From Alphaproteobacteria bacterium (GTDB taxonomy: Bacteria > Pseudomonadota > Alphaproteobacteria > Thalassobaculales > Thalassobaculaceae), in contig JANSYS010000001.1 in assembly GCA_024742275.1 (NCBI GenBank), positions 124,001 through 188,000 on the forward strand: DNA of 64,000 bases. The letters run 5' to 3'. The position numbers and the translations under genes were made by a program. A model generated the notes under the pieces. The model ran no database searches, was not told the origin of the DNA, and saw nothing but the letters and a program-made list of their open reading frames with translations. Positions 1 through 64,000 of the stretch are shown piece by piece (position 1 is the stretch's first letter; every line of letters starts with the position of its first letter).

Positions 1-662
1 TAGCGCCGCAGATTCTCGCGGACCCGGTCGTAGACGACAACGGTGTCGTTGATCGAGTAGCCGGCGATGGTCAGGACGGCGGCCACCGTCGCCAGATTGA
101 ACTCATGCTGGATCAGCGCGAACAGCCCGAGCGTCGAGATGATGTCGTGGCTCAGCGCCACGATGGCCCCCACGCCGAACTGCCACTCGAAACGGAACCA
201 GATGTAGACCAGGATCGACAGCAGGGCGAGGCTGACCGCCAGAATGCCGGCCTCGATCAGTTCCTGGCCGACTGTAGGGCCGACGAATTCCGTACGACGG
301 AACTCGACATCGGAGGGCAGAGCGTCCCGGACCACCTGGATGGCCTTGATCTGCTCCGCCTCTTCTCCCTCCTGGCGCTGGATGCGGATCAGCACGTCGC
401 GGTCCGACCCGAACTCCTGCAGGCTCACATCGCCGAGACCGAGCCCGTTCAGCGTCGACCGCATCTGGGCGATGTCCGCAGGCCCGTCCGTCTGGACCTC
501 GATCAGGGTGCCGCCCTTGAAGTCGATGCCGAAATTCAGGCCGATGCCGAACACCGCCCCGATAGACCCCAGGACAAGGGCAGCCGACAGCGCGAACGCG
601 ATCAATCGATACTGGATGAACTGGATCTTGGTATTCCGTGGAACGAGGCGGAGGGGTTTCAT
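1..662 (-). CDS. secF: Protein translocase subunit SecF (partial, 3' end beyond left edge)
   Basis: SecF is an inner-membrane subunit that with SecD uses proton motive force to help SecYEG export proteins. Reading the minus strand from the ATG at 662 gives MKPLRLVPRNTKIQ, a first membrane segment, then the family signature GLNFGIDFKGGTLIEVQ. Near the left edge it reads YSINDTVVVYDRVREN, a conserved SecF motif. About 220 codons are present and the family is usually a little over 300, so the C-terminal third is outside. It starts 14 bases after the secD stop and is clearly co-transcribed with yajC and secD. Confidence 0.95.
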   Translation of the reverse strand, partial: MKPLRLVPRNTKIQFIQYRLIAFALSAALVLGSIGAVFGIGLNFGIDFKGGTLIEVQTDGPADIAQMRSTLNGLGLGDVSLQEFGSDRDVLIRIQRQEGEEAEQIKAIQVVRDALPSDVEFRRTEFVGPTVGQELIEAGILAVSLALLSILVYIWFRFEWQFGVGAIVALSHDIISTLGLFALIQHEFNLATVAAVLTIAGYSINDTVVVYDRVRENLRR

Positions 663-676
663 GGGCTCTCTCCTCC

Positions 677-2218
677 TCAGATCGGCAACGTGGTAGGCCG
701 CCGACGACGGGCCCAATGGGCGACGAACAGTCGGGTGACCATTATGGCGGTGAACATCGACGTCATGATTCCAATGCCCAGCGTCACCGCGAAGCCCTTC
801 ACGGGGCCCGAGCCGAGCGCGAACAGGAACACGGCGGCGAACAGTGTCGTCAGGTTGCTGTCGACGATGGTGGTCAAGGCCCGGCTGTAACCGGCCTCTA
901 AAGCATTGATCGGCGAGCGGCCGGCGTCGATCTCTTCGCGGACCCGCTCGAAGATGAGCACGTTCGCATCGACCGCCATGCCGATTGTGAGCACAATTCC
1001 GGCGATACCCGGTAACGTGAGGGTCGCCTGCAGAGCGGACAGCGCCCCGAGAATCAAGGCGATGTTGAAGAACAGCGCAATGTTCGCGAAAACCCCGAAC
1101 AGTCCATAGCAGACGATCATGAACCCGACGACGAGCACCAGACCGATCACGGCGGCAATCTCGCCGGCGGCGATGGAGTCGGCTCCGAGGCCCGGGCCGA
1201 CCGACCGTTCTTCGAGCACCGTGAGCGGCGCCGGCAACGCGCCTGCCCGGAGCAGCAGAGCAAGGTCCTGGGCCTCCTGGACGGAGAACCGACCACTGAT
1301 CTGCGCCGAGCCTCCGAGGATCGGCTCGCGGATGACCGGTGCGGATATGACCTGGCCGTCGAGCACGATAGCGAAGGGCTTTCCGACGTTTTCGGCGGTC
1401 GCCCGGCCGAACCGCTGACCGCCTGCGCTATCAAAGCGGATCGTGACGACGGGCTGGTTGCTCTGATCGAACGACGGTTGAGCGTCTACCAGGTTCTCCC
1501 CGCTCACCATCACCCGTCGCTCGATGACGATCCGCCCGCCGTCCAGAAGCGGCAACGTGCGGGCGCCCGGCGGCGGACGGTTGGTGTCGGCACCGACGGC
1601 GACCAGGTGGAAAGTGAGCTTGGCCGTCTGGCCGATCAACTCCTTGATCCGCTGCGGATCATCGATGCCCGGAAGCTGGATCAGGATGCGCTCGTCGCCC
1701 TGCCGCTGGATCAGCGGCTCGCGCGTCCCGGTTTCGTCGACGCGGCGGCGTACGATCTCGATCGATTGCTGTACCGCATTAATCTTGATCTGTCGGATCG
1801 CCTCGTCGTCCATAAACAGAGACACCCGATTGCCGTCAACATCGACCGTTGCATCGCTGTCGAGGTCCGCTGCGATCTCGCGCGCCCGCTCGACATCGGC
1901 GCCCTCGCGCACCGTGAAACCCGCCGTCCCGTCGACGACGCCCAGATCGACATACCCGATACGCGCTTCGCGCAGGCTCCGGCGGGCACCGTCCACGATC
2001 GCTTCGAGACGTTCGCGGATCACGACGTCCGCCTCGACCTCAAGCAGCAGATACGAGCCGCCCTGCAGATCGAGCCCGAGGTTGATCTGCTTACCCGGCA
2101 CGCCTGTCGGAACCGCGTCTCCGATACCCTTCTCGAAGAGGTTCGGCGCGGCATAGGCAAGGCCCGCCAGACAGACGAACGCGACCAGGATCGTCTTCCA
2201 GGTATCGAACTGCATCAT
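677..2218 (-). CDS. secD: Protein translocase subunit SecD
   Basis: SecD partners with SecF in the accessory translocase complex of the inner membrane. The 513-residue protein has an N-terminal membrane segment at about residues 9-24 and the SecD motif LGLDLQGGSYLLLEV at 47-61. A large periplasmic region follows, then a C-terminal multi-pass domain with the RND-type motif AVDANVLIFERVREE. The length is normal for alphaproteobacterial SecD. Two tandem ATG codons (2218 and 2215) could both serve as start, and the Shine-Dalgarno is weak. It is the middle gene of yajC-secD-secF. Confidence 0.96.
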   Translation of the reverse strand: MMQFDTWKTILVAFVCLAGLAYAAPNLFEKGIGDAVPTGVPGKQINLGLDLQGGSYLLLEVEADVVIRERLEAIVDGARRSLREARIGYVDLGVVDGTAGFTVREGADVERAREIAADLDSDATVDVDGNRVSLFMDDEAIRQIKINAVQQSIEIVRRRVDETGTREPLIQRQGDERILIQLPGIDDPQRIKELIGQTAKLTFHLVAVGADTNRPPPGARTLPLLDGGRIVIERRVMVSGENLVDAQPSFDQSNQPVVTIRFDSAGGQRFGRATAENVGKPFAIVLDGQVISAPVIREPILGGSAQISGRFSVQEAQDLALLLRAGALPAPLTVLEERSVGPGLGADSIAAGEIAAVIGLVLVVGFMIVCYGLFGVFANIALFFNIALILGALSALQATLTLPGIAGIVLTIGMAVDANVLIFERVREEIDAGRSPINALEAGYSRALTTIVDSNLTTLFAAVFLFALGSGPVKGFAVTLGIGIMTSMFTAIMVTRLFVAHWARRRRPTTLPI

Positions 2219-2280
2219 GGGCGGGGTCTCCGCGGAGTTCGGGGCAGATCAGGCGCGTCGGATCCCGACGCGGAAACCGA

Positions 2281-2739
2281 TCAGGACTTGTCCGACTTCT
2301 GCCCGTCGGAGGCAGAGCCGTCGGAGGCAGAGCCGTCGGAGCCGGCGTCGTTGGCTTCTTCAGACGCGGTCGGCTCGGCGTCGTCGGCCTTCGCACCCTT
2401 CTTTTTCGGCGGCTTGCTGACGGGCTCGCCCTTGCCGCGGACTTCCGCGAGCATCGAGCGGACCATCTGCACCCGCACGCCATCGGCAATCTCGACCGTC
2501 AGCGTATCGTCGTCATCGCTGACCTTGGTCACGGTGCCGATAAGCCCGCCATTGCCGACAACCCGATCGCCGCGGCGAACGTTGGCCAGCATTTCCTTGT
2601 GCGCCTTCATCCGCTTCTGCTGAGGGCGAATCAGGAGGAAGTAGAAAACGACGAAAATCAGCACCAGCGGCAGGAGCTGGATGAGGAAGTCACCGCCCGG
2701 GGCGCCTCCCGTCTGCGCATAGGCAGTAGAAATGAGCAT
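2281..2739 (-). CDS. yajC: Preprotein translocase subunit YajC
   Basis: YajC is a small single-pass inner-membrane protein bound to SecDF. The protein has a short N-terminus, one membrane helix at about residues 19-37, then the family core IRPQQKRMKAHKEML and a beta-rich domain with GDRVVGNGGLIGTV. At 152 residues it is longer than a typical YajC of about 110 because of a charged, low-complexity tail rich in Ser, Asp and Ala that contains an SDGSA repeat. A GGGAGA Shine-Dalgarno precedes the ATG. It heads the sec operon and has its own likely promoter. Confidence 0.95.
   Translation of the reverse strand: MLISTAYAQTGGAPGGDFLIQLLPLVLIFVVFYFLLIRPQQKRMKAHKEMLANVRRGDRVVGNGGLIGTVTKVSDDDDTLTVEIADGVRVQMVRSMLAEVRGKGEPVSKPPKKKGAKADDAEPTASEEANDAGSDGSASDGSASDGQKSDKS
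2305..2334. repeat. Tandem 15-bp repeat inside yajC
   Basis: Two exact copies of GTCGGAGGCAGAGCC lie head to tail, with a third partial copy after them. They encode the SDGSA repeats of the YajC acidic tail. The unit is a multiple of three, so copy-number change would keep the reading frame. Confidence 0.8.
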
Positions 2740-3036
2740 GCGAAGGTCTCCCGCGGACCGGGTCCGCTCTCAGTTATCCCACCGTATATGGGGGCGCGAA
2801 GTGGCGGGACTATACCGACGGAGACATGAATTGCAACGTTGCGCCCGTTCCCGGCAAGCGGCGAGGAAGAGGCGAATTGACCCAGGGTTTGCCCGCCGGT
2901 AACGTCCGCCGCCGCTCCGTGCGTGAAGTCCCGGATTCCGGGCCGCGCAACGCCGCCTTCATTCGGCGGCGCAGCGGGCTTTAGAGGTGCCGTGCCCGGC
3001 GCCACTTTGGACGTCTCATAACCCGGACCCCGACCG
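2740..3036. other. Divergent intergenic region between yajC and the DUF815 ATPase gene
   Basis: This stretch of about 300 bases holds no credible gene. It carries the yajC promoter candidate and, facing right, TTGACC (2877-2882) and TAACGT (2900-2905) 17 bases apart. A short hairpin, CGCCGCC/GGCGGCG at 2951-2957 and 2965-2971, would lie in the leader of the rightward transcript. It has no T-tract, so it is not an obvious terminator. Confidence 0.5.
2809..2836 (-). promoter_or_regulatory. Putative sigma-70 promoter for yajC-secD-secF
   Basis: On the minus strand, TTGCAA at 2836-2831 and TATAGT at 2814-2809 are separated by 16 bases, giving a 4/6 match at -35 and 5/6 at -10. Transcription would start about 60 bases before the yajC ATG. 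This is by-eye matching only. Confidence 0.45.
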
Positions 3037-3897
3037 ATGAGCCTTGATGCCGAAACCCGCGCCCTTCTGACACGCATCGCAGACGCGCTGGACCGTCTGG
3101 CGCCGCCGGCGGTTGAACCGAGTGATATCCACGCTGCCGACGGGTTCGTCTGGAACGCCGAGCAGGGACGCCTCGCCCCGGTAAAGAAGATCAACCGGGT
3201 CGATATGAATCTGCTCAAGGGCGTGGAACTTCAGCGCACGACCCTGCTGGAAAACACGAAGCGTTTCGCCAACGGCCTGCCCGCCAACAATGCGCTCCTC
3301 TGGGGCGCCCGCGGCATGGGGAAGTCCTCTCTGGTCAAGGCCATCCACGCCGAAATCAATGCGGAAAACCCAGGGTCGCTCGCTCTGGTGGAGATGCATC
3401 GCGAGGACATGGAAACCCTGCCGCAGCTTCTCAACGTGCTGCGCGACGGCGACCGGCGCGCCATCGTGTTCTGCGACGACCTCTCCTTCGATCACCAGGA
3501 CAACGCCTACAAGTCGCTCAAGGCGGTGCTCGACGGCGGCATCGAGGGTCGGCCGGACAACGTCCTGTTCTATGCGACGTCCAACCGCCGGCATCTCATG
3601 GCCCGGGATATGATCGAGAACGAACGGTCGACGGCGATCAACCCATCGGAAGCGGTGGAAGAGAAGGTCTCGCTGTCGGATCGGTTCGGTCTCTGGCTCG
3701 GCTTCCACACCTGCGACCAGGACACCTACTTCGCCATGATCGAGGGCTATGTCGCGGCCTACGACATTCCGGTGAGCGGCGACGAGCTGATCGCCCGAGC
3801 CCGCGAATGGTCCGTCACCCGCGGCTCGCGGTCCGGCCGCGTCGCCTGGCAATTCATCCAGGATCTGGCGGGCGAGTTCGGCAAGAAAGTGGCCTGA
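3037..3897 (+). CDS. DUF815-family P-loop ATPase
   Basis: This 286-residue cytoplasmic protein matches the DUF815 AAA-like ATP-binding family, whose biological role is poorly defined. A Walker A motif GARGMGKSS lies at residues 90-98 and a Walker B-like strand IVFCDDLSF at about 143-151. Further on, the motif FYATSNRRHLM resembles AAA sensor 1. The N-terminal 60 residues contain no membrane segment. Members of this family commonly sit beside yajC-secDF in alphaproteobacteria, here divergently, which suggests but does not prove a link to envelope or secretion functions. Confidence 0.85.
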   Translation: MSLDAETRALLTRIADALDRLAPPAVEPSDIHAADGFVWNAEQGRLAPVKKINRVDMNLLKGVELQRTTLLENTKRFANGLPANNALLWGARGMGKSSLVKAIHAEINAENPGSLALVEMHREDMETLPQLLNVLRDGDRRAIVFCDDLSFDHQDNAYKSLKAVLDGGIEGRPDNVLFYATSNRRHLMARDMIENERSTAINPSEAVEEKVSLSDRFGLWLGFHTCDQDTYFAMIEGYVAAYDIPVSGDELIARAREWSVTRGSRSGRVAWQFIQDLAGEFGKKVA

Positions 3898-3929
3898 TCG
3901 ACGAACGCGGCGCGCCGGATGCAAGGTAG

Positions 3930-4292
3930 ATGCTCGAAAGCCTGACCCTTCTTCTGGCCTGCCAGCTCGTGGGCGAAGTGCTGGTCGCCTATTTCGCCAT
4001 CCCGGTGCCCGGCCCGGTCGTCGGGATGGTGCTGCTGTTCATCGGTCTCTGCATTCGCCGGGGCGTTCCGGCACCGCTCCAGCAGACGGCGAGCGGGCTT
4101 CTCTCCCATCTGTCGCTGCTGTTCGTGCCCGCCGGTACCGGCGTGCTTCTGCATGTCGCACTGATCCGCGAGGCCCTGATCCCGATCGGCGTCTCCCTTG
4201 TGGTCAGCACGTTGGTCGCCGTGGCGGTCACCGCCCTCGCGATGGTCGGGTTCGAACGGCTGTCCGGCCGCAAGGGGAGCGGCGGCCCGTGA
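3930..4292 (+). CDS. lrgA: CidA/LrgA family membrane protein
   Basis: This 120-residue, highly hydrophobic protein of about four membrane segments has the family motif GPVVGMVLLFIGL near residues 28-40. CidA/LrgA proteins are holin-like and are linked to murein hydrolase control or to export of small organic acids such as pyruvate or glycolate. It starts 32 bases after the DUF815 gene, and its stop codon overlaps the GTG start of lrgB, so the three are probably co-transcribed. Which physiological role applies here cannot be told from sequence. Confidence 0.88.
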   Translation: MLESLTLLLACQLVGEVLVAYFAIPVPGPVVGMVLLFIGLCIRRGVPAPLQQTASGLLSHLSLLFVPAGTGVLLHVALIREALIPIGVSLVVSTLVAVAVTALAMVGFERLSGRKGSGGP

Positions 4293-5005
4293 ACGATCTC
4301 GGCGACATCTGGGTCTACCTCTCGTCCAGTCCCCTGCTTCACCTGACGACGACGCTCGTCGCCTATCTGATCGGCGCCCGGCTGTACCGACGCTTCAACC
4401 TGAACCCGCTCCTCAACCCGGTGCTCATTGCCGTCGTGATCCTCGTGAGCGTGCTGCTGGTCACCGATACCGACTACGCGACCTATTTCGAAGGCGCCCA
4501 GTTCGTTCACTTCCTGCTCGGCCCGGCGACCGTCGCGCTGGCGATCCCGCTCTACAATCAGATCGACCGGGTGCGGCGCTCTGCGGTTGCTCTTCTGAGC
4601 GCGCTGGTGCTCGGCTCGCTGTCCGCGGCGGCCAGCGCGGCGGCGATCGCCTGGGGCCTTGGAGCGGGACCGGAAGTGGTCGCGTCGATCGCACCGAAGT
4701 CGGTCACCACGCCCATTGCCATGGGCATCTCTGAGAAACTGGGCGGCTTGCCGTCGCTGACGGCCGTGCTCGTCATTCTGACCGGGGTCCTCGGCGCGAC
4801 CCTGGGCCCGCTGCTGCTGAACCTCCTGCGGATCCGCGACTGGCGGGCACGAGGACTGGCGATCGGTGTCGCGGGCCACGGTATCGGCACCGCTCGGGCC
4901 ATGCAGGTCAGCGAGATCGCCGGCGCCTTCGCCGGTCTCGCCATGGGCCTCAACGCGCTCGCCACGGCGATCCTGTTACCCCTGATCTGGGCCTGGGTCT
5001 TCTGA
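4289..5005 (+). CDS. lrgB: LrgB family membrane protein
   Basis: This 238-residue polytopic inner-membrane protein is the usual partner of LrgA. Recognisable family segments are GPATVALAIPLYNQ and APKSVTTPIAMGISEKLGG, followed by GHGIGTARAMQ near the end. It begins with GTG at 4289, overlapping the lrgA stop (GTGA), which indicates translational coupling. A hairpin at 5016-5047 follows the stop codon. The LrgAB pair is implicated in cell-lysis control or in plastidic glycolate/glycerate-type and pyruvate transport, and the substrate here is unknown. Confidence 0.9.
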   Translation: MNDLGDIWVYLSSSPLLHLTTTLVAYLIGARLYRRFNLNPLLNPVLIAVVILVSVLLVTDTDYATYFEGAQFVHFLLGPATVALAIPLYNQIDRVRRSAVALLSALVLGSLSAAASAAAIAWGLGAGPEVVASIAPKSVTTPIAMGISEKLGGLPSLTAVLVILTGVLGATLGPLLLNLLRIRDWRARGLAIGVAGHGIGTARAMQVSEIAGAFAGLAMGLNALATAILLPLIWAWVF

Positions 5006-5015
5006 ACTCCCTATG

Positions 5016-5047
5016 AGGGGCGACGGGACTTGGGGCTGGTCGCCCCT
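5016..5047. terminator. Inverted repeat between convergent genes, likely bidirectional terminator
   Basis: AGGGGCGAC at 5016-5024 and GTCGCCCCT at 5039-5047 form a perfect 9-bp stem with a 14-base loop, between the lrgB stop and the stop of the decarboxylase gene on the other strand. No long T-tract follows, so termination strength is uncertain. Confidence 0.55.
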
Positions 5048-5100
5048 ATGGGATTTCTGGTCCCTGGCCAAGTGCCTCCCATTCACCGACTGAACAGCCA

Positions 5101-6513
5101 TCAATTCGCCGCAAGTTCGCGGATCACGGACCAGCCCTCTTCAACATGGCGTTGCTCGGTGGTCGTCTGGCCGATCGACATGCGGATGACGTAGCAACCG
5201 TTCACCCGATTCTGGGTGAGATAGATCCGGCCGTCATCGTTGATCCTGTGTAGCAACGCCTCGTTCAGACGGTCGAGCTCGGCCGGGGCGTCCACACCGC
5301 GCGGGTGATAGCGGAAATTGATCAGCGACAAAACCGGCGGCGCCATGACTTCAAAGTCAGGGTCGGCCTCGACCCAATCCGCGAACAGCCCGCCCAGGCG
5401 GACATGCTCGCGGATGATCGCCTGCAGCCCTTCCACCCCGTAGCTGCGGATCACGAACCAGAGCTTCAGCGCCCGGAACCGGCGGCCCAGCGGTACGCCC
5501 CAGTCGCGGTAGTCGATGACCGCATCGGCCTCCCGGCTCTTCAGGAACTCCGGCAGGATCGAGAAGGTGCGGACCAGGGCGTCCGGGTCCTTCACGTAAT
5601 GGGCCGAGCAGTCGAAATTGGTCAGCAGCCATTTATGCGGGTTGAAGACCACGCTGTCGGCCAGCTCGATCCCGTCGAACATCCAACGGTGCTCGGGGCA
5701 GATCAGGGCGCTGCCGGCCCAGGCGGCGTCCACATGCAGGAAGATTTCGTGGCGCCGACAGAGCTCACCGATCTGCCGCAGCGGATCGACCGCTCCGACA
5801 CCGGTGCCGCCAACCGACGCGACGACGCACGCCGGACGGACGCCCGCAGCGAGATCGCTCTCGATCGCAGCCTCCAGCGCATCCACCCTCAGCCGAAACG
5901 ACTCGTCCACCGCGATCTTGCGGAACCCGGCGAGGCCAAGTCCGGCGATCTTCACGTTCTTCTCGGTCGCCGAGTGAGTCTGCTCCGACGTGTAGACCGC
6001 CATCGGCGGGTGCGCCCTCAATCCTTCCGAATTGACCGCCCAACCCGTCGCCTTCTCCCGTGCCGTCAGGATCGCGGCCAGAATGGCGCTGGAGGCGCTG
6101 TCCTGAATGACCCCGGTGAATCCGTCCGGCATGCCCACCATCTGCCGTAGCCAGTCCAGGACCCTGGTCTCCATCTCGGTCGCGGCCGGGCTGGTCTGCC
6201 ATAGCATGCACTGGGCGCCGAGGGTCGCGGTGAGCATCTCAGCCAGGACCGAGGGCGGGCTCGAGTTTGCGGGGAAGTAAGCGAAGAAGCGCGGGTGCTG
6301 CCAGTGTGTGACCCCTGGGAGAATGTCCCGCTGGAAGTCCGCGACGATCGTCTCCATCGCCTCTCCGGTCTCTGGCGGCCCTTCCGGAAGCCGCGCGGCG
6401 ATCTCGCCGGGCGCGGTCTGGGCCCGAACCGGATATTGCTCCACCCCCTCCAGGAAATCGGCCATCCAGTCGACCATGGCGTGGGCGTGTCGGCGGAACT
6501 CCTCCGGCGTCAT
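5101..6513 (-). CDS. Pyridoxal-phosphate-dependent amino-acid decarboxylase (group II, aromatic type)
   Basis: This 470-residue cytosolic enzyme belongs to the group II decarboxylases that include aromatic-L-amino-acid decarboxylase. The substrate-region motif WQHPRFFAYFP lies at 71-81, the cofactor-stacking His is at 180 (TSEQTHSA), the HVDAAWAG Asp is at 262, and the Schiff-base Lys is at 294 in NPHKW. It is full length. It begins 10 bases after the stop of the LysM/M23 gene and is probably read through from it. The amine product cannot be predicted; an aromatic substrate is most likely. Confidence 0.87.
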   Translation of the reverse strand: MTPEEFRRHAHAMVDWMADFLEGVEQYPVRAQTAPGEIAARLPEGPPETGEAMETIVADFQRDILPGVTHWQHPRFFAYFPANSSPPSVLAEMLTATLGAQCMLWQTSPAATEMETRVLDWLRQMVGMPDGFTGVIQDSASSAILAAILTAREKATGWAVNSEGLRAHPPMAVYTSEQTHSATEKNVKIAGLGLAGFRKIAVDESFRLRVDALEAAIESDLAAGVRPACVVASVGGTGVGAVDPLRQIGELCRRHEIFLHVDAAWAGSALICPEHRWMFDGIELADSVVFNPHKWLLTNFDCSAHYVKDPDALVRTFSILPEFLKSREADAVIDYRDWGVPLGRRFRALKLWFVIRSYGVEGLQAIIREHVRLGGLFADWVEADPDFEVMAPPVLSLINFRYHPRGVDAPAELDRLNEALLHRINDDGRIYLTQNRVNGCYVIRMSIGQTTTEQRHVEEGWSVIRELAAN

Positions 6514-6523
6514 GGGCGGCAGC

Positions 6524-7687
6524 CTACTCGACGACCAGCATCGAGACCTGCGCCGGCGGAAGCTGCTTGCGCGGGTCGACCGGACGCGGGCCTTTGCGAA
6601 TCTCGAAATGGAGTTGCGGTTCCGAGACGTTGCCGGTCTGCCCGACCGTGGCGATGACCTGGCCTCGCTGCACCTTGTCTCCGCGATTCACAAGGAGCCT
6701 GTCGGCGTGGGCATAGGCTGTCGTGTATCCGCCATCGTGTTTGATCAGCAGAAGGTTTCCGAAGCCCCGTAGCTCGTTGCCCGCGTAGACCACGATGCCG
6801 TTCTCGGCCGCCCGAATCTCGGAGCCGGCCGGCGCCAGAATGTTGATACCGTCGTTGTGGAGTCCGCCTTCGCGCGGTCCGAAGCCGGAGACCACCCGCC
6901 CCCTCACCGGCCAGGCGAACCCTCTTCCGGTCCGCGACGGCGGCGTCAGCGATACGGTGCGCGCAGCAACGGCAGGGCTGGTGCGGACGACGACCGGTGC
7001 TGTCTGCCCCCCGCTCCCCGTGGCGTCGGCGATCGCCTTTGGTCTCGGCTGCGGCAGCGGAGCGCCGGACGACGAAGTCGGCGGTACGGGCTGCGATGCG
7101 GTGCGGGCGGTCGGGAAATGGAGCTGTCCGCCGCCGCTCCACGGCTTCCCGGCTGTGCCGCCGGACGGAGCGGTACCAGAGCCGGAGACCGCACCCGACG
7201 CTGCGCCGGCCGTACCTCTCGGCTCGGGAACCATCCTTGGCGCGCGAGCGGCCACGGACACCCCTGACGGCGGCGGCGCCACTCGCGACCCAGGTAGCCG
7301 GAGCGTCTCACCCACCCGGATCAGGTAGGGCGGCCGCAGATTGTTGGCGACGACCAGGGAACGCATCGACACGCCGTATCGCTGGGCGATCTCCGACACG
7401 GTATCACCCGATCGCACGATATGGACCGCACCGCCGGGCATCCGCAAACGGTCGCCGGGCCTGAGCAGATACGGCGGACGCAACCCATTCGCATCGATGA
7501 TCTCCCGCGGGCTGACGCCATAGCGCTGAGAAAGCTTGTAGACATTGTCTCCCGGCCGCACGGTGATGACGCCGCCGGCAGGGACGCCTGCCGAACTGGT
7601 GGGCCCGTTCACGGCACGCGGCTGCGAGCTCACGGCGCACCCGGCCATGAGCAATCCGACAACGGCGAGGAGAACTGCCGGTTTCAC
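6524..7687 (-). CDS. nlpD: LysM/M23 NlpD- or DipM-type peptidoglycan lipoprotein
   Basis: The protein has a lipoprotein signal (LLMAGC, Cys16) and two LysM peptidoglycan-binding repeats at about residues 40-85 and 89-133. A Pro/Ser/Gly-rich linker leads to a C-terminal M23 domain from about residue 265. The M23 core shows GFGPREGGLHNDGINI, GGYTTAYAHADRL and QLHFEIR. The usual H-x-G-x-D metal motif reads HNDGIN, so zinc binding is doubtful. NlpD and DipM, which resemble it, activate amidases during division without cutting peptidoglycan themselves. It follows pcm and surE as in many proteobacteria. Confidence 0.85.
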   Translation of the reverse strand: MKPAVLLAVVGLLMAGCAVSSQPRAVNGPTSSAGVPAGGVITVRPGDNVYKLSQRYGVSPREIIDANGLRPPYLLRPGDRLRMPGGAVHIVRSGDTVSEIAQRYGVSMRSLVVANNLRPPYLIRVGETLRLPGSRVAPPPSGVSVAARAPRMVPEPRGTAGAASGAVSGSGTAPSGGTAGKPWSGGGQLHFPTARTASQPVPPTSSSGAPLPQPRPKAIADATGSGGQTAPVVVRTSPAVAARTVSLTPPSRTGRGFAWPVRGRVVSGFGPREGGLHNDGINILAPAGSEIRAAENGIVVYAGNELRGFGNLLLIKHDGGYTTAYAHADRLLVNRGDKVQRGQVIATVGQTGNVSEPQLHFEIRKGPRPVDPRKQLPPAQVSMLVVE

Positions 7688-7845
7688 GTCACCACCTTCG
7701 AGACCGAGGGTCAGAACCGCATGCTGTCACCAGACTCTTATGACCCGAATAGCCGATTCATTCAATGAATTCCATAAGCTCCTGGAATTGCTTAAGGCTT
7801 GATGTGATGAGCGGTTCCGGTCGTCATGCCGAGCCGGTCCTTCAC

Positions 7846-8499
7846 CTACCGCGTCGCCGACGCCTTCACGTCGCCAGGCACGAGCGGAACGAAACGGACA
7901 TCAAGAAGCGGCTCCTCGACGATCCCGTCCTTCGTACGACGGTAGCGAACCAACTTCTGAAGGTCCGAAGAACGGCCAATCGGAATCACCAGACGCCCCC
8001 CCTCTCCCAACTGCTCGAGAAGCGCCTCCGGAACGTGAGGAGCCGCCGCCGTCACGATGATCGCCTGGAACGGCGCCTGTTCCGGCCACCCGCGCCATCC
8101 GTCACCGATGCGGGTATGGATGTTGTGTAGCTTCATCCGGGCGAACCGCTCCTCGGCCGTCGTCATCAACTCCTTGTGCCGCTCGATCGTGTAGACGCGA
8201 CGGGCGACTTTCGCGAGTACCGCCGCCTGGTAGCCGGAACCGGTTCCAATCTCCAGGACCTTGGTCCGATCCGTCAGTTCCAGTGCCTGGGTCATGAAGG
8301 CGACGATAAACGGTTGGCTGATGGTCTGCCCCTGGGCGATCGGCAACGCCCGATCTTCCCATGCCTGATCGAGAAATGCCGGATCGACGAACAGCTCCCT
8401 CGGCACCCGCTCCAGCGCGCCCAAAACCTTCGAGTCGGTGATACCACCACGCCGCAAGCTCATAATGAGCCTGATCTTGCGGGCCTCGTCGTGGCTCAC
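7846..8499 (-). CDS. pcm: Protein-L-isoaspartate O-methyltransferase
   Basis: This enzyme repairs isoaspartyl residues in damaged proteins using S-adenosylmethionine. The 217-residue product starts at a GTG (8499) whose bases overlap the surE stop (GTGA). That choice gives the usual N-terminus and rejects a longer in-frame extension running through surE. The conserved motif GQTISQP at 57-63 holds the active-site Ser, and VLEIGTGSGYQAA at 81-93 is the AdoMet-binding glycine loop. The C-terminus carries RFVPLVPG. surE-pcm coupling is typical. Confidence 0.95.
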   Translation of the reverse strand: MSHDEARKIRLIMSLRRGGITDSKVLGALERVPRELFVDPAFLDQAWEDRALPIAQGQTISQPFIVAFMTQALELTDRTKVLEIGTGSGYQAAVLAKVARRVYTIERHKELMTTAEERFARMKLHNIHTRIGDGWRGWPEQAPFQAIIVTAAAPHVPEALLEQLGEGGRLVIPIGRSSDLQKLVRYRRTKDGIVEEPLLDVRFVPLVPGDVKASATR

Positions 8500-9278
8500 C
8501 CAAGCACTCCCTTCAGGTCCTCCAACGCCGCGCGATCGGTCGCATCCAGGGCAACCGGTGTCACCGATATGGCGTTGTCGGCGACCGCCGCCACATCGCT
8601 GCCGGGCTCGGCGTCGCGCGTTTTGAGCATGGCACCGACCCAGAAATATGAACGGCCGCGCGGATCGGTACCGCGCACGATCTGGTCCCCCGTCTTCTGC
8701 CGGCCTTGCGCGGTCGCCCGCACGCCGGTCACGGCATCGGCACCGCAGGGCGGAAAATTGACGCTGATCACCGTGTCGACAGGCCAGCCGACGGCACACA
8801 GCTTGCGGATAAGATCCGGCGCATGGGTTTCGGCGGTGTCCCAAGGTGCCTTGCCGTCCGGCGGCACGAATTGGCTGAGCGCGATCGAGGGAATACCGAG
8901 CATCATCCCCTCCATGGCCGCCGAGATCGTTCCAGAGTAACGGACGTCCTCCGCGAGATTGTACCCCTGGTTCACACCGGAGAGCACCAAGGCAGGCGGC
9001 CGGTCCTTCAACACCTCGTTCACCGCCAACAGCACGCAATCCGTCGGCGTTCCGTCGACGGCATACCGCCTTTCCTCGACTTGGCGCAGGCGCAACGGAC
9101 GCAGGAGGGTCAGGGAATGGCCGGTGCCGCTCTGGTTGGTCTCCGGTGCGACCACCCAAATATCGTCGCTGAAACTGCGCGCGATCCTGGTCAGCACCGC
9201 GATGCCCGCAGCGGAGTAGCCGTCGTCGTTGGTGACGAGGATCCGGGCGCCTTCTAGATCGACGGGACCGCCTGTCAT
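8496..9278 (-). CDS. surE: 5'/3'-nucleotidase SurE
   Basis: SurE is a metal-dependent nucleotidase active on 5'- and 3'-nucleotides and short polyphosphate, linked to stationary-phase survival. Diagnostic motifs are [12 protein letters not shown] with Asn17-Asp18-Asp19, the metal-site Ser50 in [23 protein letters not shown], and [14 protein letters not shown]. At 260 residues it has normal length. Its ATG overlaps the serS stop (ATGA at 9275-9278), and its stop overlaps the pcm GTG, so serS-surE-pcm is translationally coupled. Confidence 0.96.
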
Positions 9279-10561
9279 ACCGCCGGCTCGATCCGGTCAC
9301 GGCCGAAATAGGGTTTCAGCACGTCGGGGATCGCGACCGCTCCATCCGCCTCCTGATACGTCTCGAGAATGGCGATCATGGTTCGGCCGATGGCGAGGCC
9401 GGAGCCGTTCAGCGTGTGGACGAACTCGGTCTTGCGCTCGCCCTTCGGCCGGAACCGCCCCTTCATCCGCCGAGCCTGGAACGGGCCGCAGGTCGAACAG
9501 GACGAGATTTCGCGGTACTGACCTTTTCCGTCATCCTGGCCCGGCAGCCACACTTCAAGATCGTAGGTACGACGGGCTGCGAAACCCATGTCGCCAGTCG
9601 ACAGCTTCATCACCCGGTAGGCGAGGTCGAGGCGTTGCAGGATTGTCTCGGCGCAGGACGTCATCCGCTCCAACTCTTCGTCCGACTTGTCCGGATGGAC
9701 GATGGACACGAGCTCGACTTTAGAGAACTGATGTTGGCGGATCATACCGCGGGTATCCCGCCCGGCGGCGCCCGCCTCCGACCGGAAGCACGGGGTATAA
9801 GCGGTGAACCGCAGCGGCAGTTCTTCCTCGTCGACAATGGAATCGGCGACCAGGTTCGTCAGCGGTACCTCCGCGGTGGGGATCAGCCAGCGGCCGTCGG
9901 TGGTCTGAAACAGATCCTCGGCGAATTTCGGGAGCTGGCCGGTGCCGAAGACGGCGGCATCGCGCACCATGTAAGGAGGAATGACCTCCATATAACCGAA
10001 CTCGCCGGTATGGGTGTCGAGCATGAAGGAGGCGATAGCCCGCTCAAGCCGCGCAAGATCGCTCTTCAGCACCACGAACCGCGATCCGGCCAATTTGGCG
10101 CCCATTTCGAAATCCATCATGCCGAACGCATCGCCCAGCGCGACGTGGTCCTTGGCCGGAAAATTGAAGGTCTTCGGCGTGCCGACCTCGCGCACCAAGG
10201 CGTTGGCGCTCTCATCGGGTCCCTCGGGTACGTCGTCGGCCGGGATGTTCGGCAGGGTCGCCAGCATTTCGTCGACGGCAGCGGCCAGAGCGCGTTCCGA
10301 CTCTTCGAGCTCAGCCATACGTCCCTTTAGATCGGCAACCTCGGCCATGAGCGCGTCGGCATCCTCGCCGGCGCGCTTTGCGATACCGATCTGCTTGGAG
10401 GCCTCGTTCCGGCGCTGCTGGGCGGTCTGCAACTCACTCGTCACGGACCGCCACTCCGCATCCTTTGCCAGAATGGCTTCGGAGGACGCCGCCAAGCCCC
10501 GGCGGGCTAGACCTCTATCAAAGGCGGCGGCGTCTTCACGGATGCTGCGGATATCGTGCAT
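9275..10561 (-). CDS. serS: Seryl-tRNA synthetase
   Basis: SerS charges tRNA-Ser with serine. The 428-residue protein begins [15 protein letters not shown] and has the long antiparallel coiled-coil arm at about residues 30-105 that holds the tRNA. Class II catalytic motifs follow: [19 protein letters not shown], then [21 protein letters not shown] (motif 2), and near the end [16 protein letters not shown] (motif 3). Length is normal. A likely promoter and an inverted repeat lie between tatC and serS. Confidence 0.97.
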
Positions 10562-10575
10562 GACCGGCTCTGCGG

Positions 10576-10625
10576 ACTGGTTTCGGGTCCGGCGGTTATA
10601 TCGGCGGCACCCGAAACGGTCCAGT
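10576..10625 (-). other. Inverted repeat in the tatC-serS intergenic region
   Basis: GTTTCGGGT (10580-10588) pairs perfectly with ACCCGAAAC (10609-10617), and the flanking ACTGG (10576-10580) can pair with CCAGT (10621-10625) across a small bulge. The loop is about 20 bases and carries the candidate -10 box. It could end tatABC transcription or act as an operator. It has no T-tract. Confidence 0.4.
10595..10623 (-). promoter_or_regulatory. Putative sigma-70 promoter for serS-surE-pcm
   Basis: On the minus strand, TGGACC (10623-10618) and TATAAC (10600-10595) are 17 bases apart, matching consensus 4/6 and 5/6. The predicted transcript would begin about 25 bases before the serS ATG. The site lies inside the inverted repeat described separately. 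Confidence 0.5.
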
Positions 10626-10663
10626 AAGCCTTAAGAGGAGGGTACTGCGGCATCCCGTTCCGA

Positions 10664-11467
10664 TCACGGATCTTCGGTCGCCGCCTCCTCCTCGCGTTTC
10701 TTCTCGATAAACTGCGCGATGAAGATCGAAATCTCATAAAGCGCGATGATCGGCACGGCGAGCAGGACCTGACTGATCACATCAGGCGGCGTCAGGATCG
10801 CCGCCGCGACGAAGGCGACGACGATCGCATACTTCCGCTTCGACTTGAGCCCGTCGGAGCTGACGATACCGACCTTAGCCAGCAGAACCAGGAGGACGGG
10901 AAGTTCGAAGGCGACCCCGAAGGCGAAGATCAGCCGCATCACCAGCGACAGATATTGGTCGACTTTCGGTTCCAGAGTCATGGCGAGATTGCCGCCGGCG
11001 CCCGATGTCTCGAAGCTGGCGAAGAACTCCCAGGCGAGCGGTATGACGATGTAGTAGACCATCGCCGCCCCCATCAGGAACATGACCGGGGTCGCAAGCA
11101 GGAACGGCAGCAACGCATTGCGTTCATGCTTGTAAAGACCGGGCGCGATGAACAGCCAGATCTGGCCCGAAACGATCGGGAAAGACACGCAGGCGGCGAA
11201 GAAGAAGCCGACCTTGATATAGGTGAAAAACGCCTCGTGCAGGGCGGTGTAGATCAGCCGTCGTCCCTCCTGGCCCGCCCACATTTGATGCAGCGGCTCG
11301 ACAAGAAAGCGAAAGATCGGCTCGGCGAGCGCGTATCCGATGAAGAAGCAGGCGATGAATGCGGCGACCGCGTAGATCAGGCGGGTCCGCAACTCGACCA
11401 GATGGTCGAGCAGCGGCATCTTGCCGCCTTCAAGCTCGGACTCGGGGTCTTTCGTGCTATCGGCCAT
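10664..11467 (-). CDS. tatC: Sec-independent (twin-arginine) translocase protein TatC
   Basis: TatC is the six-helix inner-membrane receptor for twin-arginine signal peptides. The N-terminus carries the conserved MPLLDHLVELRTRLI, followed by alternating hydrophobic segments and the internal motif LYKHERNALLPF. At 267 residues, with a charged C-terminal tail ending EKKREEEAATEDP, the length is usual. It begins 3 bases after the tatB stop in the tatA-tatB-tatC order. Confidence 0.96.
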   Translation of the reverse strand: MADSTKDPESELEGGKMPLLDHLVELRTRLIYAVAAFIACFFIGYALAEPIFRFLVEPLHQMWAGQEGRRLIYTALHEAFFTYIKVGFFFAACVSFPIVSGQIWLFIAPGLYKHERNALLPFLLATPVMFLMGAAMVYYIVIPLAWEFFASFETSGAGGNLAMTLEPKVDQYLSLVMRLIFAFGVAFELPVLLVLLAKVGIVSSDGLKSKRKYAIVVAFVAAAILTPPDVISQVLLAVPIIALYEISIFIAQFIEKKREEEAATEDP

Positions 11468-11470
11468 GGA

Positions 11471-12016
11471 TCACCCCTGCCCGGACGCGGTGCTGGCCGG
11501 CCGCGAGGCCTCGGCGCCCGCCGGCGCAGCGTTCGCGGGTTCAGCAGGCGCCGTCGCCGTCGCGCCCGGATCGGCACCAGGCGCCGCCACAGTCTTGGCG
11601 GCATAGTCCTCGGCGCTTTCTACAGATGCAGCCGCCGAGGCGGACGACGACGCTCCGGACGCGACTTTCTTGGTTTCGCTCTCCAGGCTCTTCATGTCCG
11701 CCTCGATCTCCTCGGCGTTCACGGATTTGCGCGCGTCGTCGATACTCCCACGCATGGAGCCGTCCGGATCGATCTGCTTCTCGAGGGTCTTGCCGATGCC
11801 GTCCTTGGAGATCGACTGAACCTCCCGGCGCACGTCGTCGAGCTCAGCCTCGCGGGCCACCTCTTCCAGGCTGCTTTGAAACTCCCGCGCCATCGAGCGC
11901 GCCTTGCGAACGAACTGGCTGATGGAACGCACCACGCGCGGCAGGTCCTTCGGACCCACCACGATAACGGTAATGATGGCGATCAGGAGAAATTCCTGCC
12001 ATCCAAGGTCGAACAT
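11471..12016 (-). CDS. tatB: Sec-independent protein translocase protein TatB
   Basis: The N-terminus MFDLGWQEFLLIAIITVIVVGPKDLPRVV is the typical TatB membrane helix and hinge (Glu8, Gly-Pro). An amphipathic helix and charged coiled-coil region follow to about residue 100. The remaining 80 residues are low-complexity Ala, Ser, Pro and Glu, an extension common in alphaproteobacteria. With TatC it forms the substrate-binding complex. It lies 65 bases after tatA and abuts tatC. Confidence 0.95.
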   Translation of the reverse strand: MFDLGWQEFLLIAIITVIVVGPKDLPRVVRSISQFVRKARSMAREFQSSLEEVAREAELDDVRREVQSISKDGIGKTLEKQIDPDGSMRGSIDDARKSVNAEEIEADMKSLESETKKVASGASSSASAAASVESAEDYAAKTVAAPGADPGATATAPAEPANAAPAGAEASRPASTASGQG

Positions 12017-12081
12017 GGCGGCCCTCGCTGCGCCCGCTTATGCCCGGAGCCGTCCCAGAACGGGCCGGCTTCGAACGGGGA

Positions 12082-12318
12082 TCAGCTCTTGACGGTCTGA
12101 TCGGTCGTCTTATCGACGTTCTGCTTGGTTCCGCTGTCGTCGGCGACAGACTTGTTGGCGCTATCCGCCTCCTCGTCTTCCGACTTCATGCCCTGCTTGA
12201 AGTTCTTCAGGCCTTTGCCAAAGTCCCCCATCAAGCCGGAAATCTTGCCTTTTCCGCCAAACAGCAGGAGCACGACGACCAGGACCACAAGCCAGTGCCA
12301 GATGCTGAAGCTACCCAT
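12082..12318 (-). CDS. tatA: Sec-independent protein translocase protein TatA
   Basis: TatA is the pore-forming subunit of the twin-arginine system. The 78-residue product begins [21 protein letters not shown], the standard single membrane helix, followed by [17 protein letters not shown] (hinge and amphipathic helix) and an acidic tail. The ATG at 12318 is preceded by GGAG at good spacing. An upstream TTG at 12330 would add four residues but lacks support. Confidence 0.95.
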
Positions 12319-12446
12319 GAAACACTCCAAACACTCGAGTCAGGGATGATCTTCCGACCGTACCGGGCGATTGCGGCCGGATCATGCCCACGAAATTGGC
12401 CGGACCATACACGACCAACCCCAACGGCGGCAACGTACTCCCGTCC

Positions 12447-13607
12447 TTACTTTGATGTGGTGTCCTCGGCGGCGAAGACAAACACGTTCTCCGGGTCGAC
12501 CGAAACGCGGACGCGTGTACCCGGAAGCGGCAGATAGACGCCCGGCACCCTGGCGTGGAGATGAAGGGAGTCGCCGGGCCGGTCGCCGCGCCGGCGCACC
12601 GTCAGATGCACGAGGCTCGTTCTGCCCAGCAACCGTGCCTGCTCGACCTCTCCCGAAGGCGCGCCGGCGAACGCGTCCTCCCAGGTGTCGAGCCGCACCA
12701 CTTCCGGGCGGACCACCACCGACACATTTTGGCCCTCGCGAAAGCCGGCCGCAGGCACGATGCCGAGACCGGTGTCGACGCGGCCGGCGCTAACCGATCC
12801 GGCGATCTCGTTCACATCCCCGAAGAAAGCGGCCACGAAGGCATCCGACGGGGCGCAGTACAGTTCCGCCGGGGTGCCTTGTTGTACGATCCGCCCGTCT
12901 CGCATGACCGCGATCCGGTCGGCCATGAACATCGCCTCCTCAGAGTCGTGGGTGACCATGAGGCATGCGGAGTCGCTGGACTTCAGGATGTGAAGCACCT
13001 CGTCCCGTACCCGGTCGCGCAGGCGGGCATCCAGGCCGGAATACGGCTCGTCGAGCAGCACGACCCGCGGCTTCGGCGCCAGAGCACGGGCAAGCGCCAC
13101 GCGCTGCTGCTGGCCACCCGAGAGTTCGTGCGGATAGGCACCGGACAGCGTCTCGAGCCCGACCAGTTCGAGGACCTCGGCGCCCCGTCGCTCACGATCA
13201 GCGATCGGCCAGCCGGTCAGCCCAAAGGTGACATTCCCGATGACATCGAGATGCGGAAACAGCGCATAATCCTGGAAGACCAGACCGACGCCGCGTTTTT
13301 CCGGCGGTAGATTGATGTCCCGGCCAGCAACCTTCCGCCCGTCAAGGGCCACCTCTCCGGCCTGAAGGTCCTCCAAACCCGCGGCAAGTCGCAGCACCGT
13401 CGTCTTTCCGCAGCCGGACGGGCCCAGAAGGCAAACCACCTCACCGGCCGAGACGGATATGTCTACGCCGTCGACCGCCTGGACGGCCCCGTAGGCGTGT
13501 CTGATCCCGATCATGTCGAGCGCTGGTGGCACTGCCGACGGGACGGCGGGCTCGGACGGCGGCCGATCTATCTCGATAACTGTCATAGCCGTCAGATACA
13601 CACCCAT
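12447..13607 (-). CDS. ABC transporter ATP-binding protein, iron/spermidine (FbpC/PotA) type, orphan
   Basis: This cytoplasmic ATPase of an importer has a Walker A motif GPSGCGKTT at 62-70, signature LSGGQ at 162-166, Walker B VVLLDEP near 182-188 and the H-loop MVTHDSEEA. The C-terminal 120 residues form a TOBE-like regulatory domain. Alternative starts exist at 13607 and 13586. The closest family flavour is Fe(3+) or polyamine importers. No permease or binding protein is nearby, so its partners must be encoded elsewhere. It interrupts the usual scpB-tatA order. Confidence 0.85.
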   Translation of the reverse strand: MGVYLTAMTVIEIDRPPSEPAVPSAVPPALDMIGIRHAYGAVQAVDGVDISVSAGEVVCLLGPSGCGKTTVLRLAAGLEDLQAGEVALDGRKVAGRDINLPPEKRGVGLVFQDYALFPHLDVIGNVTFGLTGWPIADRERRGAEVLELVGLETLSGAYPHELSGGQQQRVALARALAPKPRVVLLDEPYSGLDARLRDRVRDEVLHILKSSDSACLMVTHDSEEAMFMADRIAVMRDGRIVQQGTPAELYCAPSDAFVAAFFGDVNEIAGSVSAGRVDTGLGIVPAAGFREGQNVSVVVRPEVVRLDTWEDAFAGAPSGEVEQARLLGRTSLVHLTVRRRGDRPGDSLHLHARVPGVYLPLPGTRVRVSVDPENVFVFAAEDTTSK

Positions 13608-13662
13608 GCGCGCGGCGACAAGCCGGCGCTCGCGCGGGCGCCGACCGCTTCCGGCCCTGTCG

Positions 13663-14370
13663 TCAGGGCTGATCCCCCGCGTCCGGGTCGTTGGTATCGG
13701 GCAGGAAGTCTAGCTGAAGATCCTCGTCGTCCTCCGGCTCGTCCTCCAGATCCTCCTGCTGCATGGCGATGCTCGTGGCGCCGCTCCGCCGATCCAGCAA
13801 TCCCGCGGCCCGCAGCTCTTCGATGCCCGGAAGCTCCTTGACCGAATCCAGGCCGAAATGGTCGAGAAACGCGTTCGTAGTTCCCCATTGCAGCGGGCGA
13901 CCCGGCGTCTCGCGACGGCCGCGCGGCGCGATCCATGCAGCTTCGAGCAGGGTGTCGATCGTCCCCTTGGACAAAGCGACGCCGCGGATCTCTTCGATTT
14001 CAGCGCGGGTCGTCGGCTGGTGATAGGCAATGATCGCGAGTGTCTCGATCGCCGCGCGCGACAGCTTGCGGCGCTGTGGGCGCTCGTGGCGCAGCATGGG
14101 ACCGAGATCGACCGCCGTCCGAAACGCCCAGCGGGTGCCGGACCGGTTCAGCACCACGCCGCGGTCGGCATAGTGCTCAGCAAGGTCCGCCAGCAGCCGT
14201 TTCACATCGATCTCCTCCGGGACCCGGCGGCGCAGTTCGCTCTCGTCGATCGGATCGGCGCTGGCGAACAACAGCGCCTCGATGAAACGAAGCCATCGAT
14301 CTCTCTCGGCCGCGTCAACCAGCAGGTCCGGAAGTTCGGCCTCGGCCTTGCCGTCCGTCGCGTCGCTCAT
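13663..14370 (-). CDS. scpB: Segregation and condensation protein B
   Basis: ScpB is the winged-helix kite subunit of the SMC-ScpAB condensin that compacts and segregates the chromosome. The 235-residue protein has two winged-helix domains. The motif LSRAAIETLAIIAYHQPTTRAEIEEIRG, split by this limit into LSRAAIETLAIIAYHQ and TRAEIEEIRG, is highly characteristic. A strongly acidic C-terminal tail (DEPEDDEDLQLD) follows. Its ATG overlaps the scpA stop, so the two are coupled. Confidence 0.95.
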   Translation of the reverse strand: MSDATDGKAEAELPDLLVDAAERDRWLRFIEALLFASADPIDESELRRRVPEEIDVKRLLADLAEHYADRGVVLNRSGTRWAFRTAVDLGPMLRHERPQRRKLSRAAIETLAIIAYHQPTTRAEIEEIRGVALSKGTIDTLLEAAWIAPRGRRETPGRPLQWGTTNAFLDHFGLDSVKELPGIEELRAAGLLDRRSGATSIAMQQEDLEDEPEDDEDLQLDFLPDTNDPDAGDQP

Positions 14371-15176
14371 CCGTCACCATCCTTGCGCGCTTCGCCCGAG
14401 CGCAACCAGATCGGTCCGAAGGCTTCGTCTTGTCGCAGCTCGGCGGCGCCGTCCTTGGCCAGTTGGAGCCCGGCGACGAGATGGGACGCCATGGCAGATC
14501 GGATCAGAAGCGACCCCCGCAAACCTTCAGGCAGGAACGTAAACAGCATCCGCCATTTCGGCACGCGCCCGATGAACCCCTGAAGGCGGTCCACGGCGTC
14601 CTCAACCGCATAGAGATCGGTTGCGGCGATGCGGAGCGTTTGGTGCTGCTTGCGCGCGTGCTGGTCTCCGTAGCCTCGCAGCAGATCGTATAGGGTGACG
14701 TCGTAAACCGATCGAAAGCGGGCCGAGACGTTCTCCGGCGCGCCGCGGGCAAACACGTCCACGCCGAGCTGCGCCCGCCCCATCAACCGCCGGCCGGCGT
14801 CCTGCATCGCCTCCAGGCGCTGAAGCTGGAACCGCAGGGCCTCGGCGAGCGCCGCCGGATCCATCTCTTCCTCGTCGCTCTCGTCCGGCGGCAGGAGCAG
14901 TCGCGACTTCAGATACGCCAACCAGGCCGCCATGACGAGATAGTCCGCCGCCAGTTCCAAGTTCAGCGTCTGAGCCTGTTGGACAAACTGCAGATACTGT
15001 TCGGCCAGGGCCAGGATCGAGATCTGATGCAGATCCACCTTCTGCTCGCGCGCCAGGGTCAGGAGCACGTCGATCGGGCCCTCGAAGCCGTCCAGGTTCA
15101 GAAACAGCGAAAGCTGTACCGGCTCGGGTCGGCGGTAGTCCGGCTGCGGGCTCTCGAAAGGCTGGTTCGTCGCCAA
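14367..15176 (-). CDS. scpA: Segregation and condensation protein A
   Basis: ScpA is the kleisin that bridges SMC heads. The N-terminal region shows the family signature LNLDGFEGPIDVLLTLAREQ and VDLHQISILALAEQYL at about residues 27-65, then LAADYLVMAAWLAYLKSRLLLP. The acidic middle (DESDEEEMD) and C-terminal winged-helix-like part fit the family. Its length of 269 residues is normal. It precedes and overlaps scpB. Confidence 0.95.
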   Translation of the reverse strand: MATNQPFESPQPDYRRPEPVQLSLFLNLDGFEGPIDVLLTLAREQKVDLHQISILALAEQYLQFVQQAQTLNLELAADYLVMAAWLAYLKSRLLLPPDESDEEEMDPAALAEALRFQLQRLEAMQDAGRRLMGRAQLGVDVFARGAPENVSARFRSVYDVTLYDLLRGYGDQHARKQHQTLRIAATDLYAVEDAVDRLQGFIGRVPKWRMLFTFLPEGLRGSLLIRSAMASHLVAGLQLAKDGAAELRQDEAFGPIWLRSGEARKDGDG

Positions 15177-15233
15177 TGGGACCCGTTCCCTTCTCAGTGC
15201 GAAACCCGTCGGGACAGGCTCCCGTACGCGGGG

Positions 15234-15929
15234 TCAGTGACCGGTCAGCGTCGCGATCACGGACATCAGAAAATCAACCGGCGCCCAAATCAAGACGCCG
15301 GCGACATTGAGATTATACCCCAGTTCGCCCGCGATGTAGGGCAGCAGGAAAAGCACGCCGATGACGATGAAAAGCCCCGCGCGCTCTAGCCGTGCGACCT
15401 TCCAAGCCGCCCAATCCGGCAGGATGGAGACCAGGATCCGGCCGCCGTCGAGCGGCGGCACCGGCAGCATGTTGAACACGGCGAGGATGAGGTTCAGCAG
15501 CACAAGGCGTTCCAACATCTCAGCCCCCCACAGGCTCGCCGCGTCGGGCAGAGAGGGGACGATGTGGAACGCCAGCGCGCCCAGCACGGCGAGCAAAATG
15601 TTCGACGCCGGTCCCGCCAACGCTACCAGCGCCATGTCTCGGCGCGGATTCCTCAGACGTGAGAAGTTCACCGGAACAGGCTTGGCGTAGCCGAATAGGA
15701 ACGGCGCGTTCATCAGCAGCAATGCCAGCGGGATGATCACAGTGCCGACGAGATCGACATGGGCGAACGGATTCAGGGTGACTCGCCCCATCAGCCTCGC
15801 CGTCGGATCGCCGAGCTTGCCCGCCGCCCAGCCATGCGCCGCTTCGTGCAGCGTGATCGCCAGCAGCACCGGCAGCGCCCAGATCGACGCGTTCAGAAGG
15901 AATCCATTGATGTCGAGGTCGGACATCAT
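15234..15929 (-). CDS. Site-2 protease family (M50) membrane metalloprotease
   Basis: This 231-residue, six-helix inner-membrane protein has the zinc motif HEAAH at about residues 28-32 and the second metal-ligand motif NMLPVPPLDGGRIL near 155-168. Rhomboid-like regulated intramembrane proteolysis is the known role of related proteases, but targets of this short subgroup are not known. Its start overlaps the nagZ stop (ATGA at 15926-15929), so it is co-translated with a cell-wall recycling gene, and scpA follows after 57 bases. Confidence 0.88.
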   Translation of the reverse strand: MMSDLDINGFLLNASIWALPVLLAITLHEAAHGWAAGKLGDPTARLMGRVTLNPFAHVDLVGTVIIPLALLLMNAPFLFGYAKPVPVNFSRLRNPRRDMALVALAGPASNILLAVLGALAFHIVPSLPDAASLWGAEMLERLVLLNLILAVFNMLPVPPLDGGRILVSILPDWAAWKVARLERAGLFIVIGVLFLLPYIAGELGYNLNVAGVLIWAPVDFLMSVIATLTGH

Positions 15930-16987
15930 GAACGCAGTTCCTCCAGAAGCGAGTCCAGGCGTCGGACGGCATCCGTCTTGGCGGCGGTCGTACCAGTCGA
16001 GGAAACCGCAAATGCCAGGGATGATCTAACCGCGTCAGCAGCCGCCGCGCGCCGCGCCGCGTCGGCTCCCATCGGACCGACTGCGTCCGCGACCGCGCGC
16101 ATCTCAGCCATATCGCCGTTGCAATGGAGAATCACGTCGCACCCGGCATCGATCGACCGCCGGGAGCGATCGCCAATCGGACCACCGCCTCTGGCCTCCG
16201 ACAATGCGCCCATGGAGATATCGTCGGTGAGCAGCAACCCATCGAATCCGATCTCGCCTCGAATGACTTCCCCCACTACATGGGGCGACAGGGTCGAGGC
16301 GCAGTCCGGGTCGAGAGCGGTGTAGAGCAGGTGCCCTGTCATGCCATACGGCACGCGGCTCGCGAAATGGCGGAACGGCACGTAGTCGACGGCGCGGAGC
16401 TCTTCAGCGGACGCGTCGATCCTGGGCAGGTCGGCATGGCTGTCCACGAGCGAACGTCCGTGGCCCGGCATGTGCTTGATCACGCCGCAGACCCCGGCCC
16501 GCTCGATCCCGGCGACCATGGCCTCCGCGAGCCGGATGACGGTTTGTGCATCGTCGCCGAGCGCGCGGTCGCCGATCACCTGGGCGTCGGACCCCGGCTG
16601 GCGAACATCGAGCATCGGCACGCAGTCGACGTCGATGCCGATCTCGAACAAGTCGGCCGCCATCAGTTCCGCCGACAGCGCGAAGGCTTCGAGCGCTTCG
16701 GCTGGACGATGGGAATAGGCGGCGGTGAAGACACCTGGAGCGAGATAGTCCGGCCACTCCGGCGGCCGCATCCGTCGCACGCGCCCACCCTCCTGGTCGA
16801 TCAGGACCGGCGCATGCGGGTGCGTAACGCAGCCCCGGAGGTCCTCGACGAGAGCGCGGACCTGATCGCGGGTCTCGATGTTGCGGGCAAACAGGATGAA
16901 GCCGTACGGGTCGACATCGCGGAAGAAGGCGCGTTCCTCGCCCCCCAGAAGCGGCCCGGCACAGCCAAAGACAACGGCGCGGGCCAT
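15926..16987 (-). CDS. nagZ: Beta-N-acetylhexosaminidase NagZ
   Basis: NagZ is a cytoplasmic GH3 enzyme that removes GlcNAc from anhydromuropeptides during peptidoglycan recycling. The 353-residue protein carries IDQEGGRVRRM at about 63-73, the diagnostic KHMPGHGRSLVDSH at 171-184 with the catalytic His-Asp dyad, and LLLTDDISMGAL with the nucleophile Asp near residue 255. It starts 1 base after the SPOR gene stop and overlaps the M50 protease gene. Confidence 0.95.
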   Translation of the reverse strand: MARAVVFGCAGPLLGGEERAFFRDVDPYGFILFARNIETRDQVRALVEDLRGCVTHPHAPVLIDQEGGRVRRMRPPEWPDYLAPGVFTAAYSHRPAEALEAFALSAELMAADLFEIGIDVDCVPMLDVRQPGSDAQVIGDRALGDDAQTVIRLAEAMVAGIERAGVCGVIKHMPGHGRSLVDSHADLPRIDASAEELRAVDYVPFRHFASRVPYGMTGHLLYTALDPDCASTLSPHVVGEVIRGEIGFDGLLLTDDISMGALSEARGGGPIGDRSRRSIDAGCDVILHCNGDMAEMRAVADAVGPMGADAARRAAAADAVRSSLAFAVSSTGTTAAKTDAVRRLDSLLEELRS

Positions 16988-16988
16988 T

Positions 16989-18080
16989 CTACGGGCGGAC
17001 CAGCAAGCAGGCCTGATTTCGGGACTTCAAGCTGGCACACACCCGATCGGCAGCCGCCTCCGTGAGCATGCCGCCCTGGATACGGTGGAAGACCCCCTTG
17101 CCCGCGCCCAGATCGACCTGCTGGACACGCAAAGTCAGTCCGGAAAGCACATCCGGATAGCGCCGGCTCAGCCGGTCCCATTCGCGGCGGGCGGCCGCCT
17201 CGTCCCGAAAAGCGCCGAGCTGAACACGAAAGGTTCCGCCTGGCGCCGGCGGTGCGGCAACCGTCGGCTGCGGTGCGGGTACAGGAGCGGGCGCCGGCAC
17301 CGCCTTCGGCTCTGGCGCCGGTGGTGGCGGTGGCGGCGGAGCCGATGCCACCAGGTTTCCACTGTCCGCTCCCCCCGTGTCTCGGGCAGGAGTATCCGGA
17401 GCCTGAGGAACCCGCGCCGGCGGAACGTCGCTGCCATCCGGTTCAACGGTCTGCTGCGAGGTCGACTGCGGGGTTGGCTGCGGGGTTGGCTGTGGCGCCG
17501 CAGCCTGCGCCGGAGCGGCATCGGCCTTCGCCGGTGACGGCACCGGCTGCGGCGCACGGGCCGGGATCGGCACGGTCGCAGAAACGGCAGATCCACCATC
17601 CGCGGTCGCCGCACTTTCCTCGCCGGGTGCCCCCCGGTCGACCGCAGTGGGCGCGCCGTCGCCAGAAGCGTTCTCGGATCCGGAGTCGACCGCGGCGTCG
17701 GTGGACGGTTCGGGCCGCGGCGGTTCTGCCGGCGTTTCCGGCGGCGGCAGCAGCCGTTCGACCGTATCGCTGCTTCCCTGGCCGGGCCGCAGTGCTCCAT
17801 AGACCAGCTTGTCCTGATTGGGTACGTCAAGCCCCCCGGGCTGCTCCGGGCGTACTTTGACCGGCGACGGATCGGCCTGGATCAAAGGCGCCGTCGCCTC
17901 GCTTCCGGCCTGCAAGCCCTGGTCGTATGCGTACCAGATCACACCCGCGAAGGCCGCCAGCGCAAAGGTTGCGAGAAAGGCGCCCAATGCCTGCGAGCGG
18001 CGGGGCGGATCACGGAGTTCCGGCGGCGGACCGGGACGATCGATCGCGTCCGCCTGCAGGCCGTCGCCGTCTTGGCTCAT
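16989..18080 (-). CDS. SPOR-domain membrane protein
   Basis: The 363-residue protein has about 35 cytoplasmic residues, one membrane helix ([20 protein letters not shown]) and a long Pro/Ala/Gln-rich periplasmic linker with TPQP repeats. The C-terminal SPOR domain spans about residues 285-363 ([20 protein letters not shown]). SPOR domains bind glycan strands stripped of stem peptides at division septa, as in FtsN and DedD. The topology fits an FtsN-like division protein, but FtsN itself cannot be claimed. Its start overlaps the argS stop. Confidence 0.88.
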
Positions 18081-19831
18081 TCCCTCAGCTCCTCCACCGG
18101 CGTGACGCCCATCACCCCGAGACCAGATGCGATCACCGTCGCCGTCGCCCGCACCAGGGCCATGCGGGCAAGCGTCGTTTCGCGGTCGTCATCCAGGATG
18201 AAACGCAGCCGGGCGTCTTCCCTGCCCTTGTTCCAGAGACCGTGGAACGCGGCCGCCACGTCACCGAGATAGAACGCGATGCGATGCGGCTCGTGCGCTT
18301 CCGCCGCGCTCTCAACGACGCGCGGCCAACCCGCGAGCAACTTGATCAGACCAAGCTCGTCCGGATCGGTCAAGGAAGCCGCGGAAGCCTTGGAAAGTGC
18401 GGCATCCGAGAGGTCTTCGCCGGCAAAAGTCTCGGCGGCGTTGCGAATCACCGAACAGGCACGGGCATGGGCGTACTGGACATAGAACACCGGATTGTCC
18501 CGGCTCTGCTCGCTGACCTTCTGATAGTCGAACTCAAGGGTCTGGTCGTTGCGGCGGGTCAGCATGATGAACCGCAGCACGTCCGGACCGACCGCGTCGA
18601 GCACATCTGAAAGCGTCACGAAGGTCCCCGCTCGCTTGGACATGCGGACCGGCTTGCCGCCGTCGAACAGGTGAACGAGTTGGCAGAGCTTGACGTCCAG
18701 ATCCCCCTTCCCGCCGGTGATCGCCGTCACGGCCGCCTTCATGCGCTTCACGTAGCCACCATGATCCGCGCCCCAGACGTCGATCATTTCCGGGAATCCA
18801 CGCTCAAGCTTGTCGAAGTGATAGGCGATATCGTTGGAGAAGTACGTCCACGATCCGTCGGACTTCTTCAGCGGCCGATCGACATCGTCGCCGAACCGGG
18901 TCGCCTTGAAGAGAAGCTGCGGCCGCGGCTCCCAATCGTCAGGCGTCTTGCCCTTGGGCGGTTCCAGAACGCCTATGTAGACAAGTCCGTCGGCCTCCAG
19001 CTTTGCCAGGACCCTGTCCACCGCGCTGTCCGCGACCAACGCGCGCTCGGAGGAGAACCGGTCCATCCGGATGCCGAGGGCGATCAGGTCCTTCTCGATA
19101 TCGGCCATCATCAGTTCGATCGCGAAACTCCGGATCGGCTCGAGCCAGGCTTCCTCCGGCTGATCGATCCATTTCGCACCGTCTCGCTCGGCGAGCGCCT
19201 TGCCGACGTCTTTCAGGTATTCCCCCGGATAGTGGCCTTCCGGAATCGTGACCGTCTCGCCAAGCGCTTCCCGATAGCGCAGGTAGGCCGACCGAGCCAG
19301 CGTGTCGACCTGCGCGCCTGCATCGTTGATGTAGTACTCGCGCCCGACCTCGAATCCCGCTTTCTCCAAAAGCGCCGCCAAGGCGTCGCCGAACACCGCA
19401 CCGCGCGCATGGGCTGCGTGCAGCGGACCGGTCGGATTGGCGGAAACGTATTCGACATTGACCCTACGCCCGGCCCCCGCGTCAGAGGAGCCGTAGTCGG
19501 CGCCCGCCTCGAGGATCGCACTGACCTGCCCTAGCCAGACATCGGGAGAGAGACGGAGATTGATGAACCCGGGTCCGGCGACTTCGACGCTATGCACAGC
19601 GTCCAACCCCTGAAGCGCCTCGGCGAGCGGCTCGGCGATGGCGCGCGGCTTAGTCCCGACCGGTTTCGCCAACACCATCGCGGCGTTGGTGGCGATGTCG
19701 CCGTGGGACGGGTCGCGCGGCGGCTCGGCCGTAATGCGGTCGAACGGGAGACCTTCCGGCCAGCCCTCGCGGGCTGCTATTTTCTCCAGCACTACCTTAA
19801 TTTCGTCTTTTACTGAATTGAAAATATTCAT
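18077..19831 (-). CDS. argS: Arginyl-tRNA synthetase
   Basis: ArgS charges tRNA-Arg. The 584-residue class I enzyme has the ArgS N-terminal domain, the HIGH-type motif in [13 protein letters not shown] (His138-His141), and the KMSK-like [17 protein letters not shown]. The C-terminal anticodon-binding DALR domain ends with [11 protein letters not shown]. The first 20 codons are unusually AT-rich (ATGAATATTTTCAATTC) compared with the rest, which probably keeps the translation start unfolded. It heads the argS-SPOR-nagZ run. Confidence 0.97.
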
Positions 19832-20230
19832 TTTAGTCGCGTCGCCTAGCGCCGGTTATCAGAATATTGTCTCGGCCGATGCGCGGAACGTGCCCGCTTC
19901 AGCCGTAGAACCGCCGTTTTAGTGCCGATGCGGGCGGCGGAACGCAACGGAATTCACCGCGTCGGCCTGCCATCCTACGCACAGGAACCAGTTCATGGCT
20001 TCTATGAAGACCGAACAAGCCGGTATCGTGATGGGACACCCATAGACTGATCGCGGCGGAATCATGGGTGCGCAGTCTCGTCGGCCACCGAGAATGCCGA
20101 CAACGTTGAGGCCAACGAAGAGCCTTGCGTCGCCTGGTGGCGCCGAAGGCCCAACAACGCACCCGTCCCTGCCTTCGCCGGCGCTCGGCCGGTCGCACGC
20201 AGGAAGACGGGGATCTGGAGGAGGAACCCG
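19832..20230. other. Non-coding stretch between divergent argS and the dioxygenase gene
   Basis: About 400 bases with no credible gene on either strand; frames that stay open here do so only as extensions of shadows of neighbours. It must hold the argS promoter (left-facing) and the dioxygenase promoter (right-facing). No convincing -35/-10 pair, palindrome or known RNA was recognised. Confidence 0.5.
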
Positions 20231-21091
20231 ATGGCTGTCCAATCCGACACAGACCCGGCGTCGACACCGCTCGCCGTCGCCTTCGCACGCGACGGATACG
20301 CGTTCCCTCTCCGCGCCCTGCCGACACGGCGTGCCGAGGAACTCAGGCGGATCCTGGAAACCGCCGAAGCCGGTGCGCCGGACCCGACCGCTAGAGGCAT
20401 GGCCACCGGGTTGCCGCACCTGTTGCTGCCCGAGTTCTTCGATGTCGTGCGCGATCCCGCGATCACCGGGCCGGTTGCTGAAATCCTTGGCGAGGACCTG
20501 ATTGTCTGGGGGTGCTCTTTCTTTACGAAGGAACCGAGGACGAGAAGCTTCGTCTCCTGGCACCAGGACCTGACCTACTGGGGCCTGGACGACGCCGACA
20601 AGGTCACCGCTTGGGTCGCGCTGTCGCCGGCCACGCTGGAGAGCGGCTGCATGCGGTTTGTACCTGGCAGCCACACGCAGCAGATCGTGCCGCACAAGGA
20701 TACTTTCGATCCCGACAACCTTCTTACCCGCGGGCAGGAAGTCGCCGTCGATGTCAGGGACGAAGAGGCGATAGACGTGGTGCTCCAGCCCGGCGAAATG
20801 TCGCTGCACCATGGCCGGATCTTCCACGCCTCCCACCCGAACGGATCGGACGACCGGCGGATCGGTCTCGCGATCCGCTATATCAAGCCGAGCATGCGCC
20901 AAACCTCCGGCGTCAAGACGCTGGCCGTCCTCGCCCGGGGCGAAGACCGGTTCGGACACTTCGACCTGTGCGACAGACCCCAGGGCGGTTTCGCGGCCCA
21001 GGATATTGCGCGCGGTGAGGACGCCTTCCGTCGGCGCGAAGGCATCCTGTACGACGGCGCGGCCGATAGCGGACGCCGCAAGATGGCCTGA
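20231..21091 (+). CDS. Phytanoyl-CoA dioxygenase (PhyH) family protein
   Basis: This 286-residue Fe(II)/2-oxoglutarate oxygenase-like protein has the H-x-D iron motif at His111 and Asp113 (WHQDLTYWGL). The distal His is probably His199 in IFHASHPNGS, and the likely 2-oxoglutarate Arg is Arg217. All three metal ligands are thus present. A very strong AGGAGGA Shine-Dalgarno precedes the ATG. The family hydroxylates diverse small molecules and natural products, and the gene stands alone, so the substrate is unknown. Confidence 0.85.
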   Translation: MAVQSDTDPASTPLAVAFARDGYAFPLRALPTRRAEELRRILETAEAGAPDPTARGMATGLPHLLLPEFFDVVRDPAITGPVAEILGEDLIVWGCSFFTKEPRTRSFVSWHQDLTYWGLDDADKVTAWVALSPATLESGCMRFVPGSHTQQIVPHKDTFDPDNLLTRGQEVAVDVRDEEAIDVVLQPGEMSLHHGRIFHASHPNGSDDRRIGLAIRYIKPSMRQTSGVKTLAVLARGEDRFGHFDLCDRPQGGFAAQDIARGEDAFRRREGILYDGAADSGRRKMA

Positions 21092-21386
21092 GGCCCGACA
21101 CTTCCCCTGCGATCCTGGCCAGCCGCTTCTCGTGTCAGGTAGGTCACTCGGCGACGCGGCGCCTTGAGGAAACGGGCCGCAGCCGTTGCACCGTTGATCA
21201 CGAAAGATACGAGGCGAACCCGGAGCCGAACGGTTCACCCCCACGGCTGTCCGGCCCACGCGCTCGGTAAGGATTCATTAACAGTTCGAGAAATATATTT
21301 AAGAATGAAAAGCATTTTGGTATATTTGCTTTTCATAGTTAGGTTTCGAATCGTATTTTAAACATCGACTCGGGGGTCGCTCTAGA
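21092..21386. other. Intergenic region with AT-rich end and inverted repeat
   Basis: The left two thirds show nothing recognisable. From about 21290 the sequence becomes strikingly AT-rich for this genome and contains ATGAAAAGCA (21305-21314) and TGCTTTTCAT (21327-21336), a perfect 10-bp inverted repeat with a 12-base loop. This may be an operator or promoter element for the TPR gene. Confidence 0.5.
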
Positions 21387-21968
21387 ATGGGACGGGTGAT
21401 GATACTGGCGGGAGCGCTGTGTCTGGCCATGCTCATGCCGAGCCTGGAGCGATCCGCGGCGCACGCCGATGAGACCGGGGCGACCGGCCTCATTTCCATG
21501 GCCGAAGCGGCCGAAGCGCGCGGCGACAATCGTAGGGCCGTCACCTTGTACCGCCTCGCCCACGAAGCGTTTCCGACCTCCAGCAGAGCCTTGACGGGAT
21601 GGGGCATGCTGGCTGCACGCTTCGGCGCCCTGGAGGAGGCAGCAACGCTGCTGGCCGCCGCACTGGATGTCGATTCAAGCAATATCGAGGCGGCGGCCGG
21701 ACTTGCCGATGTGCTCGTCGATCTAGGGCAGCCGGCTGAGGCGCTTGCACTGTATGATGCCGTTCTGGAGCTCGACCCGTCGGATATCGTTGCCCGCGAT
21801 GGTCGCCTTTTTGTGCTGGCGCTCATTGCCAACCCAGCGCCCTCAGCGGTGCCCACAGCGCTCGCCGAGGCAGGCCCAAGCCCCCTGCCGAATGCCGCCC
21901 TCGGACATGACGGCAAGCCGCCAGTCGAGACCGAGCCCGCTCACCGGGACACGGCCGTCTGGAGATAA
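21387..21968 (+). CDS. Exported tetratricopeptide-repeat protein
   Basis: The 193-residue protein begins with a signal peptide (MILAGALCLAMLMPSLERSAAHA, cut here to MILAGALCLAMLMP) and likely cleavage near residue 27. About three TPR-like helical pairs follow, for example AVTLYRLAHEAFPTSSRAL, AATLLAAALDVDSSNIEAA and ALALYDAVLELDPSDIVA. The C-terminal 45 residues are Pro-rich. Such periplasmic TPR proteins scaffold protein complexes. No enzymatic domain is visible, and the partner is unknown. Confidence 0.8.
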   Translation: MGRVMILAGALCLAMLMPSLERSAAHADETGATGLISMAEAAEARGDNRRAVTLYRLAHEAFPTSSRALTGWGMLAARFGALEEAATLLAAALDVDSSNIEAAAGLADVLVDLGQPAEALALYDAVLELDPSDIVARDGRLFVLALIANPAPSAVPTALAEAGPSPLPNAALGHDGKPPVETEPAHRDTAVWR

Positions 21969-22041
21969 GACGGCGGTTTCCTGTTACCCTTCGGCTGTCA
22001 GGGCGAGTTTCCCGTTACGCAGGAAAGCCGACGCGTCGCCG

Positions 22042-22069
22042 AAAAAAAAGGACCCGCCGAAGCGGGTCC
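22042..22069 (-). terminator. Rho-independent terminator of the pentapeptide-repeat gene
   Basis: On the minus strand an 8-bp GC stem (GGACCCGC/GCGGGTCC at 22050-22057 and 22062-22069) with a 4-base loop is followed by eight T residues (22049-22042). It lies 23 bases after the stop of the minus-strand gene at 22092. Confidence 0.9.
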
Positions 22070-22091
22070 AGGTCAAGGCACGGACTGGAGG

Positions 22092-23399
22092 TCACTGCTC
22101 CGGCGGTCGGAAGGTTTGCCGGGTTGTCTCGTCGACGCGGGCACCGGCGCGCGTCGGATCGGTCATCATCGCGTCGCGTAGATCGGCACCACGCAGATCC
22201 GCTCCGTGAAGAGCGGCATAGGAAAGGTCGGCACGGCTCAGGTCCGCGCCGCGAAGGTCGACGTCTCGCAGGTCGGCGAAGCGCAGATCGGCCCCGCTCA
22301 AACGTGTCGGCACGGCACGGCCGCTTTCGGTCACCAGGGATCGGAGGGTCGCGCCGGCCAGCCGGGCGTTTTGAAGCCGTGCCCCGGTGAGATCGCCGCC
22401 GCGAAGGTCGGCCGCCTCGAGCGTCGCAAAGCGCAAATCGGCATTCTGCAACCGGCCCGCCGCCATCCGTGCCCCGGAGAGATCCATTCCGCAGAAGACC
22501 GCATCAACGGCGATCAGTGCGGTCAGATCGTAGGCTGTCAGATCCTCCAACCCACGCAAATCCATCGAAGACAGGTCGAGCTGGGCGCCCCCTGTCCCTC
22601 CGGCCGCGACCCAAACCTCGTGGCGATCGAGCAGCGCATCCATCGGGATCTCTAAATCTTCGGGCGTACGGCCTGCCGGACGATCGGTCAGCGCCCCGGT
22701 CAGGTCGGCGCCGCCAAGTTCGGTCATGTTCTTCTTTATCCGCGTGAAGACCGCATTACGGAGTGCAGCCTTCTCCAGGATCGCCCAACTCAGATCGGCG
22801 CCATCGAGATTGGCCCCGCTCAGGTTGGCACCGCGCAGGTTGCAGCGGACCAAGCGTGTGTCGCGCAGGATGGCGTCAGAGAAGTTGGCGTTGACGCAGA
22901 TCGCGCCGGAAATCTTGGCTCGGGTGAGGTCGGCTCCCGCCAAATCGGCCTGATGGAGTTCGGTGATCGACGGCTCGATATCGATCCAATGGAGGTCCCG
23001 TTCCACCTCCCCGCTCTCGGCCAACCGGCTCTCCCTGAGATCGGCGTCGATCAGCGTGGCGCCCACCAGGCGAGCGCCGCGCAAGCACGCCCCTCGCATG
23101 TCGGTTTTGACCATGCTGGCGCCATCCAGGTTGGCGCCGCGCATATCTGCGGCGAACAGTGAAGCATAATCGAGCGTCACGCCGTTCAGGGTCGCGCGGG
23201 AAAGGCAGGCACCGGTCAGATCCGCATCCGTGAGGTCGGAACCACGGAAATCCAGCCAAGCGAGATCGAAGAACGACAGGACCGCCCGGGCACCGCCCAG
23301 TCGACCGTTCCGAAACCGGGCGTGCCGCTTAATCAGCCCGTCCAGTTCACCCTGGGACAGGCGTTCCAAAGTTCGGATCGGTTCTCTGACCGCTGCCAT
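22092..23399 (-). CDS. Pentapeptide-repeat protein
   Basis: About 435 residues made mostly of A(D/N)LxG-type pentapeptides, for example ADLRGADLRDA, which fold as a right-handed beta-helix. Two or more helical blocks are separated by a non-repeat insert around DRHEVWVAAGGTGGAQLDL, a type of HxxW...GG..G insert I recall from other alphaproteobacterial members. The ATG at 23399 is preferred; a GTG at 23477 would add 26 residues. There is no signal peptide or membrane segment. Some pentapeptide proteins mimic DNA and protect gyrase, but most have no known role. Confidence 0.85.
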   Translation of the reverse strand: MAAVREPIRTLERLSQGELDGLIKRHARFRNGRLGGARAVLSFFDLAWLDFRGSDLTDADLTGACLSRATLNGVTLDYASLFAADMRGANLDGASMVKTDMRGACLRGARLVGATLIDADLRESRLAESGEVERDLHWIDIEPSITELHQADLAGADLTRAKISGAICVNANFSDAILRDTRLVRCNLRGANLSGANLDGADLSWAILEKAALRNAVFTRIKKNMTELGGADLTGALTDRPAGRTPEDLEIPMDALLDRHEVWVAAGGTGGAQLDLSSMDLRGLEDLTAYDLTALIAVDAVFCGMDLSGARMAAGRLQNADLRFATLEAADLRGGDLTGARLQNARLAGATLRSLVTESGRAVPTRLSGADLRFADLRDVDLRGADLSRADLSYAALHGADLRGADLRDAMMTDPTRAGARVDETTRQTFRPPEQ

Positions 23400-23581
23400 G
23401 CGCGAGGCCCCATGCTTTCTGCAGATAGCCCCAGGCGATTTCGCCGGGGTTTGGGCGGACCGGAATCCACCGACCACCGCCTAAGTATCGAGAACAGTTT
23501 TTCTGAAATCAATTGCGATTTTAAAAGCAAAATGTGATTTTCTTATTCTGTACGGAAACCACTTGGCGGTTTGGACATCGT

Positions 23582-25717
23582 ATGACTGGGCTTTCGCTCG
23601 CGTCGTTATACGACACGATGCATACGCTGGAGCGTGTGCTCGGCGGCTTCCCCGTTATGATCATCGCTACCGACAGCGCCGGGCGCATGGTGATGACGAG
23701 CAAGCGCGCGCGGGACGCTTTGTGCCTGGCGGAGGTCGATCTGCTCGACCGACCCGTCGCGGCCATCGTGCCGGGGCTGAGCATTTCGATCGCGCAAGCC
23801 ACGGGCGACGACATCCCACGTATCGATATCGGTCCGGCCCGCCGCCGCGCATTGCGCCGCGACGGCACGGCTTTTCCCGTTGATATCAAAGCGACGGCGC
23901 TCCGGCTCGGGGACGACGTGATTTGTCTGTTCGCCCTGCTCGACGTCACTGAGCGGCTCCAGACAGACCATGCGCTACGCGACTCCCAATCGCTCCACAA
24001 GGCGATCCTTGAGGGTCTTCCGGCCATGGTAGCGGCCAAGACTCCGGACGGCGTCTACGAGTTCATCAACGCCTATCAAGCCTCGGTTTTCGGCATCGAG
24101 CCGAACGATGCGGTCGGCCACCGCGCGGGCGATCTGCTCGGCGCGGAGGCAGGAGGCAGGCTCGACGATGCGGATGAAAGACTCGCCGACGGCACCGTGC
24201 AGAGCAATCTCGGCTCGGAAAGACTGATCGATGCCGACGGCCAGGAACGGACATTCATGGTCACGCGGTCCGCCATGCGCGACCCCAAAGGTCAGGTGAA
24301 AAGGATCCTGAACGTCGGGATCGACATCACCCATGCAACGGTGGCCGAACGACGGATCGAACGGCTCTCGCTCATGGACGACATGACGGGGCTTCCAAAC
24401 CGTAGCGCCGCGCAGCAGATCCTCGGCGCGCAGATCCGGGGCGCCGAACGCGACACCAGGCGCATCGGGCTTATCCTGATCAGGATCCTGAACCTGTCCG
24501 ATTTAGCTGAAGACCTGGGAGAGATCGGTCGCGACGCCGTCGTCCGTCGCCTGGCGATCCGTTTGGGCGGCCTGGTGTCCGACGCAACCGTCCTGTCCCG
24601 GTTCGACGATACCACCTTCGCCCTGATCGTCCCGGACCCCGATGATCTCGAAAACCTGCAGGAGGAAGCGGCGAGACTGGTGGTCAGGGCTGGTCGGCCG
24701 ATCAATGCGGCCGGCAGCGTCGTGACCGTTCAGTGCAGAGCCGGGTTCGCCCTCTATCCTGAGACGGCGTTCGACGCAGAAGCGTTGTTTTATGCCGCCG
24801 AGCATGCTCTCCGCAGCGATACGCGATCTCCGGTGGCGGCGCCTTCGCACGCCAACGGGGATTTCGCCTCTTACCTTGCGGCCCGCCGGGGCGCCGTTCA
24901 GTCGCTCCGGCAGGACATCGAACAGCACCGACTACGGATCCGTCTCCTCCCCATTCGCGCACTCGACGACCAACGGCTCATGGGCTTTCAAACCTGTCTG
25001 TTCGACAGCCTCGACCGGCCTCTCTTGGGCCTGCCAGGGGGGGACACAGGCGCCGCTATGGGCGCGGCCGTGACCGGCCTCGCCGCCGATCTGTGCGAAC
25101 ACATGCTGCGCGCTGCCTGCCACATCGCCGCCGAATGGCGACGTCTGCCCTGCATCACCGTGCCGCTGACCACGGGCGCCCTGCTCAACCGATCGCTTGT
25201 CGACCTGACCGAGGATGCCTTGCGACGCTCTGGGATGCCGGCGCACCGACTGCGTCTGGCCGTCGACGAAGTCGCTCTTGTCGACGGTCCCGGATCGATC
25301 GCGGATGTGCTCGACGCACTCGCAGATCTCGGCGCCCAACTCTGCCTCTCCAATTTCGGCACGGGCGGCTATCCATTGCTTGATCTGGGGCGACTGCCGT
25401 TCGGACATGTGATGCTGCGCTCGACCTCGATCGGGCCGCTCGACGGGAGCGTTGCGGCGGCCATCGGTTTCGCCCGCTCCCTGGGACGCTCTGTCGGCGC
25501 CGAAGCCGTGCGCTCTCCTCGCGAGCTCGCATTCCTGCGGAAATGCGGATGCAAGGAAGCGAGTGGCCCGGCGTTCGGCGGACCGCTGGACCCGGACGAA
25601 GCGCGGGCTCTGCCGTCGCGTCTCAACCAGACAGTGCTTCCCGAAGACAGCGCCGCCAAACCCGAAGCCTACCTACAGGATGCCTTCGCGGACGACCCCA
25701 TGATGCATCGTTCCTAG
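23582..25717 (+). CDS. PAS-GGDEF-EAL protein with degenerate catalytic motifs
   Basis: This protein of about 710 residues has two PAS-like segments (about 1-125 and 130-255), a GGDEF domain beginning LMDDMTGLPNRSAAQ and an EAL domain. The GGDEF signature is replaced by RFDDTTF, the EAL motif by GFQTCLFD, and DDFGTGYSSL by SNFGTGGYPLL. So neither diguanylate cyclase nor phosphodiesterase activity is expected. A c-di-GMP receptor or regulator role is plausible. The ATG at 23582 is chosen over a GTG at 23534. No membrane helix is seen. Confidence 0.85.
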   Translation: MTGLSLASLYDTMHTLERVLGGFPVMIIATDSAGRMVMTSKRARDALCLAEVDLLDRPVAAIVPGLSISIAQATGDDIPRIDIGPARRRALRRDGTAFPVDIKATALRLGDDVICLFALLDVTERLQTDHALRDSQSLHKAILEGLPAMVAAKTPDGVYEFINAYQASVFGIEPNDAVGHRAGDLLGAEAGGRLDDADERLADGTVQSNLGSERLIDADGQERTFMVTRSAMRDPKGQVKRILNVGIDITHATVAERRIERLSLMDDMTGLPNRSAAQQILGAQIRGAERDTRRIGLILIRILNLSDLAEDLGEIGRDAVVRRLAIRLGGLVSDATVLSRFDDTTFALIVPDPDDLENLQEEAARLVVRAGRPINAAGSVVTVQCRAGFALYPETAFDAEALFYAAEHALRSDTRSPVAAPSHANGDFASYLAARRGAVQSLRQDIEQHRLRIRLLPIRALDDQRLMGFQTCLFDSLDRPLLGLPGGDTGAAMGAAVTGLAADLCEHMLRAACHIAAEWRRLPCITVPLTTGALLNRSLVDLTEDALRRSGMPAHRLRLAVDEVALVDGPGSIADVLDALADLGAQLCLSNFGTGGYPLLDLGRLPFGHVMLRSTSIGPLDGSVAAAIGFARSLGRSVGAEAVRSPRELAFLRKCGCKEASGPAFGGPLDPDEARALPSRLNQTVLPEDSAAKPEAYLQDAFADDPMMHRS

Positions 25718-25788
25718 CGCCCGACTCTCAGGCGTTCATAGCCGCTTCGGTCCCCGCTACACTGCCGACCGCATTCGAGGGGGCGATC

Positions 25789-27087
25789 ATGGACTTGGCC
25801 AGCAACGGTCTTGGCGGATACATCGACAGCTACTACAGCCGCACGCGAGACGCGGGCGAATCGTTCCCGCGTCTGGACGGTGATATCGACGTGGAGGTCT
25901 GCGTCGTCGGCGGCGGGATGGCCGGCGTTTCGACGGCACTGGGCCTGGCGGAACGGGGTCGATCCGTTGCCCTTGTTGAGGCGCGGCGGATCGGCTGGGG
26001 CGCCTCCGGACGCAATGGGGGTTTTGTCGGCGCCGGATTCTCACGCGGCCTTTCCGATTTGATCCGGCGCGTCGGCAAAGTGCATGCCCTTCAACTCTAT
26101 CGCTTAAGCGAGGAGGCGGTCGCCCTGGTGCGCAAACGCGCCGATGCCATCGCCGGAGGCGTGGCGCCGATCGTCGACGGCCGGGTCACCTGCTCCTGGT
26201 TCGACGAACCCGACGGGGTAAAGCGTGAAGCTGAATGGCTGAACGAGCTGACCGGCGCCGGTATCGAGGTTTGGGACCGCGAAAAGGTCCGCTCGATCTG
26301 GCGGACCAACCGGTACTACGAAGCGATGTGGAAACCGAAGGGCTTCACCTTCCATTCCCTCAATTTTACCGGCGGAAACGCCCGCATGGCGGCAGCGGCG
26401 GGCGCCCGCATCTTCGAGGCGACGCCGGTTCGACACGTCGAGATCGGCCGCGACCCCAAATTGGTCCATACCGAATTTGGCACCGTTCGGGCCGACCACG
26501 TCGTGATCTGCTGCTCCGGCTATATTGAAGGGCTGGTACCGCGCCTGTCGGCCGCGACCCTGCCGATCGGAACCTACGTGGTCCTGACCGAGCCGGTAGG
26601 TGAGCGGCTCACGAGCGTGATGGGCCTGCCAAACGGTGTCGGCGACACCCGCTTCGCCAGCGACTACTACCGCCCCTTGCCCGACACGCGGATCCTTTGG
26701 GGCGGGCGGATCAGCCGGTGGACCAATCCGGCGCACCTCGCCGACATCATGATGGCGGATCTACGGAAAGTGTATCCACAGTTGAGCGATCTGAAGGCCG
26801 AAGTGGCCTGGCCGGGGACGATGGGCTATGCCGCCCACAAGATGCCGCAGATCGGCAGGCTGCGTCCGGGCGTCTGGTATAGCCAGGGCTACGGCGGTCA
26901 CGGCATGGCCACGACCACCATGGGAGGCGAACTGATCGCGTCCGCCATCGCCGAAGGCGACGACCGCTGGTCGCTGTTCAAGCCGTTCGGCCTCACTCCA
27001 GTCGGCGGTCCGATCGGCGCGTGGTATGCGCAGATGGTGTATTGGGGCTACCAGGCCCGTGACGCGTGGCGGGAAAGTTTGGGATAG
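25789..27087 (+). CDS. FAD-dependent oxidoreductase, DAO/PuuB (OrdL) type
   Basis: This 432-residue flavoenzyme of the D-amino-acid-oxidase fold has the FAD dinucleotide motif VCVVGGGMAGVSTALGLAE at about 39-57 and the GWGASGRNGGF loop. The C-terminal FAD contact is YSQGYGGHGMATTTMGGE. The fold and motifs are closest to gamma-glutamylputrescine oxidase-like enzymes that oxidise secondary or primary amines. A GAGGGGG Shine-Dalgarno precedes the ATG at 25789. gnd follows after 8 bases, so they share a transcript, but a functional link is not obvious. Confidence 0.88.
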   Translation: MDLASNGLGGYIDSYYSRTRDAGESFPRLDGDIDVEVCVVGGGMAGVSTALGLAERGRSVALVEARRIGWGASGRNGGFVGAGFSRGLSDLIRRVGKVHALQLYRLSEEAVALVRKRADAIAGGVAPIVDGRVTCSWFDEPDGVKREAEWLNELTGAGIEVWDREKVRSIWRTNRYYEAMWKPKGFTFHSLNFTGGNARMAAAAGARIFEATPVRHVEIGRDPKLVHTEFGTVRADHVVICCSGYIEGLVPRLSAATLPIGTYVVLTEPVGERLTSVMGLPNGVGDTRFASDYYRPLPDTRILWGGRISRWTNPAHLADIMMADLRKVYPQLSDLKAEVAWPGTMGYAAHKMPQIGRLRPGVWYSQGYGGHGMATTTMGGELIASAIAEGDDRWSLFKPFGLTPVGGPIGAWYAQMVYWGYQARDAWRESLG

Positions 27088-27095
27088 GACTGCGC

Positions 27096-28487
27096 ATGAC
27101 GACCACACACAGCCCCCTCGGCATCATCGGTCTCGGAACCATGGGCCGGAACCTGGCCCTAAACCTGGCCGACCACGGCGTGCCGCTGGTCGCCTGGGAG
27201 CGCGACGGCACGCTTGCCGCCCGTGCAAGAGACAAACTCCCCGCCGCCACCGCTTGGGCGAAAGAGGCCGCGGACCTCGCGGCCCGGCTCGCCGCGCCCC
27301 GCACGGTCCTTCTTATGGTCACCGCCGGCGCCGCAGTCGACGCAGTGATCGAAGCCCTGCGCCCGCATCTCGCGGCTGGCGACACCATCATCGACGGCGG
27401 CAACACCGAGGCCGCCGACACCGCGCGTCGGCAGGCGGATCTTGCCGCCAAGGGCATTCACCTCATCGGTCTGGGCGTCTCCGGCGGCGAGGAAGGCGCA
27501 CGGCGCGGGCCGGCGCTCATGGCGGGGGGGGCCGCCGAGGCATGGGATCGCGTCGCCCCGACCCTTCGGGCAATCGCCGCCAGGGCCGCCGACGGCGCAC
27601 CCTGCTGCGACCGGCTGGGCGGCGGCGCGGCCGGCCATTTCGTAAAGACCGTTCACAACGGCATCGAGTACGCCGTGATGCAGTCCCTCGCCGAAACCTA
27701 TGATCTGATGCGGCACGGACTGGGCATGGATGTGGACGCCATCGGAGCGACCTATACCGCTTGGAACCGGGGACCGGGAGGCGGCTATCTGGTCGAGATC
27801 GCTGCCGATGTCGTGCGTACCCGCGACGGCGACGGAGAGCCGCTGCTCGACAAGGTGGTCGACCGGGCCGCCCAGAAGGGAACCGGTCGTTGGGCATCCC
27901 TCGCCGCCCTCGACCTTGGGATCGCCGCGCCGTCCATCGCGGAAGCCGTCTTCGCGCGGGCGGTCTCCGCCGCGCGCGACGACAGGTTGGCCCTCGCGAC
28001 GGGAACCCCCGGTCCGGTGAACGTCTCCGTCGCCGATCTCGAAGCCTCTATGCGATCCGCCACCATGCTCGCTTTCCTGCAAGGTTTCGCGTTGATCGCA
28101 GCCGCCGATGCGCGAGACGGCTGGTCGGTGGATCCGGTGGCCGTCGCCCGAGTCTGGCGCGCCGGCTGCATCCTGAGAGCCCCACTGCTGGACCGCCTGG
28201 CCGACGCGTTCGGAGCACTGGAAGACGGTGCCCACCCCCTTTCCGCTCCTTCACTGCGCAGCGAACTCGCGGAAACGCTGCCGGGCTTGCGCCGTGTCGC
28301 GGCAGCGGCGATCGGTGCAGGATATGCTGTTCCGGCCCTGACCTCTGCCCTCTCCTGGCACGACGGCATGGTCCGCGCCCGCGTCCCGGCAGACTTTCTT
28401 CAGGGCCTGCGCGACCGGTTCGGCGCCCACACGTTCGAACGCATCGACATGCCGGGCAGCCACCATGCGCATTGGACCGAAGCATGA
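27096..28487 (+). CDS. gnd: 6-phosphogluconate dehydrogenase, decarboxylating
   Basis: This enzyme oxidises 6-phosphogluconate to ribulose-5-phosphate and CO2 with NADP+. The 463-residue long form has IGLGTMGRNLALNLADHG (nucleotide fold) at 11-28, the active-site GHFVKTVHNGIEYAVMQ with catalytic Lys and Glu, AAQKGTGRW, and a C-terminal GAHTFERID that reaches the partner subunit. The ATG at 27096 has AGGA upstream. Its stop overlaps the gntK start (ATGA), so the two gluconate enzymes are coupled. Confidence 0.94.
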   Translation: MTTTHSPLGIIGLGTMGRNLALNLADHGVPLVAWERDGTLAARARDKLPAATAWAKEAADLAARLAAPRTVLLMVTAGAAVDAVIEALRPHLAAGDTIIDGGNTEAADTARRQADLAAKGIHLIGLGVSGGEEGARRGPALMAGGAAEAWDRVAPTLRAIAARAADGAPCCDRLGGGAAGHFVKTVHNGIEYAVMQSLAETYDLMRHGLGMDVDAIGATYTAWNRGPGGGYLVEIAADVVRTRDGDGEPLLDKVVDRAAQKGTGRWASLAALDLGIAAPSIAEAVFARAVSAARDDRLALATGTPGPVNVSVADLEASMRSATMLAFLQGFALIAAADARDGWSVDPVAVARVWRAGCILRAPLLDRLADAFGALEDGAHPLSAPSLRSELAETLPGLRRVAAAAIGAGYAVPALTSALSWHDGMVRARVPADFLQGLRDRFGAHTFERIDMPGSHHAHWTEA

Positions 28488-29023
28488 GCGCCGCGTCTCC
28501 TACATCGCCCGCAGCCGGACCACCCCGCGTCGTCGTCATGATGGGCGTTTCAGGCGTCGGGAAGACCACTATTGGAACGCTGCTCGCCGAGCGCCTAGGC
28601 TGGGGATACGCAGAAGGCGACAGCTATCACCCGCCGGCGAACGTCGCAAAGATGCGCGCAGGCACGCCGCTGGACGATTCCGACCGGCAGCCTTGGCTCG
28701 CGGCCATCGCCGCCGATATCGACCGCTGGCGAGCGACCGGTCAGGGCATGGTCGTGGCGTGTTCCGCGCTGAAGCGGAGCTATCGGGAGGTTCTTATCGG
28801 CGATCGTCCCGACGTGCGGCTGGTCCGCCTGGCCGGCGACGAGACCCTGATCCGCGCCCGCATGGAAAAGCGCACCGACCACTACATGCCGCCGAGCCTT
28901 CTGGCCTCCCAACTGGCCACCCTGCAGCCCCCAGGCGAGGACGAGGAGGCGATCACCGTAACCGTCACCTCTTCTCCGCAGGAATGTGTCGAGCAGATCT
29001 TGGACGCGCTTGCCATCGACTAG
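28484..29023 (+). CDS. gntK: Gluconokinase
   Basis: GntK phosphorylates D-gluconate to 6-phosphogluconate, the substrate of the gene just upstream. The 179-residue protein has a P-loop GVSGVGKT at 21-28, the gluconate-type motif EGDSYHPPANVAKM, GTPLDDSDRQPWL, ACSALKRSYRE, and RTDHYMPPSLLASQ. These are all diagnostic of the GntK family. It overlaps gnd by four bases and ends 21 bases before the convergent NAD(P)HX repair gene. Confidence 0.95.
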   Translation: MSAASPTSPAAGPPRVVVMMGVSGVGKTTIGTLLAERLGWGYAEGDSYHPPANVAKMRAGTPLDDSDRQPWLAAIAADIDRWRATGQGMVVACSALKRSYREVLIGDRPDVRLVRLAGDETLIRARMEKRTDHYMPPSLLASQLATLQPPGEDEEAITVTVTSSPQECVEQILDALAID

Positions 29024-29044
29024 GTCGGCGGCGGCCTGCCGATG

Positions 29045-30514
29045 TCAGACCGTAGCTGCGAGCGCATCGGCGAGGTCCTCCGCGATCAGCGACCGGCCGC
29101 CCAACCGCCGCGCCGCCTCGCGGTGATGCCAGGCACCGGCGCAAGCCGCTTCGAAGGGTGGCAGCCCGTGGCCAAGCAGCGCCGCGATCGCTCCCGCCAG
29201 CACGTCTCCGGTTCCCCCCGTCGCCAGGGTCGGCGGCGCGCCATCGAGGATTGCGCTTTGCCCGTCCGGCGCGGCGACCGTCGTGTCGGGTCCCTTCAGG
29301 AGAACGGTCTGTCCGCACTCCTCCGCCGCCCACGCCGCGGCCGCGACCCGGCCCACCGCATCGACATCGATATCCGGAAAGAAGCGAGCGAACTCACCCC
29401 CATGAGGGGTCAGCACCGCCGGGGCGCATGCCGGAAGTCCGCGTCCCGCGAACAGGGAGAAGACGTCGGCGTCGAGCACCATGGGAATGTCGCACGCGAG
29501 CACAGCCTCGGCGACACGCTCGGCTTCGGGACCACGGCCCAGTCCCGGACCGGCCACGACCGCCGCCACCTTCCGCGCAACCGCGAACGCCGGAAGGTCG
29601 TCGGGAACCCCCTGAACGATCAGTCCCGGCGCATCACCAGCGATCAATCCGACATGGTCGTCGGCGGCGCAGACCGTCGTCAGTCCCGCCCCCATTCGAC
29701 GCGCCGCACGCGCCGCAAGACGAGCCGCACCCGGCATCTTGCCGGCGAGCACCAAGACATGACCGCGGCTGTATTTGTGATCCTGCGGACCGGCCGGCAA
29801 CAGCCGATCGGCCCAGAGCGCCGGGCCGATTACCCGCGCGGTCGGATCGACGGAAGCCATCGCCGCAGCGTCGATGCCGATATCAATCACCCGGATTCCA
29901 CCGCAGATGTCGCGCCCCGGATATAGGACATGCCCCGGCTTCCGCCGATGGAACGTCAGGGTGAGATCGGCCGGACAGGCGGTACCGAGCACCGCGCCCG
30001 TATCTCCCTGAACCCCACTCGGGACATCGACCGCGGCGACCCGCAGCCGGCCGCTCGCCGCGCGTCCGGCCGCGCGTGCCAGGAACGCGGCGACCTCGCC
30101 TTCGATCGGACGTGCGAGACCGGCGCCGAACAGGGCATCCACCAGAAGCCCCGCTCCGTCGAGGAGCCCGACCGAAAGCTGTTCAACTGGCTCATCCCAC
30201 AAAGCGCGGGCCTGCGCGGCGTCGCCGGTCAGACGATCGGCGGACCCGAGAAGGGCGACCCGCACGTTCCAACCGTGACGGCGCAGGTCGTCGGCGATCA
30301 CGAAGCCGTCCCCGCCATTGTTGCCCGGGCCGCAGGCGACCAGGACCTCTGTTGGGTGAAAGGCGCGCCGGATGTGCCGGGCGGCCCCCTGCCCCGCCCG
30401 CAACATCAGAGTGAAACCGGGCGTGCCGCGTTCGATGGTAAGCCGATCGCAATCGGCCATCGCGCCGCAGGACAGAAGTGTATCGGGGGGATGGGCGCTT
30501 GAGAAAACCGTCAT
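29045..30514 (-). CDS. nnr: Bifunctional NAD(P)H-hydrate epimerase / ADP-dependent NAD(P)H-hydrate dehydratase
   Basis: This fused enzyme repairs hydrated NAD(P)H: the N-terminal YjeF domain epimerises and the C-terminal ribokinase-like domain dehydrates. The 489-residue protein has [10 protein letters not shown] at 61-70. The C-terminal half shows [36 protein letters not shown] and the catalytic [11 protein letters not shown]. The ATG at 30514 is chosen, since any longer frame would run through the tRNA-His gene and is rejected. Confidence 0.94.
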
Positions 30515-30531
30515 AGCGCCAGTATAGGACG

Positions 30532-30551
30532 CTCCGGCAGGTTCGCCGGAG
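30532..30551 (-). terminator. Hairpin just downstream of tRNA-His
   Basis: CTCCGGC (30532-30538) and GCCGGAG (30545-30551) form a perfect 7-bp stem with a 6-base loop, starting 7 bases after the encoded CCA. There is no T-tract, so it may mark the 3' end of the tRNA precursor rather than a strong terminator. Confidence 0.4.
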
Positions 30552-30557
30552 GGAAAA

Positions 30558-30635
30558 TGGGGCGAGTGATGGGAATCGAACCCACGACCTCCAGAGCCAC
30601 AATCTGGCGCTCTAACCGACTGAGCTACACCCGCC
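30558..30635 (-). tRNA. tRNA-His (GTG), CCA encoded
   Basis: The minus strand folds as a complete cloverleaf. The acceptor pairs GCGGGTG with CACTCGC, the D arm is GCTC/GAGC, the anticodon stem is CCAGA/TCTGG with loop TTGTGGC (anticodon GTG), and the T arm is GTGGG/CCCAT with loop TTCGATT. An extra G at -1 (30635) stands opposite C73, the identity element of tRNA-His. The CCA end is encoded at 30560-30558. Confidence 0.96.
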
Positions 30636-30671
30636 ATTCGCCGCCGACCCTGAGCGGCCCGGCGGACGCCG

Positions 30672-30700
30672 TTGCTATCCCAGCCCCGGCGCGGCGTCAA
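30672..30700 (-). promoter_or_regulatory. Putative promoter of tRNA-His
   Basis: On the minus strand, TTGACG (30700-30695) and TAGCAA (30677-30672) are 17 bases apart. The -35 matches 5/6 and the -10 is weak. It lies directly beyond the aminotransferase stop codon and about 37 bases before the tRNA. Confidence 0.4.
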
Positions 30701-30701
30701 C

Positions 30702-31886
30702 CTAAATGCCGAGACCGACATGCTTCAGATAGCTGTCGAGCCGCTCGACCGCGCCATCCAGAACCGCGTCCTGCTTGGCGAAACAGAAGCGGATGTAGTT
30801 GCGCGGCGCGCTGAGCGGGTCGAGGTAGAAAGCCGAGACCGGAACAGCGGCGACACCGGCGTCCGTCACGAGACGGCGGCAGAACCCTTCGTCGGTTTCG
30901 GCGTCGTAGAGATGCGGGGCGACGTCGACGAAGAGGAAGTAGGTACCTTGGCAGGTCACCGGCTCCAGTCCGATGGCGGTCAGGCCGCCGGTCAAGCGGT
31001 CGCGCCGCCGCGCCATGTCGTCGCGCAGCCCGTCGAAATAGGCGTCATCCTGACCGAGACCGAAGGCGACGGCCCGCTGCAGGTTTGGCGCCGTCGTGAA
31101 GACCAGGAATTGATGCGCTTTCGAGATCGGTCCGATCAGGTGCTCCGGCGCGGTCAGATACCCCACCTTCCATCCGGTCAGTGAAAAGGTCTTGCCGGCC
31201 GACCCGATCCGCACGCAGCGCTCCCGCATGCCCGGCAGCGTCATTAGCGGGATGTGCGGCCGCCCGTCGAAAGCCAGATGCTCGTACGCTTCGTCGCACA
31301 ATGCGTAGGCATCGTATTTCCGGCAAAGGTCCGCGATCGCGGTCAGTTCCTCTCGCGTATAGACCTTAGAGGCTGGGTTCTGCGGATCGTTGACCACAAT
31401 CATCTTCGTGCGGTCACTGAAGGCGGCTTCCAGGGCGTCGAGATCGAGCGCCCACTGCGGCGGCGTCAGGCGAACCGGCCGCGGAATACCGCCGGCGCGA
31501 CGGATCATCGGCAGATAGCAGTCGTAAAGCGGCTCGATCACGACCACCTCGTCGCCCGGCTCGATCAGGCCGAGGAAGCACGCTGCCAGTCCCTCGGTGG
31601 CGCCGGTCGAGACCATGACCTCCTTCTGCCAGTCGACATCCAGCCCGTAGAACCGCTTGTTATGCGCAGCGACCGCCTGCCGAAGCTCCGGCACGCCCAT
31701 CATCGGCGGGTACTGGTTCGGCGGGTCGTAGAGCGCCTTCGACGCCTGTTCCAGGACCGGATCCGGCCCGCGGTCGTCCGGGAAACCCTGGCCGAGATTG
31801 ATCGCTTTATGCTCGATGGCGAGCCGCGACATCACCTCGAAGACCGTCGTGCCGTAGGAGGACAGGAGCGAGTTGGCGGCCTTCAT
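30702..31886 (-). CDS. Class I/II aminotransferase (methionine/kynurenine-type)
   Basis: This 394-residue PLP fold-type I enzyme has [14 protein letters not shown] at the N-terminus, [29 protein letters not shown] (the VNDPQNP variant typical of the YbdL/kynurenine aminotransferase branch) and the Schiff-base Lys232 in [16 protein letters not shown]. Full length. It is transcribed alone on the minus strand, with tRNA-His directly downstream. Substrate assignment, such as methionine, glutamine or kynurenine, is not possible from sequence. Confidence 0.88.
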
Positions 31887-31961
31887 CGGGCGGTCCCCCG
31901 TATGTCGCTGAAAAAGTGGCGCGGTTTAGCATCCGGTGCCCAGGGGTGCAACGATGCGCGG

Positions 31962-32855
31962 CTAGCGCACCGCCGCCTCCAGATACTCCACCAGCCGGGC
32001 CTCGGCGGCGGCAAAGTCGTGCCCCTTGCGCCAGACAAGGCCGATCTCCATCGGCGGCGGCGCGTCGGTGATCGGAATCCATTCGAGCCGACCGCCGTCC
32101 AGGGACCACGGCCGAAACAGCATGCGAGACAGGATCGTGACGCCCTGCCCCGTCGCCACCATGCTGCGCAACGCCTCAAGCGACGTGGTCTCGAACAGCA
32201 CCTTGGGCTCGAGACCGGAGGCTGCCAAGTACTCGCGGGACGACCGGTCGGCCTCGTCGATCTGGTAGAGAATGTAAGGGAACTCGATGACGTCGGCCCG
32301 GCTCACGGTATCCCGGCTGGCCAGCGGGTGGTTGGTCGCCACCCAAGCGCCGCGGGGACTTTGGAACAAGCCGCGGTGCTCCAGATCCGGGGCGTTGGAC
32401 AGGTTGGATGTCAGCAGCAGAGCGATGTCCACGGTTCCGGCCAGAACCTGCCCTTCCAACTCCACGCGCTCGCGCTCCAGAAGCTGCACGGACACGTTCG
32501 GAAACGCCCGCTGGAAGCGCGCGAGCGGCGGCACGAGAAAATACCCGGCACCCGCATTCGTCACGCCGAGTTTGACGGTACCATCGACATCGGTACGGTC
32601 GGGATGCATGTCGGCGACCGCATCGGCGACGGCAGCCTCGATGTTGCGGGCGTGCCCGGTAAAGTTCTGGCCCTCACGGGTCAGAGCGACACCACCGACG
32701 CGGCGCTCGAACAGGGTTACGCCGAGTTGGTTCTCCAGTTCCTTGATCGCCAGCGTGATCGCGGACTGGGAAATACCGAGACTGGTGGCGGCGGCGGAAA
32801 CCTTCTCGGTCTCGGCCACGGCCAGAAAGTATCTGACCTGGCGCAATGTGATCAC
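31962..32855 (-). CDS. LysR-family transcriptional regulator
   Basis: The 297-residue protein begins MITLRQVRYFLAVAETEKVSAAATSLGIS, the winged helix-turn-helix of LysR regulators, shown here only in part, followed by QSAITLAIKELENQLGVTLF. The C-terminal effector domain spans about residues 90-295 (VKLGVTNAGAGYFLVPPL). It is divergent from the small gene at 33026, with an 18-bp palindrome between them. Target and effector are unknown. Confidence 0.92.
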   Translation of the reverse strand: MITLRQVRYFLAVAETEKVSAAATSLGISQSAITLAIKELENQLGVTLFERRVGGVALTREGQNFTGHARNIEAAVADAVADMHPDRTDVDGTVKLGVTNAGAGYFLVPPLARFQRAFPNVSVQLLERERVELEGQVLAGTVDIALLLTSNLSNAPDLEHRGLFQSPRGAWVATNHPLASRDTVSRADVIEFPYILYQIDEADRSSREYLAASGLEPKVLFETTSLEALRSMVATGQGVTILSRMLFRPWSLDGGRLEWIPITDAPPPMEIGLVWRKGHDFAAAEARLVEYLEAAVR

Positions 32856-32925
32856 GGGCAGCCTCCCTTCATCGAACGCATCCCCAATCCGTTGCTATAT
32901 GAGTTTTTTCAATATTGCATCTTTG

Positions 32926-32943
32926 AATTACGAATTTGTAATT
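32926..32943. promoter_or_regulatory. 18-bp palindromic operator candidate
   Basis: AATTAC-GAATTT-GTAATT has perfect 6-bp arms (32926-32931 and 32938-32943) in an AT-rich spacer between the divergent LysR gene and the small gene. The position fits a regulator binding site. No binding protein is proven. Confidence 0.45.
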
Positions 32944-33025
32944 GTGCAACGCGAAGAGGATCTTGTGTCTCACAGACGGGCGGCGAGCGAAACTCAGCCA
33001 AGCCGTCCTAGACAGGAGATATGCC

Positions 33026-33226
33026 ATGAGCACCCAGACGATCCAGATGTACAGCGTCACCGACGAAGAGATCGCCCGTGGTATCGCTGCCGGACGACGC
33101 CTTCGCGCCCTCGCGGTGCGATCCGCGCTCCAGAGTGCTTTTGCGGCAGTTTCGAAGCCGGTCGGCTCGCTCTTCTCTGGCACGAAATCCGCCGACACCG
33201 GCGGCGCCCACGCGGCAGCCGTTTGA
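33026..33226 (+). CDS. Small uncharacterised protein (66 residues)
   Basis: MSTQTIQMYSVTDEEIARGI starts a 66-residue basic protein with a likely amphipathic helix (RRLRALAVRSALQSAFAAV) and a small polar C-terminus. It resembles in style the short Arg-rich proteins (DUF1127-like) common in alphaproteobacteria, but no confident family match can be claimed. AGGAG lies at 33013-33017 before the ATG, and a very strong hairpin follows the stop. Both support a real, expressed gene. Confidence 0.7.
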   Translation: MSTQTIQMYSVTDEEIARGIAAGRRLRALAVRSALQSAFAAVSKPVGSLFSGTKSADTGGAHAAAV

Positions 33227-33246
33227 TCCCTGCTTAACGGCTGCCG

Positions 33247-33290
33247 AACGAGCGGCGCCGCCCCCGCCCCGGGGCGGCGCCGCACTCGTT
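33247..33290. terminator. Strong hairpin terminator between convergent genes
   Basis: AACGAG (33247-33252) pairs with CTCGTT (33285-33290), and CGGCGCCGCCCC (33253-33264) with GGGGCGGCGCCG (33271-33282), around a 6-base loop and a 2-base bulge. This gives about 18 paired bases between the small gene and the convergent hydrolase gene. The T-tract is minimal. Confidence 0.7.
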
Positions 33291-33329
33291 TCCAGCCGCG
33301 GACAAATCACGCTGCATCGCAGCATGAAT

Positions 33330-34070
33330 TTATTCAATAGCCCGACGATAGAGCGCGATCAGGCGCTCCCAGTGCCGCTCCGCCGACTGTTTGTCGTAGC
33401 ACCATCGCCCAGGAAACGCGAAGCCGTGATGGGTCCCGGGATGCACCTCGATTTCCCCGACGGCGCCTGACGCGTCGAACAGATTTTTCAGCTCCGCCAC
33501 CATGTCCGGGGGAGCCAAATCGTCGGTCTCGGCGCAGCTTATGTAGAGTTCGGCCCGCGAATTCCCAAGCGTCTGATGCGGGCTTTCCTCGGCGTCGCTG
33601 ACGATCCAGGTACCGTAGAACGACGCTGCCGCCGCGATCCTGTCCGGAAAGCGCGCAGCCGCTGCCAGCGCGTACGGCCCGCTCATGCAGTAGCCATGCA
33701 CACCGAGGTTTCCCGGGCGAGCGATGCCCGTCCGATCGATATGACCGATCAAGGCAGACACATCCGACATCACCGGAGGTATCGTCATCTTGGTCCGGAT
33801 CGCGCGCATCGCCGTATGGTCGGCGCTTCCCGCCGTCAACACCTCCGGGCCGTACTTCGTCTCCCGGCCGGCACGGTAGTAAAGATTCGGCAGAAGAACG
33901 GAGAAGCCTACCGTCGCCAGCCGCCGGGCCATGTCGTAGAGCTCTTCGCGGATTCCGGGGGCATCCATGAGCATCAGTACGCCCGGATAAGGTCCGCCCC
34001 GTTCGGGCCGCACCACGAACGTCTCCATCGCCCCGTCCGGCGTGGCGACATCCTCGATCGCTTCGATCAT
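33330..34070 (-). CDS. Dienelactone hydrolase family protein
   Basis: This 246-residue alpha/beta hydrolase has the dienelactone-hydrolase nucleophile elbow GYCMSG with Cys128, a candidate acid Asp183/184 (AETDDLAP) and His214/215 (GTHHGFAFP). The Cys-Asp-His triad is thus intact. There is no signal peptide. The true dienelactone hydrolase of chlorocatechol breakdown is one member, but this family hydrolyses many carboxylic esters and lactones, and no aromatic pathway genes are nearby. Confidence 0.87.
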   Translation of the reverse strand: MIEAIEDVATPDGAMETFVVRPERGGPYPGVLMLMDAPGIREELYDMARRLATVGFSVLLPNLYYRAGRETKYGPEVLTAGSADHTAMRAIRTKMTIPPVMSDVSALIGHIDRTGIARPGNLGVHGYCMSGPYALAAAARFPDRIAAAASFYGTWIVSDAEESPHQTLGNSRAELYISCAETDDLAPPDMVAELKNLFDASGAVGEIEVHPGTHHGFAFPGRWCYDKQSAERHWERLIALYRRAIE

Positions 34071-34253
34071 AGGGTTCCACTCATGATTGGCGTTTCCTCT
34101 GTTCTTTCCGTTTTACCGATTGGCAAACGTCTTGTTCTGTTTCGCCCGCTGGCGAATTAGGCGACGTCAGCGTATCACTTACGCTTCGAGCGTCGCCAGA
34201 TCGCTACGCTCCATTGCCGATAAGACCCCTGAACGATTTCGAGGAACCGCCCG

Positions 34254-35426
34254 ATGACCGCCGTGCTCGCCGACCGTATGTCCGTCCTCGGTACCGAGAC
34301 CGCCTTCGAGGTACTCGCCCGCGCCAACGCCCTGGCCGCCGCCGGCAAGGACATCATCAATCTCGGCATCGGCCAGCCCGACTTCAAAACGCCGGACCAT
34401 ATCGTCGAAGCCGGCATCAAGGCGCTGCGCGACGGGCATCACGGTTACACCCCGGCGGCGGGTATCCCCCAGCTCCGACAGGCGGTGGCCCGCGACCTGA
34501 ACGCCCGCCACGGCGTAACCGTCGATCCGGATACCGTCATGATCATGCCCGGCGGAAAGCCCACCATGTTCTTCGCTTGCCTGATCTTCGGCCAGCCGGG
34601 TACGGAAATCCTCTACCCGAACCCGGGTTTCCCGATCTACGAGAGCTCGGTGAAGTTCTCTGGCGCCAAGGCAGTACCCTATCGGCTGTCGGAGGAGACC
34701 GGCTTCGCGTTCTCTGCCGATGAAATGCTGTCGAAAATCACCGACCGTACCCGGTTGATCATCCTCAATTCGCCCGCCAACCCCACCGGCGGCGCCGTAC
34801 CTAAGGAAGAGATCGACAAGCTGGTGGCCGGTCTTCAGCGATGGCCGAACGTGTATCTCCTGTCGGACGAGATCTACAGCCAGATGCTCTACGACGGCCG
34901 CGAGCACGTGAGCCTCCTCACCTATCCCGACATCGCCGACAGGGTGATCCTGCTGGACGGCTGGTCGAAGACCTACGCTATGACCGGCTGGCGCCTCGGC
35001 TTTTCGGTGTGGCCCAAGGCGATCTTCGGCCACGCGGAGAAACTGGCGGTGAACTGCCATAGCTGCGTCAATGCGCCCACCCAGTTTGCCGGTCTGGCCG
35101 CGTTGGACGGCCCGCAGGACGCGGTGACGGAAATGCTACGGGCGTTCGACGAGCGCCGCCGGGTCATCGTCGGCGAATTGAACCAGATACAGGGTTTCCG
35201 CTGCGTCGAGCCCGGAGGGGCGTTCTACGCCTTTCCCAATATCGAAGGGACCGGCATGTCGGCGAAGGAGTTGCAGACCAAACTGCTCGAAGAGGCCGGC
35301 GTGGCCGTGATCGCGGGAACCAGCTTCGGCGCGTATGGGGAAGGCTACCTGCGGTTCTCATACGCCAATTCCACCGAGAACATCCGCGAGGCGATCCGGC
35401 GCATCAAGGAGATGTTGGGGACCTGA
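34254..35426 (+). CDS. Class I/II pyridoxal-phosphate aminotransferase (aspartate-aminotransferase-like)
   Basis: This 390-residue fold-type I enzyme has INLGIGQPDFKTPDHI near residue 35, YTPAAGIPQLRQAV, ILNSPANPTGGAVP, and the PLP-linked Lys239 in LLDGWSKTYAMTGWRLGF. The C-terminal substrate Arg is in YLRFSYANSTENI. It is a separate paralogue from the enzyme at 30702 and differs in its NSPANPTG motif. The gene is alone, upstream of the glnB promoter region. Confidence 0.88.
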   Translation: MTAVLADRMSVLGTETAFEVLARANALAAAGKDIINLGIGQPDFKTPDHIVEAGIKALRDGHHGYTPAAGIPQLRQAVARDLNARHGVTVDPDTVMIMPGGKPTMFFACLIFGQPGTEILYPNPGFPIYESSVKFSGAKAVPYRLSEETGFAFSADEMLSKITDRTRLIILNSPANPTGGAVPKEEIDKLVAGLQRWPNVYLLSDEIYSQMLYDGREHVSLLTYPDIADRVILLDGWSKTYAMTGWRLGFSVWPKAIFGHAEKLAVNCHSCVNAPTQFAGLAALDGPQDAVTEMLRAFDERRRVIVGELNQIQGFRCVEPGGAFYAFPNIEGTGMSAKELQTKLLEEAGVAVIAGTSFGAYGEGYLRFSYANSTENIREAIRRIKEMLGT

Positions 35427-35581
35427 CCACCGGGCGCTGCCAGCCCGATCGCCCACATCTTGGGCGTTCTTTGACTATCTTTTGTGCGAATGGCGAAATT
35501 CAGTGCATCATACGCGCTGAACTCACAACGATCTCCAGGCTGAATGCTTGGGAATCAAGGCTCTAACCCAGGTGCGAGGGT

Positions 35582-35597
35582 TGGCACACACCGTGCT
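35582..35597 (+). promoter_or_regulatory. Sigma-54 (RpoN) promoter of glnB-glnA
   Basis: TGGCACACACCGTGCT matches the sigma-54 consensus TGGCAC(R)N4TTGCW at all but one position, with the invariant GG (-24) and GC (-12) at correct spacing. It lies 62 bases before glnB, a location known for nitrogen-regulated glnB or glnBA promoters in alphaproteobacteria. No clear NtrC site was found upstream. Confidence 0.8.
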
Positions 35598-35599
35598 AA

Positions 35600-35998
<399 letters not shown>

Positions 35999-36056
35999 CG
36001 GACTCGCGAGGTCCGAACCGTCGGCTCGGGAACAGGCCGGCATTGCGAGAGGGAGT

Positions 36057-36087
36057 GTAGCGCCAACGGAAACCTCCGGGGCGCTAC
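36057..36087 (+). other. Hairpin between glnB and glnA
   Basis: GTAGCGCC (36057-36064) pairs with GGCGCTAC (36080-36087), and inside it CGGA pairs with TCCG. The structured element ends 21 bases before the glnA ATG. It may stabilise the glnA part of the transcript or attenuate read-through. It has no T-tract. Confidence 0.5.
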
Positions 36088-36108
36088 GGCAACGATAGGA
36101 AGGAAACC

Positions 36109-37521
36109 ATGTCTGACGACGTGAAGAACGTTTTGAAGATGATCGAGGAGCACGACGTGAAATACGTCGATCTCCGCTTCACGGACCCGCGCGGCGCGGT
36201 CCAGCACGTTACCCAGCACGTGCGCACGATCGACGAGGAGAGCCTGATCGAAGGCTTCATGTTCGACGGCTCCTCCATCGCCGGCTGGAAGGCGATCAAC
36301 GAGTCCGACATGGGACTGAAGCCGGACCTGGCCACGGCCGTCATGGATCCGTTCTTCGCTCAGCCGACGCTCGCCATCACCTGCGACATCGTCGAGCCGT
36401 CGACCGGCCAGCCGTATGAGCGCGACCCGCGCTCGACCGCCAAGGCTGCCGTCAAGTACATGGACAGCCTCGGCATCGGCGATACCGCGTTCTTCGGCCC
36501 GGAGGCCGAGTTCTTCCTGTTCGACGACGTTAAGATCGAAGTCGGGATGAACAAGGGCTACTACGAGGTCGACAACGAGGAAGGCCCGTACAACTCAGCG
36601 CGCGAGTACGAAGAAGGCAACCTGGCGCACCGTCCGGGCGTCAAGGGCGGCTACTTCCCGGTACCGCCGGTCGACAGTGGACAGGACATCCGCTCCGAAA
36701 TGCTGTCGGTCATGGACGAAATGGGCGTGAAGGTTGAGAAGCATCACCATGAGGTGGCGCCCTCGCAGCACGAACTCGGCATGGAGTTCGGTACGCTGAT
36801 CACCACCGCCGATCACCTGCAGATCTACAAGTACGTGGTGAAGCAGGTCGCCGCCGCCTATGGCAAAACCGCGACGTTCATGCCGAAGCCGATCGCCGGC
36901 GACAACGGCTCGGGCATGCACGTTCACCAGTCGATCTGGAAGGACGGCAAGCCGATGTTCGCGGGCTCCGGCTATGCCGACCTGTCCGACATGGCCCTGT
37001 ACTACATCGGCGGCATCATCAAGCACGCGCGGGCGATCAACGCCTTTACCAACTCGACGACCAACAGCTACAAGCGCCTGATCCCCGGCTTCGAGGCTCC
37101 GGTGCTGCTGGCCTATTCGTCGCGTAACCGTTCGGCTTCCTGCCGTATTCCCCACGTCAACAGCCCGAAGGGCAAGCGCGTGGAGGTCCGGTTCCCGGAT
37201 CCGGCCGGTAATCCGTATCTGTCTTTCGCCGCCATGCTGATGGCCGGCCTGGACGGTATCCAGAACAAGATCCATCCGGGCGACCCGATGGACAAGAACC
37301 TCTACGACCTGCCGCCGGAAGAGCTGTCGGACATTCCGACGGTCTGCGGTTCGCTTCGCGAGGCTCTGGAGAATCTGGACAAGGACCGCGCCTTCCTGAC
37401 CCAGGGCGGCGTATTCACCGACGACCAGATCGACGGCTACATCGAGCTGAAGATGGAAGAGGTGTACGCGTTCGAGCACACCCCGCACCCCATCGAGTTC
37501 GACATGTACTACTCGAACTAG
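36109..37521 (+). CDS. glnA: Glutamine synthetase, type I
   Basis: GlnA makes glutamine from glutamate, ammonia and ATP in the cytosol as a dodecamer. The 470-residue protein shows FDGSSIAGW near 50-58, [43 protein letters not shown] and NRSASCRIP. The adenylylation site is Tyr399 in NLYDLPPEE, so activity is under GlnE/PII control. An AAGGAA Shine-Dalgarno precedes the ATG. It is read from the sigma-54 promoter through glnB and followed by a strong terminator. Confidence 0.97.
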
Positions 37522-37558
37522 TTTACCGCTCCGGCTTCGGCCGGGTTGCGGATAGAGG

Positions 37559-37590
37559 CGGGCCGTCCTTTGGGGCGGCCCGTTCTTTTT
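37559..37590 (+). terminator. Rho-independent terminator of glnA
   Basis: CGGGCCGTCC (37559-37568) pairs with GGGCGGCCCG (37573-37582, one G:T pair) around a 4-base loop and is followed by TTCTTTTT. It begins 38 bases after the glnA stop. Confidence 0.92.
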
Positions 37591-37635
37591 CTGGGATCTG
37601 TTTTATAGCATAAATTTTCTTGTTATACGTGTTTT

Positions 37636-38328
37636 ATGTTCGAGCTCCCTGCCCACAAGGCGGCGTTGGCGCCACAGACCGATTTCCAGGACCTCACACG
37701 CGCGCAGGGACTCAGGATGCACGCCGAGATCCCGCTTCCTCTTTTGGCGCCGCCGCTCCTCCACGAAATCCTTGCCCTCATAACCAAGGTGCCTGACCAA
37801 TTACGCGCGCACTCCTGCTATGATGGCTCCTGGTCCTCGATTGGACTGGCCTACGGCACGAGCAATGGCCACAGCGAGATGACGGCATGGATGGCCGATG
37901 TTCCAACGGTCTCCGCCCTGCTCGAACACTTCGGCGGCTGTACCGGATTCTGCACCATCGCCCGCATTTCACCCGGTGATCTGCTCAACTGGCATACGGA
38001 TCCCTTGTCCATCGACAGCGGAACCGTTCGCCTTCACCTCCCGGTGACGACCAACAGCGATGCTGTGACGGATTTCTGCCACGAGCGGGCGTTCTGGCCG
38101 GCAGGCACGCTGCACTACGGCGACTATGGTTTCCCGCACCGGGTGTTCAACACCGGGGATACCGAACGGATACATCTGTACTTCGACGTTGCCGCCCAGA
38201 CGGTAGCGAAACTCTTTCCGGAGCCGCTTTCATCACCGCGCCATGAGATCCGGTCGCGGGCGATCGGGCTTTTGCAACGCCACCGTCACTCGCACGGAAA
38301 CGACGGGTGCATCCGCTCAACGGCGTAA
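37636..38328 (+). CDS. Aspartyl/asparaginyl beta-hydroxylase-like protein
   Basis: The 230-residue protein carries the double-stranded beta-helix Fe(II)/2-oxoglutarate motif: NWHTDP with His120 and Asp122, VRLHLPV, and the distal His168 in YGFPHRVFNTG with Arg178 following. The fit is with the Asp_Arg_Hydrox family. There is no signal peptide or membrane helix. It has an AT-rich leader after the glnA terminator. Its last 12 bases overlap the end of the convergent gene at 38317. The substrate is unknown. Confidence 0.8.
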   Translation: MFELPAHKAALAPQTDFQDLTRAQGLRMHAEIPLPLLAPPLLHEILALITKVPDQLRAHSCYDGSWSSIGLAYGTSNGHSEMTAWMADVPTVSALLEHFGGCTGFCTIARISPGDLLNWHTDPLSIDSGTVRLHLPVTTNSDAVTDFCHERAFWPAGTLHYGDYGFPHRVFNTGDTERIHLYFDVAAQTVAKLFPEPLSSPRHEIRSRAIGLLQRHRHSHGNDGCIRSTA

Positions 38329-38676
38329 GGAAACCTGCAACTCTGCGCCGCCATAGCCGTGGACGCTGTCATGCGCGCGTAGAGTCACCGTGTCGATGCC
38401 GTCGGGAATCGCTACGCCGCCGAGACTTCGGGTGAACGGCTGCTCGTTGACGTGTGGATGATAGAGCGTTCGGGTGGCGAGCACGGTGCCGTCGGGCGCC
38501 ACGACATCCCACTTATCGGCGTAGTGATCCCATCCGGTATCGGCATGGCGCACCGTCACATCGAAAGACCAGGTCTGGCCGCTACGGTGGGCCTCGACAT
38601 CGACCACGTCCGCCTCGTCCGCGAAGACGGGAGCGGTCAGCAGGCCGATGAGAACAAACAGGATCGCGCGGGACAT
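38317..38676 (-). CDS. Small exported protein of unknown function
   Basis: The 119-residue protein begins with a signal peptide (MSRAILFVLIGLLTAPVFA) cleaved near Ala19. The mature domain of about 100 residues is beta-rich with conserved-looking segments DTGWDHYADKWDVV, LYHPHVNEQPFTR and AHDSVHGYGG. I recall similar unnamed proteins in other alphaproteobacteria, but no function. His and Tyr richness could mean metal binding. It is encoded tail to tail with the hydroxylase-like gene. Confidence 0.78.
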   Translation of the reverse strand: MSRAILFVLIGLLTAPVFADEADVVDVEAHRSGQTWSFDVTVRHADTGWDHYADKWDVVAPDGTVLATRTLYHPHVNEQPFTRSLGGVAIPDGIDTVTLRAHDSVHGYGGAELQVSLRR

Positions 38677-38795
38677 GGCCGCTCCGGATCATTTTGCGTC
38701 GATCCAGCATGGCTGTCGATCACCGACACGTCCAGGAACGGTCGCGTGATCTGTGGACCGGCGATGCCCGCTCGGCGATCGCGCAGGCTCCGTCC

Positions 38796-39188
38796 TCAGG
38801 TGATCGCCCGCTTCTTCCCCGTCTCGTCGATCGCCACGTAGGTGAACCTGCCGTCGGTCACCAGCAACCGCTCCTCGCGCTCCTCAAAGCCACGGATCTT
38901 CCAGACCTCGATCGACACCGTGATAGAGGTCGTTCCGACCCGCTCGATATCGCCGTAGCAGCAGATCACGTCGCCGACACTGACCGGGCGGATGAAGGTC
39001 ATCGCCTCGATCCCGACCGTGACCACCCGGCCTGCCGCACGATGCGCCGCAGCAAGCCCGCCGGCGATGTCCATTTGGCTGAGCACCCATCCGCCGAAGA
39101 TGTCCCCGTTCGGGTTCGTGTCCGCGGGCATGGCGATGGTACGGATCTGCATCTCGCCGCGCGGCTGGCGTCCCGATTCGATTTCCAT
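38796..39188 (-). CDS. yciA: Acyl-CoA thioesterase, YciA type
   Basis: This 130-residue hotdog-fold thioesterase releases fatty acids from acyl-CoA. The signature PADTNPNGDIFGGWVLSQMD (residues 21-40) holds the catalytic Asp40 and the CoA-site residues. VTVGIEAMTFIRPVSVGD and GRFTYVAID complete the family pattern. It is divergent from parE across about 100 bases that must contain both promoters. Confidence 0.9.
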   Translation of the reverse strand: MEIESGRQPRGEMQIRTIAMPADTNPNGDIFGGWVLSQMDIAGGLAAAHRAAGRVVTVGIEAMTFIRPVSVGDVICCYGDIERVGTTSITVSIEVWKIRGFEEREERLLVTDGRFTYVAIDETGKKRAIT

Positions 39189-39290
39189 ACGCCGTCTCCG
39201 TTAACCATCCGCACTATATCTTGCGCTCGCCCTCACGGCAGCTACAGGATAGACTACAGCGTTTCCGTCACACTCGCACAGTCAGATACC

Positions 39291-41303
39291 ATGGCAGATC
39301 TGTTCGCAAGCAACGCCGCGGCCGACACGTCCGGCTACTCCGCCAAGGACATCGAGGTCCTTGAGGGGTTGGAACCGGTGCGTCGCCGTCCCGGCATGTA
39401 TATCGGCGGCACCGACGAGCGTGCGCTGCACCATCTGGTCGCCGAGGTGCTGGACAACTCCATGGACGAGGCCGTGGCGGGCTTCGCTTCGCGGATCGAG
39501 ATCGAACTCGCCGCCGATCACACGATCACGGTGCGGGACAATGGCCGCGGTATCCCGGTCGACCCGCACCCCCGCTTCCCCGACAAGTCGGCGCTGGAAG
39601 TGATCCTCACCACCCTCCATGCCGGAGGCAAGTTCTCCGACAAGGTCTACGCCACCGCCGGCGGCTTGCACGGCGTTGGCATCTCGGTGGTGAATGCCCT
39701 GTCCGACCGCCTTGAGGTCGAGGTCGCGCGGGACAAGCGGCTCTACGCTCAGCACTTCTGCCGGGGCGTGCCGCAGGGCGGTCTCGAAACCATAGGCGCC
39801 GCCCCCAACCGCCGGGGCACCACCGTCCGCTTCCACCCGGACGAGGAGATCTTCGGGACGAGCCTCCGGTTCCGGCCGGCCACCCTGTTCAAGATGGCCC
39901 GGTCCAAGGCGTACCTGTTCAAAGGCGTGGAGATTCGCTGGAAGTGCGATCCGGAGATGCTGCGCGACGGCGACGAGACGCCGGCCGAAGCGGTCCTGCA
40001 CTATCCGGGCGGGCTTGCAGACTTTCTGGCAACGGCGATCGAGGGCCGCCGGACCGTGGCGACGCGACCGTTCACCGGCGATATCGAGGCTCCCGGCGAC
40101 CAGGGCCGCGTGGAATGGGCGGTCACCTGGCCGGACGACCAGGACGACGGCTTCCTGCATGCCTACTGCAACACCATCCCCACCCCCCAGGGCGGCACCC
40201 ACGAGGCCGGTCTGCGGGCCGCCCTCGCCCGCGGCGTAAAGGCCTATGGCGAGCTGGTCGGCAACAAGAAGGCGACGCAGGTCACCGCCGAGGACGTCAT
40301 GGCCGGCGCCTGCGTCATGTTGAGCGTTTTCATCCGCGAGCCTGCCTTCCAGGGGCAGACCAAGGACAAGCTGGCCAGCCCGCACGCGACCAAACTGGTC
40401 GACCAGGCGGTTAAGGATCATTTCGACCATTGGCTTTCCGGCGATCCGGAAACCGCGAACCTGCTGCTGGAGCGGCTGATAGAGCGCGCCGAGGATCGGC
40501 TGCGCCGGCGCCAGCAGAAGGAAGTCAGCCGCAAGACCGCGACCCGCAAGCTCCGCCTGCCCGGCAAGCTCGCCGACTGTTCCCGCTCCGACAACGAGGG
40601 CACGGAGATCTTCCTGGTCGAGGGCGACAGCGCCGGCGGCTCCGCCAAGCAGGCGCGAAACCGGGCGACCCAGGCGGTCCTTCCGCTGCGCGGCAAGATC
40701 CTCAACGTGGCCAGCGCCTCGGTGGAGAAACTGCGGGCGAACCAGGAACTCAGCGATCTTATGCTGGCGCTGGGCTGCGGCACGGGCACCTCCTACAAGG
40801 AGGACGCGCTGCGCTACGAGAAGGTCATCATCATGACCGACGCCGATGTGGACGGCGCCCATATCGCGTCGCTGCTGATGACGTTCTTCTACCGCGAGAT
40901 GCCGCGGCTGATCGCCGACGGCCACCTGTATCTGGCGATGCCGCCGCTCTACCGGCTGGTGCAAGGCGGAAAGACCGTCTACGCCCGCGACGACGCCCAC
41001 CGGGAAGAGCTGATGAAGACTGACTTCAATGCCCGGGGAAAGGTCGAGATCAGCCGGTTCAAGGGCCTCGGCGAGATGCCGCCGAAGCAGCTCAAGGAAA
41101 CCACCATGGACCCGACCACCCGTCAGCTCCTGCGGGTGAAGATTCCGCCGAGCGGCGGTCCCGGCCTGGTGATCGAGCCGGAGCTGGAGAGCGAGACCAT
41201 CCGCACCCGGGACATGGTCGAGACGCTGATGGGCAAGAAGGCCGAGAAGCGCTTCGACTTCATCCAGGCGAACGCCAAGTTCGTCGAAGAGGTGGACGTT
41301 TAA
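39291..41303 (+). CDS. parE: DNA topoisomerase IV subunit B
   Basis: ParE is the ATPase subunit of topoisomerase IV, which decatenates daughter chromosomes. The 670-residue protein has EGLEPVRRRPGMYIGGTDER near residue 23 and the GHKL ATP site DNGRGIPVD and GGLHGVGISVVNALS. The TOPRIM domain shows VEGDSAGGSAKQARNR and MTDADVDGAHI. The TDERALHHL sequence and the length of about 670 favour ParE over GyrB. The ATG at 39291 is chosen; longer in-frame readings cross the intergenic region. Confidence 0.95.
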   Translation: MADLFASNAAADTSGYSAKDIEVLEGLEPVRRRPGMYIGGTDERALHHLVAEVLDNSMDEAVAGFASRIEIELAADHTITVRDNGRGIPVDPHPRFPDKSALEVILTTLHAGGKFSDKVYATAGGLHGVGISVVNALSDRLEVEVARDKRLYAQHFCRGVPQGGLETIGAAPNRRGTTVRFHPDEEIFGTSLRFRPATLFKMARSKAYLFKGVEIRWKCDPEMLRDGDETPAEAVLHYPGGLADFLATAIEGRRTVATRPFTGDIEAPGDQGRVEWAVTWPDDQDDGFLHAYCNTIPTPQGGTHEAGLRAALARGVKAYGELVGNKKATQVTAEDVMAGACVMLSVFIREPAFQGQTKDKLASPHATKLVDQAVKDHFDHWLSGDPETANLLLERLIERAEDRLRRRQQKEVSRKTATRKLRLPGKLADCSRSDNEGTEIFLVEGDSAGGSAKQARNRATQAVLPLRGKILNVASASVEKLRANQELSDLMLALGCGTGTSYKEDALRYEKVIIMTDADVDGAHIASLLMTFFYREMPRLIADGHLYLAMPPLYRLVQGGKTVYARDDAHREELMKTDFNARGKVEISRFKGLGEMPPKQLKETTMDPTTRQLLRVKIPPSGGPGLVIEPELESETIRTRDMVETLMGKKAEKRFDFIQANAKFVEEVDV

Positions 41304-41346
41304 ACACGCGTACACCGCAGCAGAAGCACCTCGGTTGACCCGTAGG

Positions 41347-42780
41347 CTACTTCGCCGCCACTCCCGGCCGCGGCTGCAGCGGCGGCGTCACATCCGCCGG
41401 GATCGGGCAGATGTAAGGCTGCTTCGCCAAGCGGTCATGGTGGTCCTTTCTGGCACGCGCCAGCAGGACCTCGTCGGTGAACAGCTTGCGGGCCAGCGCG
41501 CCCATGGCTGCTCCGGCATAGGTCATACCCTTGTGCGCCGCTGGAGCCTTGCCCTGTGCAGTGATCTGCCAGGAATGGCCCGGCGTGCCGATGGCGTGGG
41601 TCGCGACGCGGGCTTGCACCGTAGGCACCGCCCAGGAAACGTCGGCAACGTCGGTTGAGCCCATCATGCCGTCACCCCGGATCTCGCGCGGCACCACGTA
41701 GTCGCAGAGCGGCTCGCCCTCCTTAGGCTCCAGGCCGAAGCGGCGGTAGCTGGCGGCGATGTCGCCGGCGCTCAGCGTCGCCTGGATCTCGGCTGCGTAC
41801 GCGCGATCGGCCTCGTCGAACTCCACACCGCCAAGGCCGTCCATCACGTCCTGCAGCGCTTCCTCCAGCGGCGTGTTGCCGAGCAGATTGGAGACGGCGG
41901 AGATCACCTCGACCGCCACGGACGTCTCGGTCATGAGCGCCGCGCCCTCCGCCACTTTCTTGACCCGCTCGACAAGCGTCAGCATGGTCGGCAGATCGGC
42001 GGCTCGGACGGCGTAGCGAGCCTTGGCCCGGCCCTGAACCACGTTGGGCGCCGTACCTCCGGCATCCAGATAGGCGTAGTGGATGCGCGCCGAGCTCGGC
42101 ATGTGCTCGCGCATGTAGTTGACGCCGACATTCATCAGCTCGACCGCGTCGAGGGCGCTGCGGCCCAGATGCGGCGCTGCGGCGGCATGGCTTGAGCGGC
42201 CGGTGAAAGTAAAATCGAGGCGGGTATTGGCGAGACTCTGAGCGTCGTCCACCTTGGTGTGCGTCGCCGGGTGCCAGGTGATGGCAGCGTCCACATCAGC
42301 GAAGGCGCCATCACGGACCATGAACGCCTTGGCTGCCCCACCCTCCTCGGCCGGGCAGCCGTAGTAGCGGACCCGCCCCGGCGTGCCGGTCTCGTCTAGC
42401 CAGTCCTTCAGGGCGCACGCCGCCAGCAGCGCGGCGGAACCCAGCAGGTTATGGCCGCAACCATGCCCCGCTCCGCCGGCGACCAGCGGTTTGGGCTCGG
42501 CGATGTTGGCAACCTGGCTAAGCCCAGGCAGCGCGTCGTATTCGCCGAGGATCGCGATCACCGGACCGCCCTCGCCCGCCTCTCCCATGACGGCGGTCGG
42601 GATTCCCGCGACCTCCTCGGTCACCGCGAAGCCCTTGGCCTTCAGCATCGCAGTATGCTGCGCGCAGGACTCGTACTCCGCATACAGGGTCTCCGGCATG
42701 CCCCAAACGGTATCGGACAGGACCACCAGATCCGGCTTGTGGGTATCGATGTGGGAGAGGATCGGTTCGGCGTTCTTCAT
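41347..42780 (-). CDS. M20 family amidohydrolase, AbgB-like
   Basis: The 477-residue cytosolic metallohydrolase has AILGEYDALPGLSQ near residue 79 and GAGHGCGHNLLGSAALLAA near 100, the hallmark of the AbgB/M20D branch, plus PAEEGGAAKAF with the catalytic Glu pair. The dimerisation domain is present. AbgB with AbgA cleaves p-aminobenzoyl-glutamate, but no AbgA lies nearby, and related single-subunit enzymes cleave other N-acyl amino acids. The ATG at 42780 is supported because the upstream frame is the intergenic region. Confidence 0.87.
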   Translation of the reverse strand: MKNAEPILSHIDTHKPDLVVLSDTVWGMPETLYAEYESCAQHTAMLKAKGFAVTEEVAGIPTAVMGEAGEGGPVIAILGEYDALPGLSQVANIAEPKPLVAGGAGHGCGHNLLGSAALLAACALKDWLDETGTPGRVRYYGCPAEEGGAAKAFMVRDGAFADVDAAITWHPATHTKVDDAQSLANTRLDFTFTGRSSHAAAAPHLGRSALDAVELMNVGVNYMREHMPSSARIHYAYLDAGGTAPNVVQGRAKARYAVRAADLPTMLTLVERVKKVAEGAALMTETSVAVEVISAVSNLLGNTPLEEALQDVMDGLGGVEFDEADRAYAAEIQATLSAGDIAASYRRFGLEPKEGEPLCDYVVPREIRGDGMMGSTDVADVSWAVPTVQARVATHAIGTPGHSWQITAQGKAPAAHKGMTYAGAAMGALARKLFTDEVLLARARKDHHDRLAKQPYICPIPADVTPPLQPRPGVAAK

Positions 42781-42887
42781 CTCGGATACCGTTTGGTTGG
42801 GCCGGGTTGGCCGCGTGCAGGGTTTTCTCCGCAAGCCTATCCGCGGTCGGGGGGCGACGGAATGCACGAAATCGGCCGAGAGGCCCG

Positions 42888-43589
42888 CTACGCCTGGAGC
42901 CAGGACCGCATCCGCTCTCCGCACTCCTGGGGACGTTCCAGGGCCGGAAGATGGCCGCATGCCTCGACGACGTGAAGACTGGCGCCGGGTATCCCGTTCG
43001 CCATCTCCTCGCTTAACTCAACCGGCGTAAGTTGGTCGTCGCGGCCGCACATCACGAGCGTCGGCACAGCGATATCCGACAGCAGATCGCGGCTGTCTTC
43101 CCGGCTCAGGATGGCCTTCTGCTGGCGTATGAATCCGTCCTTTCCGATCCGTCCGGCCATATCGAAGATCGGTCTGGTGACGGCCGCGTCCTCCAGCCGG
43201 CTTCGGTGGACCAGCATCGGCAGAAGACGGGGTGTGACACCCTTGAACCGTCCCTTGTCGGCCAGTTCGATCAATCCGGTGCGGCGGCGGCGCTGCTCCT
43301 CGGAATCCTGCCGGGCCGACGTGTCGATGAGCGCCAGCCGCTCGATCCGATCCGGCGCCTGCCGCAGGATTTCCAGAGCCACGTAGCCTCCCATGGAGAG
43401 GCCCGCGACCGCCAGCGCTCCCTCCGTCTCGGCCAATACCTGAGCGGCCGTCTCGCGGATGTCCTCATGCGCCGTCGTGTCGGGAATGACGATACGGTCC
43501 ACCAGATCGTCCAACATCGGGACCTGCCGGGCCCAAAGCTCAGCGTCGTTCAATAGCCCGGGAATCAGAACAAGCGTATCGGCGGTCAC
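42888..43589 (-). CDS. Alpha/beta hydrolase
   Basis: The 233-residue protein has the oxyanion LVLIPGLLNDAELW, the nucleophile elbow GLSMGG, the acid region VMCGRDDQLTP and the catalytic His in ACGHLPALERP. It is therefore a complete Ser-Asp-His hydrolase. The GTG at 43589 has GGAG five bases upstream; TTG 43625 or GTG 43619 are possible longer starts. Known relatives act on esters, lactones or C-C bonds, so the substrate is open. It is divergent from the enolase-superfamily gene. Confidence 0.82.
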   Translation of the reverse strand: MTADTLVLIPGLLNDAELWARQVPMLDDLVDRIVIPDTTAHEDIRETAAQVLAETEGALAVAGLSMGGYVALEILRQAPDRIERLALIDTSARQDSEEQRRRRTGLIELADKGRFKGVTPRLLPMLVHRSRLEDAAVTRPIFDMAGRIGKDGFIRQQKAILSREDSRDLLSDIAVPTLVMCGRDDQLTPVELSEEMANGIPGASLHVVEACGHLPALERPQECGERMRSWLQA

Positions 43590-43696
43590 GGACGCTCCAC
43601 GGTCGGGGTTGTCGAGCACTGCCAAGCGGGCCGATCATCAGGCCCAAGAGGCGTCTGAGAACGCTTACCCGCTAAGACCGCAAGGGGGAACAGTTC

Positions 43697-44782
43697 ATGG
43701 CCATCGATCGCATCCGAACCGATCACTACCGCATCCCCCTTCCGGTGGTCTTGTCCGACTCGACGCACAAGGAAATCACCCATTTCGAGCTCGTGACCGC
43801 CCGGATCGCCACGGCCGACGGTGCCGAGGGACTCGGCTACACCTACACGGTCGGTCGCGGTGGCGGATCGATTCGCTCCCTCATCGCCGACGACCTCCCC
43901 GATATCCTCATGGGAACCGACGAGACCCGTATCGAGGCACTTTGGAAGGAGATGTGGTGGGCGCTCCACTGGGTGGGGCGGGGCGGCTCGTCGGCCTTCG
44001 CCATGGCAGCCGTGGACGTCGCGCTCTGGGACATAATGGGCAAACGTGCAGGCTTGCCGCTCTGGCGCCTGCTCGGCGGGGCCGACCCCGACGTTCCGGT
44101 CTATGCTGGCGGAATCGATCTTTTCTTCACCCTCGACGCGTTGCTCGAGCAGACGCGCGAAAACCTGGATGCCGGATTCGAGGCGATCAAGATGAAGGTC
44201 GGTCGCAAGACCTTGAGCGAGGACGTGGAGCGGGTGGCGGCCATGCGAGAGTATCTCGGCGACGGGTTCGCCCTGATGGCGGACGCCAATATGGGGTGGG
44301 ACAGGCCGCACGCGATCGCCGCCGCCCGTGCGCTCGCGCCCTTCGATCTGGTCTGGCTGGAGGAGCCGATGGAGCCGGAAGACGTGGCGGGCTACGCCGA
44401 GATCGCGCGGATCGGCACGCCGATCGCCGCCGGAGAGAACTTCCACAATCTCCAGGAATTCGAGCGGCTGATCGCCGCCGGCGGTGTCCACTATGTTGAG
44501 CCGGATCTCGCCTGCCTCGGCGGGATCACCGCCTGGATGAAGGCTGCGCGCATGGCCGAGGCAGCGCATCTGCCGGTCACCTCCCACGGGGTCCACGATC
44601 TGCATGTCCACCTGATGGCCGCCGTGCCGAACGCTTCCTATCTGGAACGTCACGGCTTCGGGCTGGAGCGGTTCATGGAGGACCCGCTTGTCATCGAGAA
44701 GGGCCACGCCGTCGCGCCGGACCGTCCCGGCCACGGGGTGGTGCTGAACTTCGACGCGCTGGAGGAGTACCGGGCCTCCTGA
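43697..44782 (+). CDS. Mandelate racemase/muconate lactonizing (enolase superfamily) enzyme
   Basis: The 361-residue TIM-barrel enzyme has the catalytic KxK pair Lys165/Lys167 in AIKMKVG, metal ligands Asp196 (ADANMGW), Glu222 (LEEP) and Glu247 (GENF), and the His297/Asp270 dyad (TSHGVHD). This is the full mandelate-racemase set at nearly the same numbering. Such enzymes dehydrate sugar acids or racemise alpha-hydroxy acids. An AGGGGG Shine-Dalgarno precedes the ATG. The substrate is unknown. Confidence 0.88.
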   Translation: MAIDRIRTDHYRIPLPVVLSDSTHKEITHFELVTARIATADGAEGLGYTYTVGRGGGSIRSLIADDLPDILMGTDETRIEALWKEMWWALHWVGRGGSSAFAMAAVDVALWDIMGKRAGLPLWRLLGGADPDVPVYAGGIDLFFTLDALLEQTRENLDAGFEAIKMKVGRKTLSEDVERVAAMREYLGDGFALMADANMGWDRPHAIAAARALAPFDLVWLEEPMEPEDVAGYAEIARIGTPIAAGENFHNLQEFERLIAAGGVHYVEPDLACLGGITAWMKAARMAEAAHLPVTSHGVHDLHVHLMAAVPNASYLERHGFGLERFMEDPLVIEKGHAVAPDRPGHGVVLNFDALEEYRAS

Positions 44783-44797
44783 CGGCGGCCTCTCAAC

Positions 44798-45214
44798 TCA
44801 CCAGACCGGCGCCTCGTCCTGGGTCGACACATGAGCGGCGACGACCTTCCAGCCGACATCCGGAAACTTGACGAAGGTCTGGCTCTGGCGGCCGGTGCGG
44901 CCGCTCGGCATGCGGAATTCCAGGTTGGTTGTGGCGAAGTCGGTACCGATCGTCGTGATCACCAGTTTGAGGCGCTCCTGCTTCAGACTGACCCCGGCGG
45001 GACGCCGAACCCGGTGGGCATGGATCTCGTCGAAGCCGTAGCCGTTCTCGTGCATGGCGTAGCGGATCGTGTGGGGAGAGTTCCAGAACGTGGCGTCGAG
45101 CACGTCCACGTCCTTCACCGCCAGCGCCGTCTCATAGCGCTCGAAAATTTCCGTGACCTCGGCCAGAACCTCGGGAATGTTCACGCGGCGGTCGGGCGAA
45201 GCGGCGTCGGTCAT
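44798..45214 (-). CDS. hpxZ: HpxZ/AtzH-like protein (DUF3225, NTF2 fold)
   Basis: The 138-residue protein shows the HpxZ/AtzH pattern: NIPEVLAEVTEIFERYETAL, TFWNSPHTIRYAMHENGYG, TTIGTDFATTNLEF, GRQSQTFVKFPDVGWKVVAAHVS. HpxZ is linked to oxalurate use in purine breakdown, and AtzH to cyanuric-acid-type amide hydrolysis. Both sit beside an amidase, as here: the ATG overlaps the amidase stop (ATGA at 45211-45214). The exact role is inferred only. Confidence 0.82.
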   Translation of the reverse strand: MTDAASPDRRVNIPEVLAEVTEIFERYETALAVKDVDVLDATFWNSPHTIRYAMHENGYGFDEIHAHRVRRPAGVSLKQERLKLVITTIGTDFATTNLEFRMPSGRTGRQSQTFVKFPDVGWKVVAAHVSTQDEAPVW

Positions 45215-46383
45215 CGGTGGGCCTCCAGGGCTTTGGCTACGGCGATCAGGGCGGCGTCGGTTCCGGGCCCGCCGACGATCGAGAGACCGATCGGCAAGCC
45301 ATCCACGGTTGCTCCCGGAATCGAGACCTGCGGGCGCCCGGCGAGGCCGCCCAGGGCACAGAGACAGGTGATCTGTTCCCGCAATGGCGTCTGCTCCGAG
45401 ATCGACAAACCCGTGGGCGGCGCCGGGAACGGCGTGGTCGGCAGACATAGGATCGTGCCCGGCGGCAGAAGCGCTTTGAGCCGGCCCCGCGCCTCTCGGC
45501 GCATCTGGTTCGCCCAGCCGAGTTCGGCCTCGGTGACGGCCGCGCCTTGAACCAGTCCGCGGGCCACCCCGAAGGCCATGCGCGGGTTCGTGTCGAGCCA
45601 GTCCCTGAAGGTCTCGTAGGCCTCGCGAGGCTGGATGGTGCGTTGCGCCCGGGCCCAGACCGAGAGGCCCTGGGGCGCGAGCAGCACCTCCTCGCGACCG
45701 CCGATCAGATCGGCCAACCGATCCACCAAAGGCGCGAGCGCCTCGGCCGCCGAGTCATCGGCGAAGGCGAAAGTGTCGGTCGAAACGAGCAAACGTGTCG
45801 GAAGAGCCGTCGGGATCGCCTCATCCAGCATATGAGACGATACCCGCGCGAAGGTCGCCGCATCCCGAGCGAACCACCCGGTGGTATCCGACGTCGGAGC
45901 CTGCGGCATCATCCCGCCGAGCGGCAGCCGCCCATGGGTCGGACGAATACCGTACAGTCCGCAGAAGCTTGACGGAACCCTCACAGATCCGCCGGTATCC
46001 GTGCCAAGTGCGGTGTCGCACAGACCGGCGGCGACGGCGGCAGCCGATCCCGACGACGATCCGCCGGGCACCCTCCCCGGCGCGTTGACGTTCACCGGCG
46101 TACCGTCGAAAGCGCTCTCCCCCAGGATACCGAGGGATACCTCGTCGGTGACGGTCTTCCCGATCAGCGTCGCGCCGCCGTCGATCAGGCGCTGCACCGC
46201 CCAGGCGTTGCGTACCGGGATCGGCCGACCGGTCGGCCAGTCGTGATTGCCTCCCCCGGTCGGATGGCCGGCCACGTCGAACAGATCCTTGGCGGCAAAG
46301 GTCAGACCGGCGAGAGGGCCGCCGGGTGCTCCTTCTATGCGAACCTCGGTCCCGGGCACGAATGCGCCGATGCTGTCCGCCAT
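45211..46383 (-). CDS. Amidase signature family enzyme (AtzE/HpxY-like context)
   Basis: The 390-residue enzyme has the Ser-cisSer-Lys triad of the amidase signature: Lys32 (AAKDLFDV), the cis-Ser in PGGSSSGSAAAVAAG near 110, and the nucleophile Ser133 in GTDTGGSVRVPSS. A GGGAGG Shine-Dalgarno supports the ATG at 46383. Coupling to an HpxZ-like gene suggests a small ureido or amide substrate, but the usual short third partner (HpxX/AtzG) is not seen. It could also be a generic amide hydrolase. Confidence 0.87.
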   Translation of the reverse strand: MADSIGAFVPGTEVRIEGAPGGPLAGLTFAAKDLFDVAGHPTGGGNHDWPTGRPIPVRNAWAVQRLIDGGATLIGKTVTDEVSLGILGESAFDGTPVNVNAPGRVPGGSSSGSAAAVAAGLCDTALGTDTGGSVRVPSSFCGLYGIRPTHGRLPLGGMMPQAPTSDTTGWFARDAATFARVSSHMLDEAIPTALPTRLLVSTDTFAFADDSAAEALAPLVDRLADLIGGREEVLLAPQGLSVWARAQRTIQPREAYETFRDWLDTNPRMAFGVARGLVQGAAVTEAELGWANQMRREARGRLKALLPPGTILCLPTTPFPAPPTGLSISEQTPLREQITCLCALGGLAGRPQVSIPGATVDGLPIGLSIVGGPGTDAALIAVAKALEAHR

Positions 46384-46619
46384 AGCGACCTCCCGCTCCT
46401 GATCTCGTTGCCGCCGGTATCGAAGCGGAACAAAGGCCCAACGCCACGGTGAAAAGTTCGAAACCGAACCTTCCACCGTGTCATGCTAGAGCAGGTCGTC
46501 GGGTGTTGAGGTCACTTCGTGGACGCATCACGATACCTGAACCTGCTCGATCTTTCCCAAGAGACAGAACGACCGACCGTCTTGGATCACAACGTGACCC
46601 CAAACGGTCGGGTCTGGCC

Positions 46620-47297
46620 CTAGCGGTGCGTTCCCGGGAACATCGACCGGAAACTCTCGTCATCCATCTCCGTCTTGAAGGCGTGGCGTTCCTTGATCGC
46701 CTCCGCACGCTTGGCCGGCTCGGTGGCGCTGATCCGCGCGACAAGCCCAGTCACGTTCGGATACTTGGCCGCCGCTTCCTCGCCGAGCACGAAGTTCGCC
46801 ATACGCCCCCATCCCCACAGCGCCATGTCGACGATCGTGTAAGTGTCGCCGACCATCCATTTCTTTCCTTCCAGATGGTCGTTGAGGATTCCGTAATGCC
46901 GGTTCGCCTCGAAGTCGTAGCGCTTGATCGCATACTCGAGCTTCTCCGGCGCGTGCATCGCGAAATGCACCTTCTGGCCGGAATACGGGCCGACGCCGCT
47001 GGCGATGAACATCAGCCAGGAGATCAACTCGCCCCGGTTCTTGTCGCCCGCCGGCGGCAGAAACTTGCCGGTCTTCTCCGCGAGATAGAGCAAAATGCCA
47101 TTGCTATCGAAAACGGTGGCCTCGCCGTCGACGATGACCGGGACCTTCGCGTTCGGGTTCAGCGCCTTGAACTCGGGCATGTGCTGCTGGCCCTTGCGGG
47201 TGTCGACCGGGATCGCCTCGTATTCGAGGCCGGCTTCCTCAAGGAAAAGCGCAACCTTCATCGGGTTCGGCGCCAGGCTGTAGTAGAATTTGAGCAT
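46620..47297 (-). CDS. Glutathione S-transferase family protein
   Basis: The 225-residue protein begins MLKFYYSLAPNPMKVALFLE, a thioredoxin-fold GST N-terminus. ATVFDSNGILLYLAEKTG near 60-77 holds the glutathione-contacting Glu/Asp-Ser turn. An alpha-helical C-terminal domain with DMALWGWGRMANF follows. This resembles the YghU/Ure2-like or Nu-class bacterial GSTs. GGAGG lies just before the ATG at 47297, so a longer upstream frame is rejected. The substrate is unknown. Confidence 0.88.
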   Translation of the reverse strand: MLKFYYSLAPNPMKVALFLEEAGLEYEAIPVDTRKGQQHMPEFKALNPNAKVPVIVDGEATVFDSNGILLYLAEKTGKFLPPAGDKNRGELISWLMFIASGVGPYSGQKVHFAMHAPEKLEYAIKRYDFEANRHYGILNDHLEGKKWMVGDTYTIVDMALWGWGRMANFVLGEEAAAKYPNVTGLVARISATEPAKRAEAIKERHAFKTEMDDESFRSMFPGTHR

Positions 47298-47554
47298 ACG
47301 TTCCTCCGCTTGGCGCGCGGCTCCGACACAAGCGGTCGCGCGCCTCGGTGAATGATTGAACCGGCGAAATGCTGCCGGTTCGGCGCACACTAGCGCAATG
47401 CGCGATGTCGGCCAGTCATCTCCCTCGGATCGGAACGAATGGGGCCTTGAAACACGGGATCGTGACCGTGCGGCGGCCATCGCTTGTCCGAATCACAGCC
47501 ATGGGAGAGCATCGACGGGTCGCACTCGAAAAGACCCATCGAAGGATCCCTACA

Positions 47555-47872
47555 ATGGCGCTCTACGAACTGAGAACCTACAAGATCGTGGTCGGCAAGC
47601 TTCAGGACGTCCTGAAGCTCTACGAAAGCGAGGGCTGGCCGGCGCTCGACCCTCACAAGGACAAACTGGTCGGCTACTTCGTCGGCGATGTCGGCGGGAT
47701 GAACGAACTGATCCATGTCTGGAAGTACGCCGACGACGCCGACCGCCGGGCGCATTGGGCGGCGGTTTTCGCGAATGAGAGGTTTATGGCCTTCGCCGCC
47801 AAGCTGCGGCCGAACCTGATCAGCCAGGAGAACAAGCTGATGACGGCGGCGCCATGGGGCCCGCAACCCTGA
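47555..47872 (+). CDS. NIPSNAP family protein
   Basis: The 105-residue single-domain protein starts MALYELRTYKIVVGKLQDVL, the typical NIPSNAP N-terminus of the dimeric alpha/beta-barrel fold, and contains GMNELIHVWKYADDADRR and the C-terminal LMTAAPWGPQ. The function of bacterial members is not established. AAGGA lies nine bases before the ATG. The last 53 bases overlap the 3' end of the convergent membrane-protein gene. Confidence 0.85.
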   Translation: MALYELRTYKIVVGKLQDVLKLYESEGWPALDPHKDKLVGYFVGDVGGMNELIHVWKYADDADRRAHWAAVFANERFMAFAAKLRPNLISQENKLMTAAPWGPQP

Positions 47873-48923
47873 TCCCCTCCCCACCGTCGAAGAGGGCCTC
47901 GGCTTCCGTCGAGCGCACCGCGCGGTTGCCGGTGATGCCGCTCCACAGCCAGGCGATATCCTGATCGTTGCCCCCCCGTACGGTCGGCAGCCGGACGGGT
48001 ACGAGTGCGGTCAGCGTTCCGCCGTCGCGCTCTGCGACCTCGAACTGGAAGACGTAGTTCGGGGTCACCCCCATGCGCAGATCGGATACGCGAAGGCGGC
48101 CGTCGACCTCCCAGAGCTTGAAAAAGCCTTTCGAGAAGTCGGAGAGCACCGTCGCGGTCTCGATGGTATCGGCGCAGGCGAGCAGATCGCCGCCCCGGGG
48201 ATGGGCATAGGCGGTCAACGCGTCGTCGCCCCCGAGGAGCGGCACGTAGACGTTCAGATACCTGTCGGGCTCTATCGCGATCACCCGCCAGAAGAGCGTG
48301 TTGAACGGCATCGGCGTGGCGACGGTCCGCTCCGGTTCCACGCCAAGCCTTTCCAGCGCCGCCTGCCCGCGGGCAAGAGCAATCTGCTGGGCTGCCATGC
48401 TCCAACCGAGATACGCGGTTGAGGCGATCAGGGCCACGGAAACGCCGCGGGCGAAGGAATGGTTCCACTGCTTCAAACAGAGCGCCCAAACGAACAGAAC
48501 GATAAGCGGCAGCGAGTAGAGCGGGTCGATGATGAAGAGCGATCCCAGGCCCACGGGATCCGGCATGAGCGGCCAGAAGATCCGGGTTCCGTATATGGTC
48601 ACTGCGTCCAGCAACGCGTGGGTCGCGAAGCACAGAAAGACCGCGAGATAGGTGAACGCCCGACGGTCCCGCAGTCGCTCGAACAGGCGCACCAGCGGTT
48701 CGGCGAACAGCGGCGTCACTAACGCATGGACGATCAGCGAGTGGCTCGGCCCCCGGTGGAGCACGAAATCCGAGACGGGGTCGCCCATCGGCACGAAGAC
48801 GTCCAGGTCGGGCACGGTGCCCATGACAGCACCGATGAGCGCGGCTTTGCGCGGACCGACGGCGGGACCGAGCACGGCCGCGCCGACCGCGGCCCCGAGC
48901 ACGAGTTGAGTAACGGAGTCCAT
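47820..48923 (-). CDS. YdjM/DUF457-type membrane-bound metal-dependent hydrolase family protein
   Basis: The 367-residue inner-membrane protein begins MDSVTQLVLGAAVGAAVLG and has the His/Asp pattern of the family: VPDLDVFVP, HRGPSHSLIVHAL, ATHALLDAVTIYG. About five membrane helices fill the first 200 residues, followed by a soluble beta-rich domain. YdjM is SOS-regulated in E. coli, though no catalytic activity is proven. The last 18 codons overlap the NIPSNAP gene on the opposite strand. Confidence 0.85.
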   Translation of the reverse strand: MDSVTQLVLGAAVGAAVLGPAVGPRKAALIGAVMGTVPDLDVFVPMGDPVSDFVLHRGPSHSLIVHALVTPLFAEPLVRLFERLRDRRAFTYLAVFLCFATHALLDAVTIYGTRIFWPLMPDPVGLGSLFIIDPLYSLPLIVLFVWALCLKQWNHSFARGVSVALIASTAYLGWSMAAQQIALARGQAALERLGVEPERTVATPMPFNTLFWRVIAIEPDRYLNVYVPLLGGDDALTAYAHPRGGDLLACADTIETATVLSDFSKGFFKLWEVDGRLRVSDLRMGVTPNYVFQFEVAERDGGTLTALVPVRLPTVRGGNDQDIAWLWSGITGNRAVRSTEAEALFDGGEGIRVAGPMAPPSSACSPG

Positions 48924-49014
48924 AGGCGGCGAACCGGTCGGATGGTGGACATCCGCTACCATATGGGGCGTTGCGCCGCGATGACCAGCGCGTCGACGCC
49001 TGCCGCCGCCAGCA

Positions 49015-50307
49015 TCACGCCGCCCGGCGGAGCCCCTCCGCGGCCGAGGCGATCGCATCGATGGTCACGGCCACGTCGGCGTCCGTATGGCACAAGCCGA
49101 TATAGTACTTGCTGTCCGGCTTCAGAATGCCGCGCTCCCGAAGAAGGGCGTTAAAACGTCGCGCCATTGCCGCATCGCTGGCGAGAACGCCTCGGTAGTC
49201 CTGCACGTCGCGATCGGTGAACACCACGTCGAACAGCGGCGGCTCTCCGACCACTTTCGCCGCCACACCGGCGCGCGACAAGTGCTCGTCGAGAGCCGCC
49301 ATGATCGTTCGGCCGGTTTCGAACATCTTCGTATAGGCATCGTCGCGCTTGAGAACCTCCATGGTCTTTAACCCGGCGACAGAGGCAACCGGATTGCCGC
49401 TGAGCGTGCCGATCTGAAACGTGAACCCCTCCTCGCCCACCTTGCTCTTGTCGAAATGGGCCATGATCTCGTCGCTGCCGGCGATCGCAGCGAGCGCAAA
49501 ACCGCCGCCAATCACCTTCCCCAGTGTGCAGAGATCCGGCGTCACCCCATAGTATTCCTGCGCACCGCCGTAAGAGAATCGGAAGCCCGTCACGACTTCG
49601 TCGAAAATCAGCGGCACGTTGTGCTTCCTCGTCGCCTCGCGCAACGCTTCCAGAAAGCCCGGTTTCGGCGGAAGAAGTCGCTGGAACGGCTCGACGATGA
49701 CTCCGCCGAGTTCGCCGGCATGCTCGGCGATCATCTGTACCGCAAGATCCGTGTCATTGAAGGGCGCCACGATCACGTCGTCCCGAACGCCCTTGGGAAT
49801 GCCGGCGCTGTCCGGAACCGCCTGCGGGAAGTTGGCCAGGCGTTTCGGGGCCAAGCTCATCAGCCCGAAATCGCTCATGCCATGATAGCCGCCCTCGAAC
49901 TTGAGGATCTTCTCACGGCCCGAATGTGCCCTCGCGAGACGCATGGCGTACATGTCGGCCTCGGAGCCGGAACTGACGAAGCGGACCTTGTCGGCGCAGG
50001 GCACGGCCCGGCAGATCTCCTCGGCCAACAGGATCCCCGGCTCGCTGTCGGCGAAAAAGGTACTGCCAAGAGGCAGTTGCGCCTGAACGGCCTCGTTCAC
50101 ATCCGGATGGGCGTGGCCAATCACCATCGGGCCGGAGCCGAGCAGGTAGTCGACATACTCGTTCCCGCTGACGTCCCAGACCCTGGAACCCTTTCCCCTG
50201 GCGATGACGATATCGGGCGTGAAGTTGCCGAAGCCGCCGGCCGGCAGCACCGCCCGAGCCCGCTCCATTAGGTCCGTTTCAGCCTGCGTTTTGGTCACGC
50301 CGCTCAT
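49015..50307 (-). CDS. Class III aminotransferase, glutamate-1-semialdehyde-aminomutase-like
   Basis: The 430-residue PLP enzyme has LLGSGPMVIGHAHPDV, the phosphate-binding SSGSEADMYAMRLAR at 112-126, YHGMSD at 141-146, Asp236 in FDEVVTGFR and the Schiff-base Lys264 in TLGKVIGGG. These motifs fit the HemL-like branch. Its lack of a heme-gene context and divergent C-terminus make a catabolic aminotransferase or aminomutase more likely than the true HemL. GGGAGG precedes the ATG at 50307. Confidence 0.85.
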   Translation of the reverse strand: MSGVTKTQAETDLMERARAVLPAGGFGNFTPDIVIARGKGSRVWDVSGNEYVDYLLGSGPMVIGHAHPDVNEAVQAQLPLGSTFFADSEPGILLAEEICRAVPCADKVRFVSSGSEADMYAMRLARAHSGREKILKFEGGYHGMSDFGLMSLAPKRLANFPQAVPDSAGIPKGVRDDVIVAPFNDTDLAVQMIAEHAGELGGVIVEPFQRLLPPKPGFLEALREATRKHNVPLIFDEVVTGFRFSYGGAQEYYGVTPDLCTLGKVIGGGFALAAIAGSDEIMAHFDKSKVGEEGFTFQIGTLSGNPVASVAGLKTMEVLKRDDAYTKMFETGRTIMAALDEHLSRAGVAAKVVGEPPLFDVVFTDRDVQDYRGVLASDAAMARRFNALLRERGILKPDSKYYIGLCHTDADVAVTIDAIASAAEGLRRAA

Positions 50308-50480
50308 CGCCGCCTCCCTGCGTCGGATTGGTTCGAGTAAGCGACATCTTTCCCTCAACGACCGCTCACTGCAAAGCCGCAAACCGCCTTTGCTTGCGGT
50401 GACTGACCATGGACAGTCCCTCGGACGAGCGCTCATGCTGTCCAAGCGCGGCACGAGACCGGCGGGGGAGCGGAAAGCCT

Positions 50481-51386
50481 ATGGAACTCTGGATACCGAT
50501 AACCATCTTCGCCGCCTTCATGCAAAACGCCCGCTCCGCGCTGCAGAAGCATCTGAAAGGTCGCCTGACGACGCTGGGGGCATCCTACGTTCGCTTCCTC
50601 TACGCCATGCCCTTCGCCCTGCTCTATGCCGTTGGGGTGCATGAGGTGGGCGGCTACCCGTGGCCGGAAATCAGCACGCCATTCCTCGTCTACTGCCTGC
50701 TCGGTGGAATCTCACAGATCCTGTTTACCGCCGTCCTGCTCTGGCTGTTCCAATTTAGGAATTTCGCGGTGGGAACGACATACTCCAAGACTGAAACCGT
50801 CCAGGTCGCCCTACTCGGCTGGCTGATCATCGGCGACGGTCTCGGCGCCGTCCCGCTGATCGCCATCCTGGTCTCCGCGATCGGCGTTATGGCCTTGTCG
50901 GTCGGACAGACCAAGCTGTCCGTCGCCCGTCTGTTCACGGGACTGATCGAGAAGCCGACCTTGATCGGACTGCTCTGTGGCGCCCTTCTCGGTGCCTCGG
51001 TCGTCTTCTTCCGTAAAGCCGCTCTCACCCTGGACTACGACGGATTCGTCATGGCCGCCGCTTTCACGCTGGCGGTTTCCGTCGTCATGCAGACCGTGAT
51101 CATGGGCATCTATCTTGTGATCTATGAGAGACGAACGCTCGTGGATGTCCTGGTCCACTGGAAATGGTCGCTTGCCGTCGGTGTCTGCGGGGTGCTGGGT
51201 TCGATCGGCTGGTTCACGGCCTTTACCTTGGAGAACGCCGCTTTCGTCAGAGCACTCGGGCAGATCGAGCTCGTCTTCACGTTCATAGCGTCTGTGTTCA
51301 TTTTCCGTGAAACCACCAATCGAGCCGAAATAGTCGGGATCCTCCTCGTGGTAGCCGGGATCCTTTTGCTCATCCTCGGCCGCTAG
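50481..51386 (+). CDS. EamA-type (DMT superfamily) permease
   Basis: The 301-residue inner-membrane protein has about ten helices in two related halves, as in drug/metabolite transporters. Examples are FLVYCLLGGISQILFTAVLL and, in the second half, VGVCGVLGSIGWFTAFTL. The segment VGTTYSKTETVQVALLGW is the usual EamA loop after helix 3-4. It is divergent from the class III aminotransferase. The ligand is unknown; amino-acid or metabolite export is the common role. Confidence 0.87.
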   Translation: MELWIPITIFAAFMQNARSALQKHLKGRLTTLGASYVRFLYAMPFALLYAVGVHEVGGYPWPEISTPFLVYCLLGGISQILFTAVLLWLFQFRNFAVGTTYSKTETVQVALLGWLIIGDGLGAVPLIAILVSAIGVMALSVGQTKLSVARLFTGLIEKPTLIGLLCGALLGASVVFFRKAALTLDYDGFVMAAAFTLAVSVVMQTVIMGIYLVIYERRTLVDVLVHWKWSLAVGVCGVLGSIGWFTAFTLENAAFVRALGQIELVFTFIASVFIFRETTNRAEIVGILLVVAGILLLILGR

Positions 51387-51495
51387 CCGAAAATTCGCCG
51401 GATAGATTCACAGTCCCTTAACGAGAACCGTGATCAGATCGCCGAAGTTTATCTCGAATGGATGAGATTATTCGGTGCCAGAGGACGGTTCGCGA

Positions 51496-53274
51496 ATGCA
51501 TATGAGGGCGGATGGCGGTGGAGACGACCGCGACAAACGGGAATCAGCCCAGAAAACCGCTGTCGAGGACAAGCTGTCCCGGGCGCTCGAAACCATCGAA
51601 GCGCAACGGCGACAGCTATCGACTGTCTTCAACGCTGTAACCGACGCCATCGTCGTCATCGACGATCGTGGCATCATCGAGACCGTCAACGACGCCGCCT
51701 GCCGGATGTTCGGCCGCCCATCTTTCGAACTGGTCCATCATTCCGTGAACAAGCTCATGCCGGAATCAGTGGCGATCAACCACGACCGGTACGTTCGAAA
51801 CGCTCGACCAAATGGCTCACCCTCTTTCGGCATGCCGCGCACGCTCGCAGCGATCGACTCGAGGGGGCGGCAGTTCCCGGTGTCCGTCAGCCTGGCCGAG
51901 ATGCCACGCTCCATCGACGAACGACGCCGTTTCGTCGCCACGATCCGCGACATGACCCAGGAGCGCGCGCGCGAGGATCGGATCCGGTTTCTGGCTTTCC
52001 ACGACGAAGCGACAAAGCTTCCGAACCGCCACGGTGTGGTCAGCTATCTCGAATCCTATTTCGCCGCCCCTGATCCCACCCCGATGACGTTTGTTCATCT
52101 TTCGCTGAACAACACCAGTCAGCTCTCGGCCTGCTTCGGCATTGAGGAACTAGAGCACTTGGTCATCGCGTTTTCCCAACGTCTCAAGCGGATATTTGGC
52201 ACGGCGCTGCTGATCGCGAGAGGCTTCGGAAACACGTTCCACATAGTTCTCCCAATGGAGGAAACCCGCGATCTTGAGGCGAAACTGCTCTCCGTCGTCT
52301 CCGAACCGATCGAGATCCAGGACGCTGCGATCATGATCGATGTCTGCGCCGGCACGGTGGTCCTTCCGAGGGAAGCAAGCAATCCGCACGAGACCATGCA
52401 CCGGGCAGCGGCGACCCTCATGGAGGTTAAGGAAACCACGCCTCGACCCGGGAAACCTCGGCTCCACGCCTACCGGCCGAGCATCATTGAAGAAATGAGC
52501 CGGCGGGCGCGGCTCGTCCACAACATCAGTCACGCGATCGAAGGACGAGAGTTTTCCGTCCATTTGCAGCCCAAAGTAGACCTCACGGACGGCAGTTGGG
52601 TGGGAGCCGAGGCTCTCGCGCGGTGGACCCAGCCCAACGGCTCCACGGTCTCTCCTGGAGAGTTCATCCCCATGGCCGAACGGTCGGGGCTGATAACCGC
52701 TCTAAACCGATATATTCTGACGCAGACGCTGCAGGGGTTGGCGGATAGCGATTGGTCACGCCGCGCACCGATCGCCGTGAACATCTCGGCGCAGGACCTT
52801 GGCGCCCCCTTCTTCGCGAGCGATGTCGCCCGATTGTTGGACGAAGTTGGCGTACCGCCCTGCGCCCTCGAACTGGAAGTGACCGAGCGCGATATGGCTC
52901 GGGGCAGCGACGTGATACGCATGGCAATCGAAGAAATTCGCGATCTGGGCGTCGTCGTTTCCATGGACGACTTCGGCACCGGATACTCTTCGCTCGGCGC
53001 CATCGCTGACTTGCCCGTCGATATTCTCAAGATCGATCGACAGTTCCTCAGGCGCATCGAGGATAGGGAAACCGATCGCAGACTGCTAAAGACCCTCGTC
53101 ACCCTCGGTCACGATCTCGGCCGAATGATCGTTGCCGAAGGCGTGGAGACCGAAGGGCAGGCCGAAATCCTGCGCGATGTGGGTGTCCGTTGGGCACAAG
53201 GATTCCTGTTTGCCAGACCCGCCCCGGCGATTGCCGTGCTCAACGATCCGCGCAGACCGATATTCGGAGACTAA
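51496..53274 (+). CDS. PAS-GGDEF(degenerate)-EAL c-di-GMP phosphodiesterase
   Basis: The protein has an N-terminal coiled coil, a PAS domain at about residues 40-160, a degenerate GGDEF domain (RGFGNTF in place of GGDEF) and a full EAL domain. The EAL catalytic set is present: GAEALARW (Glu372), VNIS, LELEVTE, DDFGTGYSSL, ILKIDRQF and EGVETEGQ. Active hydrolysis of c-di-GMP is expected, with the PAS domain as sensor. ATG 51496 has GAGGA upstream; a GTG at 51475 is an alternative. There are no membrane helices. Confidence 0.9.
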   Translation: MHMRADGGGDDRDKRESAQKTAVEDKLSRALETIEAQRRQLSTVFNAVTDAIVVIDDRGIIETVNDAACRMFGRPSFELVHHSVNKLMPESVAINHDRYVRNARPNGSPSFGMPRTLAAIDSRGRQFPVSVSLAEMPRSIDERRRFVATIRDMTQERAREDRIRFLAFHDEATKLPNRHGVVSYLESYFAAPDPTPMTFVHLSLNNTSQLSACFGIEELEHLVIAFSQRLKRIFGTALLIARGFGNTFHIVLPMEETRDLEAKLLSVVSEPIEIQDAAIMIDVCAGTVVLPREASNPHETMHRAAATLMEVKETTPRPGKPRLHAYRPSIIEEMSRRARLVHNISHAIEGREFSVHLQPKVDLTDGSWVGAEALARWTQPNGSTVSPGEFIPMAERSGLITALNRYILTQTLQGLADSDWSRRAPIAVNISAQDLGAPFFASDVARLLDEVGVPPCALELEVTERDMARGSDVIRMAIEEIRDLGVVVSMDDFGTGYSSLGAIADLPVDILKIDRQFLRRIEDRETDRRLLKTLVTLGHDLGRMIVAEGVETEGQAEILRDVGVRWAQGFLFARPAPAIAVLNDPRRPIFGD

Positions 53275-53307
53275 CGTTCCCTGGCCGACGCTCCGCGTCG
53301 TCACAGT

Positions 53308-54240
53308 CTAGTCCGGCGCCGGTCGAAATCCGTGTCCCGTGCGCGAGCACCAATTCGACAACAGTGACGCCACCGTTCGAATCGGATTGCCAGGCTCGTT
53401 GTCCTCGCTTCTGATTACCGCGGACCACGAAGAGACCACGCCTTCCCGGCCGACCCGCGCCGCGCGGATGCGGCCGGCCCGAACCGCCGTCTCCACCGCC
53501 CATCCGGCCAGCACGCTGCTCCCCTGCCCGGCAGCGACCAGTTCGACGATAACCTCCGGTAACTCGACGGTTACGGAGCGACCCTTCGCACTGTCACCGC
53601 TGCGCAGAATCTGCCCGATCTCGCCGTCTGCACCCGGTGTCTTGGTGTAGGTGATCAGCTCTTCCATCGCGAGATCCGCCAAGTCGACGAACTCATGTCC
53701 CGCAAGCGGATGCTTCGGCGCCATGATGAAGAGCTGCTCGTCATCGAACAACGGTACAGCCGTCGCCCCCGGTCGGGCGATTTCGCCCTGCATGATGGCC
53801 AGGTCGATGTGGCGGTTCGACAGGCTTTGAAGCGGCTCCCGACTGGCTCCGGCCATAACCTGGATATCGACATCCGGTGCGGCGTTCTGAAGGAAACTGA
53901 GAAAACCTGGCAACCAGTGATAAGAGCTGTAGGCCTCGATCGCCAGCCGGACAACATGGACGACGCCGCGGCTGGCGCGCCATACATCCTCTTCCGCACG
54001 CTCCATATCGGCAAGCACACGTCCCGCAACGTGTGCAAGATGCTCCGCCGCCGGTGTCATCCGGAGACGTTTGTGCAGACGTGTATACAGCGTGACGTCC
54101 AGCCGGCGCTCGGCCTCCCGGATCCGATGCGACAACGCCGACGGGGTAAGGCCTAGCATCTCCGCCGCCTCCGTCACGCGGCCGGTGGCTGCAATCGCCT
54201 GGATCATCTGTAGATGACGAACTTCAAGTCTCGGTGCCAT
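53308..54240 (-). CDS. LysR-family transcriptional regulator (MetR-like)
   Basis: The 310-residue protein has the LysR helix-turn-helix HLQMIQAIAATGRVTEAAEM and LTPSALSHRIREAERRLDV, then an effector domain with IEAYSSYHWLPGFLSFL. The helix sequence and the YSSYHWLP motif are reminiscent of MetR, but no methionine genes lie beside it. It is encoded next to the PAS-EAL gene, convergent with it. Confidence 0.9.
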   Translation of the reverse strand: MAPRLEVRHLQMIQAIAATGRVTEAAEMLGLTPSALSHRIREAERRLDVTLYTRLHKRLRMTPAAEHLAHVAGRVLADMERAEEDVWRASRGVVHVVRLAIEAYSSYHWLPGFLSFLQNAAPDVDIQVMAGASREPLQSLSNRHIDLAIMQGEIARPGATAVPLFDDEQLFIMAPKHPLAGHEFVDLADLAMEELITYTKTPGADGEIGQILRSGDSAKGRSVTVELPEVIVELVAAGQGSSVLAGWAVETAVRAGRIRAARVGREGVVSSWSAVIRSEDNEPGNPIRTVASLLSNWCSRTGHGFRPAPD

Positions 54241-54384
54241 GCCGCGATACTATGCTGAACCGCATTCAGTGAAAATCACGAAAATACGTCCACGAATTCA
54301 TGCAAAGCTCCGAAAAATCGACGATTTCTTTTTTAAATTGCAACTAGTGGCAAATTCGAAAAACCATACCGCACCTTTGCTTCA

Positions 54385-55296
54385 TCAAGGTTTTATCCCC
54401 GATAGAAGCCAATCTCTAATCCTTACTGTATTTCGGGTTATTGGTCGATCATCGGGCCAGACAACATGAAAGCCGAGGCCGGTCCTATGAACATGATTGC
54501 TCGCCGAAATCAGAATGCCTTGTTCAACCATAGGATCAGTCAAATGCTTCCAGCCAAGCGCGATCCCCTGCCCTCCCAGCACGGCCTGAACGACCAGAAC
54601 ATAGTCGTTGATGAGTAACCCTTTTGCGCGGGACGGGGGAGCGACGCCAACGGCTTTGAACCAATCTTCCCAGTCGAGAGTCGGCCGGAACGGCTCCTCT
54701 AGATGGATCAGTCGATGCGCGGCGGCGATTTCAGCGACACTTCCGGGCATGCCATTCGCTTCGACGTAGCTGGGAGCGACAATGGCTGTGACCTCCTCCT
54801 CCACCAATAGGGCATCGCCACAGCCCGGCCAGTCGCCGGAACGCCCGGTACGGATGCCAAGCGGTAACCCCTCCCGTCGCAGATCCACGTTGCGATCCGA
54901 TGTCTGGATCCGCAGATCAATGTCCGGAAGATCGTCCCGCAACCGTGCCAGCCTTGGCAGCATCCAGTAGCTGGCGAAAGCCGTGGAGGCCGACAGGGTT
55001 ACATGTCGATCGCTACCCTGTGCCTTCAGCTCCTCGGCCGACTTTCGGATATGCGTGAGACCAAGAGAAACATCCGCATGGAACCGCTCTCCGGCCTCTG
55101 TCAGGGCGATCGAGCGGTGACGACGGTTGAACAGAGGAACACCGAGATCGCGCTCCAGGTTGCGGATAGCGAAGCTCACCGCGGCCTGGGTCATTGCGAG
55201 CTCCTCCGCCGCTCTGGTGAAACTTCCGAGCCTTCCAGCAGCCTCGAAGACGATCAGAGCACCTGGCGACGGAAGAAGCGAACGCAGACTTTGCAT
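54385..55296 (-). CDS. LysR-family transcriptional regulator (GcvA-like)
   Basis: The 303-residue protein begins MQSLRSLLPSPGALIVFEAA and has the GcvA-type helix-turn-helix GSFTRAAEELAMTQAAVSF, then FNRRHRSIALTEAGERF. GcvA-like regulators often control glycine, one-carbon or antibiotic-resistance genes. It is transcribed away from the MttB-family gene across 104 bases and is the best candidate regulator of that operon. An AT-rich spacer of about 140 bases separates it from the other LysR gene. Confidence 0.91.
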   Translation of the reverse strand: MQSLRSLLPSPGALIVFEAAGRLGSFTRAAEELAMTQAAVSFAIRNLERDLGVPLFNRRHRSIALTEAGERFHADVSLGLTHIRKSAEELKAQGSDRHVTLSASTAFASYWMLPRLARLRDDLPDIDLRIQTSDRNVDLRREGLPLGIRTGRSGDWPGCGDALLVEEEVTAIVAPSYVEANGMPGSVAEIAAAHRLIHLEEPFRPTLDWEDWFKAVGVAPPSRAKGLLINDYVLVVQAVLGGQGIALGWKHLTDPMVEQGILISASNHVHRTGLGFHVVWPDDRPITRNTVRIRDWLLSGIKP

Positions 55297-55309
55297 AAGT
55301 GCAGTTTAT
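55295..55309. promoter_or_regulatory. LysR-type T-N11-A palindrome
   Basis: ATAAGTGCAGTTTAT has ATAA and TTAT arms around seven bases, containing T-N11-A, the classic LysR box. It overlaps the start codon of the LysR gene and lies about 90 bases before the MttB gene, a position suited to autoregulation or divergent control. Confidence 0.35.
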
Positions 55310-55400
55310 CAGAAGGCCAACATAATTAAAGTATCAGGCGGCTTTCGGGCGATGCCAGACTGGCTTTCCTAATAGTTTCTACTGCCGTGGAGGACCGGTT

Positions 55401-56975
55401 ATGCCTGTCGCAACAATCCCCCCGAGTTCCGGCACGGCTGCCCAGATCGACGGCGTCAGCCGGGCCCGCGATCGTCGCCGACAGCGCCGCGCTCGATCGA
55501 CGACGAGGCAGGGCGCGCCCAACATCGTCCGACGGATACCGACCTACGACATCCTCGACGAAGAGAGCCTGGTCCGGATCGAGACCACGGCCGAACGTAT
55601 CCTGGCGGAGGTGGGTATCGAGTTCCGCGGCGGCGATGCCCGAAGCTTGGAGCTTTGGCGAGAAGCCGGTGCGGACGTGACCGGCGAGACTGTTCGCTTC
55701 CCGCCGGGTCTGCTGCCCGAGGTCCTGCGGTCCGCGCCATCGAACTTCACACAAATCGCCCGAAACCCGGCCCGTTCCGTGGAGATTGGCGGATCGAACG
55801 TGGTGTTCTCACCCGCCTACGGATCTCCGTTCGTGATGGATCTCGATCGCGGTCGCCGCTATGCGACACTGGCGGATTTCGAAAACTTTGTGAAACTCGC
55901 CTACAGCTCACCCCATCTTCACCACTCCGGCGGGACGGTGGTCGAACCCACCGACGTCCCGGTCAACAAGCGCCATCTCGACATGGTCTATGCCCACATC
56001 AGGTTTTCCGACCGTGGGTTCATGGGGTCGGTCACAGCGGAGGAACGGGCCGAGGACTCCATCGAAATGGCGCGCCTCCTGTTCGGCGCCGATAGACTGG
56101 AGACCGCCTGCGCGATCCTGGCCAATTTCAACGTCAACTCGCCCCTTGTCTGGGACGCGACCATGACCCGCGGAATCCGGGCCTACGCCCGCGCCAACCA
56201 GGGCACGGTGATCGTTCCTTTCATCCTCGGCGGTGCGATGGGACCGGTCACCAGCGCCGGCGCCATCGCCCAGGCCCATGCCGAAACCCTGGTCGGGTGC
56301 GCCCTGGCTCAATTGGAGCGCCCCGGAGCACCGGTCGTCTACGGCAACTTCCTGTCGTCCATGTCGCTACGCTCCGGTTCGCCGACCTTCGGAACGCCCG
56401 AACCGGCTGCGGGATCGCTTGTCGTCGGCCAACTCGCCCGGCGCGCGGGCTTGCCGCTGCGCTGTTCCGGTGCCTTCACCACATCGAAGCTGCCCGACGC
56501 CCAGTCGATGATGGAGAGCGCAACCTCCATGCAGGCTGCGATCCTCTGCGGCGCGAACTTCATCCTCCACGCCGCGGGTTTTCTCGATGGCCTGCTCTCC
56601 ATGTCCTACGAGAAGTTCGTCCTCGACGCCGACTACTGCGGCGCCCTGGCCCGCTATTGCGAGGGGGTAAGCGTAACCGAAAACGATCTCGCGCTGGACG
56701 CGTTCCGGGAAGTCGGGCCGGGTAACCACTTCTTCGGATGCGGTCATACGATGGCGAACTACGAGACCGCCTTCTTCGATGCGGCTCTATCGGACAACAC
56801 CACGTACGAGGAGTGGAGCGAGGCCGGCGGCGAAGACAGCGCGGGTCGCGCCAACCGGGCCTGGAAACGTATGCTGGACGAGTACGAGGCACCGCCGCTC
56901 GACGAAGCGATCGATGAGGCGTTGAAGGATTTCATCGCCCGGCGCAAACGCTCCATGCCGGACGCCTGGTACTGA
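55401..56975 (+). CDS. Trimethylamine methyltransferase (MttB) family protein, non-pyrrolysine
   Basis: The 524-residue protein matches the MttB superfamily: a TIM-barrel methyltransferase that moves a methyl from a quaternary or tertiary amine to a corrinoid protein. Segments such as GGTVVEPTDVPVN, TMTRGIRAYARANQGTVI, GSPTFGTPEPAAGS and ASM-like MMESATSMQAAILCGANF fit it. It reads through without an amber codon, so it is a non-pyrrolysine member like glycine-betaine methyltransferase MtgB. The substrate is probably a betaine-like amine. No corrinoid protein or activase is in the window. Confidence 0.85.
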   Translation: MPVATIPPSSGTAAQIDGVSRARDRRRQRRARSTTRQGAPNIVRRIPTYDILDEESLVRIETTAERILAEVGIEFRGGDARSLELWREAGADVTGETVRFPPGLLPEVLRSAPSNFTQIARNPARSVEIGGSNVVFSPAYGSPFVMDLDRGRRYATLADFENFVKLAYSSPHLHHSGGTVVEPTDVPVNKRHLDMVYAHIRFSDRGFMGSVTAEERAEDSIEMARLLFGADRLETACAILANFNVNSPLVWDATMTRGIRAYARANQGTVIVPFILGGAMGPVTSAGAIAQAHAETLVGCALAQLERPGAPVVYGNFLSSMSLRSGSPTFGTPEPAAGSLVVGQLARRAGLPLRCSGAFTTSKLPDAQSMMESATSMQAAILCGANFILHAAGFLDGLLSMSYEKFVLDADYCGALARYCEGVSVTENDLALDAFREVGPGNHFFGCGHTMANYETAFFDAALSDNTTYEEWSEAGGEDSAGRANRAWKRMLDEYEAPPLDEAIDEALKDFIARRKRSMPDAWY

Positions 56976-56997
56976 GCGCCGACCGTTGGAGAGACGC

Positions 56998-59034
56998 ATG
57001 TCGACAGACCCGTTGCTGCAGCCCTACCGCCTCAAGCACCTCACCCTGCGAAACCGGCTGATGTCGACGGCCCATGAACCGGCCTATTCCGAAGACGGCA
57101 TGCCGACCGAGCGGTACCGCCTCTATCACGCGGAGAAAGCCAAAGGCGGCATCGCGCTGACCATGACGGCTGGCTCGGCGGTGGTCAGCGCCGACAGCCC
57201 TGCCGCCTTCGGAAATCTCTTCGCGTACAAGGACGAGATCGTCCCCTGGCTGCGGGAGCTTAGCGACGCCTGCCACGAGCACGGCTCGGCCATAATGATG
57301 CAGATCACCCATCTGGGTCGGCGCACCAACTGGAATCATTCCGACTGGCTCCCGGTTCTTGCCCCATCCCCGGTCCGCGAACCAGCCCACCGCGCCTTTC
57401 CCAAAGAGGCCGAGGATTGGGACCTTGACCGCATCGTCGCCGACTATGCCGACGCGGCGGAGCGCATGCGGGAGGGTGGGCTCGACGGGATCGAGATCGA
57501 GGCCTACGGCCATTTTCTCGACGGATTCTGGTCGCCGGCCACCAATCGGCGCACCGACGAGTACAATGGCTCCCTGGACAACCGGCTGCGCTTCACCTGG
57601 CGGGTGCTCGAGGCCATGCGTGACCGCGTCGGTCCGGATTTCCTGATCGGCCTCCGCATGGTCGCGGACGAGGATTGGGACAAGGGCTTGAGTCGAGAGG
57701 ACGGCATGGAGATCGCCCGTCGGCTCGCAGCGAGCGGCAAAGTCGACTTCCTGAACCTGATCCGCGGCCATATCGAGAGCGACCGGGCGCTGTCCGACGT
57801 CATCCCGATTCAGGGAACACCTGCCGCTCCGCACTTGGATTTCTGTGGCGAAGTCCGCGAGGAAACCGATTTTCCGATCTTCCACGCCGCCCGGATCAGC
57901 GACGTCGCCACGGCCCGCCATGCCATCGCCGAGGGCAAACTCGACATGGTCGGCATGACCCGCCCGCACATCGCGGACCCGCATATAGCCAATAAGGTCG
58001 CCGCCGGTCGGGAAGCGGATATCAGACCCTGCGTCGGGGCAACCTATTGCCTCGATCGGATCTACGAGGGTCACGAGGCGCTCTGCATCCACAATCCGGC
58101 GACCGGCCGCGAGCGCACCATCCCGCATGTCATCGTCCGCAGCGACGGGCCGGCAAAACGAGTTGTCATCGTCGGAGCGGGTCCGGCCGGCCTGGAGGCG
58201 GCAAGGGTCGCGGGAGAACGCGGACACGATGTGGTTCTTTTCGAGGCAGCGGACCGGCCGGGCGGACAGGTCCGCCTCGCCGCCAGGGTGCCTCGCCGGC
58301 GCGAACTGATCGGTATCGTCGACTGGCGTGCCGAGCAATGCGCCAAGCTTGGGATCGATATGCGGTTCAACCGCTATGCAGAGCTCGACGACGTTCTTGG
58401 AGAACGGCCGGACATCGTCCTGATCGCGACGGGCGGCCTGCCGAACACCGAGATCGTCCATGGCGCGGATCTGGTGGTCAGCACATGGGATATCCTGTCG
58501 GGCGATGTGAAACCCGGCGATCGGGTTCTGATCTACGACGACAACGCCGCCCATCAGGGCCTTTCGGCGGGCGAGCTCATCGCCAACGGAGGCGCTCAAT
58601 TGGAGATCGTGACGCCGGAGCGTTTCTTCGCCGTCGACATCGGCGGCCTCAACCACGTGGCCTATGCTCAGACTTTCGACCGCACCGGTACGAGGATCAC
58701 GATCAACAAACGGGTCCTGGCGGTGCGCCGGTCCGGGAACGCGTTGATCGCGGAGATCGGTTCCGACTATTCCGAACGGATCGAAGAGCGCGAGGTCGAC
58801 CAGGTCGTCGTCGAGCACGGCACCCTTCCCCTGGATGCGTTGTATTTCGACCTCAAGCCGGGCAGCCGCAACGGTGGTGAGGTCGACTACGATGCGTTGA
58901 TTGGCGGCCTTCCCCAAGCGGTGACGCGCAATCCCGACGGCGCGTATCAGCTTTTCCGCATCGGCGACGCTGTGGCGTCGCGCAACATCCACGCGGCGAT
59001 CTACGACGCCATACGACTGGTCAAGGACTTCTGA
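56998..59034 (+). CDS. DgcA/TMADH-like Fe-S flavoprotein oxidoreductase
   Basis: The 678-residue protein has an N-terminal OYE-type FMN barrel (1-340), a Cys cluster and a C-terminal FAD/NAD-type domain (VVIVGAGPAGLEAARVAGE near 385). This is the layout of trimethylamine and dimethylglycine (DgcA) dehydrogenases. The cluster reads RPCVGATYCLDRIY with Cys345, Cys351 and a further Cys363, but Ala348 where TMADH has Cys348. Glu27 stands where TMADH has the FMN-linked Cys30, so FMN is not covalently bound that way. It lies 22 bases after the MttB gene, with GGAG before ATG 56998. Confidence 0.87.
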   Translation: MSTDPLLQPYRLKHLTLRNRLMSTAHEPAYSEDGMPTERYRLYHAEKAKGGIALTMTAGSAVVSADSPAAFGNLFAYKDEIVPWLRELSDACHEHGSAIMMQITHLGRRTNWNHSDWLPVLAPSPVREPAHRAFPKEAEDWDLDRIVADYADAAERMREGGLDGIEIEAYGHFLDGFWSPATNRRTDEYNGSLDNRLRFTWRVLEAMRDRVGPDFLIGLRMVADEDWDKGLSREDGMEIARRLAASGKVDFLNLIRGHIESDRALSDVIPIQGTPAAPHLDFCGEVREETDFPIFHAARISDVATARHAIAEGKLDMVGMTRPHIADPHIANKVAAGREADIRPCVGATYCLDRIYEGHEALCIHNPATGRERTIPHVIVRSDGPAKRVVIVGAGPAGLEAARVAGERGHDVVLFEAADRPGGQVRLAARVPRRRELIGIVDWRAEQCAKLGIDMRFNRYAELDDVLGERPDIVLIATGGLPNTEIVHGADLVVSTWDILSGDVKPGDRVLIYDDNAAHQGLSAGELIANGGAQLEIVTPERFFAVDIGGLNHVAYAQTFDRTGTRITINKRVLAVRRSGNALIAEIGSDYSERIEEREVDQVVVEHGTLPLDALYFDLKPGSRNGGEVDYDALIGGLPQAVTRNPDGAYQLFRIGDAVASRNIHAAIYDAIRLVKDF

Positions 59035-59094
59035 CCCAGCCGTTCTGGTGTTGGAACGCGCGGTCAAAGAGTTGCCACCGTCCCCGGGACGGCA

Positions 59095-59124
59095 TTGGTC
59101 AATTCCATCCGGTTTGTGTACAGT
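59095..59124 (+). promoter_or_regulatory. Putative sigma-70 promoter of glpD-glpK-argE
   Basis: TTGGTC (59095-59100) and TACAGT (59119-59124) are 18 bases apart, about 100 bases before the glpD ATG. A short palindrome CCGTCC-CCG-GGACGG (59078-59092) lies just upstream and could end the preceding transcript or bind a regulator. Confidence 0.4.
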
Positions 59125-59222
59125 GCTGCAGCGCGGCAAATGCACAGCGCCGGGTGCTTGCGCCGTGGACATCGCCGCCGCGAACCCTAAGTGGTAGTGA
59201 ATACAAGATCACGGAGTGCCAA

Positions 59223-60782
59223 ATGACCGCGACCGATGCCGGATCGGCTCCGGCGGCCGGACAGCAAGATTTCGACGTCGACGTCTTCGTCATCGGCGGT
59301 GGCGTCAATGGATGCGGGATCGCCCGAGATGCCGCGGGGCGTGGGTATTCGGTGGCGCTTGCCGAGATGAATGATCTGGCGTCGGGTACGTCATCCTGGT
59401 CGACGAAGCTGATCCACGGCGGTTTGCGCTATCTGGAGCACTATGAGTTCCGGCTGGTCAGGGAAGCGCTGATCGAGCGCGAAGTGCTATGGGCCAACGC
59501 GCCGCACATCATCTGGCCCCTGCGATTCGTTCTTCCGCATCACGAGGGATTGCGCCCGGCCTGGCTGCTCCGTCTCGGGCTGTTTCTCTACGACAATCTC
59601 GGCGGCCGCAAGCACCTGCCGGCGACCCGCACCGTGGATCTGGCCACCGACCAGGTCGGTCGACCGCTGAAGTCGACGTTCGCCAAGGGTTTCGAGTATT
59701 CGGACTGTGCGGTGGACGATGCCCGACTGGTCGTCCTGAATGCCCGTGACGCTGCCGACAGGGGCGTCGACATCCGCACGCGAACCCAAGTCGCGGCGCT
59801 GGAGCGAACGGGTTCGGGATGGCGGGTGTCCTTGCGGGATACGCAGACGGGGGCTCGCTCGGATGTCAGCGCGAGGGTTGTGGTGAACGCCGCCGGTCCC
59901 TGGGTGGATACGGTCCTGAATCGAGCCGCTGGAAAAAACGACGCCCACAACGTCCGTCTCGTTCAGGGCAGTCATATCGTTGTGCCGAAGCTCTACGAAC
60001 ATGACCGCTGCTACATCTTCCAGAACGCGGACGATCGGATCTTCTTCGCGATCCCCTATCAGGGCGACTATACGCTGATCGGGACCACGGACAGGGACTG
60101 GAAAGCGGATCCCGGCGCCGTGAAAATCTCCGATGAAGAGATCGCCTATCTCTGCCGAGGTGCCAGCGAGTACTTCGAGAAGGATATTTCGCCAGAGGAT
60201 ATCGTGTGGACGTTCTCCGGCGTGCGTCCCCTCTACGACGACGGCGCGTCCGCGGCACAGGTCGCCACTCGCGATTACGTGCTTCGAACCGACGGCACGG
60301 GCGATGACGGACTGCTGATCAACATCTTTGGCGGGAAGATCACTACCTACCGCAAGCTCGCCGAGGCGGTGGTCGAGAAGATCGAGGCAACCCTAGGCAA
60401 GCGGGGCCAATCCTGGACCCGCAACGCCGCGCTTCCGGGCGGAGATTTCCCGATCGGCGGCTTCTCGGATCTGGTTGCCGATCTGCTTCGGGATTACCCC
60501 TTCCTCGCCGACCGCCATGCCCACCGACTGGTGCGCCAATATGGCACCCGCGCCCGCCATCTGCTCGGCGCCGCCGGGAGCATCGAGGACCTGGGACGGC
60601 ACTTCGGCGACACGCTGTACGAGGCCGAGGTCGCCTATCTGATCGATAACGAATGGGTTCTCAGCGCCGAGGACGTTTTATGGCGCCGGACCAAGCTCGG
60701 CCTGAAGATCGGCGAGGACCAGGCCAAAGCGCTGGATGCCTGGATTAACGCTCGCACCCGCAGGGCGGAGGCGGCAGAGTAA
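59223..60782 (+). CDS. glpD: Aerobic glycerol-3-phosphate dehydrogenase
   Basis: GlpD oxidises glycerol-3-phosphate to dihydroxyacetone phosphate at the inner membrane, passing electrons to quinone. The 519-residue flavoprotein has the FAD motif [19 protein letters not shown] from residue 24, then [21 protein letters not shown] split as [16 protein letters not shown] and LRYLEHYEF, plus [16 protein letters not shown] and [17 protein letters not shown] lies seven bases before the ATG at 59223. glpK follows. Confidence 0.96.
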
Positions 60783-60858
60783 CCGGTCAGAACCATCCGG
60801 GGGATCACCCGGCCAACCGTGCCGGGGTTTCAGAAGAACAACACCGCAGGGAGGCCGA

Positions 60859-62346
60859 ATGTCCGGCTACGTTCTCGCCATCGACCAGGGGACGACCTCG
60901 TCCCGCGCCATCGTTTTCGACGGCCAGTTCAACATCAAAGGTGTCGGCCAGCAGGAGTTCGACCAGCACTTCCCCCGATCCGGCTGGGTGGAGCACGAGG
61001 CTGCGGATCTCTGGAACACGACCGAGGCGACAGTCCGCACCGCACTCGCCGATGCCGGCCTCTCCGCCCGCGACATTGCCGCGATCGGCATTACGAACCA
61101 GCGCGAGACGGTGGTGGTGTGGGACCGCGAGACCGGGAAAGCGATCCATCGCGCCATCGTTTGGCAGGATCGGCGCACGGCGGAAATGTGTTCGCGCCTG
61201 AAGGCAGAGGGCCACGAGCCCATGATCACCGAGAAGACCGGCCTCCTCCTCGATCCCTACTTCTCGGGCACAAAGCTTGCGTGGTTGCTGGACGCCGTCG
61301 ACGGCGCTCGGGCGAAGGCAGAGGCCGGAAAATTGGCCTTCGGCACCGTCGACAGCTTCCTCATCTGGCATCTGACAGGGGGGCGGCGCCACGTCACCGA
61401 CGCGACCAACGCGGCCCGGACTCTGCTCTACAACATCCGCGAAGGGCGCTGGGACCAGGATATCCTCGCGCTGCTCGACATTCCCGAAGCCATGCTTCCG
61501 GAAGTCCTGGACAGCGCGGCCGAGTTCGGCACCGCCGACGCCTCTTTCTTCGGCGCCGAGATCCCGATCCTCGGCGTCGCCGGCGACCAGCAGGCGGCGA
61601 CAGTCGGCCAAGCCTGCTTCGAGCCCGGCATGGTGAAATCGACATATGGGACAGGTTGCTTCGCGCTACTCAATACCGGAGACACACCGGTCCTCTCGAA
61701 GAACCGGCTGCTCACGACCATCGCCTATCAACTCGACGGCAAAGCCACCTATGCGCTGGAAGGATCGATCTTCGTCGCCGGCGCGGCAATTCAATGGCTG
61801 CGCGACGGTCTCGGCGTCATCGACAGGGCCGATCAATCCGCCAAGATGGCCGACGAGGCCGACCCGGAACAGTCCGTCTATCTGGTGCCGGCCTTCACCG
61901 GCCTCGGCGCGCCGCACTGGGATCCGGAAGCACGCGGAACCATGTTTGGCCTGACCCGCGGCACTGGACCGAAGGAATTCGCCCGCGCCGCGCTGGATAG
62001 CGTCTGCTTCCAGACCGCCGACCTGATCGACGCCATGCATGCTGACTGGTCGGGCGACGCCGACGTAGTGCTGCGCGTGGATGGCGGCATGGTCGCTAAC
62101 GATTGGATGATGCAGCGGCTAACCGACATTCTGGCGGCCCAGGTGGACCGGCCCATGGTTTTGGAGACGACCGCTCTGGGCGCTGCCTGGCTCGCCGGGC
62201 AGAAGGCAGGCGTCTGGCCCGACATGGAGGGTTTCGCCAAGCAGTGGAAGCGTGACCGGCGGTTCGAACCGGCCATGGGCGAGGATGTCCGCCGGCGGCT
62301 CTTGGACGGCTGGCGGGACGCGGTACGGCGGACCCTCACCGCATGA
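60859..62346 (+). CDS. glpK: Glycerol kinase
   Basis: GlpK phosphorylates glycerol to the substrate of GlpD. The 495-residue FGGY kinase has [15 protein letters not shown] at 8-22, [41 protein letters not shown], the [19 protein letters not shown] loop and [24 protein letters not shown] precedes ATG 60859. Its stop overlaps the argE start, so the three genes form an operon. No glycerol facilitator or GlpR is visible. Confidence 0.96.
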
Positions 62347-63506
62347 GCGACGTTCTCGGCGACATCCGCGGCATTTTGGGCGATCTCATCGCGTTTCCGA
62401 CGGTGTCCGCCGAGAGCAACCTCAACCTGATCGAGCACTGCGCCGGACGCCTGGAGAGCCTCGGGGCGATGGTGTCGATCACCGGCGACGACAGCGGGCT
62501 CAAGGCCAATCTGTTCGCGACGATCGGCCCGGAGACGGACGGCGGCATCGTGTTGTCCGGGCATACGGACGTGGTGCCGGTGGAAGGCCAGGCCTGGAAC
62601 TCCGATCCTTTCCGCGCGGATGAGCGGGACGATCGCCTGTACGGACGGGGGGCCTGCGACATGAAGGGGTTCATCGCGACCGCCATGGCGCTCGCCCCGC
62701 GTTTCGCCACCGCCAACCTCGCCCGTCCGCTGCACCTCGCCTTCACCTATGACGAGGAGATCGGCTGCTTCGGTGCGCCTCGGCTCATCCAGGGAATCGT
62801 CGAGAGCGGCCTACGCCCGAAGGTCTGCATCGTCGGGGAGCCGACCGAGATGCGGATCATCGAGGGGCACAAGGGCTGTTACGAATACACCACCGAGTTC
62901 ACCGGGTTGGAGGGCCACGCCTCCAATCCAGACGCCGGCGTCAACGCTGTCGAGTTCGCCGCCCGCTTCATAGCCAAGCTGCTGGAAACGGCAGAGGTGA
63001 TGAAGCATCGCGCTCCGGCGACGAGCCGCTTCGACCCGCCGCATACCACACTGCAGAGCGGCGTGATCCAGGGCGGCATAGCCCGGAACGTCATTCCCCG
63101 TCACTGCCGTCTCGAGTGGGAGATGCGCCCGGTGAACCGCTCCGATGCGGATCTCGCAAAGGAGATCCTCCGCGACTATGTCGATCGGGAACTGCTGCCC
63201 CGCATGCACGCCGTCGACCCCAAGGCCACGATCGTCACCCAAACGATCGGTGAGGTTGAGGGCTTGGAGCCTATGGCGAACAGCGAAGCGGTCGCCCTCG
63301 TCTCGGAACTCACCGGCGCGAACGCCGCGGAGGTCGTGGCATTCGGGACCGAGGCCGGCCTCTTCCAGGCCGCAGGAATACATACGGTCGTCTGCGGCCC
63401 CGGCAGCATCGAGCAGGCGCACAAACCGGACGAGTATGTCAGCCTGGATCAATTGTCCCAGTGCGCGACGATGATCGAGCGGTTGCTGCCGAAGCTGGCG
63501 GCCTAA
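62343..63506 (+). CDS. argE: ArgE-family (M20) acetylornithine-deacetylase-like hydrolase
   Basis: The 387-residue cytosolic zinc hydrolase has [10 protein letters not shown] with His74 and Asp76, [11 protein letters not shown] with Asp106, YDEEIGCFG with Glu138/Glu139, and the dimerisation domain with GLEGHASNP. This pattern fits ArgE, which removes acetate from N2-acetylornithine. The start overlaps the glpK stop (ATGA), an unusual partner for arginine biosynthesis, so another N-acyl amino acid is possible. It ends tail to tail with the racemase-family gene. Confidence 0.88.
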
Positions 63507-64000
63507 GCCGCCTTGTCCATGCCGGACAGGGCGAACAGCCGCCCGCCCGCCGGCACCACGTCATTGAGTCCCGCCAGCCGCATCATGTGCCAGGCGAGCA
63601 CCTGGTTGCTGGCCAGCACCGGCACGCCGACCCGCCGTTCCGCTTCGGAGAGCACGGTCGCCATGCGGAGATTGGTGCAGGACATGAACACGCCGTCGAC
63701 TTCCCGACCGGACACCGTCTCCTCGATCGCCGCAAGAAGCGAGTGTGGGGTCATGCGGGCAACCACGCTATCCCGGCCCTCGTCGAAGCTCGCGAAAGCG
63801 GCTATCTCCGTTCCCGATGTCTCGAACGCCTCCCGCAACGCGCGAGAGACCGGTTCGATATAGGGCGACAAAAGCGCCAGGCGGCGAATTCCGAGAGCTT
63901 CGAACGCCGCCCTCGCCGCCGAAAGCGGCTCCGTCACCGCCGCGTCGGGAAAGTGTCGATGGATCTCCGCAGCCACACCGTCCGGCCCGATCACCGTCGC
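63503..64000 (-). CDS. Asp/Glu racemase-superfamily protein (maleate isomerase/arylmalonate decarboxylase type), partial
   Basis: About 166 residues of the C-terminal part are present; the N-terminus with the first catalytic Cys is beyond the right edge. LGIRRLALLSPYIEPVSRAL and DGVFMSCTNLRM, with the second catalytic Cys, fit the maleate cis-trans isomerase / arylmalonate decarboxylase branch, as does QVLAWHMMRLAGL. Its stop overlaps the argE stop by four bases. The exact reaction is unknown; hydantoin or dicarboxylate substrates are possible. Confidence 0.8.
   Translation of the reverse strand, partial: ATVIGPDGVAAEIHRHFPDAAVTEPLSAARAAFEALGIRRLALLSPYIEPVSRALREAFETSGTEIAAFASFDEGRDSVVARMTPHSLLAAIEETVSGREVDGVFMSCTNLRMATVLSEAERRVGVPVLASNQVLAWHMMRLAGLNDVVPAGGRLFALSGMDKAA

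Follow-up and report, generated by a model that had tools for sequence, protein, structure and literature searches.

A candidate cyclic betaine demethylation module that pairs an MttB-family methyltransferase with an StcD/HpbA-type flavoprotein and would share a corrinoid protein encoded elsewhere in the genome

Many bacteria carry several MttB-family genes without an assigned substrate, and these seem to rely on a single corrinoid core. In the parts considered here of the report on Ruegeria pomeroyi MtgBCD, up to seven PF06253 genes are counted per genome, and its authors suggest other methylated substrates (PMC12478193). The MttB-family genes of Eubacterium limosum lie in separate clusters, and the consulted portion of that account gives proline betaine as the substrate of MtpB (PMC8604678). 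Excerpts of a third source describe the proline betaine pathway of Sinorhizobium meliloti StcD and of the HpbA proteins from Paracoccus and Rhodobacter (PMC12239276). Here, we compare with these systems a gene pair found in the window, meaning the whole 64,000-nucleotide stretch analyzed. The first demethylation in the StcD/HpbA pathway is carried out by a Rieske oxygenase, and no such enzyme is proposed for the window pair.

The features of the locus are collected in Table 1. An earlier, sequence-only reading had placed a LysR gene divergent from an MttB-family gene, with a flavoprotein gene following after 22 bases, and the open reading frame coordinates and Pfam domains agree with that layout. 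A ribosome-binding site (ggagg) was read ahead of the ATG of the MttB gene at 55401, and the flavoprotein is assigned the ATG located 22 bases past the MttB stop codon rather than the mechanical start of its open reading frame, a TTG at 56986. The best NCBIfam models for the LysR protein were the choline-sulfate regulator TIGR03418 (252.1; cutoff, 324.8) and, second, GcvA (233.8; cutoff, 288), and since both scores fall under the cutoff, the earlier name "GcvA-like" is a fair label. A divergent LysR match less than 800 bp away was found in 37 of the 90 loci of the MttB clade to which the window protein belongs. None of the genes beside the pair was recognized as a transport, racemase, or proline gene. 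NCBIfam gave no informative name for the window proteins, and no name was found for a second flavoprotein that occurs in relatives (Flav2).

Table 1. Features of the locus, in window coordinates
Feature	Coordinates	Strand	Remarks
LysR-family regulator	54385..55296	-	303-aa ORF; Pfam LysR HTH and substrate domain
Divergent intergenic region, 104 bases, likely control region	55297..55400	.	Control function inferred
MttB-superfamily non-pyrrolysine methyltransferase	55401..56975	+	524 aa; proposed (hydroxy)proline betaine:MtgC corrinoid methyltransferase
StcD/HpbA-type FMN/FAD/Fe-S flavoprotein	56998..59034	+	Proposed N-methylproline demethylase

Judged from its domain, catalytic position, and genomic partners, the MttB-family protein is a member of the non-pyrrolysine MttB superfamily (PF06253). 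The Pfam MTTB domain spans residues 21 to 520, essentially full length (755 bits), and is the only domain, with no added pterin domain. The reading frame is open, and Phe359 aligns with the pyrrolysine (X) of MttB structure 7xcl, in keeping with the earlier call of a non-pyrrolysine enzyme. The closest solved relative is 4yyc (599 bits), and of the named enzymes with solved structures, glycine betaine methyltransferase 9yce is the nearest; like 2qne, it scores 396 bits. That match favors a reading in which the MttB protein acts on glycine betaine and the flavoprotein, as a DgcA-type enzyme, then acts on dimethylglycine, still via a shared corrinoid protein, MtgC. We consider this unlikely, however, as 86 of 90 clade members have Phe at the residue equivalent to pyrrolysine, where 21 of 31 others have Leu, and another MttB of the genome (C27:201503) already adjoins a DMGDH-type gene.

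The flavoprotein also argues against glycine betaine. It consists of Oxidored_FMN and pyridine-nucleotide-disulfide domains (Pfam), is 62 to 64% identical over 100% of its length to genes annotated hpbA, and is 61.4% identical to an S. meliloti pSymB gene that we take to be stcD. Moreover, HEPAY and CVGA(T/N)YC...C motifs are common to the window protein and those of loci L094, L095, L099, and L100. By identity and motifs, it is a putative N-methylproline demethylase of the StcD/HpbA type. The sequence-only reading had called it DgcA/TMADH-like, a label that is refined by the StcD/HpbA assignment and that fails for the four cysteines of the TMADH type. In an alignment to the histamine dehydrogenases 3k30 and 6de6, the second cysteine of the trimethylamine/histamine dehydrogenase set is replaced by Ala, and Glu stands at the covalent-flavin cysteine typical of that enzyme group, such that a four-cysteine 4Fe-4S cluster and a covalent-flavin Cys were both rejected. 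DgcB and electron-transfer flavoproteins had been reported missing, and indeed, the window (contig C61) has no match to ETF or to PF02754, which is presumably the domain of DgcB; the sole ETF matches of the genome are on contig C48, and those of PF02754 are on C48 and C87 only.

Pairing of the two genes is common among relatives. An StcD-type gene lies less than 4.5 kb away in 62 of 90 clade loci versus 1 of 31 outside the clade, and because hand-picking for MtgC or StcD partly determined the 31 outside loci and a few of the clade loci, only the class sample gives a fair comparison. In that evenly drawn sample, an StcD-type neighbor was found for 3 of 4 window-type MttB genes versus 1 of 34 others (p = 0.0019; 1 of 35 if the match G137:C60 is included). 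The typed set used here comprises 38 MttB matches of at least 50% identity from the class sample, with rows of the source genome left out; outside it stand G137:C60, a full-length 50% match with no StcD or MtgC match on its contig, and the partial 50 to 55% matches of G038, G062, and G006. The StcD-type gene was downstream on the same strand in 58 of the 62 loci, with a median gap of 47.5 bp. Besides Alphaproteobacteria, the pair is present in Beta- and Gammaproteobacteria, as well as in metagenome-assembled genomes labeled Actinomycetota. With 62 of 90 clade members so arranged, we conclude that the pairing is beyond chance, and the earlier expectation that the two genes would co-occur in related genomes holds. 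A mirror-tree correlation of 0.79 (53 pairs; 0 of 2,000 permutations) is not counted as evidence, as shared species history alone could yield it.

The pairing is not universal, and the substrates of the clade may vary. Both StcD and Flav2 are absent within 4.5 kb in 19 of 90 loci, some of which (L024, L052, L085, and L093 among them) are cut by contig ends and others of which (L020, L029, L035, L060, L067, L083, and L096) are not; a DMGDH-like gene is a neighbor in 8 of 90 and an enolase in 4 of 90. Flav2, a four-cysteine type present in 15 of 90, substitutes for StcD at some loci; it may be an enzyme of the DgcA type, and glycine betaine would then be a fitting substrate, as it would be with the DMGDH-like neighbors. 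A 67% identical flavoprotein of Sinorhizobium B11, separated by a few genes from a carnitine cluster, points the same way. Such variety among neighbors (StcD, Flav2, DMGDH-like, and enolase) also speaks for a further betaine as the substrate, distinct from those of proline, hydroxyproline, and glycine, with StcD-type chemistry on the demethylated product, as does a 68% Mesorhizobium relative whose neighbors are instead an enolase and an FAD-dependent oxidoreductase. We regard that reading as quite unlikely, for the clearest contexts, in Sinorhizobium fredii and Rhodobacter CZR27, are of the stachydrine type. Conversely, 16 of 20 class-sample genomes with an StcD-type match have no window-type MttB adjoining it (one, G137, has a 55% MttB there); the neighbors of unlinked StcD-type genes were uninformative, and, among the recurring neighbors of the 80 loci, the 20 that were scanned were largely housekeeping or general genes.

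The corrinoid machinery is encoded on another contig. No corrinoid protein was found in the window by PF02607, a profile with only two matches in the genome, both on C27. This contig encodes an MtgC-type corrinoid protein (L008:9559-10527) adjacent to DUF1638; a RACo/RamA activase (the only RACo match in the genome), a pterin-binding protein, MTHFR, and a split MetH lie elsewhere on C27. Thus, the sequence-only description of a pair "without a corrinoid partner" is true of the window and false of the genome, which holds both a corrinoid protein and a reductive activase. That reading had proposed a genome search for corrinoid proteins, RamA, and tetrahydrofolate methyltransferases, and the search located a corrinoid protein, RACo/RamA, and a pterin-binding protein on C27; it had weighed a corrinoid gene just outside the window, and what exists is one in the same genome on a different contig, in line with its own suggestion of a distant corrinoid protein.

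Whether the barrel methyltransferase instead uses another acceptor, e.g., folate directly, was the other option offered. In its favor, the window has no corrinoid gene, and none of the 90 clade members has one less than 4.5 kb away. MttB and MtgC co-occur almost perfectly, however. Among 144 genomes of the class, 32 have MttB homologs and 30 have an MtgC ortholog, all among the 32, such that orthologs (71 to 100% identity) occur in 30 of 32 MttB genomes versus 0 of 112 others (Fisher, 6e-29). An MtgC ortholog (64 to 89% identity) is likewise present in 44 of 46 genomes with a window-type MttB, which represent 46 of the 80 loci. Two genomes (G107 and G066) have corrinoid proteins 42 to 50% identical without any MttB match. 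Paralogs of MttB at 50 to 58% identity lie less than 10 kb from MtgC in 11 of 34 typed cases (11 of 35 with G137:C60), a count confined to MtgC places on contigs with typed MttB matches. Moreover, the excerpts consulted describe separately encoded MttB proteins that feed one common corrinoid protein (PMC12478193, PMC8604678), and an acceptor other than a corrinoid is therefore unneeded. We rejected the noncorrinoid acceptor on the co-occurrence and hold it very improbable; the single MTTB domain also counts against it. A corrinoid protein encoded elsewhere is the ordinary arrangement for the MttB family, and genomic association strongly points to MtgC on C27 as the methyl acceptor of the window MttB.

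Gene context suggests proline or hydroxyproline betaine as the substrate. Clade members sit inside stachydrine-type clusters of Rhodobacter CZR27 (hpbA, TetR, ProX-type transporter, GntR, Rieske-type dioxygenase alpha subunit, LysR, and MttB) and S. fredii (LysR, MttB, Flav2, OpuAC, Fer2-domain protein, Rieske, Ldh_2, ABC ATPase, P5CR-like, and StcD). On an Aminobacter plasmid, a single run of genes includes MttB (45%), MtgC (82% to the genome's own), an enolase, Flav2, and a P5CR-like gene, and a second Aminobacter plasmid has the same annotation, though the Aminobacter MttB falls outside the window clade in the tree. The enolase scores 486 bits to 4e8g/4izg/4j1o and 426 bits to 2pmq/4h2h, entries that we take to be hydroxyproline betaine epimerase HpbD. 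HpbD as a regular MttB neighbor is weakened, however, as the enolase beside MttB in Roseibium L070 fits other isomerases best (4dye, 145 bits; 2pmq, 56 bits), and a search of 36 genomes found no close HpbD in the source genome (best match, 32%). The Rieske oxygenase of L095 has a match in 21 of 36 genomes searched for it and none in the source genome, itself one of the 36, nor in the culturable relative Thalassobaculum fulvum (locus L014). Rieske and window-type MttB are not simple alternatives, as 20 of the 35 other genomes carry a Rieske match of at least 49% identity besides a window-type MttB.

We propose that the pair probably serves to demethylate a cyclic betaine, with proline betaine (stachydrine) or the hydroxyproline counterpart as the likeliest substrate. 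The betaine route offered for the pair by the sequence-only reading appears to have been right. In the proposed mechanism, the MttB-family protein would move one betaine N-methyl group to the Co(I) corrinoid of the shared MtgC. As in the published MtgBCD model, pterin-binding MtgD would then hand the methyl group to tetrahydrofolate, while RACo/RamA and DUF1638 would hold cobalt reduced. The flavoprotein, by analogy to its StcD/HpbA type, would oxidize the second N-methyl group, converting N-methylproline to proline and formaldehyde, with electrons probably passing to the ETF of the genome, and the LysR protein probably turns the pair on. The module would replace the Rieske oxygenase and StcD pair of other aerobes, with a first step that does not use O2 and whose methyl carbon is kept as methyl-folate.

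If true, the first step of betaine demethylation needs no oxygen, and assigning the MttB clade would connect an osmolyte of plants and algae with the supply of vitamin B12 and with the one-carbon pool. An apparently orphan gene pair becomes a concrete and cheaply testable proposal. More broadly, aerobes of all the groups in which the pair recurs may use a widespread B12 route to break down stachydrine and hydroxyproline betaine. In it, a Phe-for-pyrrolysine MttB would stand in for the Rieske oxygenase and work together with StcD, and its corrinoid core would also serve split methionine synthesis; we give this wider claim an even chance. Proline betaine as the substrate is a guess that is new for aerobic bacteria, and the kind of system is already known.

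The closest system is MtgBCD of R. pomeroyi, where the gene for a PF06253 methyltransferase is likewise separate from those for a shared MtgC, MtgD, RamA, and DUF1638, in aerobic Alphaproteobacteria; its published substrate is glycine betaine, however, and the portions considered describe no StcD-type partner (PMC12478193). E. limosum is similar in that several substrate-specific non-pyrrolysine MttB proteins (MtpB, MtcB, and MtyB) feed one corrinoid protein, MtqC, with MtqA and RamQ, but it is an anaerobic acetogen, and the consulted text does not mention a flavoprotein that would remove the second methyl group (PMC8604678). Finally, the window flavoprotein resembles S. meliloti StcD and the HpbA proteins of Paracoccus and Rhodobacter in identity (61 to 64%) and in both motifs. 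Their pathway begins with a Rieske oxygenase, genes for which are present in the Rhodobacter CZR27 and S. fredii clusters, whereas in the window, we propose that MttB takes that first step.

The window MttB, judged by gene content and co-occurrence across genomes, very probably uses a corrinoid acceptor. The sequence-only reading had found no corrinoid partner, which holds for the window but not for the genome (a 4.69-Mb draft in 88 contigs, 97.9% complete, with the window at C61:124001-188000). The genome search that it proposed recovered both a corrinoid protein of the methyl-accepting MtgC type and a reductive activase (RACo/RamA) on contig C27. A PF02607 profile search gave two matches, both on C27: a methionine synthase, whose homocysteine domain lies in a separate ORF, and the two-domain MtgC-type protein (locus L008:9559-10527). 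Most relatives align to the latter only from about residue 70 to 90 onward, and thus its real start is probably internal to the ORF. DUF1638 and PF13769 genes adjoin the MtgC gene, and RACo/RamA, a pterin-binding protein, MTHFR, and the split MetH are encoded about 142 kb away on the same contig. We note that the stretch by MtgC and DUF1638 (L008:8492-13020) holds a radical SAM gene and a Memo-AMMECR1 fusion gene besides the PF13769 gene. Methionine synthase is retained in addition to the MtgC system as two ORFs (L009:8228-11976), with the homocysteine domain apart from the pterin, B12, and activation domains. Finally, the genome encodes three MttB proteins (C27, C31, and the window), and the one on C27 adjoins a dimethylglycine dehydrogenase-like gene (DAO plus GCV_T).

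MttB and MtgC occur together. In an even sample of 144 genomes of the same class, 32 carried MttB homologues and 30 an MtgC orthologue (71 to 100% identity), the 30 all falling within those 32 (Fisher p = 6e-29). The two exceptions, G006 and G062, are assemblies of 810 and 210 contigs with partial MttB matches only. Twenty-six weaker matches (at most 52% identity) were not counted as MtgC; 18 sit in ORFs of at least 889 amino acids, the size of MetH, and genomes G107 and G066 hold smaller corrinoid proteins (42 to 50%) with no MttB match. MtgC (64 to 89%) was also present in 44 of 46 searched genomes with a close relative of the window MttB, Comamonadaceae, Motiliproteus, and Actinomycetota-labelled MAGs among them; both genomes without it are MAGs (loci L083 and L090). 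In the class sample, MtgC lay within 10 kb of 11 of 34 paralogues 50 to 58% identical to the window protein and of none of the four window-type genes. From this co-occurrence and this distance, the pair appears to be a donor module lying apart from the shared corrinoid core that it serves.

Genes of the window pair and the divergent regulator
Feature	Position	Strand	Basis
LysR regulator gene	54385-55296	-	ORF
MttB-family gene	55401-56975	+	ORF; full-length MTTB domain (Pfam)
Flavoprotein gene	56998-59034	+	Oxidored_FMN + dinucleotide-binding domain (Pfam)

The ORF coordinates agree with those first proposed, including the 22 bases between the MttB stop and the flavoprotein start. The MttB-family gene is indeed non-pyrrolysine, as its frame is open and Phe359 aligns with the pyrrolysine of MttB structure 7xcl. 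The nearest solved structure is 4yyc (599 bits), followed by 2qne and 9yce (396 bits; the latter is the glycine betaine methyltransferase), with MttB itself behind all three (121 bits). The flavoprotein is 62 to 64% identical over its full length to genes annotated hpbA (N-methyl-L-proline N-demethylase) and 61.4% identical to a Sinorhizobium meliloti pSymB gene, which we infer to be stcD; the StcD of this species is a pSymB gene product that acts as an N-methylproline demethylase (PMC12239276). Sixty aligned sequences of at least 58% identity share HEP(A/S)Y (FMN side) as well as C(V/T)G(A/G)(T/N)(Y/F)C plus one further cysteine, and the second cysteine of histamine dehydrogenases is substituted in this StcD type. 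A second, four-cysteine flavoprotein type (Flav2, about 33% identical) adjoins some MttBs of the window clade.

The pair recurs, as a proposed conservation check bore out. In a tree of 121 MttB sequences (the best 80 of at least 505 related loci in genome_contigs plus further loci), the window clade comprises 90 (support 0.99). An StcD-type gene lies within 4.5 kb in 62 clade loci, StcD or Flav2 in 71, and MtgC in none; the 31 loci outside, a set partly picked for MtgC, have StcD near in 1 and MtgC near in 12. In 58 clade loci StcD lies downstream on the same strand (median gap, 47.5 bp), and 37 of the 90 carry a divergent LysR gene no more than 800 bp away. The class sample involved no picking of loci; there, StcD adjoined 3 of 4 MttB matches of 61 to 63% versus 1 of 34 of 50 to 58% (p = 0.0019). 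Position 359 is Phe in 86 of 90 clade members, whereas 21 of the 31 sequences outside have Leu; the difference falls on the catalytic position and would be in keeping with a different substrate. Residue 172 of the window MttB is His, where 83 of the 90 have Trp. In Mesorhizobium sp. 113-3-3 (L150:4848-11128), LysR is divergent from MttB (68%), with an enolase, an FAD-dependent oxidoreductase, and, close by, a proline racemase-family gene; our reading is the same module with different second-step enzymes. In genome G133, an StcD-type gene 74% identical to the window's adjoins a homocysteine S-methyltransferase-family gene (L134:4340-5305, 5553-7595), perhaps another first-step partner of StcD.

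We somewhat favor proline or hydroxyproline betaine as the substrate. Clade MttBs sit within stachydrine-type clusters. That in Rhodobacter sp. CZR27 includes hpbA, TetR, a ProX-type transporter, GntR, an oxidoreductase, a ring-hydroxylating dioxygenase alpha subunit (Rieske), LysR, and MttB, and Sinorhizobium fredii CCBAU 45436 has, over about 18 kb, LysR, MttB, Flav2, OpuAC, an AraC-type regulator, a Fer2-domain protein, Rieske, Ldh_2, an ABC ATPase, a second OpuAC, a P5CR-like gene, and StcD. Thalassobaculum fulvum (80%), closest among the best 80 loci, has LysR, MttB, StcD, Flav2, and Ldh_2, and Flav2 and an Ldh-family gene again accompany StcD in Rhizobium, where the cluster includes a proline/glycine betaine transporter. 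Aminobacter aminovorans plasmid pAA02 (L107:7780-16738) carries LysR, MttB (45%), a binding protein, MtgC (82% to that of the source genome), an enolase, Flav2, and a P5CR-like gene. The best solved relatives of the enolase are 4e8g/4izg/4j1o and 2pmq/4h2h, which we take to be HpbD, making it HpbD-like. An Aminobacter sp. SR38 plasmid (L148:3633-12804) is annotated like this run, including the B12-binding protein, enolase, FAD oxidoreductase, and P5CR-like gene, and both look like a corrinoid gene within a (hydroxy)proline betaine operon.

The Rieske protein of the Rhodobacter cluster had no match in the source genome or T. fulvum among 36 genomes searched; 21 of the 36 did match (best identities, 37 to 76%), so the search was able to detect it. 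Counting against a proline-type substrate, no transport or proline gene was recognized beside the window pair, and the source genome has no close HpbD (best, 32%). On the same side, 28 of the 90 clade loci lack StcD nearby, 19 lack both flavoproteins, and many genomes hold both Rieske and a window-type MttB.

Stachydrine breakdown in Paracoccus and Rhodobacter is described as proceeding by two N-demethylations to proline (PMC11337228), and stachydrine is reported to shorten the lag even in a dmdA mutant of Phaeobacter inhibens (PMC11306105). Among the literature titles and abstract openings listed we found no aerobic MttB-family protein tied to proline betaine, which does not establish absence from print. 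MttB proteins encoded away from a common corrinoid protein, as proposed here, are an already published arrangement (PMC12478193, PMC8604678): in Eubacterium limosum, MtpB, MtcB, and MtyB have separate gene clusters and all methylate the same corrinoid protein (PMC8604678).
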